NCBI GenBank assembly: GCA_017557435.1
Contig: JAFYYR010000012.1
Span: forward strand, 1-42,394
Reading direction: 5' to 3'
Source of the DNA: Pseudobutyrivibrio sp.
GTDB taxonomy: Bacteria; Bacillota; Clostridia; Lachnospirales; Lachnospiraceae
DNA: 42,394 bases
Below the pieces are notes generated by a model. The model was given only the letters and a program-made list of their open reading frames with translations, searched no databases and was not told the origin of the DNA. Positions within the stretch are counted from its first letter, which is position 1, and every line of letters begins with the position of its first letter. Positions 1-42,394 of the stretch are shown piece after piece. The position numbers and the translations under genes are program-made.

Positions 1-1
1 C

Positions 2-250
2 TTGGTTTGTGTTCAGCAGATATACAATGAAGCTCTTGGTGAATTTGGAAAACCAAGAAATAGTGTAGCAAGAGAAATAGGCCAGATAATGAATGGGACT
101 ATCGTAGGTTGGAAGCCTTACCCAAATCCACGAAACATTCCTAAATATGGAAAGCAGCGTGGTTGGATGCGAGTGGAAACAAACTCTGGAAACACAGAGG
201 AAACTTTCACTCCTGTTGAAGGCATTCAGATGGAGATACCTTTCGATTAG
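2..250 (+). CDS. C-terminal fragment of a VapE-like primase/helicase (partial)
   Basis: The reading frame is open from the left edge, so the true start lies outside the window; only about 82 residues remain. The remnant has the pattern IMNGTIVGW...YGKQRGWMRV, which resembles the extreme C-terminus of virulence-associated protein E (VapE) family proteins, the replication primase/helicases of phages, phage satellites and integrative elements. No catalytic motif is left to confirm it, so the name rests on this tail and on the neighbours: a repressor-like gene, an ORF6N protein and a large serine recombinase follow on the same strand. In such elements VapE would drive replication after excision. 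The assignment is tentative; a different phage-type replication protein is possible. Confidence 0.5.
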   Translation: MVCVQQIYNEALGEFGKPRNSVAREIGQIMNGTIVGWKPYPNPRNIPKYGKQRGWMRVETNSGNTEETFTPVEGIQMEIPFD

Positions 251-373
251 CCTATTTACAAGGATTGCTGGTGTTATATTTTATGTAACTGAAAATTGTT
301 TGAGTTTTTTTGAATCTGTTTCCAGACTTTGTTTCCAAGGTATGGTGGCAGATTTTTTATTGGAGGTGGAGAA

Positions 374-604
374 ATGTTAGCAGAAATAGAGATTAAAGAT
401 GATATGCAGATATTTGCAGACTTCTTAGGAGAAATGATTGCAAAGTATATATGTAAGATTAACCTTGAGGAGTTGCCAGACCCGGATTTGTATTTAACAT
501 TAAAGAATCTTAAATGGATGTATAAAGTTTTGGCTCAAAAAAGGAGTGAAATGCAAAAAGAAAAAGATTATTTTGAGATTGAATATGTATTCTTTGGATG
601 TTAA
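374..604 (+). CDS. Small hypothetical protein of the mobile element
   Basis: A 76-residue acidic protein that I do not recognise. The start at 374 was chosen because GGAGGTGG (362-369) sits 4 bases before it; the frame is open further upstream but without a ribosome-binding site. The sequence looks helical, with a hydrophobic/charged pattern around FADFLGEMIAKYICKINLEE and a basic stretch (AQKRSEMQKEK). It has no membrane segment or recognisable motif. Lying between a replication-protein fragment and a Cro/CI-type repressor, it is probably an accessory gene of the element, such as a small regulator or DNA-associated protein, but no function can be assigned. Confidence 0.6.
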   Translation: MLAEIEIKDDMQIFADFLGEMIAKYICKINLEELPDPDLYLTLKNLKWMYKVLAQKRSEMQKEKDYFEIEYVFFGC

Positions 605-651
605 TATGTACGTATAACTGAACAGAGATATATGGAAAAACGGAGTGGTAT

Positions 652-1002
652 ATGACTATAAGCGAACGCATATTTAAAATACTTGAACGAGAAAAAATGT
701 CTCAAAGGGAATTTTGCAGACGGGTTGGAATAACACCAAGTACTGTAAGTGATTGGAAGACCAAGAAACACAATCCATCATCAGATAAGATAATGGATAT
801 ATGTGAAGTATTGAATCTTACACCTGAGCAGTTGTTGACTGGTAAAGGGATAGATGTAGATGACGAAACTGAAGTTGTTGAGTTGGATTACCAAGGACAA
901 CAGCTTATGGTTGAGTATTGTGGCTTAAAAGATGATGCAAGGAAACGATTGGTGGCTTATGCAAAAGCACTTAGTGAGCTAAACAAATTAGAAGATTTAT
1001 AG
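652..1002 (+). CDS. XRE-family (Cro/CI-type) transcriptional regulator
   Basis: A 116-residue DNA-binding protein. Residues about 5-62 form a helix-turn-helix of the XRE family: MSQREFCRRVGITPSTVSDW is the HTH core, followed by PSSDKIMDICEVLNLTPEQLL, the usual end of the fold. The acidic linker and helical C-terminus (about 70-116) could mediate dimerisation. It lies in a mobile element next to an ORF6N protein and a serine recombinase, the usual place for the repressor that keeps such an element quiescent. A weak ribosome-binding site (GGAGTGG at 641-647) precedes the start. Element repressor is the likeliest role; its operator cannot be identified here. Confidence 0.85.
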   Translation: MTISERIFKILEREKMSQREFCRRVGITPSTVSDWKTKKHNPSSDKIMDICEVLNLTPEQLLTGKGIDVDDETEVVELDYQGQQLMVEYCGLKDDARKRLVAYAKALSELNKLEDL

Positions 1003-1051
1003 TTTGGTATGCCATATAGGTATTTAAAGTATAAGTAGAACAACGGAGGAA

Positions 1052-1078
1052 CTTGAGGTCGATTTTTTCGACCTCAAG
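1052..1078. repeat. Palindromic hairpin sequence upstream of the ORF6N gene (copy 1)
   Basis: Two arms, CTTGAGGTCGA and TCGACCTCAAG, flank a run of T, giving an 11-bp stem with a tiny loop. It lies between a good Shine-Dalgarno sequence (GGAGGA at 1045-1050) and the ATG at 1090. Its 25-base core (1053-1077) is the exact reverse complement of the core of copy 2 inside the gene (1312-1336). Confidence 0.9.
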
Positions 1079-1089
1079 ATAAAGATGAT

Positions 1090-2127
1090 ATGAAGAATGA
1101 GATAGCAATCACAAATGATATATTCATAATAAATGAGGACACAATTCGAGAAAGAACATACCTGATTAGAGGGAAAAAGGTAATGTTGGATTTTGAATTG
1201 GCTGAAATATATGGATATTCAACTAAGCGTTTTAACGAGCAGGTAAATAATAACATTGAAAGATTCGATGATGATTTTAGATTCAGACTTACCAAAGAAG
1301 AATTTATGGATTTGAGGTCGAAAAAATCGACCTCAAGTTGGGGTGGTCGAAGATATTGTCCTTATGCTTTTACTGAACAGGGTGTTTATATGCTTATGAC
1401 AGTATTAAAAGGCGATTTGGCAGCGGAACAAAGTAAAGCATTAATAAGAACTTTCAAAAAAATGAAGGATTATATAATTGCTAATGATATGCTTCCAGCT
1501 AACCGTGAAATGTTAAAACTATCAATGCAAGTGTCAGATGCTAATAAAAGTATCATAGAGATAAAGCATAATCTTAGTATTGTTGAAGACAATATGGCTA
1601 CAGTAATGGGTGAATTAAGTGATGTAGTTCGTAAGTCAGAACTAGCAGATATCTTTTCAAATTTTGGTGTTGAAAGTAGTGATAGTGGATATCTGTTTTT
1701 GAACGGACAAATATTTGATGCAGATGTAGCTTATGGAGATATCTATTCTAAAGCTGATGAGTCAATTTACGTAATTGACAATTATATTGGATCAAAATCT
1801 TTACAGTTGCTAACACACGCAAAAGCAGGTGTAGAAATCAAGGTATACAGTGATAATTTAGGTAAAGGACTTACTGTTGCAGAGTATACAGATTTTAGAA
1901 AACAATACTCAGGAATGAAGATTGAACTATATGAGTCAGGTGGTATTTTTCATGACAGATACATTATCTTGGATTATGGAACAGATAAAGAAAAAGTCTA
2001 TTTATGTGGTTCATCTTCAAAAGATTCTGGCTCTAGGGCAACAACGATTTTGGAAGATAGTGATACTATAAAATATAAAGCTTTAGTTGACCAGTTAAGC
2101 GCAAACAATAAGTTGAAGTTAAAATAG
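1090..2127 (+). CDS. ORF6N-domain DNA-binding protein with PLD-like C-terminal domain
   Basis: A 345-residue protein of the phage antirepressor type. Residues about 18-105 are a clear ORF6N domain (RGKKVMLDFELAEIYG, then TSSWGGRRYCPYAFTEQGVY), a DNA-binding module of phage and mobile-element regulators. A helical linker (about 110-190) follows. The C-terminal part (about 200-330) resembles a phospholipase-D-like fold: IYVIDNYIG, then FHDRYIILD (H288, R290, D295), then GSSSKDSG. The lysine of the classical HxK motif is arginine, as I recall for relatives with HDRFLIID, so catalysis is uncertain. It is followed after 12 bases by the recombinase gene. Its 5' region is odd: a hairpin separates the ribosome-binding site from the ATG, and a reverse-complement copy of that hairpin encodes residues about 75-82. 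Confidence 0.85.
   Translation: MKNEIAITNDIFIINEDTIRERTYLIRGKKVMLDFELAEIYGYSTKRFNEQVNNNIERFDDDFRFRLTKEEFMDLRSKKSTSSWGGRRYCPYAFTEQGVYMLMTVLKGDLAAEQSKALIRTFKKMKDYIIANDMLPANREMLKLSMQVSDANKSIIEIKHNLSIVEDNMATVMGELSDVVRKSELADIFSNFGVESSDSGYLFLNGQIFDADVAYGDIYSKADESIYVIDNYIGSKSLQLLTHAKAGVEIKVYSDNLGKGLTVAEYTDFRKQYSGMKIELYESGGIFHDRYIILDYGTDKEKVYLCGSSSKDSGSRATTILEDSDTIKYKALVDQLSANNKLKLK
1311..1337. repeat. Palindromic sequence inside the ORF6N gene (copy 2)
   Basis: The core at 1312-1336 has arms TTGAGGTCGA and TCGACCTCAA around a run of A. It encodes the conserved LRSKKSTSS stretch just before the GGRRY motif. It is the exact reverse complement of copy 1, so the two also form a 25-bp inverted repeat around 234 bases that include the start codon. 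Confidence 0.9.
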
Positions 2128-2139
2128 TCAGGGGGATTT

Positions 2140-3819
2140 ATGGTAAAGGAGAAGACAAAGGTATATATCTATACCAGAGTTTCTACTGCAATACAGATTG
2201 ATGGTTATTCACTGGATGCACAAAAGACTAGAATGAAAGCCTTTTGTGATTATAATGATTACGAAATAGTCGGGGAGTATGAGGATGCAGGAAAGTCTGG
2301 GAAGTCTACTGAGGGAAGATATTCCTTCAAGAAAATGCTTGATGATATCAAGCTTGGGAAAGATGATGTTTCTTATGTGCTGGTATTCAAGTTATCTAGA
2401 TTTGGACGTAATGCAGCAGATGTTTTAGCTACACTCCAGGTTATGCAGGACTATGGTGTTAATCTTATTTGTGTCGAAGATGGTATTGATTCATCTAAAG
2501 ATGCAGGCAAGCTAATGATTTCTGTTCTTTCAGCCGTGGCTGAGATAGAACGTGAAAATATACGTGTTCAGACTATGGAAGGTAGAGCACAGAAGGCCAG
2601 GGAAGGAAAATGGAATGGTGGATTTGCTCCTTATGGTTACAAGCTTGTAGATGGGAAGCTTGAGATAAACGAAAAGGAAGCAATAGCAATTAGAACAATA
2701 TTTGACCTATATATAAATACAACAATGGGGAGCACTTCAATAGCCAAATATTTAGATAACCACGGAATAGTAAAACTTCCAAGACAAAATGGAAAATGTT
2801 CATTGTTTAACGCTTCTTTGATAAACCGAATAATAGAGAATCCAGTTTATTGCGGAAAAATAGCATTTGGAAGAAGAACCACAGAGAAGATTAAAGGGAC
2901 AAGAAATGATTATCATCTAGTTAAAAAGGATGACTATATTTTAGTCGATGGTATACATGAGGCTATTGTATCTAAAGAAGTGTGGAATAAGGCTCAAGAA
3001 AAGCGCCATACAAATAGCAAGAAGTATAAAAGGGGAAATAAGGCTGTTAAGCTGGAGCGGAGTCATATGCTATCGGGATTAGTTGCATGTCCAGAGTGCG
3101 GTGCTGGTATGTATGCAAATAAATCTTCTCAGGTCATTAAAGGAACAAAGTACACTTATTATTACTATGCATGTAAGCACAGAGATAGAACCAGAGGCTA
3201 TAAATGCACTTACAGAAAACAAATTCGCGAAAACATGTTAGATAATGCAGTTCTAGAGGTTATATCTAACCTGGTGAGTAGAAGAGAATTTGCTTCAGAA
3301 ATGAATAAACTGATTAAATCTAAGGTGGATGTCTCTGAAATTGATCAGGAGCAGTCCACTTATGAAAAGCGTTTGAATCATTTTATCAATATGAAAATCG
3401 ATATTCTTTCTGATATGAATTCACTAGATTTAGAAGATAAGCATTATCAACGTAAAAAAGAAGATTTAGAAAAACGTTTATACGATATTTATGATTCTAT
3501 AGACGAATGTGAATCTTTGTTGGAAGAAATAATGGCAAAAAGAGAATCTATCGTAGAGCAAAAAGTATCTGTTGATAACGTGTACAAAACTTTAATCTAT
3601 TTTGATAAACTAGTAGATGAAATGGATGTAAAAGAGCGCCGCACTCTTGTTGAGCAGCTTATAAACAAAATAGAAATATACCCAGAAAAACAGTCTAATG
3701 GGCAGTGGTTAAAGTCTATTGAATTTAAGCTTCCAATAATAGAAAAAGATATGGAATTGTTTTTGGACAAAAAAAGTCACGTTGAAACAGTGGCACTTTT
3801 GAAGAGAGAGGGCGTCTGA
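2140..3819 (+). CDS. Large serine recombinase (integrase/excisionase)
   Basis: A 559-residue site-specific recombinase of the large serine family, as found in phages such as TP901-1 and in conjugative transposons. The N-terminal catalytic domain (about 7-150) has YTRVST with the nucleophile at S15, the pattern FKLSRFGRNAADVL, and AEIERENIR. A recombinase domain follows (about 160-285, GGFAPYGYKL). A zinc ribbon is visible with cysteines at 317, 320, 345 and 356, then a coiled-coil region (about 390-490) typical of the synapsis-controlling domain. It starts 12 bases after the ORF6N gene behind AGGGGG (2130-2135). Being last in the element and next to ordinary chromosomal genes, it probably marks one end; the attachment site should lie near its 5' or 3' flank. 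Confidence 0.95.
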   Translation: MVKEKTKVYIYTRVSTAIQIDGYSLDAQKTRMKAFCDYNDYEIVGEYEDAGKSGKSTEGRYSFKKMLDDIKLGKDDVSYVLVFKLSRFGRNAADVLATLQVMQDYGVNLICVEDGIDSSKDAGKLMISVLSAVAEIERENIRVQTMEGRAQKAREGKWNGGFAPYGYKLVDGKLEINEKEAIAIRTIFDLYINTTMGSTSIAKYLDNHGIVKLPRQNGKCSLFNASLINRIIENPVYCGKIAFGRRTTEKIKGTRNDYHLVKKDDYILVDGIHEAIVSKEVWNKAQEKRHTNSKKYKRGNKAVKLERSHMLSGLVACPECGAGMYANKSSQVIKGTKYTYYYYACKHRDRTRGYKCTYRKQIRENMLDNAVLEVISNLVSRREFASEMNKLIKSKVDVSEIDQEQSTYEKRLNHFINMKIDILSDMNSLDLEDKHYQRKKEDLEKRLYDIYDSIDECESLLEEIMAKRESIVEQKVSVDNVYKTLIYFDKLVDEMDVKERRTLVEQLINKIEIYPEKQSNGQWLKSIEFKLPIIEKDMELFLDKKSHVETVALLKREGV

Positions 3820-3906
3820 AACCCTCTTCACAGATAATTCATTGGAATAAAGTAGAATAATTGCATAAAATTAACTTGTAAAGGGAGAACAGAGGTAGTA
3901 GTTACT

Positions 3907-5802
3907 ATGTGGGACTATAGCTATGTTATTCCTAGCATTTTAATATTGTGCATTCTTCTGTTTTATTATTTTACTTTAAAGAGATTGCCTATCAGAATTA
4001 ACCGCGGCTTCGTGGCTTTGTTGGTCACAGAAGTGGTGGTAATTGGTTCTGACATTCTTGCGTCATACGCTGATGAGAAATATAAAGAACTGCCATACGA
4101 TTTGGTGGTTTGGTTAAATATCTTATATTTTATTGCATTTATAGCTCGAATAAAGATGTTCGATACTATCACTTGTAATGTCTTTTCTATTGATCCTTAT
4201 GAAGATAAGATTGGTGCATTTGTTAAGGATATTCCTATTATACTCACTACAATTGTAATTATAAGTTCATATTGGACGGGAAGTGTTTTTTCGATAACAG
4301 AAAATGGATATGTCCGCGGCCCTCATTATGACATAATATATTTCCCATATTTATGGTATTTTGTGCTGGCAATTTATTATATTGCTAGATATAAAGAACG
4401 TATTAGAAGAAAGCGAGACCTGGTATGCGTTGTTGTATATACAGACCTGATAATTATAGGTTTGGGTATTAGAATAATGTTACCTAACGTATTATTATTC
4501 GATACCTTTTGCGTAATGTCAGTAATAATCATAAATCTTGTGTTTATGAATCCGGAGTTTTATATAGATAAGAGAACTAATCTATTTAACGCTGAAGCTT
4601 TACATGAAACCCTTAGGGAAAAGCATAGCATGAGGGATCATTATATACATGGATTTGTTATAAAAAATTATAATGAGGTCAGAGAAGTATACGGACCCCG
4701 TCAGATGGATGAAGGTGTATATTTAATCGGAAGCTATCTGAATAAAACATTTCCTAAGCTGAAAATTTTCTATTATCGCAATGGCAGATTTGTGGTGATA
4801 GGCAAGGACTTTGAAGATCTTTTGAAATCGAAAGAAAAGTTGGTGGAGAGATTTAAGGAGCGCTGGGTATCTAAAAATACAGAGCTTTACTTGAAAGTAG
4901 GCATAGCAATGGGTACTATCGATATTACGGAGTATGACCCAGAGCTATTAATTACAACAATCATTAGTGTTCTTAATAAATTAGGAGCAGATTCTTCCAT
5001 AAATGAAGTAGAAATAAATGAGCAATCCATAGAGGATAATAGAAAACAAATTGAGGTAAGACGCTGTCTAGAGATTGCTGTTGGCCAGAATAAAACTGAG
5101 ATATTTTTGCAGCCTATAGTGGATATCGAAACCCATAAAGTAATAGGTGCTGAAGCTCTATGTCGAATTAGAGACAATGATGGGAAACTAATTTCACCAG
5201 GTCTTTTTATACCTATTGCCGAGCGCAATGGTCACATTACAGCATTGGGTGAGCAGATGTTTGAGAAGGCCTGCCAGTTTGTCAGTGAAAATAACATTAA
5301 AGAGCTTGGAATGGAGTGGGTAAATGTTAATGTATCAACTATCCAGTTCATGCAGCATAATCTGGCAGACAGATTTGAGGAGATTATTAAAAAATACAAT
5401 CTAAGTCCTGAGATAATCCATTTGGAGGTCACAGAAGCGGCCATGGTGGATGAAAGTCTCATGGAAAATCAGATTAAAAAATTGCAGAAGAAAGGCTTCT
5501 ATCTAGTTGTGGATGACTATGGAACAGGCCATTCAAATATTAGTAGAATCAAAAAATATCCATTTATAAATATTAAGCTGGATATGAGTTTGGTTTGGGA
5601 GTATATGAAGAATCCAGGAGTGATTATTCCAAGAATGATTGATGCATTTACAGAAAGTGGATATACTGTCACTGCCGAGGGAATTGAGACGAAAGAGATG
5701 GCAGAGGCTATGAAAAAATGTGGCTGTAACTACTTGCAGGGAATGCTTTTTAGCATGCCAATCCCGGTAGATGAATTCCTTGAATATGTAAAAAATAATT
5801 AG
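3907..5802 (+). CDS. Membrane EAL-domain c-di-GMP phosphodiesterase with degenerate GGDEF
   Basis: A 631-residue protein. The first about 220 residues hold 6-7 hydrophobic segments, a probable membrane sensor region. A GGDEF-like domain (about 225-370) has RNGRF where the catalytic motif should be (near residue 290), so it should not make c-di-GMP and may instead bind GTP or act structurally. The EAL domain (about 385-631) looks intact: GAEALCR near 415, NVNVS, EVTEAA near 506, DDYGTGHSN near 536, IKLDMSL, AEGIET and QGMLFSMP are all present. The likely role is breakdown of c-di-GMP in response to a membrane signal. It is a single-gene unit closed by a terminator, and lies immediately beyond the mobile element. 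Confidence 0.9.
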   Translation: MWDYSYVIPSILILCILLFYYFTLKRLPIRINRGFVALLVTEVVVIGSDILASYADEKYKELPYDLVVWLNILYFIAFIARIKMFDTITCNVFSIDPYEDKIGAFVKDIPIILTTIVIISSYWTGSVFSITENGYVRGPHYDIIYFPYLWYFVLAIYYIARYKERIRRKRDLVCVVVYTDLIIIGLGIRIMLPNVLLFDTFCVMSVIIINLVFMNPEFYIDKRTNLFNAEALHETLREKHSMRDHYIHGFVIKNYNEVREVYGPRQMDEGVYLIGSYLNKTFPKLKIFYYRNGRFVVIGKDFEDLLKSKEKLVERFKERWVSKNTELYLKVGIAMGTIDITEYDPELLITTIISVLNKLGADSSINEVEINEQSIEDNRKQIEVRRCLEIAVGQNKTEIFLQPIVDIETHKVIGAEALCRIRDNDGKLISPGLFIPIAERNGHITALGEQMFEKACQFVSENNIKELGMEWVNVNVSTIQFMQHNLADRFEEIIKKYNLSPEIIHLEVTEAAMVDESLMENQIKKLQKKGFYLVVDDYGTGHSNISRIKKYPFINIKLDMSLVWEYMKNPGVIIPRMIDAFTESGYTVTAEGIETKEMAEAMKKCGCNYLQGMLFSMPIPVDEFLEYVKNN

Positions 5803-5811
5803 CTTAAAAAT

Positions 5812-5845
5812 AAAACATGAGGTCGACGAATCGGCCTCATGTTTT
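5812..5845. terminator. Bidirectional terminator between the EAL gene and the 5'-nucleotidase
   Basis: A 15-bp stem (AAAACATGAGGTCGA at 5812-5826 with TCGGCCTCATGTTTT at 5831-5845, one G-T pair) closes a CGAA loop and has T runs on both strands. It lies between the converging stop codons, so it serves both genes. Confidence 0.92.
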
Positions 5846-5850
5846 TTATG

Positions 5851-7512
5851 CTATTTAATTGTGATATTGCCAGCTGGAGTTCCATATTTTTCAGCTGTGA
5901 TTTTGCCGCCAAGCTCTGTCTGAACGTAATCTATTACAGCTTCGTCCATGACGATACCTGTATCAAACTGATTAGTAGAATTTCCAAATACATAGTAAGT
6001 ATCACCACCAGCAGCTACGAAATTATTTGTAACTACAGCATATGTATCTTTGGTAGAGAATGGCTTGCCATTGATACTCTCGATTGAAACTCTTCCGATA
6101 GCAGCTGGGCTGTAGTATGTAGAGTCTGGATAAGCTTCACCCTGAGCAAAAGGAACGGCAGTATTTACTGTAAATTTAATACCTGAAACCTGAGGGAAAC
6201 CACCAAGAGCATTAGGTGCGCAGTATGTACTAGCCTCAAGAGCCTCAAGTAATTCATCGCCAGTTACATATACTACAGAAACTGTATTTCCAAATGGAAG
6301 AACAGTATTCAAATCTTTTTTAGTAACACCGCCCTCGCTGATGCTAGCGCGGATTCCACCACCATTAGTGATTGCTACGATGTGGTCAGCTGGAACAGTA
6401 ATAGAACCTTTTTCCTTTGTAACACTCCATATAAGTGCATCGCAAATTAAATCACCAAGATTTGTCTCTTCTGTACGAACGCCAGGCTCCTTGCTTCCGT
6501 TTAAAGCTACCTCAGACTGAGCGAATACTACATCATATTCAGCATCGATTCTGTCGATAACAGCTTGTGCAATCTGTGCAGTAGCAGGATTATCAACGAT
6601 ACCCTCTGTGCTAACAAGATAGTGATCCTCGATAGTCTTAGTAGCATTGTCGATAACGATAGCGCCGATATATTCAAGCTTTGTGCCAGTAGATGTTACA
6701 GGCTCTCCGGCCTCACCTTCTGTCATTACTGTGTGAGAATGTCCGTCAATAATCATGTCGATGCCAGTTGTATTAGCATAAAGGTCTGTACTTCTGTGTC
6801 CATCAGGAGCTGATTCCTCATCAACACCAAGATGAGCAAGACAGATAACTAAATCACAGCCCTGATTCTTTAATGTCTCTACCTGGCTTTGAGCACATGT
6901 GTAAAGGTCAGTCTTTGAAAGGAAAGTGATTCCCTTGATAAGTGCTGGATTAACCTTTGTCTGAGTCTCAGGAGTCTCCATACCGAAGAATCCAATTTTA
7001 AGACCTGTATTTGATGTATATACATAGTTTGGATTAAGGATAGGATTGCCCTTTTGGTCTAAAACATCAGCACATATTGTTTTGAAGTTGGCCAAGGCTA
7101 AATTGCTCTTAAGCTGTGGATAGCCATAGTCAAATTCATGATTACCCAGTGTGGCAACATCATATCCTGCTGTATTCATAAGAGCCACTGCAAATGCGCC
7201 CTTGGAAGTGCTTACATAAGGTGTGCCCTGACTGAAATCACCGGCGTCTGCAAGGATGACCTCTGCACCTCTGCTCTTTAACTCATCCTTTAAAGCAGTG
7301 ACTTTTGCGTATTTATCAACTGCGCCATGGATGTCATTTGTGTGGAGAATAATAGTCTTTCCAGATAAATCATTAGAAATACTACTTACAGCTCTCACAT
7401 CAGCTTTGCCATCGTAGGCGTAGGCAGTTTTTGGTACAAATACCGCTGAAAGGACAAATACCAATGCCAGTGCAAGAGTGAGCACTCTTTTTAAACCATT
7501 TTGTTTTTTCAT
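5851..7512 (-). CDS. Secreted 5'-nucleotidase / 2',3'-cyclic phosphodiesterase (UshA family)
   Basis: A 553-residue exported metallophosphoesterase that releases phosphate from extracellular nucleotides for scavenging. It has a signal peptide (residues about 1-32: basic start, hydrophobic core, cleavage near AYA). The catalytic domain (about 52-300) shows the dinuclear-metal motifs HTNDIHG, ADAGDFSQG, LGNHEFDYG, ICLAHLG and IDGHSHT. The C-terminal substrate domain (about 335-520) shows LGDLICDAL, TNGGGIRASI and VLPFGNTV. There is no LPXTG anchor or membrane tail, so it is probably released or held non-covalently. An excellent AAGGAGG site precedes the start. It is transcribed away from the diguanylate cyclase gene and ends at a shared terminator. 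Confidence 0.93.
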   Translation of the reverse strand: MKKQNGLKRVLTLALALVFVLSAVFVPKTAYAYDGKADVRAVSSISNDLSGKTIILHTNDIHGAVDKYAKVTALKDELKSRGAEVILADAGDFSQGTPYVSTSKGAFAVALMNTAGYDVATLGNHEFDYGYPQLKSNLALANFKTICADVLDQKGNPILNPNYVYTSNTGLKIGFFGMETPETQTKVNPALIKGITFLSKTDLYTCAQSQVETLKNQGCDLVICLAHLGVDEESAPDGHRSTDLYANTTGIDMIIDGHSHTVMTEGEAGEPVTSTGTKLEYIGAIVIDNATKTIEDHYLVSTEGIVDNPATAQIAQAVIDRIDAEYDVVFAQSEVALNGSKEPGVRTEETNLGDLICDALIWSVTKEKGSITVPADHIVAITNGGGIRASISEGGVTKKDLNTVLPFGNTVSVVYVTGDELLEALEASTYCAPNALGGFPQVSGIKFTVNTAVPFAQGEAYPDSTYYSPAAIGRVSIESINGKPFSTKDTYAVVTNNFVAAGGDTYYVFGNSTNQFDTGIVMDEAVIDYVQTELGGKITAEKYGTPAGNITIK

Positions 7513-7648
7513 AAAAACCTCCTTAAATTATTATATGCCCTAAGGCTTTCTTCTATAATACATCAATGACATATGTAGTGAAAGATGTGGAGTACAAGGC
7601 ATTTTCACATTTATTTCACACAGTATGCAAAAAATGGTAAGAAACATC

Positions 7649-7664
7649 TGATATATTACTCTTA
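7649..7664 (+). promoter_or_regulatory. Extended -10 promoter placing transcription start at the ATG
   Basis: The extended -10 element TGATATATT (7649-7657) lies just before the ATG at 7664. The usual distance would place the first transcribed base at or within a base or two of the start codon. No Shine-Dalgarno sequence is visible, so a leaderless mRNA is plausible. No good -35 box is seen. Confidence 0.45.
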
Positions 7665-9166
7665 TGCGAAAGAGGAAAGAGGAATTTTTTAAATCGCAGA
7701 AGGAAGCAAATGAGGATATTAGAAATTACTTTCGACTGTGCATAAAGAATATCGATAAAGATAATTTATACATGCTACGACGAGTTTGCATGTACATTTC
7801 CATGGTGTACGTGCTGATGTTTGTTATAGCTGGTATTATTATGCCTAACTTTAAGGCCAGTGGAACATTCTTTTTAGTAGCTCCTCTTTTAATAGTTTAT
7901 TTCTTCATAAATAAGAAGGTTCGAGATCGAAATGCGGAGCTTAGTACCCATGCAACTGGAATAATCTGTGGTATATTCTATTTTTTGATGGTCTTGATAT
8001 ACGTTGCAATGGATGTATTTGGCAACAAAAATGTGCAGATGATATGGACACCATTGGCCTTTATTGTATTTCCTGTGCTATACATTGATAAGTGGTTTAA
8101 ATACGCCATTGAAGAATTAGTTGTTATTCTGATTTATGTGCCACTGGGCTATTTTAACAAGGAAATAAGACTGTTTAGACTTGATTTGCATATTCTGATA
8201 GCAGCCTACATTATAGCTATGATAATTGCACATATTACATTGGAAATGCGAAGCAAGGCGGGGCTTAATATGATAGAGCTTAAGAAGATGAGCTCTATTG
8301 ATAAATTGACCCACGTTCTTAATAAGGGAGCCCTTCTTCAGAAAATCGATAATTACTATCTAGAAAAAGAGGCAGAAGCTCCAAGTGCTATGCTTATTAT
8401 CGATTTGGATGATTTCAAGCAGGTAAATGATAATCTAGGTCACAATACAGGTGATTTACTTCTTGAGAAAGTGGGCTCGCTTCTTATTAGCAGCTTCAGA
8501 GTTTACGATATTATCGGAAGATATGGTGGAGATGAGTTTGTGGTTGTAATGCCAAATATGACAGATCCAGCTATCTTGCAATTGAGATGTCGCACGCTAC
8601 AAATGTTTTTGGCAGATGTACAACTGGGAAATGGTCAGCCATTTTCTGTAAGTATAGGTGCTGTTATTGACAAGGGATACCACGCCAGCCAAGATGTATT
8701 TAGAATCGCGGATGATGCCCTATATAAGTCTAAATTACGGGGTAAAAACTGTGTTACAACCTGGATGGTGGAAAAAGAGACTCAGGTTTCAATTAAGCCA
8801 ATAATTATTAATATTGTAAAATCAAAAGAGGGGCCTTTGGCGAAAATCGGAGACGATTGTGAAGATTTTCTATACAAGGTGGTTTCGGATGTTGATGAAT
8901 CAATTAGAACCATAAGTCAGTACAGAGATAACATCAAAGCAATTATCTTAGATATGGCTGTTGAAATGGAAGCCGAAGGCATAATTACCAGATATATAAA
9001 GACAAGAGAAGGATTCTCCAACATACCTGTTCTTGCCATTGCATCAACAGACGAGGAGGCAAGAAAGGCTAAGAAACTGGGAGCCAACAAAGTTCAAAAA
9101 AGTGATGCTCCAGTTGAAAAATATAGAAGCACAATTAAAAAATTAATAAACATGGAAGAAGTATGA
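7664..9166 (+). CDS. Membrane diguanylate cyclase with C-terminal receiver-like domain
   Basis: A 500-residue protein. Residues about 40-195 hold six hydrophobic segments. The GGDEF domain (about 205-370) looks active: SSIDKLTHVLNKGAL, DLDDFKQVND and GGDEF at 288-292. An inhibitory I-site RVYD (279-282) sits exactly five residues upstream, so product inhibition is likely. The last 120 residues resemble a response-regulator receiver: the IILD aspartate (D430), AIAST (S461/T462) and VQKS (K479) match the phospho-acceptor, switch and lysine positions, but the acidic pair of the first strand is missing. A receiver after GGDEF is the reverse of the common order. The last 24 bases overlap the convergent potassium-channel gene. 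Translation may start without a leader. Confidence 0.88.
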   Translation: MRKRKEEFFKSQKEANEDIRNYFRLCIKNIDKDNLYMLRRVCMYISMVYVLMFVIAGIIMPNFKASGTFFLVAPLLIVYFFINKKVRDRNAELSTHATGIICGIFYFLMVLIYVAMDVFGNKNVQMIWTPLAFIVFPVLYIDKWFKYAIEELVVILIYVPLGYFNKEIRLFRLDLHILIAAYIIAMIIAHITLEMRSKAGLNMIELKKMSSIDKLTHVLNKGALLQKIDNYYLEKEAEAPSAMLIIDLDDFKQVNDNLGHNTGDLLLEKVGSLLISSFRVYDIIGRYGGDEFVVVMPNMTDPAILQLRCRTLQMFLADVQLGNGQPFSVSIGAVIDKGYHASQDVFRIADDALYKSKLRGKNCVTTWMVEKETQVSIKPIIINIVKSKEGPLAKIGDDCEDFLYKVVSDVDESIRTISQYRDNIKAIILDMAVEMEAEGIITRYIKTREGFSNIPVLAIASTDEEARKAKKLGANKVQKSDAPVEKYRSTIKKLINMEEV

Positions 9167-10105
9167 ATCGGCGGCAAGTACTACAGTGTCGCCGGTTTTT
9201 ATTTGCAGTTCATTAATAGGGATAAGTGCCTCTCCATCTCGCATAACAACTGCAGGAAGAAAATGCTCTGGCAAGCCTAGCTCATCTACGCGAAGGCCGC
9301 TCCAGCAGTGGCTATCATTTACATTTACAGTAAGCATGTCGATGTGCTCATCTTTAGCGAAATTAGTAAGCATCTTCACTCTAGAATAGTGCTCAACGAA
9401 GCCGGCGCTTATGATACCAGTAGGGATAGCTACAACACCAACACCTAGGAAGGCTGTACAGATACCCATGATTCTTCCAGGAGTGGTAACTGGGAAAATA
9501 TCACCGTAGCCAACAGTAAGCAGGGTAGATACCGACCACCAAATTCCAGAAAAAGCGTTTTCAAAAACATTTGGCTGGGCATTATGCTCTGCATAGTAAA
9601 TACCAATTGAGCTGGCTAACATCAGTATAAGCACGATAACAATGGAAGAAAGAATCTGATTTTTCTTTTCATGCAGTACGGAAAAAATAACAGCAAAAGA
9701 ATCGTACTGCCCGTTGATTCTAAATAAATGGAAAATTCTAACGACTCTAAGGATTCTAAAAGCAATAAATCCAGATAAAAAGAAAAATGGAAGTATTGTA
9801 AATAAATCTACAATGCCATCGAAGGAAATTAAGAACTTGAAGATGGCCTTTTTCTTTGAAAGATTAGGATAAAGCAAATCAGCAGTCCAAATTCTAAGGA
9901 CATACTCAATGCAAAAGATAATAATAGTAATAAGGGCAACAGCGTCAAGTATTGGAAAATAAGGAGACAGGTTGCTAAATGTCTGTAGAACCATCACAAA
10001 TACATTGAGAATGATGACCACTGCAATAAAAATATCGAATGCGCGGCTTACAATATCTTCCTTATTTCCAATTTGAATGATGTTAAATATACGCTGTTTT
10101 TTCAA
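9143..10105 (-). CDS. Voltage-gated-type potassium channel with TrkA-C-like tail
   Basis: A 320-residue ion channel. It has about six membrane helices (residues 20-240). The S4-like helix FRILRVVRIFHLFR carries regularly spaced arginines (117, 120, 123, 129), and the selectivity filter TVGYGD is at 197-202. The C-terminal about 75 residues (LTVNVNDSHCWSGLRVDELGLPE...INELQIKTGDTVVLAA) resemble a TrkA-C/RCK_C ligand-binding domain. The start is TTG (complement of CAA at 10103-10105), supported by GGGGG 8-12 bases upstream; the next in-frame ATG would remove the first helix. It lies 23 bases after the amidase gene on the same strand, so the two are probably co-transcribed. The 3' end overlaps the convergent GGDEF gene. 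Confidence 0.92.
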   Translation of the reverse strand: MKKQRIFNIIQIGNKEDIVSRAFDIFIAVVIILNVFVMVLQTFSNLSPYFPILDAVALITIIIFCIEYVLRIWTADLLYPNLSKKKAIFKFLISFDGIVDLFTILPFFFLSGFIAFRILRVVRIFHLFRINGQYDSFAVIFSVLHEKKNQILSSIVIVLILMLASSIGIYYAEHNAQPNVFENAFSGIWWSVSTLLTVGYGDIFPVTTPGRIMGICTAFLGVGVVAIPTGIISAGFVEHYSRVKMLTNFAKDEHIDMLTVNVNDSHCWSGLRVDELGLPEHFLPAVVMRDGEALIPINELQIKTGDTVVLAADSYFFHVY

Positions 10106-10128
10106 AACGTAAAACCCCCAATTATTTA

Positions 10129-10920
10129 TTATTTAAGAGATAATCCGTAATACTTTGCAATACCTGTAGCATCTGCAATACCAAGCTGCTGATACTGGTC
10201 AGGAGTGCTTAGGTGATTTACTCTGTCTGAGTAATTAGTGCAGAATGCGTGCTCAACAATAATACATGGAATACCAGAAGTCTTAGAGCGATTAATAAGT
10301 GCGTAGTAATCCTTGGCAGAGCCATCTGGATATGTACCTGAATCAGAATCACGAGTAACAATACCTGTGCCATTTGGGCAAAGCTTCCAGTTGTTAACCT
10401 GAAGGCCAGTGGCAACAAGCTCATTTAAGATGGAGCTTCCAAGATTCTGTCCAACTGCACAGTAAGCTGGCTTATAGTTAGGATTAGGAATGATGACCTT
10501 AGAGCCATTTTGAGAGGCATCTAAGTCTGGATCATAGTCATTGTGAAGGCTGACGATTACATTGGCTCCAACTGACTTTGCATAGTCAACACGACCTGTG
10601 AGACAATCAGATTTTGAATTCTCATCGGCACCGTATGGGCAATCAAAACCGTAGCGAGTCATATAAACTGTTACGCCAGAATATTTCTCAAGCTCCTGCT
10701 TGCAGTAATAAGCAATGTATAGATTGGCAATGCCCTCTTCGAAGTTCTCATAGTGACAACCTAAATGTGTGTTGTCGTGACCAGGGTCTAAAACAACTAC
10801 AATATTTTTAGAAGTCTTGCTGGATTTGGCTTCTGAAGTAAAGTCATTGCTGACAAATAAACTAACTGACGCCACTAAACAAAGGGCTAAAGATATGCAT
10901 TTTTTAAAGAATAATCTCAT
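10129..10920 (-). CDS. Secreted N-acetylmuramoyl-L-alanine amidase (Amidase_3)
   Basis: A 263-residue zinc amidase that cleaves the bond between muramic acid and the peptide stem of peptidoglycan. Residues 1-31 are a signal peptide. The Amidase_3 fold is marked by VLDPGHD (zinc ligand H48), an acidic ligand near E61/E62 in NFEEGIANL, SLHND (H126) and the catalytic VEHAF (E223). There is no SH3, LysM or SPOR wall-binding domain, so targeting must be intrinsic or by a partner. It is the first gene of a two-gene unit with the potassium channel; ribosome-binding site AGGAGA lies upstream of the ATG. Wall remodelling or cell separation is the likely role. Confidence 0.92.
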   Translation of the reverse strand: MRLFFKKCISLALCLVASVSLFVSNDFTSEAKSSKTSKNIVVVLDPGHDNTHLGCHYENFEEGIANLYIAYYCKQELEKYSGVTVYMTRYGFDCPYGADENSKSDCLTGRVDYAKSVGANVIVSLHNDYDPDLDASQNGSKVIIPNPNYKPAYCAVGQNLGSSILNELVATGLQVNNWKLCPNGTGIVTRDSDSGTYPDGSAKDYYALINRSKTSGIPCIIVEHAFCTNYSDRVNHLSTPDQYQQLGIADATGIAKYYGLSLK

Positions 10921-10983
10921 AACAATTCTCCTTATATATTTTAAATAATTTTATCATCAAAGGGGGCTATTATCAATTTTTTG

Positions 10984-11012
10984 TTGACAGGTGTCAATTG
11001 AAGTTGTACTAT
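10984..11012 (+). promoter_or_regulatory. Sigma-A-type promoter for the lysine riboswitch/dapA operon
   Basis: TTGACA (10984-10989) is a perfect -35 box. TACTAT (11007-11012) follows after a 17-base spacer. Transcription would start near 11019, just before the riboswitch. Confidence 0.85.
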
Positions 11013-11030
11013 GAGGGCAACTTAATAAGA

Positions 11031-11201
11031 GATAGAGGTTGCGAGAGACATTAGTAATCTCATTGATGGGACAGGCCCATGTGATATGAGATGAAAGGGG
11101 ATTTCGCCGAAAGAGGGCACCGCCTGTAGGTGTTTGGTCTTGGGCATATAGTTAATAACTATATGACTGTCATTTATAGTTAATATAGATGGGGAGCTAT
11201 C
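11031..11201 (+). ncRNA. Lysine riboswitch (L box) aptamer
   Basis: The conserved L-box landmarks occur in order: GATAGAGGTTGCGA (11031-11044), AGTA, GATGAAAGGGGATTTCGCCGA (split around 11090-11111), GGTCTTGGGCATAT, ACTGTC and the closing GGGGAGCTATC (11191-11201). The first GATAG pairs with the final CTATC to form stem P1, as in the B. subtilis lysC leader. It senses lysine and lies between a strong promoter and dapA, a gene of lysine synthesis. P1's 3' strand is also part of the antiterminator at 11188-11198. Confidence 0.95.
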
Positions 11202-11251
11202 ATAATCGTAGACATTTATTAGCTGACCATCTGTGTATGGTCAGTTTTTTT
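11188..11251 (+). promoter_or_regulatory. Expression platform: antiterminator and terminator of the riboswitch
   Basis: The terminator stem is CTGACCAT (11223-11230) with ATGGTCAG (11237-11244), followed by seven T. The competing antiterminator pairs GATGGGGAGCT (11188-11198) with AGCTGACCATC (11221-11231), 9 of 11 positions matching. Because the first arm overlaps the closing strand of P1, lysine binding would free the terminator and stop transcription, so the switch should be an OFF switch. Confidence 0.88.
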
Positions 11252-11267
11252 ATTATAGGAGGATATG

Positions 11268-12152
11268 ATGAGTATTTTTAATGGCGCAGCAGTAGCAATA
11301 GTTACTCCATTTAATGGAGATGGTTCAGTTAATTACGAGAAGCTTGATAATCTTATTGAATTTCAGATTAAGAACAGCACTGATGCAATTGTAATCTGTG
11401 GAACAACAGGTGAGGCTTCAACACTTTCTCATGAGGAGCACTTAGATGTAATTAGACATTGCGTTAAGACAGTTAATAAGAGAGTACCAGTTATTGCAGG
11501 TACAGGCTCTAACTCAACTGAGACAGCTATTTATTTATCACAGGAGGCTGAAAAGGCTGGAGCAGATGCAGTACTTCTTGTAACACCATACTACAACAAG
11601 GCTACACAGGGCGGTCTTTATGTACACTTCAAGGACACAGCAGATGCAATCAGCATCCCATGTATTCTTTACAATGTACCTAGCCGGACAGGCTGCAATA
11701 TTTTACCAGAGACAGCAGTTAAGCTTGCTAAGGATGTAAAAAATATTGTTGCTATCAAGGAGGCTTCTGGTAACATCAGCCAGATAGCTAAGCTTGCTCA
11801 CATAGGTGCAGGTCTTATCGATATTTATTCAGGTAACGATGACCAGATCGTTCCTATTATGTCACTTGGTGGAATCGGAGTTATTTCCGTATTGTCAAAT
11901 GTGGCACCACAGCAGACACATGATATTTGCCAGGCTTGCTTTGATGGAGACTTCAAAAAGGCTGCTCAGATGCAGCTTGAGGCACTTCCACTTATTGATA
12001 GCCTCTTCTCAGAAGTCAATCCAATCCCTGTTAAGAAGGCGCTTAACTTAATGGGCTTTGAAGCTGGACCACTTAGAAAACCACTTACAGAAATGGAAGA
12101 AGCTCATGCGAAAATTTTAGAGGAGAACATGAAAGCTTATGGAATTTACTAA
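11268..12152 (+). CDS. dapA: 4-hydroxy-tetrahydrodipicolinate synthase
   Basis: A 294-residue TIM-barrel aldolase that condenses pyruvate with aspartate semialdehyde, the first committed step of lysine and diaminopimelate synthesis. Key residues are visible: GTTGE near 45-49, LYNVPSRTG (Y135, R140) and the Schiff-base lysine in VAIKEASG (K164). Length is typical. Two adjacent ATGs exist; the second (11268) was chosen because TAGGAGG ends at 11262, giving a 5-base spacing rather than 2. It is the first gene behind the lysine riboswitch, so lysine should repress it. The last 14 bases overlap the following transporter gene, implying translational coupling. Confidence 0.96.
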   Translation: MSIFNGAAVAIVTPFNGDGSVNYEKLDNLIEFQIKNSTDAIVICGTTGEASTLSHEEHLDVIRHCVKTVNKRVPVIAGTGSNSTETAIYLSQEAEKAGADAVLLVTPYYNKATQGGLYVHFKDTADAISIPCILYNVPSRTGCNILPETAVKLAKDVKNIVAIKEASGNISQIAKLAHIGAGLIDIYSGNDDQIVPIMSLGGIGVISVLSNVAPQQTHDICQACFDGDFKKAAQMQLEALPLIDSLFSEVNPIPVKKALNLMGFEAGPLRKPLTEMEEAHAKILEENMKAYGIY

Positions 12153-13683
12153 TACAGTTTGGTCTTTACTTCCACCATTAATCGCGATTATTCTCGCCCT
12201 TATTACAAAGGAAGTTTATTCATCATTATTTATAGGTATATTTACAGGTGGATTGCTATATGCAGGATTTAATTTAACAGCTGCGATGCAACACATCTTT
12301 GTAGATGGCATGATTGGTCAGCTTTCAGACAGCTGGAATGTAGGTATTCTTATTTTCCTTGTTGTTCTTGGAAGCATGGTTATGCTTATGAATCGTGCTG
12401 GTGGCTCTGCAGCATTTGGTAAATGGGCTGTTACCCATGTTAAGACAAAGGCTGGAGCTCAGGTTGCTACAATCGTCCTTGGTATGCTTATTTTTATCGA
12501 TGACTATTTTAACTGCCTTACAGTAGGTTCAGTTATGAGACCAGTTACTGACAAGCATGGTATTTCAAGAGAAAAGCTTGCTTACCTTATTGATGCTACA
12601 GCAGCTCCAATCTGTATCATTGCTCCTATTTCATCATGGGCAGCAGCGGTTACAGGTTTTGTAGATGGTGCTAATGGACTTTCACTTTTTATTAGAGCCA
12701 TTCCTTACAACTTCTACGCACTTCTTACAATTGTAATGATGTTTTCTATTACATATATGAAGTTTGATTATGGCGCTATGAATCTTGCAGAGCTCAATCA
12801 CAGAGCACAGCTGAAGGAGCGCAAGAAAAAGGATGCAGCCAGCCTGACAGGTGCTGAGGACCAGCCTCATCCACCTATCTCAGAAAAAGGCAAGGTTAGC
12901 CATCTTGTATTTCCTATCGTCTCACTTATTGTGTGCTGTGTAATCGGCATGATTTATACAGGTGGATTCTTTGAGGGAGCTAATTTTATTGATGCATTCT
13001 CTAACTCAGATGCTTCAGTGGGACTTGTTTATGGCTCAGTAGTTGCACTTATTATTACTATTATTTTCTATCTTATAACAAGAGTACTTAGCTTTAATGA
13101 GTGTATGAATGCTATCCCTGAGGGATTCAAGAGTATGGTACCTGCCATCCTTGTTCTTACATTTGCATGGACACTTAAGTCTATGACAGATTCACTTGGT
13201 GCAGCAGAGTATGTTGGTGGCATAGTTGCACATATTGCTGACAATAGAGCTCTTATGAGCTTGCTTCCAGCACTTGTATTCTTAGTAGGTATCTTCCTTG
13301 CCTTTGCAACAGGTACATCATGGGGAACATTTGGTATCCTCATTCCTATCGTAGTTAATGTTTTTGGTGGTGACGTTAACAACGAGCTTATGATTATTGC
13401 TATCTCAGCATGTATGGCTGGTGCAGTTTGTGGAGATCACTGCTCACCAATTTCAGATACAACAATCATGGCATCTGCAGGTGCTGATTGTAATCACATC
13501 AGTCATGTAAGCACACAGCTTCCATACGCATTTACAGTAGCAGCAGTTTCACTTGTTTCTTATATAATATCTGGATTTATTAGAAACTGGTTTATCTGCC
13601 TTGTTATTGGTATTGTTCTTATGGTTGGAACACTTATTGTGCTTAAGAATGTTACTAAGGCTAAGACTCAGGCTCAGGCTTAA
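12139..13683 (+). CDS. NhaC-family transporter, probable lysine transporter (LysW-like)
   Basis: A 514-residue membrane protein with about 11-12 hydrophobic helices. It belongs to the NhaC Na+/H+ antiporter superfamily (VVLGSMVMLMNRAGGS, FIDDYFNCLTVGSVMRP, GTSWGTFGILIPI, CGDHCSPISDTTIM). NhaC-like proteins under L-box control have been predicted by comparative genomics to carry lysine (LysW). Here the gene overlaps dapA by 14 bases behind a lysine riboswitch, which favours lysine uptake over plain sodium export; direction and substrate are inferred from context only. A cytoplasmic loop about 215-250 is rich in charged residues. A good terminator follows the gene. Confidence 0.88.
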   Translation: MEFTNTVWSLLPPLIAIILALITKEVYSSLFIGIFTGGLLYAGFNLTAAMQHIFVDGMIGQLSDSWNVGILIFLVVLGSMVMLMNRAGGSAAFGKWAVTHVKTKAGAQVATIVLGMLIFIDDYFNCLTVGSVMRPVTDKHGISREKLAYLIDATAAPICIIAPISSWAAAVTGFVDGANGLSLFIRAIPYNFYALLTIVMMFSITYMKFDYGAMNLAELNHRAQLKERKKKDAASLTGAEDQPHPPISEKGKVSHLVFPIVSLIVCCVIGMIYTGGFFEGANFIDAFSNSDASVGLVYGSVVALIITIIFYLITRVLSFNECMNAIPEGFKSMVPAILVLTFAWTLKSMTDSLGAAEYVGGIVAHIADNRALMSLLPALVFLVGIFLAFATGTSWGTFGILIPIVVNVFGGDVNNELMIIAISACMAGAVCGDHCSPISDTTIMASAGADCNHISHVSTQLPYAFTVAAVSLVSYIISGFIRNWFICLVIGIVLMVGTLIVLKNVTKAKTQAQA

Positions 13684-13712
13684 ATTAAATCGGATTTGCT
13701 ATTTTTTATAGA

Positions 13713-13755
13713 AGTGTCAGGGAAGGGCATTATGCTTAACCCTGGCACTTTTTTT
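13713..13755 (+). terminator. Terminator after the dapA-transporter operon
   Basis: AGTGTCAGGG (13713-13722) pairs with CCCTGGCACT (13740-13749), with one G-T pair, around a 17-base loop and followed by a run of T. The rest of the gap to 13884 is AT-rich; TATAAT at 13854-13859 is a possible -10 box for the next gene. Confidence 0.9.
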
Positions 13756-13883
13756 AATGTTATAAGAAGATGCAAAAGCTTTGGTAAATTATTTTATTCA
13801 AAAATAAATCCCACATAATAATGGAAATATATTAAAATTATTAATTAAGAGAATATAATAATTCGATTGTAAGGAGTTAGATA

Positions 13884-14360
13884 ATGAAGAATATCAAATA
13901 TCTTGTGCTTGATGTGGATGGCACGCTTACAGATGGTTGTGTTTATATGGGAGAAAATGGCGAGCTTTGTAAGGCTTTCAATATAAAAGATGGTTATGGA
14001 ATTTGTCATCAGGCTATTCCGGCAGGTATAGTGCCTATGATTATTACAGGTCGTACCAGCAATATTGTTTTGAACCGCTGCAAGGAGCTTGGAATCAATG
14101 AGGTTCATCAGGGAATATCTGACAAGCTTGGCGAGTTAAAGGAAATCCTCTCAGAGAGAGGGGAGTCATTAAAGGATTGTGCCTACATGGGTGATGACTT
14201 AAATGATTTTGAAGTAATGAAGGCAATCAAGGAAGCCGGAGGGCTTATTGGATGTCCTGCTGATGCAGCAGAGGGAGTTATAGAGTTGGCTGATTTCGTA
14301 TCTAAAAAAGATGGCGGAAGAGGCTGCGTTAGAGAGTTTATTGAATGGATAGTTTATTAA
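13884..14360 (+). CDS. KdsC-like HAD-family sugar phosphatase
   Basis: A 158-residue HAD hydrolase of the 3-deoxy-D-manno-octulosonate 8-phosphate phosphatase (KdsC/YrbI) type. The DxD nucleophile motif LDVDGTLTDG is at residues 9-18 (D10, D12), ITGRTS is the second motif, and YMGDDLNDFEVM with GGRGCVREF closes the protein, the last being characteristic of KdsC. There is no lipopolysaccharide in Gram-positive bacteria and no KDO genes nearby, so the substrate is more likely another acidic sugar phosphate (for example a nonulosonic acid) or is unknown. AAGGAG precedes the ATG. The 3' end overlaps the TraX-like gene by 16 bases, suggesting one transcript. Confidence 0.85.
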   Translation: MKNIKYLVLDVDGTLTDGCVYMGENGELCKAFNIKDGYGICHQAIPAGIVPMIITGRTSNIVLNRCKELGINEVHQGISDKLGELKEILSERGESLKDCAYMGDDLNDFEVMKAIKEAGGLIGCPADAAEGVIELADFVSKKDGGRGCVREFIEWIVY

Positions 14361-15130
14361 GTAGTATAAAAGACAAACTGGTTAATGGGATAGAGGTTAC
14401 AGGTACTGGATTAAAAATAATTGCAGTAGTGACTATGTTTGTAGATCATATTGCTCTTGGCCCACTTACCAACTGGATTCTTAAAAACATGCCTTCAATG
14501 TCGGCTGATACTTACAGTTTTTATTATTCTTTTTACCATGTGCTAAGAGCCATTGGCAGGATGGCCTTTCCTATATATTGTTTCCTTTTAGTGGAGGGAG
14601 TAGCCCACACTAGAAATATTAGGAAATATGCACTGAGAGTTTTGACAGTGGCATTGTTAGCCGAGGTACCTTTTGATTATCTTTTTTATCACCGATTGTT
14701 CTATTGGCAACACAACAATGTGCTGTGGGGACTGTTATTGGGATTGATTTGTCTTCATCTATACAGCCTTGTTGAAAAATATGAGTGCAGTTTTGCGCTT
14801 AAAATGGTAATTATGTGCGCAGGTATGGCGGTTGCACATTTTACATTTCTAGATTACGGAGAAGCTGGTATTTGTTGTATATGCTTGATGAGCATATTAA
14901 ATGGGGAAGAACCTGGAATACGTGTTATAGCCTTTATGGCAGGAGTTGGAGCCTTAGCGATTTTATCAAGCACTATAGAGTTGTTTGCAATGGCTATGGT
15001 TGTTCCAATTGGCATGTACAGGGGTGGTAGAGGAAGAGATAGCAAATTTATCAGGAAATTTTTCTATCTGTTTTATCCTCTACACATTTGTTTATTAATA
15101 CTTGTAGATTACTATATTGTACAAACCTAG
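14345..15130 (+). CDS. TraX-family membrane protein (probable acyltransferase)
   Basis: A 261-residue protein with about 8 hydrophobic helices. It starts with the family hallmark LKIIAVVTMFVDHIA and continues with AIGRMAFPIYCFLLVEG and LLAEVPFDYLFY, the pattern of the TraX family, named after the F-pilin N-acetyltransferase. Chromosomal copies in Clostridia are common and not tied to conjugation; their substrates are unknown. It has no conjugation genes around it here. The gene overlaps the KdsC-like gene by 16 bases and has only a weak ribosome-binding site, so translation is probably coupled. Acylation of a surface or envelope molecule is a plausible but unproven role. Confidence 0.85.
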   Translation: MDSLLSSIKDKLVNGIEVTGTGLKIIAVVTMFVDHIALGPLTNWILKNMPSMSADTYSFYYSFYHVLRAIGRMAFPIYCFLLVEGVAHTRNIRKYALRVLTVALLAEVPFDYLFYHRLFYWQHNNVLWGLLLGLICLHLYSLVEKYECSFALKMVIMCAGMAVAHFTFLDYGEAGICCICLMSILNGEEPGIRVIAFMAGVGALAILSSTIELFAMAMVVPIGMYRGGRGRDSKFIRKFFYLFYPLHICLLILVDYYIVQT

Positions 15131-15189
15131 ATATAGTGATAGAATACTGAAAGTTTAAATAAAATTATATTTTTCAAGGGAGGAAATTT

Positions 15190-16545
15190 ATGAACACAAA
15201 CGCACCTATCAAAGATGCATCCGTTCTCGGAGTGCCAAAAATGTTAATTCTTGGTCTACAGCATTTATTTGCTATGTTTGGAGCAACTATTCTAGTTCCA
15301 ATTCTAGTTAACAATTACTTCGAAGGCGAAGGTCTTTCAGTTCAGGTTACACTATTTTTTGCCGGTCTTGGCACTTTGTTTTTTCATTTATGTTCTAAAT
15401 TAAAAGTTCCAGCTTTTCTTGGTTCCTCATTTGCATTCCTAGGAGGATTTCATACAGTAGCTAATTTACATACAGGTATGTTCAAGAACATGTCAATGGG
15501 CGAGAAGCTTCCATATGCATGTGGTGGTATTGTTGTGGCTGGATTACTTTATTTGATTCTTGCTTTAATCATCAAGCTTGTTGGTATCAAGAAGGTAATG
15601 AAGTTCTTGCCACCTGTTGTAACAGGACCAATTATCATTTGCATCGGTCTTTCACTTGCACCATCAGCTATTACAAATGCTTCACAGAACTGGTTGCTTG
15701 CAATAATTGCACTTGGCGTGGTTATTGTATTTAACATCTGGGGAAAGGGAATGTTTAGAATTCTTCCAATTCTTATGGGTGTTGTAATTTCTTATGTTTG
15801 CGCAATTATCTTTAATGCAATGGGCATGACAAATGCAGATGGCAGCGCGATTCTTGATTTTGCACTTGTTAAGCAGGCAGCTTGGGTTGGAATTCCTGAT
15901 TTCTTCTTCTGCAAGTTCAATGTTCAGGCAATCCTTGTTATGGCACCAATCGCAATTGCTACAATGATGGAGCACATCGGTGATATGTCAGCAATTTCTG
16001 CTACAGTAGGCGAGGATTTAGTTACAGACCCAGGTCTTCACCGCACACTTATCGGTGATGGACTTGCTTCATCAATCTCAGCACTTTTCGGTGGCCCTGC
16101 TAATACAACTTATGGTGAGAATACAGGCGTACTTGAGCTTTCAAAAGTTCATGATCCAAAGGTAATTAGAATTGCAGCTGGTTATGCGATAGTTCTTTCA
16201 TTTATTCCAAAGATGGCTGATATTATTGGAACAATGCCTACCGCTATCGTAGGTGGAATCAGTTTTATGCTTTATGGTATGATTAGTGCAATAGGTATTA
16301 GAAATGTGGTTGAGAATCATGTTGATTTCACTCACTCACGTAATCTTATTATTGCGGCAGTTATTTTAGTATGCGGTCTTGGTTTTTCAGATGGACTTAC
16401 ATTTACAATAAATGGCACTGATATTACACTTACAAGCCTTGCAATAGCTGCTATCGCAGGTGTAGTTCTCAACGCGATTATTCCTGGACGTGATTATGAA
16501 TATGGAAATCCAGAGCCATATCGCTTTGATAAAGAAGGAATTTAA
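15190..16545 (+). CDS. uraA: Uracil permease (nucleobase:cation symporter-2 family)
   Basis: A 451-residue membrane transporter with about 14 hydrophobic segments. It starts with GLQHLFAMFGATILVPIL, the signature of the UraA/PyrP group, and contains IATMMEHIGDMSAIS and GGPANTTYGENTGVL, the substrate- and proton-binding segments of UraA. It should import uracil by proton symport. A strong GGGAGGA site precedes the ATG. The uracil phosphoribosyltransferase gene follows after 54 bases with no terminator, so the pair forms a uracil salvage operon. I saw no PyrR-type attenuator in the short 59-base upstream gap. Confidence 0.93.
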   Translation: MNTNAPIKDASVLGVPKMLILGLQHLFAMFGATILVPILVNNYFEGEGLSVQVTLFFAGLGTLFFHLCSKLKVPAFLGSSFAFLGGFHTVANLHTGMFKNMSMGEKLPYACGGIVVAGLLYLILALIIKLVGIKKVMKFLPPVVTGPIIICIGLSLAPSAITNASQNWLLAIIALGVVIVFNIWGKGMFRILPILMGVVISYVCAIIFNAMGMTNADGSAILDFALVKQAAWVGIPDFFFCKFNVQAILVMAPIAIATMMEHIGDMSAISATVGEDLVTDPGLHRTLIGDGLASSISALFGGPANTTYGENTGVLELSKVHDPKVIRIAAGYAIVLSFIPKMADIIGTMPTAIVGGISFMLYGMISAIGIRNVVENHVDFTHSRNLIIAAVILVCGLGFSDGLTFTINGTDITLTSLAIAAIAGVVLNAIIPGRDYEYGNPEPYRFDKEGI

Positions 16546-16599
16546 TTATAAATGGGCGAACAACCCGTTAAAAGAAAATATTATTAGAGGAGGTTTCTT

Positions 16600-17238
16600 A
16601 TGGAGAAACTTGAGAATGTTGTAGAGTTAACACACCCTCTACTTCAGCACAAAATTACAATGCTTAGAGACAAGAATACAGGAACAGCAGAGTTCAGAGC
16701 TCTTGTTGAGGAGATAGCAATGCTTGAGGCTTTTGAAGCTCTCAACGATTTACAGACAGTTGATATCGAGTGTGAGACTCCAATTGAGAAGTGCATGTCA
16801 CCTGTTATAGCAGGTCGTAAGATGGCAATTGTGCCTATTCTTCGTGCAGGCCTTGGTATGGTAAATGGTATTCAGAGACTTGTACCTACAGCAAAGATTG
16901 GTCACATCGGTATGTACCGTGATGAGGAGACACATGAGCCACACGAGTACTACTGCAAGCTTCCAAGCCCAATCGAGGAGAGACTTATCGTAGTAACAGA
17001 CCCTATGCTTGCAACTGGTGGTTCAGCAATCGATGCTATCGACCTTATCAAGCAGCACGGCGGAAAGCGCATTAAGTTCATGGCTATCATCGGAGCTCCA
17101 GAAGGAGTTAGAGCTCTTCATGAGGCGCATCCAGATGTTCAGATTTACATTGGACATATTGATAGAGAGCTTAACTCAGATGCTTATATCTGCCCAGGTC
17201 TTGGGGACGCAGGAGATAGAATCTTCGGTACAAAATAA
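16600..17238 (+). CDS. upp: Uracil phosphoribosyltransferase
   Basis: A 212-residue enzyme that converts uracil and PRPP into UMP. It shows family-typical blocks: [20 protein letters not shown] at the N-terminus, [30 protein letters not shown], the PRPP loop [18 protein letters not shown] (about 128-145) and [16 protein letters not shown] at the end, which binds uracil. Length matches the family. GAGGAGG lies 7-8 bases before the ATG. It works directly downstream of the uracil permease, trapping imported uracil as UMP. A hairpin terminator follows at 17292-17331. Confidence 0.97.
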
Positions 17239-17264
17239 TTTTAATATAATTTTTGAAAAGAGTA

Positions 17265-17293
17265 TTTACTTACTACTTAGGATGTGATATAAA
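17265..17293 (+). promoter_or_regulatory. Probable promoter of the flotillin gene
   Basis: TTTACT (17265-17270) and TATAAA (17288-17293) are 17 bases apart. The inferred start near 17300 falls on the first arm of the upp terminator hairpin, so flotillin mRNA would begin within it. Confidence 0.55.
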
Positions 17294-17331
17294 ATAACTG
17301 TTCGGAACTTTATTCGGACAGTTATTTTTTT
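17292..17331 (+). terminator. Terminator after upp
   Basis: AAATAACTGT (17292-17301) pairs with ACAGTTATTT (17318-17327) around a 16-base loop, then T continues to 17331. It lies 53 bases past the upp stop codon and just ahead of the flotillin ribosome-binding site. Confidence 0.85.
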
Positions 17332-17352
17332 TCGAAAGAGAGGATATATGTT

Positions 17353-18873
17353 ATGGAAACAGGTTTAATTGCTTTAATTGCCATTATTTTATTAATAGTA
17401 TTGGTAGTTGCGGCTGGCTACGTAAAAGCTCCACCAGACAGAGCTTACATCATTTCGGGTCTTAGAAAGAACCCTCGTATTTTAGTAGGACGCGCCGGAG
17501 TTAAGATTCCATTCTTCGAGCGAGTAGATAAGCTTTATCTTGGACAGATGACTGTTGATATCAAGACAGAGCAGTCGGTTCCTACAAATGACTTTATCAA
17601 CGTTAATGTGGATGCTGTTGCAAAGGTAAGAATTGGTACAGATGCTTCTTCAATTCAGCTTGCAGCAAAGAACTTCCTTAATAAGAACCCAGATCAGATT
17701 ACTCAGGATTTACAGGATTCTCTTCAGGGTAATATGCGTGAGATTATTGGTACTCTTTCTTTAAAGACTATCAATACAGATAGAGATTCATTCTCAGATC
17801 AGGTTATGGAGAAGGCATCAAAGGATATGAACAAGCTGGGTATTGAGATCCTTTCATGCAATATCCAGAATGTAACAGATGAAAATGGTCTTATTAATGA
17901 CCTTGGTATGGATAACACTGCAAAGATTAAAAAGGATGCAGCTATTGCCAAGGCACAGGCAGATAGAGACGTAGCTATTGCACAGGCTGAGGCTGACAAG
18001 GCAGCAAATGATGCAAGAGTTACAGCACAGACAGAGATTGCTGAGAAGAACAATGCACTTGCTATCAAGCAGGCAGAGTTAAAGCAGCAGGCTGATACAG
18101 CAAACGCTGTTGCCGATGCAGCATACTCAATCCAGCAGCAGGAGCAGCAGAAGTCAATTGAGACTGCTACTGTAAATGCACAGATTGCTAAGGCTGAGCG
18201 TGAGGCAGAACTTAAGCAGAAAGAAGTTATCGTTAAGCAGCAGGAACTTGCAGCTCAGATTGAGAAGCAGGCAGATGCTGAGAAGTACCAGGCTGAGAAG
18301 AAGGCTGAGGCAGAGCTCGTTCAGAGGCAGAAGAAGGCTGAGGCTGCTAAGTACGAGCAGGAGCGTGAGGCTGATGCTAGAAAGGCACAGGCTGAGGCTC
18401 AGAAGTTCGCAGCAGAGCAGGAAGCAGCTGGTATCAAGGCTAAGTACGATGCTGAGGCAGCTGGTATCGCAGCAAAAGGTAAGGCAGAGGCTGAGGCTAT
18501 CAAGGCCAAGGGTCTTGCTGAGGCTGAGGCAATGGAGAAGAAGGCAGAGGCTTACCGCAAGTACAATGGCGCAGCTATGGCTGAGATGATGATTAAGGTT
18601 ATGCCTGAAATCGCAGCTGAGATTGCTAAGCCACTTGCAGCAATTGATAAGATTAATATCTACGAGTCTGGCGATGGTTCAGAAGGTGGAGCAGCTAAGA
18701 TCTCTGGCAACATGCCAGTAGTTTTGAAGCAGGTTTTTGACACAATGTCAGAAGCAACAGGCGTAGACCTTGCTGAAATCATGAAGGCTAATACATACGA
18801 TGCTAAGGTTAACAAGAATGTTAACATCAACGGCGCCGATGTAGCTGTAGTTACTAAGAATGAAGATAAATAA
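17353..18873 (+). CDS. Flotillin-like SPFH-domain membrane protein (FloT/YqiK type)
   Basis: A 506-residue scaffold protein of membrane microdomains. It has one N-terminal hydrophobic segment (residues 4-22), then an SPFH/band-7 domain (about 28-200: VKAPPDRAYIISG, RAGVKIPFFERVDKLYL, VNVDAVAKVRIG), a long Ala/Glu/Lys/Gln-rich coiled coil (about 195-405, with repeated AEA and KAEAE units) and a small C-terminal oligomerisation region (AAEIAKPLAAIDKINIYESG). Size and layout match B. subtilis FloT. The usual NfeD-type partner gene is not next to it; the gene stands alone between terminators. AGAGAGG lies 9 bases before the ATG. The repetitive coding sequence also makes spurious open frames on both strands. 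Confidence 0.93.
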   Translation: METGLIALIAIILLIVLVVAAGYVKAPPDRAYIISGLRKNPRILVGRAGVKIPFFERVDKLYLGQMTVDIKTEQSVPTNDFINVNVDAVAKVRIGTDASSIQLAAKNFLNKNPDQITQDLQDSLQGNMREIIGTLSLKTINTDRDSFSDQVMEKASKDMNKLGIEILSCNIQNVTDENGLINDLGMDNTAKIKKDAAIAKAQADRDVAIAQAEADKAANDARVTAQTEIAEKNNALAIKQAELKQQADTANAVADAAYSIQQQEQQKSIETATVNAQIAKAEREAELKQKEVIVKQQELAAQIEKQADAEKYQAEKKAEAELVQRQKKAEAAKYEQEREADARKAQAEAQKFAAEQEAAGIKAKYDAEAAGIAAKGKAEAEAIKAKGLAEAEAMEKKAEAYRKYNGAAMAEMMIKVMPEIAAEIAKPLAAIDKINIYESGDGSEGGAAKISGNMPVVLKQVFDTMSEATGVDLAEIMKANTYDAKVNKNVNINGADVAVVTKNEDK

Positions 18874-18883
18874 TTCATAAACA

Positions 18884-18916
18884 AAAACTCCCTGGCAATA
18901 AGCTAGGGAGTTTTTT
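18884..18916. terminator. Terminator between the flotillin and serine acetyltransferase genes
   Basis: AAAACTCCCT (18884-18893) pairs with AGGGAGTTTT (18905-18914) around an 11-base loop, with A and T runs outside. It serves the two converging genes. Confidence 0.9.
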
Positions 18917-18927
18917 AATAGTATAAA

Positions 18928-19812
18928 TTATTGCTTTACATCATAATAAATTCTAGATTCTGGTGGAACAGACTCTGTGATAAATGTAGAACCACCGATG
19001 ATTGAGTCGTGTCCAATCACTGTATCGCCTCCAAGCACAGATGCGTTAGAGTAGATAGTAACATTGTCCTCGATAGTAGGATGACGACGAACGCCGCGTA
19101 AGTTCTGGCCGCCTCTAGTTGAAAGTGCACCTAAAGTGACGCCCTGATAAATCTTAACATTGTTACCAATTATTGTAGTCTCACCAACTACGATACCAGT
19201 ACCATGGTCGATGAAGAAGTATTCTCCGATTGTAGCACCTGGATGAATATCAATACCAGTATTTGAGTGAGCATACTCTGTCATAATACGTGGAATGATA
19301 GGCACCCCAAGTAAATGAAGCTCATGTGCCAATCGATAGATTGTGATAGCAAGTATACCTGGATAAGCAAATACGATTTCATCGATAGATGTGGCAGCAG
19401 GGTCTCCATCAAAAGCAGCCTGCAAATCAGTATCAAGAAGAGCTCTCACCTTTGGGATTCTCTTAAGGAATGCAAGGGATAATTCCTCAGCCTTTGTAGT
19501 GCAAATCTCCTCGCAGCATCCATCAAAATCAGGTCGATAGCAAAGTATAAGAGATATCTGCTTGTTAAGGTTGTATACAACATCTTCCATTAGAGTGTTA
19601 AGATTAGTCTCTACATTATATACCTTGTATACGTGATCTCTGTAGTAACCAGGGTAAACAATTCTAAGGAGCTTTTTGGTGATATCAATAATGCTATCCT
19701 TGTTTGGCTGATGATAAGTATCCATCTTATCAATAGCCCTGTCTGATTTATAATCTTTAATCAGTTCTTCGGTAATCTCAAGGATTTCCTGTTCAATTTT
19801 TTTACCGTCCAT
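18928..19812 (-). CDS. cysE: Serine O-acetyltransferase
   Basis: A 294-residue enzyme that makes O-acetylserine from serine and acetyl-CoA, the step committing serine to cysteine. The N-terminal about 170 residues are helical; the C-terminal part is a left-handed beta-helix of hexapeptide repeats (GIDIHPGATIGEYFFIDHGT, GNNVKIYQGVTLGA, GDTVIGHDSIIGGSTFI). The catalytic IDHGTG and the HPTIEDNVTIYSNASVLGG block are intact. The start at 19812 was preferred over an ATG 48 bases upstream because GAGGG lies just before it. The long N-terminal extension resembles the EpsC-type rather than E. coli CysE. It is a single gene; no cysK neighbour is seen. Confidence 0.93.
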   Translation of the reverse strand: MDGKKIEQEILEITEELIKDYKSDRAIDKMDTYHQPNKDSIIDITKKLLRIVYPGYYRDHVYKVYNVETNLNTLMEDVVYNLNKQISLILCYRPDFDGCCEEICTTKAEELSLAFLKRIPKVRALLDTDLQAAFDGDPAATSIDEIVFAYPGILAITIYRLAHELHLLGVPIIPRIMTEYAHSNTGIDIHPGATIGEYFFIDHGTGIVVGETTIIGNNVKIYQGVTLGALSTRGGQNLRGVRRHPTIEDNVTIYSNASVLGGDTVIGHDSIIGGSTFITESVPPESRIYYDVKQ

Positions 19813-20055
19813 AATTTCCCTCAATCCTATAAAATCAATGCTTTTTTTATTGTAACACATAACAATTTTTATTGCTTGAGATTTTTAATCAAGTAGAATT
19901 TGTCCTATACACATTTGAGAATAATGTTATAGATAAATCTTTCACGGCAGAAATTAAATCGCTAGTAACATTTGTGCATATTTACTATTTTCAAAGGCAA
20001 TGAAATTGTGTATATTTTCCTAGTCAAAAAATAGTATAGAAGGAATGAATATATT

Positions 20056-21720
20056 ATGAAGGTTAAGTTTTCAATAAAAAAGGCCCTTATAGGCATGGTT
20101 CTTATTATGCTTTCACTATTAGGGGTAATCAATTTATTATATAGCTTATATAATTTGCGTGATGGAATGGAGCACGAGGCCATGAGAGGTATCGAGGCTT
20201 CATGTAACACCTATGTAGATATTTTGGAATTAACTACATTTGATGATTCTGTAGAAATGCATAGTCTAGAGTTTCAGTTACACAAGGACTCAGGCTATGA
20301 CTACACATTAATTCTGGATGATACAAGAGAGCGTTCATCAATAGATCATGTAGTTGGAACCAAGGTATCAGATGAGGTTGTAGAGGCTGTTCTTAAAAAT
20401 GGTGAGAGTTATAGCGCCAGCAACGTAGATATCGGCGGTGATTTATATTATGTTCACTATGAGCCACTTGTTCATAACACTAAAATTGTGGGAATGGCAT
20501 TTGTAGGTCTTAAGAAGTCGGATATTTGGGAATATGTAGGTGCAAAGACACGTGCCATGGTTATAGTTTCTCTTTCAGTGATGGCTATACTTATTGGCAT
20601 TTCAATCTTTGCAGCACTTAAGATTTCTAAGGCAATTACTATTAATGTGCAGGCTGTTAATAAGCTTTCAACTGGAAGCCTTGATATTAATATTCCAAAG
20701 AAGGTATTTAATAGACCAGATGAACTGGGACTTATGGCTCGCTCTGTATTTAATCTTTCTGAGAAGCTTCAGTCAGTAATAGGCAAGGCTAGAAATTCTT
20801 CCACCGAGCTTGATGTTTCAGCAGAGTACTTGTCACAGACAGCTGAGAATATTTCAATCACAGCTGACAATGTAACAAGTGCAGTTGATCATGTGGCAAA
20901 TGGTGCTACAAATCAGGCTGAGTCACTTCAGGATGCTGTAACTTCTGTAGAGGAGATTAATGATGCCATCCAGCTCATTACCGAAAATACGAATCATATG
21001 AATGAAATTGCTGAATCAATGCAGGGTAGCTCACAGACAAGTTCTGCTGCTTTGCAGGAGCTTCAGACATCCACTGAGGAGGCAATTGAGGCCATAGATG
21101 AAATCGTGAAGATGATTGCAAAGACCAATCAGGCTGTTGGTTCTATTAGCGAGGCTGTAGAGGTTATCGATTCAATTGCAGCCCAGACAAATCTTCTTTC
21201 TTTAAATGCCAGCATAGAGGCTGCTAGAGCAGGAGAATATGGTAGAGGCTTTGCTGTAGTTGCCAATGAGATTCGTGATTTGGCAGATAAATCTGCTTCA
21301 GCTGCCAAAAATATTCAGGAGACCATGGCTATTCTTTCAAATGATTCTGAGGCTACAATGGAGAATGCTGGAAACGTACAGGATTCTGTAGCAAAGCAGG
21401 GTGAAGTAATAACAAAGACAATCGACCTTGTAAATGAGATGATTGAAAATATCGATGAATCACTTACAGTTACAAACAAGATTGCTGAGAGTGTTTCAAT
21501 ATCAGATCACGCTACAAAGGTATTTGCAGATACAATCAATTCTCTTTCAGCTATTTCACAGGAGAATGCTGCAAGCACAGAGGAGACAAGAGCTTCTATG
21601 ATTGAGCTTTCAGAGACAGTAAGTCAGTTATCTGAAAAGGCTAGCAGCTTAAATGATATTTCAAAGATTCTTGAAAAAGAAATGTCGTTCTTTAATGAAG
21701 AAAATGAAGATATAGCATAA
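20056..21720 (+). CDS. Methyl-accepting chemotaxis protein
   Basis: A 554-residue chemoreceptor. Membrane helices at about 11-33 and 167-191 flank an extracellular domain of about 130 residues that looks like a single Cache sensor ([20 protein letters not shown], then [21 protein letters not shown]). A HAMP domain follows (about 190-245), then a long methylated helical bundle with the signalling tip [20 protein letters not shown] and [12 protein letters not shown]. No ligand can be named. It stands alone, divergent from the serine acetyltransferase gene and closed by a strong terminator, with no che genes nearby. The 243-base upstream gap is AT-rich; I could not identify a convincing sigma-28-type flagellar promoter there. 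A GAAGGA site precedes the ATG at 11 bases. Confidence 0.95.
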
Positions 21721-21725
21721 AATAT

Positions 21726-21759
21726 GCGCCTGAACCAAATGATTGGTCAGGCGCTTTTT
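21726..21759. terminator. Terminator between the chemoreceptor gene and metF
   Basis: GCGCCTGA (21726-21733) pairs with TCAGGCGC (21747-21754), extended by CCAA/TTGG inside, and is followed by five T on the plus strand. The two genes converge here. Confidence 0.92.
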
Positions 21760-21770
21760 GTTAAATGAAA

Positions 21771-22622
21771 CTATATTGATTTGCAAATTATTTCAGTCAT
21801 CTTTGGCTTGTTCATACAATAAACATGAATGTGACCCATACCGCATTTACGAAGGTCTCTAATTTGATCTATGGCATATTCTATACCAGCTTTTCTCATA
21901 TCTTCTGGGAAATCACCGTATTTTGCACATATATCAGCAAGCTTCTTAGGAACAGAAGAACCAGCAAGAGTAACTGTAGAACCAATCTGCTTTGCAGATG
22001 TAATAGGCATGATACCAGCTACTATTGGTACATGAATCTCTGCTTTGTCTGCTCGCTCAACAAAACGATAGAAATCTGCATTGTCAAAGAAAAGCTGAGA
22101 GATAAACATTTTTGCACCCATATCCTGCTTCATTTTCATGAAAGCCAAATCTGAGTCAATAGACATAGCTTCAGGATGCTTTTCTGGATAGCAGGCTGCA
22201 GAAACAGCTAAATTGGTATTAGTATTTAAAAATCTAATCAAATCAGTTGCATGAGGGAAAATTCTCTTAGCAAATTGTTCATCAGACATATCTCTTGGCT
22301 TGTCACCCCTAAGAGCAAGCACATGGGAAACGCCATTAGCTTCTAAATCTTTTGTAACTTCAAGAATATCTTCTTCTGTAGAGCCAACACAAGTCATGTG
22401 GGCCATAGCATCAATCTTTAATGTGTTTTGAATATATGAAGCAATTTCTACTGTCTTTTTTGAACGACTTCCACCTGCACCGTAAGTTACACTGATGAAA
22501 TCCGGGTTAAGCTTTGCTAGCGAATCAAGAATATTGTAGCAGTTATCGAATTCATCATTTTTCTTAGGAGGAAAGACTTCAAAGGACATAGAAGTATCCC
22601 TATTTAACATTTCTCTAAACAT
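21771..22622 (-). CDS. metF: 5,10-methylenetetrahydrofolate reductase
   Basis: A 283-residue flavin TIM-barrel enzyme that reduces methylene-tetrahydrofolate to methyl-tetrahydrofolate for methionine synthesis. It starts with the family pattern MSFEVFPPKK (conserved Glu), followed by FISVTYGAGGS, AHMTCVGS, GVSHVLALRGDKPRD, the flavin/folate-binding blocks FISQLFFDNADFYRF and PIVAGIMPITS. Length fits the short bacterial form. It is transcribed alone, divergent from the GH3 gene, with no S-box or methionine-linked riboswitch recognised in the 140-base upstream gap. In the family it would use NADH or, in anaerobes, another electron donor; which one cannot be told. Confidence 0.96.
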   Translation of the reverse strand: MFREMLNRDTSMSFEVFPPKKNDEFDNCYNILDSLAKLNPDFISVTYGAGGSRSKKTVEIASYIQNTLKIDAMAHMTCVGSTEEDILEVTKDLEANGVSHVLALRGDKPRDMSDEQFAKRIFPHATDLIRFLNTNTNLAVSAACYPEKHPEAMSIDSDLAFMKMKQDMGAKMFISQLFFDNADFYRFVERADKAEIHVPIVAGIMPITSAKQIGSTVTLAGSSVPKKLADICAKYGDFPEDMRKAGIEYAIDQIRDLRKCGMGHIHVYCMNKPKMTEIICKSI

Positions 22623-22762
22623 TTTTTACCTTTTTACACCCTTCTTTTGAAGTATTCATACTAATTACACATATTTTAAATAAATAAATGTTATCATATC
22701 TACTAACTAATAAAAAGGATATACTTTTTATTTGGTGGAATATCACAAAAGGGAGCATCATA

Positions 22763-25492
22763 ATGAACTTACAGCAGTTAAGGGGAGTCTTTTTCAAAGC
22801 GGGGAAAATGCAATTCCCAGAACAGAAGAATTTGGTGCGACAGCTTGGCGCAGACAGCATGGTATTACTTAAAAACAGCGATCTTCTTCCTATCAACAGA
22901 GGCAAGGTTGCTCTTTTTGGCGCGGGCGCAGTAGATACTGTATGCTGTGGTATTTATTACAATTACGTATATACGGATAGAAATGTAAACATTAAAGAGG
23001 GCCTCCTTGAAAATGGATTTACTTTCACCACTGATTCTTGGCTTGAAAAAATGGAAAAGTCCTTGAAGCAGGAGGAGAAAGTTTTAAAGAATCAAGCAGA
23101 GGACAAGCTATTTTCTGGACGTAGGGCATATGTGGAAGAAGTGCCTATTTCCGTTGCAGATATGGCAGAGGCTATACTTGGTACTGACACATGTATTTAC
23201 GTTATCCGTAGACAGGCTACTTATGAGGATATAGGAAGCCTGGAGTATCAGCTCACAGAGGAGGAACATGAGAATATTAAGCTTATTTCCGCCTCCTTCA
23301 AAAATGTAATTCTAGTACTCAATTCAGGAATGATTGAATTGAGTTCTGTAGTAAGAATGAAAAACGTAAAGGCGATAATTCTCATGGGAATTCCAGGAAT
23401 GGAAGCAGGAAATTCCCTTGCAGATGTGCTTACAGGAATTGTGAATCCAAGCGGTCGTCTTACATCCACCTGGGCTAAAAAATATAAGGATTATTCTACT
23501 TGCTACAATGCAACCAAAAGAAAAGATACAGCTAAAGAAATCGATTACAAAGAAGGTATCTATGTGGGATACCGTTATTTTGATGCCTTTGATGTGGCAC
23601 CTCTTTATCCATTTGGCTATGGCCTAAGCTATACCAATTTTAGAATTGATGCCAGATATTTTGAGGCTAGCTGGATGGGCGGAGTAATCATCCGAGTTAA
23701 GGTAACCAATACGGGAAATGTATCTGGCAGACAGGTTGTACAGGTCTATTGTTCTCAGCCGGAGGACAAGCTGGATAAGCCTTATCAGATTCTTGTAGGC
23801 TTTGGAAAAACCGGTAAGCTTAAGCCTGGTGAATCAGAAGAGATAACTATGAAGATACCAATTATGCAGTTATGTTCTTTTGATGAGGAAAACAGCCAGT
23901 GGATTATGGAGAAGGGAGACTATCTATTTAGGGTGGGTGACAACTCTAGAAACACTACTTTATGCGCAAAGCTAGTGCTAGACAAGCGCACTGTCTATAA
24001 GCGTGTAACAGAGTTAATGTCTCCAAAGAAGAAGCTGGAATTTTTGACTCCACCACCAAGAACTCTTGAGAAGACTGGCTACATTTTCTCTACTTCACTT
24101 TCTGGTGATGATTTCAATTCGGAGAATAAAGTAGTTCTTCCAACAAAGAGCTTTACCACACTTGTGCCAGAGGGAAGCAATTATGTGTCCTATGTAAATA
24201 GCAATAAATATGAGATTCCATTTAGAGCAGAAGAAATAATAGAGTATGTAAAGCCATGTGGTACAACGACATTTTTCGATGTTATTAAAGGAAATGTTTC
24301 CATGGAAGAATTTGTCTCATCCCTTTCTCCGGAAATATTGGCAAGAATTGTCTCAGGAGAATTAAATGAGTCAAAAATTCAAAATGAAAATAGATTTGGT
24401 TTTGATTTTAGGTTTGATAGAAACAAGCTTGAAGTTGCAGCCAGAACAACAGCTCAATTTGCAACCACTCTTGGTATTCCGGGAGTGACAATAGCTGATG
24501 GACCATCGGGACTTCATTTAAAGGGTGTCTCTTGCACCTGCTATCCATCTCCTATGAATATGGCACAGACCTGGGACATGGGAGCTATGATAAGAATGGG
24601 TAGAGCCTACGGCAGAGAGATGGAGCACTACGGTATAGATTATTGTCTGGCACCATCACTTAATATTGTGAGAAACCCAATGAAGTGCATAGCATACGAG
24701 CTATATTCAGAGGATCCAAGTTTATCCGGAATCATGGGTGCTGGATTCATAATGGGCGTAAAAAGATATGAAGGCCGTGATGTAATCATGAAGAATCTTC
24801 CTACCATCAATCAGGAGAACTTCAGACGAGATGTGAATATCAATGTGTCATCCAGGGCCTTTGGTGAAATATATCTTAGATCATTTTCAGTTTGTCATTT
24901 TACAGGCCAGCCAGCTGGAGTCCTTAGCACTACCAATAGTATTAATGGTGAGCCAGCCTGCTCACAGCGAGGAATTAATACAGATATTGTGAGAAATGAC
25001 TGGGGATTCAAGGGCTTTGTTATGTCCGATTGGGGTAGCGATACTGAAAAATCATATGATTTACATTCAGGATGCGATTTGATTATGCCAGGATATGACC
25101 CAGATAAAATTCTTGAATCCATGATGGAGACTGCTCCAACATTTGCTGAGGATGGCTATGTTACTGTTGTGGAGGCAGCATATATTTACAATATCCCAAT
25201 GATTAAGTACGAGAATTGGGGCTCATTCCTTTTAGACAAAAATGGAAAAGATACAGTGGTTGCCAAAGTTCCAATGGACATTGAAATTAATCCAAGAGCA
25301 TTAAAAGCTCAGGAAGAAGGCCTCTGTAAAATAGAAACTGAGATGGATGGCACGAGAACCATTACATATTTTGGTATTGATAGAGGTGCGTACTTTGCTC
25401 TTGGAGAATTACAGCAGGCAGTAATACACATTTTATCGGCAATTAAAGATTCAGCAGCAATGAAGAAATTAATGGAACAAGCAAAAATTTGA
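22763..25492 (+). CDS. Glycoside hydrolase family 3 enzyme with permuted domain order (beta-glucosidase-like)
   Basis: A 909-residue cytoplasmic enzyme without signal peptide. The domain order is inverted: a GH3 C-terminal alpha/beta sandwich comes first (about 25-240: GADSMVLLKNSDLLPI, VILVLNSGMIE, GRLTSTWAKKY), then a fibronectin-III-like domain (about 300-400: YPFGYGLSYTNF, VTNTGNVSGRQVVQVY), then the catalytic TIM barrel (about 530-850) with GIPGVTIADGPSGL, APSLNIVRNP and the nucleophile in VMSDWGS (D756). This order is known from rumen beta-glucosidases of Butyrivibrio and Ruminococcus. The conserved Lys-His pair of the barrel reads Lys-Asn (K677, N678), so the substrate pocket is altered. 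The start at 22763 has AAGGGAG 8 bases upstream; an earlier in-frame ATG (22688) has none. Confidence 0.9.
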   Translation: MNLQQLRGVFFKAGKMQFPEQKNLVRQLGADSMVLLKNSDLLPINRGKVALFGAGAVDTVCCGIYYNYVYTDRNVNIKEGLLENGFTFTTDSWLEKMEKSLKQEEKVLKNQAEDKLFSGRRAYVEEVPISVADMAEAILGTDTCIYVIRRQATYEDIGSLEYQLTEEEHENIKLISASFKNVILVLNSGMIELSSVVRMKNVKAIILMGIPGMEAGNSLADVLTGIVNPSGRLTSTWAKKYKDYSTCYNATKRKDTAKEIDYKEGIYVGYRYFDAFDVAPLYPFGYGLSYTNFRIDARYFEASWMGGVIIRVKVTNTGNVSGRQVVQVYCSQPEDKLDKPYQILVGFGKTGKLKPGESEEITMKIPIMQLCSFDEENSQWIMEKGDYLFRVGDNSRNTTLCAKLVLDKRTVYKRVTELMSPKKKLEFLTPPPRTLEKTGYIFSTSLSGDDFNSENKVVLPTKSFTTLVPEGSNYVSYVNSNKYEIPFRAEEIIEYVKPCGTTTFFDVIKGNVSMEEFVSSLSPEILARIVSGELNESKIQNENRFGFDFRFDRNKLEVAARTTAQFATTLGIPGVTIADGPSGLHLKGVSCTCYPSPMNMAQTWDMGAMIRMGRAYGREMEHYGIDYCLAPSLNIVRNPMKCIAYELYSEDPSLSGIMGAGFIMGVKRYEGRDVIMKNLPTINQENFRRDVNINVSSRAFGEIYLRSFSVCHFTGQPAGVLSTTNSINGEPACSQRGINTDIVRNDWGFKGFVMSDWGSDTEKSYDLHSGCDLIMPGYDPDKILESMMETAPTFAEDGYVTVVEAAYIYNIPMIKYENWGSFLLDKNGKDTVVAKVPMDIEINPRALKAQEEGLCKIETEMDGTRTITYFGIDRGAYFALGELQQAVIHILSAIKDSAAMKKLMEQAKI

Positions 25493-25526
25493 GACAATAT
25501 TTTGAAATTGTTGGTTTTAAAATTAT

Positions 25527-25580
25527 GCTCCCTCGTATACAATAGTAAGAAGTAAACAAGGTATACGGAGGGAGCTTTTT
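25527..25580 (+). terminator. Terminator-like hairpin that encloses the next gene's ribosome-binding site
   Basis: GCTCCCTCGTATAC (25527-25540) pairs with GTATACGGAGGGAGC (25561-25575, one bulged G) around a 20-base loop, followed by five T and then directly the ATG at 25581. The Shine-Dalgarno GGAGGGAG lies in the right arm. It can end transcripts of the GH3 gene and mask translation of the permease. Confidence 0.85.
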
Positions 25581-26930
25581 ATGTTGGCGGAAATATTCGC
25601 AGTTTTAATTTTCGTGACAATGTTTGGATTTATCGTATGGGATAGATTTCCTAAGCATTACGTGACCCTTGGCTGTGGTGCGCTTACTAGCATTTTTGTG
25701 TTTGGAATTGGTATGCACAGCGTCAAAGCTTTTGTTGATACTATTGCTGTGGGCGGTATTTTTAAGAAGGATTTCTGGTATGCTGCCAGTGAAGCTTCAG
25801 AACAGACTTCAGGTGTCAATTGGGCTACCATTATTTTCCTTTGGGGCATGATGATAATGGTTGAAGGTATGGCTGAGGCAGGATTCTTTGATTGGCTGTG
25901 CTTGAAAATAGCGAAGCTTGCTCATTATGAGCCAGTGAGAATATTTGTGGCATTTATGGTTTTGTCATCTGTTCTTGCTATGTTTATCGATTCAATCACA
26001 GTTATTTTGTTCCTTGCAGCAGTTACAATCAGACTTGCAAGAACACTTAAATTTAATCCAGTACCAGTTATTATGGCTGAGATTTTCTGCGCCAACTTAG
26101 GCGGAAGCGCAACTATGTGTGGTGATCCACCAAATATTATCATTGGTACATCACTTGGATATTCATTCTCTGATTTTGTCCTTAACACAGGTGCAATCGG
26201 AGCAGTTTCTCTTGTAATTATTATCATCTATTTCTATTTTACAATGAGAAATAGACTTCAGGACCCTGCTGATAAGGTAGATTCATCTACAATTGATGTA
26301 GAGATTCGAATTGACAACATGAAGGAATTTTTGACAAGCACTATCATTTTCCTTATTGCAGTTGCTCTTTTGGTTACACATGCCATGACTGGACTTACAG
26401 TGGCATTTATCGGTGTTTTCATTGCGGCTATTACACTTATTACTGCTGGTCGCAAGGCAATCACTCTTCTTAAGAGAGTTGATTACCCAACACTTTTATT
26501 CTTCATTGGACTATTTATTGTAGTAGGTGGTTTGGAGCAGACAGGCATTCTTGAGATAATCGCTGAGTTTATTGCTAAGGTTTCAGGCGGTAATGCATTT
26601 GTTATGATTGCAATTATCCTTTGGGTAAGTGCTATCGCTTCAGCATTCATCGACAATATACCTTTCTCAGCTACTATGATTCCTGTTATTCGCACACTTG
26701 CTGCTACAACAGGCGTTGATCTTTCAACTATGGCATGGACACTTGCTATCGGAACAGACATCGGTGGAAGTATGACTCCAATCGGTGCCAGCGCCAATGT
26801 AGTAGGTATTTCTACAGCAGGTAAGGAAGGTTACCCTATCAGCTGGGGTACATACTGTAAGGAACTTGTGCCAGGTACAATCATTGTGCTTGTAGTTTCT
26901 ATGATTAGTATTTATATCAGATATCTATAA
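25581..26930 (+). CDS. ArsB/NhaD-superfamily permease
   Basis: A 449-residue membrane transporter with about 11 hydrophobic helices. Family-typical segments are LAMFIDSITVILFLAAVTI, MAEIFCANLGGSATMCGDPP NIIIG (read across one block) and, in the second half, SAFIDNIPFSATMIP and GTDIGGSMTPIGASANVVG. The repeated DN/GGxxT-P-G-N layout is that of the ion transporter (ArsB/NhaD/P-protein) superfamily, whose members move sodium, arsenite, citrate or other anions. No arsenic genes or regulator are nearby, so a Na+/H+ or organic anion role is more likely than arsenite, but the substrate is not determinable. The ribosome-binding site sits inside a strong hairpin. A terminator follows at 26938. Confidence 0.88.
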   Translation: MLAEIFAVLIFVTMFGFIVWDRFPKHYVTLGCGALTSIFVFGIGMHSVKAFVDTIAVGGIFKKDFWYAASEASEQTSGVNWATIIFLWGMMIMVEGMAEAGFFDWLCLKIAKLAHYEPVRIFVAFMVLSSVLAMFIDSITVILFLAAVTIRLARTLKFNPVPVIMAEIFCANLGGSATMCGDPPNIIIGTSLGYSFSDFVLNTGAIGAVSLVIIIIYFYFTMRNRLQDPADKVDSSTIDVEIRIDNMKEFLTSTIIFLIAVALLVTHAMTGLTVAFIGVFIAAITLITAGRKAITLLKRVDYPTLLFFIGLFIVVGGLEQTGILEIIAEFIAKVSGGNAFVMIAIILWVSAIASAFIDNIPFSATMIPVIRTLAATTGVDLSTMAWTLAIGTDIGGSMTPIGASANVVGISTAGKEGYPISWGTYCKELVPGTIIVLVVSMISIYIRYL

Positions 26931-26937
26931 ATTTCAG

Positions 26938-26973
26938 TCTCCCTTGAGGTTAATACCCAAGGGAGATTTTTTT
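26938..26973 (+). terminator. Terminator after the ArsB/NhaD-type permease
   Basis: TCTCCCTTG (26938-26946) pairs with CAAGGGAGA (26958-26966) around an 11-base loop and is followed by T through 26973. Confidence 0.93.
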
Positions 26974-27011
26974 AAAAAGAAACTCTATTTTCGCAAACTC
27001 AAAGACATGAC

Positions 27012-27040
27012 TCGACTTCTGTGAATTAATCATTTAAAAT
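27012..27040 (+). promoter_or_regulatory. Promoter for the cytidylate-kinase-like / two-component genes
   Basis: TCGACT (27012-27017) and TAAAAT (27035-27040) are separated by 17 bases. The gene starts at 27072 behind GGAGGAGGGG. Confidence 0.55.
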
Positions 27041-27071
27041 AAAAGTAGAAAATACTGGAGGAGGGGAGCGT

Positions 27072-27671
27072 ATGGGGCAGTTTATCATTTCAGTAGGTAG
27101 AGAATATGGTAGTGGTGGTCACGAGATTGCCAGCATCCTTTCGGAACGATTTAATATTCCGATGTACGACAGAAATATGCTGGATCAGATGGCCGAGAAA
27201 AATGGTATCGATTCTGAGGAGCTCCACAAGCACGAAGAGATGAAGCATCAGGGGTTGCATCGTACTGTTAGAGGCCATTCATCATCTGTTCAAGACACCA
27301 TCGCCCAGTTACAGTTTGATTTTATTCGTGAGAAGGCAGCTAGTGGAGAGAGCTTTGTGGTTGTTGGACGATGTGCTGAGAATGTTTTGAGAGACAATCC
27401 AGCCCTTATCTCTATCTTTGTTAGAGGGGATGAGGCGGCTAAGACAGAGCGTATCTGTCGTCTTTACAAGCTTAACAAGCTAGAGGCCAAGGCCAAGATG
27501 TTTAGACACGATAAAAAGCGTAAGGCATATCACAACTACTATTCAAAGATGAAGTGGGGTGATAGTAGAGGATATGATTTCTGCGTGAACAGTTCACTTA
27601 TGGGGGTTGAAGCTACAGCAGAGGCTCTCTACAAAATGATTTCAGAGTTTTTGAAATCAAAGGAGAAGTAA
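27072..27671 (+). CDS. Cytidylate-kinase-like protein
   Basis: A 199-residue P-loop-type protein of the cytidylate kinase-like family common in Clostridia. The N-terminus IISVGREYGSGGHEIA is the phosphate-binding loop (residues about 5-17), MYDRNMLDQMAEKNGI follows, then VVVGRCAENVLRDNP and IFVRGDEAAKTERICRLYKL, and YYSKMKWGDSRGYDFCVNSSLMG near the end. It differs from the true Cmk, and the real phosphate acceptor of this family is not established. It has an excellent ribosome-binding site. The response-regulator gene starts only 28 bases downstream, with no terminator, so it may be co-transcribed with the sugar-sensing genes. Whether its job is linked to them is unknown. Confidence 0.85.
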   Translation: MGQFIISVGREYGSGGHEIASILSERFNIPMYDRNMLDQMAEKNGIDSEELHKHEEMKHQGLHRTVRGHSSSVQDTIAQLQFDFIREKAASGESFVVVGRCAENVLRDNPALISIFVRGDEAAKTERICRLYKLNKLEAKAKMFRHDKKRKAYHNYYSKMKWGDSRGYDFCVNSSLMGVEATAEALYKMISEFLKSKEK

Positions 27672-27699
27672 GGTTATATAAAGGAATTTTGGGGAAATA

Positions 27700-29301
27700 A
27701 TGTATAGTGTATTTTTAGTCGAGGATGAAATTGTAATCCGAGACGGTTTAAAGGCTAGCTTTCCATGGGAACAGTCGGGATTCGCTTATGTGGGGGATGC
27801 TGCAGATGGAGAGATGGCGTTACCACTTATTAGACAAACTAAGCCGGACGTACTTATCACAGATATCAGGATGCCATTTATGGATGGCATAGCTTTGTCC
27901 AAAATGATTCGAAAGGAGCTTCCTGATACACGTATAATTATCATAAGTGGTTTCGATGATTTTTCTTATGCCCAGGAGGCAATTAATATTGGCGTGGACA
28001 ACTATATTCTTAAGCCAATCACCAAGGATAAGCTTGGGGATGTTATGTCCGAGGTCAAGCTAAAACTGGATAAGGAAAATGAAAAAAATAATTATCTAGA
28101 GCAATTCAAGGAAGAGTCTCAAGAGTACGAGCAATTCGCCAGGGTAAAATTTTTTAATCAATTAGTTAATGGCACCATGTCTGTTTTGGAAGTTTACGAA
28201 CGTTCCGAGGAGCTGGGGCTTTCTCTTGATGCCACTCATTACAATCTAGTACTTCTTGATTTTACACCTATGACAGGTGTAGCAGCTGCGCCAGCTTATT
28301 CTAAGCAGATGGCCCGGCTTTCAGAGCAGCTTATGCAATATCTCAAGTGTTGCCCAGAGTACATAGTTTTCCATTGGAGCATGGATACCTATGCCATTAT
28401 TGTCAAGGGCGACGAATCAACAATAGAAACACACACTTCTAATTTAATTGAAAATATTAAGCGTCGCTGCATGGTATATGAGGACGAGATTAACTGGTAT
28501 TTGGCAGAAAGCGGAATTCTCACACGTTTCTCAGAATTTGCCAAGGGATGCCAGATTGCCAATAAGAGACTTAGCTGTAGATATATGAACCCAGCCGGTC
28601 ATATTTTTACAGACGAGGATATAGAAGCTATTAAAAATAATGAGGAAAATGCTGAAGCATCAATCGACCAGAGATTGGTTTCACTTTTCCTTGAGAATGC
28701 AGAGGAATCAGAGATTCAGGGATTCTTAAGCAATCTCATTAGCAAGCAGACAAAAAATGCACTTAACTCTACTATGTTCTGCAAGTATTTTGCTATGACA
28801 ATGTATATGTGCGTCTGCGATTATTTGAGAAAACTATCCATTGACCCTAATGAGGCATTGGAAGATGATACAAGAAAAGCCATTGAAAATGTAGGAAACC
28901 AGACAGTGATGGAGCTGGTGGAGAAGATGTTTGAAGTGGCTATTTCAAAGCGCAAAAATTTAGTTGGCAAGCAGTCAAAATCACAGCTTGCAGCAGCTAT
29001 CAAATATGTGGATGAGCACTATGGGGACTCCAACCTCAGCCTTAATGAGGTGGCAAAGGAGGTTAACATTTCCCCTAGCTACTTGAGCGCAATGTTCTCT
29101 AGAGAAAATAAGACTACATTTGTAGAGTACATGACATCTAGGCGTATGGAGCATGCTAAGCATATGCTTCTTAGCACCAGTGAAAAGGCTCAGGTGATTG
29201 CTGAAAAGGTGGGATACAAGGACCCTCATTATTTCAGCTACATTTTCAAAAAGACCTACGGAATTAGTCCAAAAGAATTTAGAGCAAAGGGGCAGGGCTA
29301 A
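27700..29301 (+). CDS. AraC-type response regulator (YesN family)
   Basis: A 533-residue transcription factor. The receiver domain (about 1-120) has FLVEDE, the phosphorylation site in LITDIRMP (D55), ISGFDDF and the lysine in YILKPI (K105). A long central region (about 125-410) of unknown detail follows, and the C-terminus (about 430-530) is an AraC/XylS double helix-turn-helix (SNLSLNEVAKEVNISPSYLS, then KVGYKDPHYFSYIFKKTYGI, a classical ending). The stop codon overlaps the kinase start (TAATG at 29299). With that kinase and a binding lipoprotein it forms a sugar-sensing set that probably activates the nearby ABC importer; the target promoter is inferred, not seen. Confidence 0.93.
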   Translation: MYSVFLVEDEIVIRDGLKASFPWEQSGFAYVGDAADGEMALPLIRQTKPDVLITDIRMPFMDGIALSKMIRKELPDTRIIIISGFDDFSYAQEAINIGVDNYILKPITKDKLGDVMSEVKLKLDKENEKNNYLEQFKEESQEYEQFARVKFFNQLVNGTMSVLEVYERSEELGLSLDATHYNLVLLDFTPMTGVAAAPAYSKQMARLSEQLMQYLKCCPEYIVFHWSMDTYAIIVKGDESTIETHTSNLIENIKRRCMVYEDEINWYLAESGILTRFSEFAKGCQIANKRLSCRYMNPAGHIFTDEDIEAIKNNEENAEASIDQRLVSLFLENAEESEIQGFLSNLISKQTKNALNSTMFCKYFAMTMYMCVCDYLRKLSIDPNEALEDDTRKAIENVGNQTVMELVEKMFEVAISKRKNLVGKQSKSQLAAAIKYVDEHYGDSNLSLNEVAKEVNISPSYLSAMFSRENKTTFVEYMTSRRMEHAKHMLLSTSEKAQVIAEKVGYKDPHYFSYIFKKTYGISPKEFRAKGQG

Positions 29302-30746
29302 TGAAAATACGCGGGGATCTTAAGAAAAAAACAACCACCAGCCACATGCTGCACAAATTAATAACCGTAATTCTTTTGCCTATGAGTATAGTTATCGCTA
29401 TTCTCATAGGCATCTTAGGATGGTATTCAATTCAATATCGAACTATCCTTCACAATGTAACTGCCGCATCTGAGTTCAACCAGGATTTCAAAAATGATAT
29501 TGATTTGAAAATGTTTTACTACGTCAGCGATAGTGCCTATTCCGAGGGAAAGCCAGTAGATGAGGTTGAAAGCGCCAGGGAACTTGCTGACCAGCTTTTG
29601 AAGCAAACTCAGGAGAAGGCAAGTATCGATGCCATAGAATCCGTTAGAGATTTATGCATAACCCTTGAGGAGAGAATGGATGAAATAGACGACGCCAGCT
29701 CATACGATGAGGGAATGGTTCAGCTTGAGAACAATATTTATATTCTGACGGAACTGATTCAGACATTTATGTACGACTATCTCTATCATGAATCAGTTCA
29801 CTTAAGCCAGTTGCAGGCAGAGCTTACTAGAGAGCTTCAGTATCTGATTATAGCTACCATAGTTTCGGTAATACTTCTAGTTATAGCTATTGGCGTATAC
29901 ACATCACATACCACAGAAAAAATTACTAATCCTCTTACAAAGCTTACTAATCGTGTAAAGGATATTCAAAAGGGAGACTTTGAGCAGAGGATACCTGTTG
30001 AGGCCCAGGAGATAGAGGTCCAGACCCTGTCAGATGGTTTTGAGGAAATGGTAGGCCAGCTTAATTCTTTGATTCAGGAGAATAAAAAGGCTGAGCGAAG
30101 AAAACGTCACGCAGAGCTTGAGCTACTTCAGGCCCAGATTAATCCACATTTCCTATACAATACTTTGGATACAATCATCTGGCTGATTGAGGCAGATAAA
30201 AAGGAAGACAGTATCCAGATGGTAAGTGCCTTGTCGGATTTCTTTAGATTCTGTCTAAGCCGCGGTAAGGATATCATCACTCTAGAGGAAGAGGAAAAAC
30301 ACGTACTTAGTTATCTTGCCATCCAAAAGGTGAGATATCAGGATAGGATGGATTACGAAGTAATTATTCCAAAGGATTTGTACGATTATTCCATTCCAAA
30401 GCTTACACTTCAGCCGCTGGTTGAAAATAGTATTTATCATGGAATCAAGCTTCAGCGAGAGAAGGGCTCTATTAGAGTAGAGGCGGTGGATTTGGGAGAC
30501 AAGATAGAGCTTTCTGTTAGAGATAATGGCGCAGGCATGACAGAAGAGCGCTTAGCAGAGATGCGAACAGCCATCGAGAATGGTGAAAAGACAGGATTTG
30601 GTCTTAGAACAGTTCATGAGAGAATGCAACTTTTGTTTGGCGAGGAATATGGACTTACCATAGCAAGTACCGAGGGGGTTGGAACGACAGTAATTGCTGT
30701 TATTCCTAAAATACGAAATAGTGAGAAGGGGATAATCAATGTTTAA
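29301..30746 (+). CDS. Sensor histidine kinase (YesM family)
   Basis: A 481-residue membrane kinase. Two membrane helices (about 20-42 and 180-200) flank an external helical domain of about 135 residues. A HAMP domain (about 200-258, ITNPLTKLTNRV...GDFEQRIPV) precedes the His_kinase domain with AQINPHFLYNTLD (phosphorylated H283) and the HATPase part (TLQPLVENSIYHGI, DNGAGMTEE, GFGLRTVHERM). The external domain is not Cache-like; it may read the state of a partner rather than bind sugar directly. It shares 1 base with the regulator gene upstream and 8 bases with the binding-protein gene downstream, so all three proteins are made together. Confidence 0.94.
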   Translation: MKIRGDLKKKTTTSHMLHKLITVILLPMSIVIAILIGILGWYSIQYRTILHNVTAASEFNQDFKNDIDLKMFYYVSDSAYSEGKPVDEVESARELADQLLKQTQEKASIDAIESVRDLCITLEERMDEIDDASSYDEGMVQLENNIYILTELIQTFMYDYLYHESVHLSQLQAELTRELQYLIIATIVSVILLVIAIGVYTSHTTEKITNPLTKLTNRVKDIQKGDFEQRIPVEAQEIEVQTLSDGFEEMVGQLNSLIQENKKAERRKRHAELELLQAQINPHFLYNTLDTIIWLIEADKKEDSIQMVSALSDFFRFCLSRGKDIITLEEEEKHVLSYLAIQKVRYQDRMDYEVIIPKDLYDYSIPKLTLQPLVENSIYHGIKLQREKGSIRVEAVDLGDKIELSVRDNGAGMTEERLAEMRTAIENGEKTGFGLRTVHERMQLLFGEEYGLTIASTEGVGTTVIAVIPKIRNSEKGIINV

Positions 30747-31755
30747 AAGTAATAGAATAGTGGTTGGTCTCCTTTGCATTATGCTTGCATTTATAGTGAT
30801 TGCATGTCAGGAGAAGACAGTTGATACATATGTAGAAGAAGAGGAAAGTTCACTTACTACTGTGGGATTTTCTCAGCCAGGAGCAGAGTCCGCATGGCGT
30901 GTTGCCTTAACAGATTCTGTAAAGGAGAATTTTACTGAGGAGAGAGGCTACAAGCTAATCTATAAGGACGGCCGCTCAAAACAGGATAATCAGATAAAAG
31001 ACATAAGGACATTCATTCAACAGGGAGTGGATTACATAATCATAAGCCCTATCGTAGAGACAGGTTGGGATACAGTGTTGTCTGAGGCCAAGGAAGCAGG
31101 AATCCCTGTAATTATCTGTGATAGAAATGTAACAGTTTCCAATGAATCTTTGTACACAGCATTTGTAGGCTCTGATTTCAAGGCTGAGGGAGAATACGCA
31201 ATTACGAATTTGGAAATTCTTCTAGCAGAAAATGGAAAGGCAGATGGACAGGTAAATATAGTTCACATCCAAGGTACCCTGGGCTCATCAGCACAGCTTG
31301 GTAGAACTAAGGCCCTAGAGGATGCCATAGAAGCCCACGACAATTGGAATATAGTACATCAGGACTGTGGTGAGTTTACTAAGGCTAAGGGACGAGAAAT
31401 TATGTCAAATGCCCTAAGGGAAGTTGGGGCAGCAAATATTGACGTAGTTTATTGCGAAAATGATGAGGAAGCATTTGGCGCAATAGCTGCCATGAATGAA
31501 GCTGGAGTAAAATATGGAGTTGAGGGAGGAATAAAGGTAGTTTCCTTTGATGCTATGAATTCAGCTCTTACCATGTGCATGGCAGGCCAGATTAGCATAG
31601 AGGTAGAATGTAATCCTCTTCAGGGGCCATATATTTACAACCTTATTAATCATTTAGAGAAGGATAAGGTGGTACCAAAGATTACATACATCCATGAGGA
31701 TTGTTTTACAAGCGATATGCTTGATGTGGATTTTATTTCATCACGAAAATTCTAA
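30739..31755 (+). CDS. YtfQ-like sugar-binding lipoprotein, probable accessory sensor
   Basis: A 338-residue periplasmic-binding-protein-like lipoprotein. The N-terminus has a hydrophobic segment ending in VIAC (C23), a plausible lipobox. The body is a type I sugar-binding fold of the ribose/galactofuranose group (VGFSQPGAESAWRVA, YIIISPIVETGWDTVL, GIPVIICDRNV, QGTLGSSAQLGRTKA, VSFDAM). It is clearly a paralogue of the importer's own binding protein at 33060, for example VETGWDTVL against VSTGWDTVL. Because its gene overlaps the kinase gene by 8 bases and is cut off from the importer by a terminator and the regulator gene, it more likely presents sugar to the kinase than feeds the transporter. 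It would then resemble three-component sensors such as XylFII-LytS-LytR. Confidence 0.87.
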   Translation: MFKSNRIVVGLLCIMLAFIVIACQEKTVDTYVEEEESSLTTVGFSQPGAESAWRVALTDSVKENFTEERGYKLIYKDGRSKQDNQIKDIRTFIQQGVDYIIISPIVETGWDTVLSEAKEAGIPVIICDRNVTVSNESLYTAFVGSDFKAEGEYAITNLEILLAENGKADGQVNIVHIQGTLGSSAQLGRTKALEDAIEAHDNWNIVHQDCGEFTKAKGREIMSNALREVGAANIDVVYCENDEEAFGAIAAMNEAGVKYGVEGGIKVVSFDAMNSALTMCMAGQISIEVECNPLQGPYIYNLINHLEKDKVVPKITYIHEDCFTSDMLDVDFISSRKF

Positions 31756-31760
31756 TGATA

Positions 31761-31787
31761 AACGCAGAGGAGAAAAACCTCTGCGTT
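31761..31787. terminator. Terminator between the binding-lipoprotein gene and the GntR-type gene
   Basis: AACGCAGAGG (31761-31770) pairs with CCTCTGCGTT (31778-31787) around a 7-base loop, with T-rich sequence after. The genes converge here. Confidence 0.88.
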
Positions 31788-31790
31788 TTG

Positions 31791-32714
31791 TTATTTTATT
31801 AAAGCTATAAGTGATTTAGCGGCAGCCTTTCCGATGCTTTTAGCTTCTATCTCAGATCTAAAAACAGGATAGATGCCATCAACATTTATTGTATCGTCAT
31901 CAAGATATACAGTTTCTACTGTGTTATAGGCCTGCTTTAAAAATTTGTTTATAAAGGCGGAACTTCTGGTATTAATTCCTACAGGATCCTTTGAATTACA
32001 CCAAAGGAAGCAATTGTCATGATAGGTAAGACCTGCATCTCTAATAGCATCTGCAAAACCAGAATATGCAAGGACAGAAGACTTGTTGTCCTGTAAAAAT
32101 ATTCCACCTAAAGCCTTCTTGCCGGTGTTGATATAGGAACGAGCTGTCTGATAGCCTCTGTTGTAACTATCAGATGAAATCTCCTTGCCATTGTATATTC
32201 CAGCAGGTGTGGCCTCTAGGAAAATAACAGGAGTCTTCCGGCGGAGCAATTGCTGCATTAAGTCTACATTCATGGAAGGCAATGCGGAAAGAGCTGGCTC
32301 AATTATAAGACCGGCATAGATATCATCTAGCATAAGCTGAAGGAAGCTGCGCTCCTTTGAAAATTCATTAGAAGTCTGATGGTGCTCCACTTTAAAGCCT
32401 TGTTTTAAAAGTGTAGATGAAATATCAGATAAAACTAAGCTTCCCTCCTGTGATGACAAATCTGGAAGGAGAATCATTATAGTATCTTTTTTAGAAGAGT
32501 CACTTTTTCCGATAACAGTGTTTCCGCTTCCCCAATGCTTGCTGATAATTCCATCCTTAACTAGTAGGTCCAAAGCCTGTCGTACTGTGGAGCGACTGAC
32601 CTTATAAATTTCAGCAAGTTCAACTTCTGTAGGTAATTTTGAGGCAATTGGATATGTGCCCTGTAAAATTTCCTCATTTAATTTTTCTCTAAGTAAAATA
32701 TATTTTGGAATCAT
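31791..32714 (-). CDS. GntR/LacI-type transcriptional regulator (AraR-like)
   Basis: A 307-residue regulator. Residues about 1-70 are a GntR winged helix (YILLREKLNEEIL, SKLPTEVELAEIYKVSRSTV, ALDLLVKDGIISK). Residues about 78-307 form a LacI/periplasmic-binding-type sugar-sensing domain (GLIIEPALSALPS, TPVIFLEATPAG, SDSYNRGYQTA, GIFLQDNKSS, YAGF-like YSGFADAIRDAG). This combination is that of AraR, the arabinose repressor. The start at 32714 has AGGGGGAT 7-8 bases before it; the upstream in-frame ATG (32759) does not. It is divergent from the ytfQ-type importer, with repeated ATTGGTATG sites in the 345-base gap, so it most likely represses that operon until its sugar binds. Confidence 0.92.
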   Translation of the reverse strand: MIPKYILLREKLNEEILQGTYPIASKLPTEVELAEIYKVSRSTVRQALDLLVKDGIISKHWGSGNTVIGKSDSSKKDTIMILLPDLSSQEGSLVLSDISSTLLKQGFKVEHHQTSNEFSKERSFLQLMLDDIYAGLIIEPALSALPSMNVDLMQQLLRRKTPVIFLEATPAGIYNGKEISSDSYNRGYQTARSYINTGKKALGGIFLQDNKSSVLAYSGFADAIRDAGLTYHDNCFLWCNSKDPVGINTRSSAFINKFLKQAYNTVETVYLDDDTINVDGIYPVFRSEIEAKSIGKAAAKSLIALIK

Positions 32715-32778
32715 AAAAATTATCCCCCTAAGCGTAAGAGTTCCCCACTCCTGATTCAAATGATAGCACAGTTTCTCT

Positions 32779-32926
32779 AAAATTGGTATGAAAATTGTTT
32801 ATTATTCAAACATACCAATCTTAAAATATTCTCTTTTTAATTAAAAAAAATTTAACCTAAAAATGAAAAATCAACATTTATAAATAAAATTGGTATGAAA
32901 AATTGAGTAGGTATAAAAATTGGTAC
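32779..32926. promoter_or_regulatory. Repeated ATTGGTATG operator sites and promoter region of the sugar importer
   Basis: Two near-identical direct repeats, AAAATTGGTATGAAAATTG (32779-32797) and the same with one extra A (32886-32905), are joined by an inverted half-site CATACCAAT (32811-32819) and a partial copy ATTGGTAC (32919-32926). TTGGTA (32890-32895) and TATAAA (32912-32917), 16 bases apart, could be the importer promoter, overlapped by the second copy. The rest of the gap (32820-32885, 32927-33040) is AT-rich. The sites probably bind the GntR-type regulator. Confidence 0.65.
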
Positions 32927-33059
32927 TATCCTATGTTTAGAAACCAGTTTTTTTGGACCTATTTTATTGTTGCTAAAAAAACATGATGCTAAATTAAGAT
33001 TAGAAAAAAACAAGGGCCAGCAATTGGGGCTGGTTAGGAGAAGGAAGGAGATTAACCTT

Positions 33060-34163
33060 ATGAAAAAAAGAGTTTTAGCAGGATTGTTCGCAACACTTAT
33101 GGCTGCTTCAATGGTAGCTTGTGGCGGATCAGACAGTGGAGCAGATGGTGGAGCAGCACCAGCAGATGGTGGTGAGGCTACAGAGGCTGACGGCGGAGAC
33201 GCTGCTGCTAGCGGAGAGAAGATTACAGTTGGTTTTGCACAGGTTGGACATGAGTCAGATTGGCGTACAGCTTCTACAAAATCAGTTCAGGATGCTTTCT
33301 CAGAGGCTAACGGATATGATCTTCAGTTTGTTGATTGTGATAACGATTCAAAGGCTCAGATTGATGCAGTTAGACAGTTCGTTCAGAACGACGTTGATTA
33401 CATCGTAATTGATCCTATCGTTTCAACAGGTTGGGATACAGTTCTTACAGAGTGCGAGGATGCTGGTATTCCTGTAATCGTAATCGATAGAACAATCGAA
33501 GACTCAACCAAGTATGTTTCTTGGGTAGGTTCAGAGTTCATGAACGAAGGTCTTGCATCTGGTGCATGGCTCAAGGCTTACGCTGAGGCAAAGGGTATTG
33601 ATGATCTTAACATTCTCGTTATCGAGGGTTCTAATGGTTCTTCAGCTCAGATCGGACGTACAGACGGATTTAAGAAGTACGCTGACGAAGAGGGATGGAC
33701 AATCCTTGATTCTCAGGATGGTAACTTTACACAGGAAGGTGGACAGCAGGTTATGGAGTCTTACTGCAAGTCTTATGCAGGTAAGTTCAACGTAGTTGTT
33801 TGCCAGAATGATAACGAAGCATTTGGTGCTATGGATGCTATGAAGGCAGCTGGTGTTTCTTATGGTATTGATGGCGATGTAATCCTTATCTCATTCGATG
33901 CTTGCAAGGCTGGTCTTGAGTATGTACAGTCAGGCGATATCAATGCAGACTTCATGTGCTACCCACTTCAGGGTTCATATTGTGCAGATATCATCAAGGC
34001 ACTTGAGAGTGGCGAGACAGTTGCTAAGGAAACATTCATGACAGAGCCATGGTACGTAGCAGAAGATATCCTTCCTTCAATTACATATACAAACAACGCT
34101 GGTGAAGAGGTTACAGAGGATCTTATCGTAGTAACTGATGCAGCATCACAGGCTTCATATTAA
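33060..34163 (+). CDS. ytfQ: Sugar ABC transporter substrate-binding lipoprotein (YtfQ-like)
   Basis: A 367-residue lipoprotein that captures sugar for the importer. The signal peptide ends at SMVAC (C21), followed by a low-complexity Gly/Ala/Asp linker (about 22-55) and a type I periplasmic-binding fold (VGFAQVGHESDWRTA, DVDYIVIDPIVSTGWDTVL, IEGSNGSSAQIGRTDG, LISFDACKAG). The closest named family is YtfQ, the galactofuranose-binding protein of E. coli, though ribose or other furanoses are possible. The start at 33060 is set by GGAAGGAG 8-16 bases upstream; the frame is open earlier without a site. The gene uses strongly biased codons, consistent with high expression, and is separated from the ATPase gene by 280 bases of structured sequence. 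Confidence 0.93.
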   Translation: MKKRVLAGLFATLMAASMVACGGSDSGADGGAAPADGGEATEADGGDAAASGEKITVGFAQVGHESDWRTASTKSVQDAFSEANGYDLQFVDCDNDSKAQIDAVRQFVQNDVDYIVIDPIVSTGWDTVLTECEDAGIPVIVIDRTIEDSTKYVSWVGSEFMNEGLASGAWLKAYAEAKGIDDLNILVIEGSNGSSAQIGRTDGFKKYADEEGWTILDSQDGNFTQEGGQQVMESYCKSYAGKFNVVVCQNDNEAFGAMDAMKAAGVSYGIDGDVILISFDACKAGLEYVQSGDINADFMCYPLQGSYCADIIKALESGETVAKETFMTEPWYVAEDILPSITYTNNAGEEVTEDLIVVTDAASQASY

Positions 34164-34170
34164 AAAAACG

Positions 34171-34226
34171 TATAGATATGTCTAAAAAGGGGAAGGGAAT
34201 TTCCTTCCCCCTTTGTTATAGATATG
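34171..34226 (+). repeat. G/C-rich hairpin flanked by a 10-base direct repeat
   Basis: AAAGGGG...AAGGGAA (34186-34199) pairs with TTCCTTCCCCCTTT (34201-34214), an imperfect strong hairpin just past the ytfQ stop, with only a weak T tract. It is flanked by TATAGATATG at 34171-34180 and 34217-34226. It could be a partial terminator or 3' stabiliser of the ytfQ message. Confidence 0.75.
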
Positions 34227-34252
34227 AGTCTATAGTTATTAGAAAAATAAAG

Positions 34253-34407
34253 CTAGTAGCATACAAGCCGTTGTTGATAAATACTTTACTTACCTGTAGT
34301 TCACAAGCTCTTAGATTGCTTAAGGGAATCGTTTTAGATGACCGAAGCAATACTAAGGCTTGTGAACGTAACAGGTATAAAAAGCTGAGGCTTGTATGCG
34401 TAACTAG
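34253..34407 (+). ncRNA. Nested duplicated stem element between ytfQ and ytfR (unknown family)
   Basis: Outer stem: CTAGTAGCATACAAGCC (34253-34269) with GGCTTGTATGC-g-TA-a-CTAG (34389-34407). Second stem: TACCTGTAGTTCACAAGC (34291-34308) with GCTTGTGAAC-g-TA-a-CAGGTA (34358-34377). Apical stems: CTTAG (34310-34314) with CTAAG (34353-34357) and ATTGCTT (34315-34321) with AAGCAAT (34345-34351), loop of 23 bases. Outer and second stems share the module GTAG-N3-ACAAGC / GCTTGT-N3-CGTAAC, where CAT/ATG in one is TTC/GAA in the other, so pairing is kept by paired changes. Both leave the same G and A extrahelical on the 3' strand. I do not recognise a known RNA family. A structured transcript, an attenuator setting importer stoichiometry, or a small mobile foldback are the alternatives. 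Confidence 0.7.
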
Positions 34408-34443
34408 CGTAGATATTAGAAATAAAGAAAGTGGAGAACGATT

Positions 34444-35958
34444 ATGGATGAAAATATTTTGATTACTATGCGGGACATATCCAAATCCTTTCCAGGTGTA
34501 AAAGCATTAGATCATGCACAGTTTACTCTTAGAAAGGGAGAGATACATGCGCTTATGGGAGAAAACGGTGCGGGCAAGTCTACACTTATCAAAGTGTTGA
34601 CTGGTGTTTATTCTCTCGACGCAGGTGAGATTCATGTAGCAGGAGTGGATGGGCCAGTAATTAACCACTCAACATTAGAGGCCCAGGAAAAAGGAATTGC
34701 TACAGTATACCAGGAAGTTAACCTTTGTCCTAACCTGACTGTGGCAGAAAACTTATTTATTGGCCGTGAGCCAAAGACACCTATTGGAACCATCGACTGG
34801 AGAAAAATGAACAAAGATGCTAAGGCCATTGTCGATGGATTGGAATTAAAAATTGACGTAACTATTGCACTTGAAAATTATTCTCTTGCAATACAGCAGA
34901 TGATAGCAATTGCAAGAGCTGTAGATATGGATTGTAAAGTTCTTATTCTTGATGAGCCTACATCATCACTTGATGATAACGAAGTAGAGAAGCTCTTCAA
35001 GGTAATGAGAGATCTTAAAGCAAAGGGAGTTGGAATAATATTTGTTACTCATTTCTTAGAGCAGGTTTATGAAGTGTGTGACACAATTACTGTTCTGAGA
35101 AATGGCGAGTTTGCAGGTGAGTATTCAGTAGAAGAAATGCCTCGTGTCAAGCTTGTGGCGGCAATGCTTGGCAAGGATTTCGACGATCTGGCCTCTATTA
35201 AAAAGGAAGGAGCCTCACATGTTTCGGATGATGTTGTTGTTGATGCTACTAATCTCAGCCACAAGGGAACAATTAAGCCATTTGATTTTCAAATTAAAAA
35301 AGGCGAGGTTGTGGGCGTTACTGGCCTTCTTGGGTCGGGCCGCTCAGAGATGGTGCGCTGCATCTATGGTGCAGATAAAGCTCAAACTGGCGAGTTAAAA
35401 ATCAACGGCAAGAAGCTCAATATTAGAGAGCCTCTTGATGCTATCAAAGCTGGCATGGGATATTTGCCAGATGATAGAAAAGCTGATGGATGTATTGGTG
35501 ATCTTTCAGTTAGGGAGAATATTATTCTTGCCCTTCAGGCGAAGAATGGTATGTTCAAAAAGATTCCAGCGTCAAAGCAAAATGAAATTGCAGATAAGTT
35601 CATAGATATGTTGCAGATTAAAACTGCATCAAGGGAGACTCCTATAAATCAGTTATCAGGTGGTAATCAACAAAAGGTTATCCTTGCAAGATGGTTATGC
35701 ACACATCCTGATTTCTTAATTCTTGATGAGCCAACACGAGGTATCGATATCGGTACTAAGACAGAATTCCAGAAGCTTGCTCTTAAGTTTGCGGAGGAAG
35801 ATGGAATGAGTATCGTATTTATTTCTTCAGAAATAGAGGAGATGCTTCGTACATGTACAAGAATGTACGTAATGCGTGATGGCGCACAAGTTGGAGAAAT
35901 ATCTGGCGAAATGACTCAGGAATCAGTCATGGCTGCCATAGCAGGAGGTGGAGAATAA
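34444..35958 (+). CDS. ytfR: Sugar ABC transporter ATPase with two nucleotide-binding domains (YtfR-like)
   Basis: A 504-residue ATPase of the RbsA/MglA/YtfR class that powers furanose or pentose uptake. The first domain (about 5-240) has Walker A GENGAGKSTL, a divergent signature YSLAIQQM and Walker B ILDEPTSSL. The second (about 255-500) has a weaker Walker A GLLGSGRSE, the proper signature LSGGNQQK and ILDEPTRGID. This asymmetry is normal in the family. GTGGAGAA lies before the ATG. The stop codon shares one base with the first permease gene. Expression is probably lower than ytfQ because of the hairpins in the preceding gap. Confidence 0.95.
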   Translation: MDENILITMRDISKSFPGVKALDHAQFTLRKGEIHALMGENGAGKSTLIKVLTGVYSLDAGEIHVAGVDGPVINHSTLEAQEKGIATVYQEVNLCPNLTVAENLFIGREPKTPIGTIDWRKMNKDAKAIVDGLELKIDVTIALENYSLAIQQMIAIARAVDMDCKVLILDEPTSSLDDNEVEKLFKVMRDLKAKGVGIIFVTHFLEQVYEVCDTITVLRNGEFAGEYSVEEMPRVKLVAAMLGKDFDDLASIKKEGASHVSDDVVVDATNLSHKGTIKPFDFQIKKGEVVGVTGLLGSGRSEMVRCIYGADKAQTGELKINGKKLNIREPLDAIKAGMGYLPDDRKADGCIGDLSVRENIILALQAKNGMFKKIPASKQNEIADKFIDMLQIKTASRETPINQLSGGNQQKVILARWLCTHPDFLILDEPTRGIDIGTKTEFQKLALKFAEEDGMSIVFISSEIEEMLRTCTRMYVMRDGAQVGEISGEMTQESVMAAIAGGGE

Positions 35959-37007
35959 TGATGGAGAATTTTAAGAAGCTTGCAAAGAAACCACTGTTCT
36001 TGCCGATTTTCTGTATGATCTTGGTATTGTTGATTAATGTGATTAAGTCACCAGACTTTTTCGTAATCAAAATCAACAACGGTGTTTTGTTTGGTAGAAT
36101 TATTGATATTTTAAATCGTGGTTCAGAAATCGCGATTTTAGCAGTTGGACAGACCCTTGTAGTAGCGGTATCAGCGGGAACCGATATTTCAGTGGGTTCA
36201 GTAATGTCTCTTTCAGCATGTGGATGCTGTATGTTGCTTGCAGGATATGGCAACAACTCAGTATCGGAACTTGCAGTACCAATGATAGTTGGTATGTTAT
36301 TTGGTGTATTCATGGGCGGCCTCAGCGGCGCAATGAATGGTGCACTTGTAGCTAAGCTTAAGATACAGCCAATGGTTGCCACGCTGATTCTGTTTACGGC
36401 GGGTAGAGCTATAGGACTTTTGCTTTGCAACAACCAGATTACTTACATTCGTTATGAGCCTTATAAGTATTTGGGTAATTTCTTACCGGGATGCCCAATT
36501 CCTACACCGGTATTTGTTGCTATAATTGTAATAGCTGTTGTATCTATACTTCTTAAGAAGACAGCTTTAGGACTTTATATTCAATCAGTTGGTATCAATA
36601 GCCGTGCAGCAAGAATTTCAGGTATCAACTCAGAAGTAATTTGCTTTATCTGCTACGTAATTTGCGGTATCTGCGCAGGTATTGCTGGTATTGTTGCTTC
36701 ATCAAGAATCTACTCAGCAGATTCAAACAATATTGGTCTTACATTTGAATTGGATGCCATCCTTGCAGTTGCTCTTGGTGGAAACTCACTTGGTGGTGGT
36801 AAGTTCAATCTTTCAGGATCAATCATCGGTGCTTATACAATTCAGGCTATCACTACAACACTTCTTGCAATGGGTGTTTCAACTGATAAGGCACCAGTAT
36901 TTAAGGCAATTATCGTTATTATTATCGTAGTTGTGCAGGCTCCAGCCTTTAAGGCATACATGGCAGCAAGAAGAGCTCAAAGAGCCAGTGTAAAGGAGGC
37001 AGCATAA
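35958..37007 (+). CDS. ytfT: Sugar ABC transporter permease (YtfT-like)
   Basis: A 349-residue membrane subunit of the RbsC/YtfT family with about 9-10 hydrophobic helices. It shows GRIIDILNRGSEIAILAVGQ, TDISVGSVMSLSA, ATLILFTAGRAIG and AVALGGNSLGGGKFNLSGS, the last two being family-typical. It forms the membrane channel together with the next gene product. Overlap with the ATPase gene is 1 base (TAATG) and with the next permease gene 1 base, giving tight stoichiometry. A second in-frame ATG at 35961 is also possible, but the ribosome-binding site GGAGG at 35944-35948 suits the first better. Confidence 0.93.
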   Translation: MMENFKKLAKKPLFLPIFCMILVLLINVIKSPDFFVIKINNGVLFGRIIDILNRGSEIAILAVGQTLVVAVSAGTDISVGSVMSLSACGCCMLLAGYGNNSVSELAVPMIVGMLFGVFMGGLSGAMNGALVAKLKIQPMVATLILFTAGRAIGLLLCNNQITYIRYEPYKYLGNFLPGCPIPTPVFVAIIVIAVVSILLKKTALGLYIQSVGINSRAARISGINSEVICFICYVICGICAGIAGIVASSRIYSADSNNIGLTFELDAILAVALGGNSLGGGKFNLSGSIIGAYTIQAITTTLLAMGVSTDKAPVFKAIIVIIIVVVQAPAFKAYMAARRAQRASVKEAA

Positions 37008-38038
37008 TGAAGACAAAGAGAAAACTAGATTCAAACACTGTACTTGTTTTCATAACCATAGCTTTATTTGTAGTTATGTATGCTATCGGTTGTGGAATCT
37101 ATCAGGATAAAGGTTTTGGAAACCTCCAGACATTTTTAAATATTTTAATTAACAACGCAGGTCTTATCTGTGTAACTTGCGGTATGACATGCGTAATGCT
37201 TACAGGTGGAATTGATATTTCCGTTGGCTCAGTAATAGCTATGGACTGTATGCTTTTGGTATACGGTATGACTGAGTGGAAAATGGGCGCAGTTCAAATG
37301 GTAATCCTTATCCTTGTGATTGGTATTGTATTTGGTGCAGTTCAGGGCTTCCTTGTAGGATACCTGGAAATCCAGCCATTCATCGTAACAATGGCAGGTA
37401 TGTTCTTTGCTAGAGGTATGACAGCAGTTATCTGTTCAGGTCAGATTTCTATTACAGAGCAGGACAACCCAACATTCTATGGCTGGGCAAATGCCAAGAT
37501 TAACCTCCCAGAATTTTTAGGCAAGGCCAACAGACATGGAAAAATCGTTGTTCCATACATGAGACCAACAGTTATTATTGCATTTTTAGTACTTATCCTT
37601 ATTTTCTTAATGCTTAAGTACACAAAGTTTGGTCGTAACCTTTATGCAGTTGGTGGTAACCAGATGTCTGCAACAATGATGGGGCTTAACGTTAAGAAGA
37701 CCAAGATGTTATCACACATCCTTTCATCATTCCTTTGCTCAATCGGTGGTATTCTCTATTGCTTGAATACAATGTCCGGTTCAGTAAATCAGGCAACAGG
37801 ATTGGAAATGGATGCAATCGCATCAGCCGTAATTGGTGGAACCCTCCTTACAGGTGGTGTTGGAAATGTTATAGGATCATTTTTCGGTGTAATGATTACA
37901 GGTACAATTACAGTACTTGTTAATACAAACGGAAAGCTCCTTTCAAGTTGGGCAAACATCGCCACAGCAGCCCTCCTTTGCATTTTCATCATTCTCCAGT
38001 CAGTATTTGCACTGGTTAAGGCTAGACGTAACAAATAG
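37007..38038 (+). CDS. yjfF: Sugar ABC transporter permease (YjfF-like)
   Basis: A 343-residue second membrane subunit with about 9-10 hydrophobic helices. It has the RbsC-family blocks GGIDISVGSVIAMDC, GYLEIQPFIVTMAGMFFARG, KYTKFGRNLYAVGGNQMSA and VIGGTLLTGGVGNVIGSFFG. A long loop (about 150-180) lies between helices. Having two different permeases after one ATPase matches the ytfQ-ytfR-ytfT-yjfF galactofuranose importer of E. coli rather than the single-permease rbs or mgl layout, which is the main reason for the operon name. AAAGGAGG precedes the ATG. A terminator closes the operon at 38076. Confidence 0.93.
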   Translation: MKTKRKLDSNTVLVFITIALFVVMYAIGCGIYQDKGFGNLQTFLNILINNAGLICVTCGMTCVMLTGGIDISVGSVIAMDCMLLVYGMTEWKMGAVQMVILILVIGIVFGAVQGFLVGYLEIQPFIVTMAGMFFARGMTAVICSGQISITEQDNPTFYGWANAKINLPEFLGKANRHGKIVVPYMRPTVIIAFLVLILIFLMLKYTKFGRNLYAVGGNQMSATMMGLNVKKTKMLSHILSSFLCSIGGILYCLNTMSGSVNQATGLEMDAIASAVIGGTLLTGGVGNVIGSFFGVMITGTITVLVNTNGKLLSSWANIATAALLCIFIILQSVFALVKARRNK

Positions 38039-38075
38039 GTTCTTTCATTTTCTTTAATCTAATCTTTCATACACA

Positions 38076-38104
38076 AAGGGCGAGTCTTAATCGACTCGTC
38101 TTTT
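38076..38104 (+). terminator. Terminator of the sugar importer operon
   Basis: AAAGGCGAGTC-type arm (38076-38086) pairs with GACTCGTCTTT (38093-38103) around a 6-base TTAATC loop, followed by T-rich sequence. Confidence 0.85.
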
Positions 38105-38181
38105 GCGCTTTTTATAAATACTTACCAACTGGCTAAAATGTTGTATAATTAGACTAGCAATAGGTTTTATGAGGGGTGATT

Positions 38182-39471
38182 ATGGAAAAGAAACAGTTTA
38201 AAAACAGTCTTAAAACTCAAATGCTTCGGATGACAATAGTTCCTCTTGCCATTATGACAATTGTTATTGTGGCCGTAAGTGGAAGTATTGTAAAAAAGGC
38301 CATTACCGACAAAATAGAGGATGAATTGATAAGTAATGCGGAGCTTGTGGGTTTCATCTTTGATAAGTATTATGTTGGTGATTTTAGAGTTGAGACCAAT
38401 AGTGAGACAGGCGAGGTAGATTTATATAAGGGGGATGAAAAGCTCAATGGCGATGACACCTTGATGAAGAATCTATCAGATGTATTAGGGATTCAGATTT
38501 CTATTTTTTACAACGACACCAGAATTATTACTACCTTATCTGATGAAGAAGGCAACAGCGCCATGGGTACAGCTGCAGCTGCAGTTGTAAAAAGGGACGT
38601 ATTAGAGAAGAAAGAGAGTGCCTTTTATACAAATGTAATGGTCTATGATGAAAAGAGCTTTGCATACTACAAGCCTCTATTATCAGATGACGGCACAGCT
38701 ATTGGAATGATAGCTGTATGCGAATCGGGCGCACTTGTTAACAGAGAGGTTATTAAATATGTAATTCCTGTTATAGGGGTATGCCTGATTATTTCCCTTT
38801 TCTTTGGCTTCATTATGGTTCGCTACAATAAGCGCATAGCCAATAGAATTGTCAAAATTGACAAGTACATGAATGCTTTGGCCAATGGAGAATTCAAAAG
38901 CGAGATGCCTCGTGAGTTGATGAGTGCCGATGATGAGATTAAGCATCTTGCCACCGATGGTAAGCGAATGGCTCATTCACTTATGATGCTGGTAGAATAC
39001 GATGCACTTACAGAGCTTAACAACAGACGATTCGCTGATAAGAAGCTTCAGGAGATTCGTATTGCTGCAGTAGAACAGGGCGTTAAATATTGCCTTTGCA
39101 TCGCCGATATCGACTTCTTTAAAAAGGTTAATGACACCTACGGTCATGAGATGGGGGATGTGGTGCTAAAGGCAGTTGCAGACAAGCTAAAAGCTGGAAT
39201 GGTAGGCAAGGGATTTGCAGCACGCTGGGGCGGCGAAGAATTCCTTCTTATATTTAAGGACCGTGAGCTTGATATTGCAAGACGAGAGCTTTCGATGATA
39301 ATGGATCAGATTCGCACCATTTACGTGCCAGACACCGACCGCCAGATTACCATGTCATTTGGTCTGACGGCACTTGTTCCAGGGGAGACTGCTGATGAAG
39401 TGCTTAACCGTGCTGATGCTAATTTATACGAGGCCAAGGAAACTGGTCGAAATCAGATAATATGTAAATAA
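38182..39471 (+). CDS. Membrane diguanylate cyclase with extracellular Cache-like sensor
   Basis: A 429-residue c-di-GMP synthase. Membrane helices at about 16-37 and 192-214 enclose an extracellular domain of about 155 residues that looks like a single Cache fold (ISNAELVGFIFDKYY at its start, IQISIFYNDTRIITTL, AYYKPLLSDDGTAIGMIAVCE). A HAMP segment (about 215-265) leads to the GGDEF domain (about 270-429) with YDALTELNNRR, ADIDFFKKVNDTYGH and an intact GGEEF near 350. The I-site RxxD is absent (VGKG at that place), so product inhibition should be weak. The start at 38182 has GAGGGG 5 bases upstream; a GTG at 38176 lies within that site and is unlikely. It is a single-gene unit. Confidence 0.93.
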   Translation: MEKKQFKNSLKTQMLRMTIVPLAIMTIVIVAVSGSIVKKAITDKIEDELISNAELVGFIFDKYYVGDFRVETNSETGEVDLYKGDEKLNGDDTLMKNLSDVLGIQISIFYNDTRIITTLSDEEGNSAMGTAAAAVVKRDVLEKKESAFYTNVMVYDEKSFAYYKPLLSDDGTAIGMIAVCESGALVNREVIKYVIPVIGVCLIISLFFGFIMVRYNKRIANRIVKIDKYMNALANGEFKSEMPRELMSADDEIKHLATDGKRMAHSLMMLVEYDALTELNNRRFADKKLQEIRIAAVEQGVKYCLCIADIDFFKKVNDTYGHEMGDVVLKAVADKLKAGMVGKGFAARWGGEEFLLIFKDRELDIARRELSMIMDQIRTIYVPDTDRQITMSFGLTALVPGETADEVLNRADANLYEAKETGRNQIICK

Positions 39472-39480
39472 ACCAATAAT

Positions 39481-39513
39481 AAACGCCGTCTAGAATATAA
39501 CTAGACGGCGTTT
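39481..39513. terminator. Bidirectional terminator between the GGDEF and MATE genes
   Basis: AAACGCCGTCTAG (39481-39493) pairs perfectly with CTAGACGGCGTTT (39501-39513) around a 7-base loop, with a T run after it. The genes converge here. Confidence 0.95.
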
Positions 39514-39515
39514 TT

Positions 39516-40883
39516 TTATGCTTCTTTAAATTCGGGATGTGAGAATTCTTTTCTAACGAGTATAAAGCAGATAGTAAAAGAAAGGGCATCTGCAATTGGT
39601 CCTGCGAAAAGAACTCCGTTAAATCCAAATATCATTGGCAAGAAAATAATAAGTGGTGCAAGGAAAAGCACCTGTCTTGTAAGAGACATGAAGATTCCCT
39701 TGTATGGCTTTCCAATTGATGTAAAGAAATTGGAAGCAAGTGGCTGGAAAAATGCTGTAAAGATTCCAAAGAGGAATATTCTGAAGTATTTTTCACAGAA
39801 CTGGAAATATAGCTCGTCGCCAGTTCCAAAAATTGAAACAATCTGGCGCGGGAATAACTGGAAGCAAGCCCAGCTAGTAAAAGTAATAATAGCGGCAAGC
39901 TTTAATGCTAGATAAAAAGCACTTTTAACTCTCTTATAATTTTGGGCTCCGTAGTTAAAACTGATAATTGGCTGAAGTCCCTGAGAGATACCAATTACAA
40001 ATGAGAAACAGATTCCGTTAACCTTTGAAATAATACCTGCACATGTAATAGGAATATCTGAACCATAAATTGACTGAGCACCATAGTGACCCATTACATG
40101 GTTCATAACAATCTGAACAATCATCATGGCAATCTGATTGATAAATGGTGCAGTACCAAGAGCGGCAATGGAACCGATAATGGCAAGGCTTGGAGTGAAG
40201 TGTTGCTTTTCAAGCTTTACAGTCTTGAATTTTCTAAGATAAAAAAGAACCATAAACCCGGCAACGTACTGGCCGATGATTGTAGCAACTGCGGCTCCTT
40301 TCATTCCCCAATGAAATACTGCAACAAAGAGGAAATCCAAAACTGTATTGATTACGGCACCAGTGACATTGATTGCCATAGTCATATTTGGACTGCCGTC
40401 TGCTCTAACAATATGTGCGCCACCTGCAGAAAGAATAAAAAGCGGATAGCCAAGTGCACATATCCTTGAGTACTCAACAGCATAAGGTAATATGTTTTCA
40501 GTTGCTCCACATCCTATAAGGATGGGCTCAAGGAAAAGCTCTGTAACAATAAGAAGAACAAATCCACCTATAAGCATAAGTGAAATTGCATTTCCTATGT
40601 AATAGCCTGCTTTTTCAGTCTCCCCGCGACCCATGGCAAGGTTAAATGTAGATGCTGCGCCAATGCCACAGAGTAGAGCGATAGAAATATTTAAAATAGA
40701 AAGTGGAAATTGTATATTAGTTGCACCATTTCCAAGTGGTCCAACAAAATTGCCAATGAAAAGCTGGTCAACCATGTTGTAGAGAGAACCTACAAGCATA
40801 GCGACGATGCTTGGTATGGCAAATTTTCTAAGTAACTTTCCGATAGGTTCAGTTCCAAGTGGGTTTTGTATTGTTGTAGTCAT
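39516..40883 (-). CDS. MATE-family efflux transporter
   Basis: A 455-residue multidrug/toxin exporter with about 12 hydrophobic helices. It begins with LLRKFAIPSIVAMLVGSLYNMVDQLFIG, the family start (N-terminal lobe), and repeats the pattern in the second half (GISQGLQPIISFNYGAQNYKRVK). Length fits the MepA/DinF-like group found in Clostridia. Substrates cannot be told; members export cationic drugs in exchange for Na+ or H+. It lies 36 bases downstream of the methyltransferase gene on the same strand, so the two are probably one unit. A GAAGGT site precedes the ATG. No MarR- or TetR-type regulator is adjacent. Confidence 0.95.
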   Translation of the reverse strand: MTTTIQNPLGTEPIGKLLRKFAIPSIVAMLVGSLYNMVDQLFIGNFVGPLGNGATNIQFPLSILNISIALLCGIGAASTFNLAMGRGETEKAGYYIGNAISLMLIGGFVLLIVTELFLEPILIGCGATENILPYAVEYSRICALGYPLFILSAGGAHIVRADGSPNMTMAINVTGAVINTVLDFLFVAVFHWGMKGAAVATIIGQYVAGFMVLFYLRKFKTVKLEKQHFTPSLAIIGSIAALGTAPFINQIAMMIVQIVMNHVMGHYGAQSIYGSDIPITCAGIISKVNGICFSFVIGISQGLQPIISFNYGAQNYKRVKSAFYLALKLAAIITFTSWACFQLFPRQIVSIFGTGDELYFQFCEKYFRIFLFGIFTAFFQPLASNFFTSIGKPYKGIFMSLTRQVLFLAPLIIFLPMIFGFNGVLFAGPIADALSFTICFILVRKEFSHPEFKEA

Positions 40884-40919
40884 AAATGATACCTTCTTTA
40901 TAATAATGTAGCTTTATAT

Positions 40920-41807
40920 TTATTTTCTGGTCCAACGACCACTGGCACCACATGGAAGTACAAGCCCTGACTCAGTAACAGGAAGACCTATTTCGTCAGC
41001 TGTAACTTCTCCAGGATGATTCTTTAAAAGTGCGGTGCTTATCATATAGTTAAGTACAGCAGGCTGAAGACCTGTTGTGTACGAGTTAACTAGGAAAAAT
41101 AGAGCGTCATCTGCAAGAATCTGCTCACAAAGCTGGATAAATGGGAATATATCATCCTCGATTTTCCAAACTTCATTTTTGGAACCTCTTCCATAAGAAG
41201 GTGGGTCCATAATAATGCCGTCGTATTTATTGCCACGGCGGATTTCTCTTTCAACGAATTTGCGGCAATCATCCACAAGCCATCTGATAGGTGCATCAGA
41301 AAGACCAGATGAGGCTGCATTTTCTTTTGCCCACTGGACCATACCCTTTGAAGCATCCACGTGAGTAACCTGGGCGCCAGCTGCTGCGGCAGCAAGTGTA
41401 GCACCACCAGTGTATGCAAAAAGGTTAAGTACCTTAACTGGACGATTCTTTTCTTTTATTTCCTTATTTATAATAGAAGAAAACCAATCCCAGTTAACAG
41501 CCTGCTCAGGGAATAATCCTGTATGCTTAAATGCAAAAGGCTTTAGGTTAAATGTAAGCTTCTTATCGCAGATAGGATAGCTAATGGTCCACTGCTCTGG
41601 AAGATCAAAGAATTCCCATTCACCGCCACCCTTATTTGAACGATGATAGTGAGCGTTAAGCTTCTTATAATAAGGAGAGGATTTTTTTGTGTTCCAAATT
41701 ACCTGTGGATCAGGACGAAGAAGAACATATTCTCCCCACCGCTCTAATTTCTCACCTGAGCTACAATCTATAATCTCGTAATCTTTCCAATTATTAGCTG
41801 GAGTCAT
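40920..41807 (-). CDS. SAM-dependent methyltransferase, RlmI/RlmK-like
   Basis: A 295-residue class I methyltransferase. The SAM-binding region (about 118-225) shows VLNLFAYTGGATLAAA, THVDASKGMVQWAKEN and YDGIIMDPPSYGRG, the DPPSY being the catalytic motif of the RlmI/RlmK 23S rRNA cytosine/guanine methyltransferase group. The N-terminal PUA domain of RlmI is missing; the first about 110 residues instead form another small domain (LLRPDPQVIWNTKKSSPYYK, FKHTGLFPEQAVNWDW). Known short relatives lack a confirmed substrate, so rRNA modification is likely but unproven. It starts the minus-strand unit that includes the MATE gene. Confidence 0.88.
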   Translation of the reverse strand: MTPANNWKDYEIIDCSSGEKLERWGEYVLLRPDPQVIWNTKKSSPYYKKLNAHYHRSNKGGGEWEFFDLPEQWTISYPICDKKLTFNLKPFAFKHTGLFPEQAVNWDWFSSIINKEIKEKNRPVKVLNLFAYTGGATLAAAAAGAQVTHVDASKGMVQWAKENAASSGLSDAPIRWLVDDCRKFVEREIRRGNKYDGIIMDPPSYGRGSKNEVWKIEDDIFPFIQLCEQILADDALFFLVNSYTTGLQPAVLNYMISTALLKNHPGEVTADEIGLPVTESGLVLPCGASGRWTRK

Positions 41808-42043
41808 AATTTTTAGTGTTACTGAAGTAGTAACAATCCTTTCTATATAATATGTAGATACACTATTTACAAAACTGTTTGCTTTGACTATTATACTGAA
41901 AGATTATTATTCTTCAATGATTTCTAGTTCAAAAAATGCATTTCAACCACTAGATTTAGTTGTTTTTTAAATTGTACTAAATAAAATACAATAATTTTTA
42001 TCTTTTTCTTGCTAGTATTCCCTTTCTCGTGTATATTATTACT
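41808..42043. other. AT-rich gap with promoter of the ribosomal protein operon
   Basis: No gene is seen here. The promoter at 42009-42037 has TTGCTA, a 17-base spacer and TATATT, placing the transcript start near 42044. A second TTGACT at 41884-41889 lacks a good -10 partner. Confidence 0.7.
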
Positions 42044-42300
42044 TGCTGTGACATGATAGCTATGAAGCGTGAGGTTGCAACCTAGTTACTCAGGTTGGTT
42101 TTCCGTGGAGCGAATGTCAAGTTAGGAAACTGACGACAAGTCACTGTACAACAGAAAACCGTCCGCATCTGCGGAGACGACGTGTGAGAACTTGGTTCGA
42201 ACTTTGAGTTTTAAACCATGATACACACGGGTAAGTGTACAGTCGCCACTTGTTCGATTTTTCAGAAATTAGAAAAACGAAAAAGGAGGAGACTTTTTTT
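42044..42300 (+). ncRNA. Structured leader of the S10 ribosomal protein operon
   Basis: A leader of about 257 bases without an open frame but full of pairings: GGTTTTC (42097-42103) with GAAAACC (42154-42160); inside it GTCAAGTT with AACTGAC closing an AGGA loop (42116-42134); CCGCA/TGCGG (42164-42174); CGTGTG with CACACG (about 42181-42229); and TTCG-A-TTTTTC with GAAAAACGAA (42252-42281), directly before AGGAGG (42285-42290). The length and structure are consistent with feedback control by a ribosomal protein, as in other r-protein operons. I cannot name an Rfam family. Confidence 0.7.
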
Positions 42301-42394
42301 ATGGCAAATCAAGTTATGAGAATCACACTCAAGGCTTATGATCATGAGTTAGTAGATTCATCTGCCAAGAAAATCATCGAGACTGTTAAGAAGA
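42301..42394 (+). CDS. rpsJ: 30S ribosomal protein S10 (5' part)
   Basis: Only the first 31 codons are in the window. They read [20 protein letters not shown] followed by [11 protein letters not shown], the highly conserved start of ribosomal protein S10, a 30S head protein that as NusE also takes part in transcription antitermination. AGGAGG lies 10 bases before the ATG. In Firmicutes this gene normally opens the S10-spc-alpha operon, which should continue past the right edge. Confidence 0.97.

Follow-up and report, generated by a model that had tools for sequence, protein, structure and literature searches.

A dispersed REP/ERIC-like palindrome of Pseudobutyrivibrio, apparently nested as two copies between ytfQ-like and ytfR-like genes

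Results

The gap between the ytfQ-like and ytfR-like genes

The window is the whole 42,394-nt stretch of Pseudobutyrivibrio sp. DNA that was analysed. It carries a ytfQ-like gene and a ytfR-like gene on the same strand, and the gap between them holds a nested foldback and a separate hairpin (Table 1). The closest full-length match of the ytfQ-like protein, among those listed, was that of P. xylanivorans MZ8 (96%), and the ytfR-like gene was 92-99% identical across 16 close relatives. Elsewhere in the window, we noted a lysine riboswitch (RF00168, 11025-11207, plus strand, 111.6 bits) and an S10-Clostridia ribosomal leader (RF03136, 42054-42139, plus strand, 92.2 bits).

Table 1. Features of the window in and around the ytfQ-ytfR gap
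Feature	Position	Strand	Basis
ytfQ-like sugar-binding protein gene, upstream neighbour	33060..34163	+	ORF; relatives; name is the putative assignment of the initial annotation
Terminator-like hairpin directly 3' of the ytfQ-like gene, separate from the repeat	34189..34210	+	Terminator scan
Outer (putatively older, diverged) copy, left half, split by the inner copy	34253..34292	+	GTAGCATACAAGC arm
Outer stem arms, CTA-GTAG-CAT-ACAAGC and GCTTGT-ATG-CGTAAC-TAG	34253-34268; 34390-34407		Sequence letters
GTAG of the outer copy, opposite CGTAAC 34399-34404	34256..34259	+	Sequence; pairing in the whole fold
Inner (putatively younger) repeat copy, one long 83-nt hairpin	34293..34375	+	CM R1 108.4 bits, R2 99.8 bits (both models built from sets including this copy)
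Inner stem arms, CCT-GTAG-TTC-ACAAGC and GCTTGT-GAA-CGTAAC-AGG	34293-34308; 34358-34375		Sequence letters
GTAG of the inner copy, opposite CGTAAC 34367-34372	34296..34299	+	Internal loop, unpaired G and A
Inner-copy apical stem-loop carrying two opposed GA steps (GGGAATC-GTTTTA-GATGACC)	34324..34343	+	Alignment, fold, covariation
Outer copy, right half (AGGCTTGTATGCGTAACTAG)	34376..34407	+	L018 right arm match, right-arm pattern
ytfR-like sugar ABC ATPase gene, downstream neighbour	34444..35958	+	ORF; name is the putative assignment of the initial annotation

The nested foldback of about 155 bases (34253-34407) had been described in an initial annotation of this DNA, and its coordinates and letters were correct. 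The fold of 34230-34430 was -74.2 kcal/mol, and 200 shuffles gave a mean of -39.7 (sd 3.9; z -8.9), with none as stable (0/200). The inner copy folded alone gave -42.7 kcal/mol. The paired changes that had been pointed out between the two stems (CAT/ATG and TTC/GAA, with pairing kept) are real. In addition, the right arm of another copy in the same genome (L018) matched window positions 34385-34417 at 91% by BLAST, and the right-arm pattern AGGMTTGWNNNYGTAAC is present at 34388-34404.

Copy number and taxonomic range

A BLAST search of the source genome with the region returned 17 further places (E <= 4e-5), of which 16 matched the inner hairpin and one the right arm of the outer copy. In the first alignment, built from 18 copies, a hairpin emerged with double changes at 19 of its 32 pairs. 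The covariance model (CM) derived from this alignment has 104 positions. CM searches gave 78 matches among the 150 candidates scored in the source genome and 106 matches in MZ8. The sets compared below comprise 77 copies of the source genome, the weakest match (28.3 bits) being excluded, and the 90 MZ8 copies that were fetched.

The repeat was present in 24 of 25 genomes of the genus and in none of the 16 genomes taken from elsewhere in the order, at no more than 96 candidates scored per genome. Together with the copy number, this bears out the dispersed foldback that the initial annotation had offered as one of its options. In a wider sample of the order (13 candidates per genome), 8 of 295 genomes were positive, all of them from Pseudobutyrivibrio, a genus of gut bacteria (0/287 outside the genus). 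A second CM found the repeat in 2 of 200 genomes of the family (19 candidates per genome), both again Pseudobutyrivibrio (0/198 outside the genus); with candidates limited in this way, the copy numbers are minimum values, and weak relatives beyond the genus may have gone undetected. One genome of the genus (G020) had no CM match and another (G007) had one, so the repeat looks dispensable, both genomes being less than 87% complete.

Carriage by phages or plasmids was considered and rejected. Phages and plasmids gave no BLAST match to the repeat, and among the 66 viral contigs that contain the right-arm pattern, one (L388, 2250 bp) has CM matches.

The initial annotation had recognised no described element, and the comparison with Rfam 15 agrees, with no match at gathering scores in the repeat part of the window. 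When five other copies were compared with Rfam 15 at E <= 10, the only match touching one of them was a chance-level rliI (E 5) over the last 9 bases of L036. No description in the open-access literature searched was recognised as this repeat. The main text of a survey of 3161 candidate structured RNAs from human microbiomes (PMC8040213) does not contain 'butyrivibrio', and its supplementary tables could include the repeat.

The ytfQ-ytfR gap in relatives

A cis-regulatory RNA dedicated to the ytfQRT sugar transporter would be in keeping with a stable fold that shows co-changes and lies directly upstream of ytfR. The CM search of ytfQ regions took in 35 of the 80 loci from a ytfQ-like protein search. 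Besides the window, the repeat was matched in the gap of 4 of 16 close relatives, namely L082 (filed as Butyrivibrio fibrisolvens 16/4) and L087, L088 and L152 (three of the 15 filed as Pseudobutyrivibrio), and in 0 of 19 more distant records. In L089, the gap holds a right-end remnant of the repeat, as judged by eye. The initial annotation had suggested a device that sets the ratio of binding protein to ATPase, and had named a conserved position in these gaps as the mark of a cis-regulatory RNA; at four gaps in 16, the ratio device is not supported. Furthermore, the repeat lies beside many unrelated genes. Its distribution across many gene junctions speaks against a dedicated ytfQR riboregulator, and we consider the ytfQRT explanation extremely improbable.

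A GC-rich hairpin directly 3' of ytfQ was visible by eye in 20 of 20 gaps inspected, four of Butyrivibrio included. In the window, this hairpin (34189-34210) is a more ordinary candidate than the repeat for a ytfQ/ytfR ratio device.

Architecture and covariation of the repeat

From the outside inwards, the repeat has a variable outer stem, an internal loop of GTAG opposite yGTAAC, a variable stem of 3-4 bp, a conserved CAAGC(U)CU/AGGCUUG stem, a further variable stem, a loop with opposed GA steps and an apical loop. The arrangement of GTAG opposite CGTAAC with an unpaired G and A, initially described for the two window stems, recurs across the family: among the 77 aligned copies of the source genome, GTAG occurs in 58 and CGTAAC or TGTAAC in 64.

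We compared the pairing of the 73 distinct copies with that of controls. Paired cells made up 95.4% of 2299 pair cells, compared with 69.6% after shuffling and at most 40.8% in slid structures; these pair counts lean to the model, as the CM served to fit alignments A2 and A3 and favours paired copies in detection. Double changes were found in 28 of the 32 pairs and in 560 cells (shuffled controls, 150; slid controls, 80 at most). Helix 4, the apical stem, was paired in 98.6% of cells, and its pairs covary.

The pair cells of the source genome comprised 2114 Watson-Crick, 80 G.U, 4 A.C and 101 other pairs. Given the excess of G.U over A.C, the plus strand is the folded strand. The corresponding counts in MZ8 were 1927, 66, 17 and 96, a weaker wobble asymmetry than in the source genome. 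The plus strand also had the more stable fold in 74 of 77 copies. Copies antisense to their genes favoured G.U over A.C as well (8 vs 1 in the source genome, 10 vs 3 in MZ8), which is not predicted by selection on the local mRNA alone. Judging from these counts, selection appears to maintain the fold, and the earlier suggestion of selection on a folded single strand is upheld.

Nesting of copies

A sister of the inner window copy lies at an unrelated locus (L002/L027; G000:C25:128087-128168) and is 96% identical to it, variable arms included; the match extends exactly over CCTGTAG...GTAACAGG. The L027 site of the source genome also consists of an outer and an inner copy, and in G002 it holds the outer copy alone (arms recognised by eye). 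The nested pair is present in the ytfQ-ytfR gap of MZ8 too. There, the outer left arm is GTAGCTATCAAGC where the window has GTAGCATACAAGC (the same place in MZ8 reads GTAGCTATCAAGCTTTTGG), indicating that the outer stem of the window pairs better than its ortholog. The simplest account is that the window holds a diverged older copy of the repeat with a younger copy inserted into its apical part. The duplicated module of the initial annotation stands as two copies of one module and falls as a local duplication, the two being nested family members. The covariation between the two window stems then comes from the difference between two members of the family.

Two other observations concern the form of single copies. 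The copies at two unrelated sites (L236 and L240) resemble each other in carrying about 70 nt of extra sequence, with inverted repeats of its own, in the apical part. Around 2551-2555 of the MZ8 locus L176, the right arm stands by itself; the copy is complete in the source genome (L044), and the MZ8 form is a deletion remnant.

Genomic context and orientation

Most copies lay between co-directional genes. The 77 copies of the source genome were classified as 53 sense, 14 antisense, 7 convergent, 2 divergent and 1 unclear (p 1.8e-6), and the 90 MZ8 copies as 61 sense, 18 antisense, 10 convergent and 1 divergent (p 1.3e-6), with a crude ORF caller (longest ORFs of at least 70 codons) and with flanks shared by adjacent copies. 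Two of the 90 MZ8 copies overlap long ORFs. For sense copies, the next gene started at a median of 14 nt (source genome) and 15 nt (MZ8) beyond the model end. The downstream proteins of 30 of the 53 sense copies were inspected by eye and had mixed functions, which offers no regulon logic. We take these downstream genes to include ilvD, pgk, aspS, polA, era, htpG, flagellar genes and sugar genes.

The 7 convergent copies had a median outer stem of 7 bp vs 4 bp in sense copies (stem not placed in 7 of 53 sense copies), and 4.1 of the following 9 bases were T vs 1.7; L207, L048 and L045 are examples. This is what would be expected if the repeats were multiplied bidirectional transcription terminators. 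However, no more than 7 of the 77 copies are convergent, and antisense copies had a median outer stem of 4 bp and 2.7 T. The window copy was absent from the output of the terminator scan, which disallows long irregular hairpins. We therefore regard terminators as quite an unlikely explanation of the family.

In MZ8, with the leading strand inferred from GC skew, 78 of 79 co-directional cases were on leading-strand genes. The orientation, with one lagging-strand case only, could thus follow replication instead of transcription. Of these 78 copies, 60 run along the leading strand, and so do 60 of the 61 sense copies. The mRNA of a leading-strand gene and the single-stranded DNA on the lagging-strand template are identical in sequence. 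The repeat might be a mainly selfish element: on the lagging-strand template its plus strand would fold, and an HUH/Y1-type or some other enzyme would copy it; its placement before genes would then reflect tolerance, not function. The 60 of 78 copies along the leading strand speak for such an element, as do the nested copies, the 96% identity of the young pair across unrelated sites and the G.U preference kept by antisense copies.

Persistence and turnover between species

For 61 of the 77 sites of the source genome, one of the 90 MZ8 element loci that were fetched was orthologous on both sides. Among the 16 remaining sites, L027 is empty in MZ8 and L243 is present in G013 at 99%. Orientation was kept in 55 of 58 orthologous pairs and scored as inverted in 3, of which L028/L169 is clear and two are doubtful; assignment is doubtful at the multi-copy sites L040/L168, L201/L281, L217/L272 and L220/L190, the pair of L242 has no aligned row, and two MZ8 sites have no match. 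In L028/L169, the element is inverted between perfect inverted repeats, a further point in favour of the selfish single-stranded DNA element.

Among the pair cells of orthologs, 171 had both bases changed and paired, 51 had one changed and paired, 52 had one changed and broken, and 20 had both changed and broken; 1518 were unchanged and 44 were gaps. At 19 of 58 orthologous sites, each species carries a different variant with pairing largely retained. In 17 of these 19, the copy of the source genome was closer to a paralog in its own genome (mean 0.83) than to its ortholog (mean 0.74). At the other 39 sites, the ortholog mean was 0.92 and the ortholog was closest in 35. In L024/L256 and L048/L280, the apical half alone differs. 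At 33 non-replaced sites, divergence was 4.8% inside the repeat vs 16.3% in the flanks and lower inside at 27 of 33, these sites having been selected for few double changes, which favours low core divergence. The low divergence of copies that stay in place counts against a mainly selfish element. The turnover is consistent with either ectopic conversion or repeated insertion into hairpins already present.

The L027 site was readable on both sides in 7 of the 11 relatives fetched and one-sided in four. A single copy was seen by eye in L305, L306 and L308, the site was empty in L307, L309 and L312 had other, GC-rich sequence, and L314 had yet another insert. One clean empty site was read (MZ8, L307); no target duplication was seen there, and the relatives suggest loss over insertion. 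Scattered copies with target duplications had been proposed as the sign of a mobile element; the scattering was found, and at this one site the duplication was not.

The GC-rich sequence at the same junction as the repeat (L309 1356-1486, L312 630-760) is structured, with 131 nt and -53.6 kcal/mol. It had a 71% match over 111 bases in the MZ8 locus L190 (1692-1802) and short matches in four more loci, and is perhaps another dispersed family.

Comparison with known systems

GTAG REPs, as presented by Di Nocera et al. (2013; PMC3733652), are high-copy intergenic palindromes with units of 20-40 bp that are possibly mobilised by RAYTs. The repeat resembles them as a high-copy intergenic palindrome with GTAG, compensatory stem variants and G-T pairs, and in its location between unidirectional and convergent ORFs (74 of 77 copies of the source genome, by the crude ORF caller). 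The tag that it shares with REPs hypothesised as RAYT-mobilised (PMC3733652) also favours the selfish element. Unlike GTAG REPs, the repeat spans about 83-105 nt, the young pair matching over 83 nt. Moreover, their tag is described as terminal and unpaired, whereas GTAG in the repeat is partly paired with CGTAAC in a longer stem, its G and T being paired in 72/73 and 73/73 distinct copies, with a further stem outside. The terms Firmicutes, Gram-positive, Butyrivibrio and Roseburia, and words beginning with Clostridi or Lachnospir, are absent from the main text of PMC3733652.

A Y1/RAYT partner of the repeat was sought and rejected. Y1_Tnp (PF01797) had no match in the source genome or G013 (coordinates of MZ8). 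Y1_Tnp matches were found at 18 places in 10 of 29 genus genomes, and the 10 of these 18 places that were fetched had no copy of the repeat at E <= 0.1. A parent element with the same arms was not apparent from exact arm patterns in the source genome either: 57 of 59 right arms and 57 of 61 left arms lay within known copies, and of the six outside CM matches (2 right, 4 left), two were outer arms of nested copies. With these results against it, we consider a mainly selfish single-stranded DNA element rather unlikely.

MITEs are short, non-coding elements with terminal inverted repeats that are dispersed and nested, and the repeat is like them in all these respects. At the one clean empty site read, where the relatives suggest loss, no target duplication was seen, and no parent was apparent from exact arm patterns in the source genome. 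An integron attC site was also considered; its end order (AAC...GTT) is the opposite of that of the repeat. With cis-regulatory RNA families, the repeat shares a covarying structure on one strand; it does not have one gene set, given the mixed downstream proteins (30 of 53) and the ytfR gap (4 of 16).

Compared by description, ERIC and similar palindromes of 100-170 bp (PMC2267715) are like the repeat in length, in forming a single long hairpin and in being intergenic. They come from another taxon, and the repeat has conserved internal loops, same-site variant swaps and nested copies. Yersinia ERIC is said in that source to regulate its neighbours as RNA hairpins. The repeat misses the size, unpaired-tag and RAYT features given for GTAG REPs and has no Rfam match; it would be a new family among REP/ERIC-type palindromes. 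Our best reading of the sequence data is that the window carries, one within the other, two copies of a dispersed imperfect palindrome, REP/ERIC-like, specific to Pseudobutyrivibrio and about 85-105 nt long.

Discussion

We favour an explanation that joins a nested genus-specific REP/ERIC-like repeat, a presumed intercistronic RNA hairpin and a presumed non-autonomous spread as DNA; taken as a whole, we judge it probable, with clear reservations. From its sequence and placement, the repeat probably acts as an intercistronic RNA hairpin. The copies would be transcribed together with the operon, and the hairpins between cistrons may tune the stability, processing or read-through of their neighbours. 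The copies may have spread as non-autonomous DNA via an agent that was not found. They would now mostly stay in place, with variants of the family often swapped at the same site.

A bolder possibility, which we put forward tentatively and think improbable, is a hairpin family that targets hairpins. Copies would insert into loops, those of older copies and perhaps also those of terminators, and variants would be replaced in register at the same junction by an agent other than a known REP transposase. If this is true, the genus holds interchangeable, structure-conserved RNA joints between operon genes.

The repeat adds a large, well-structured dispersed palindrome family to a group of bacteria without mention in the main text of the GTAG-REP survey (PMC3733652). 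It also provides a case for studying REP-like spread without RAYT. Finally, its copies (at least 77) and the 19 of 58 orthologous sites with swapped variants may serve as natural replicates for the function of intercistronic hairpins in Firmicutes.
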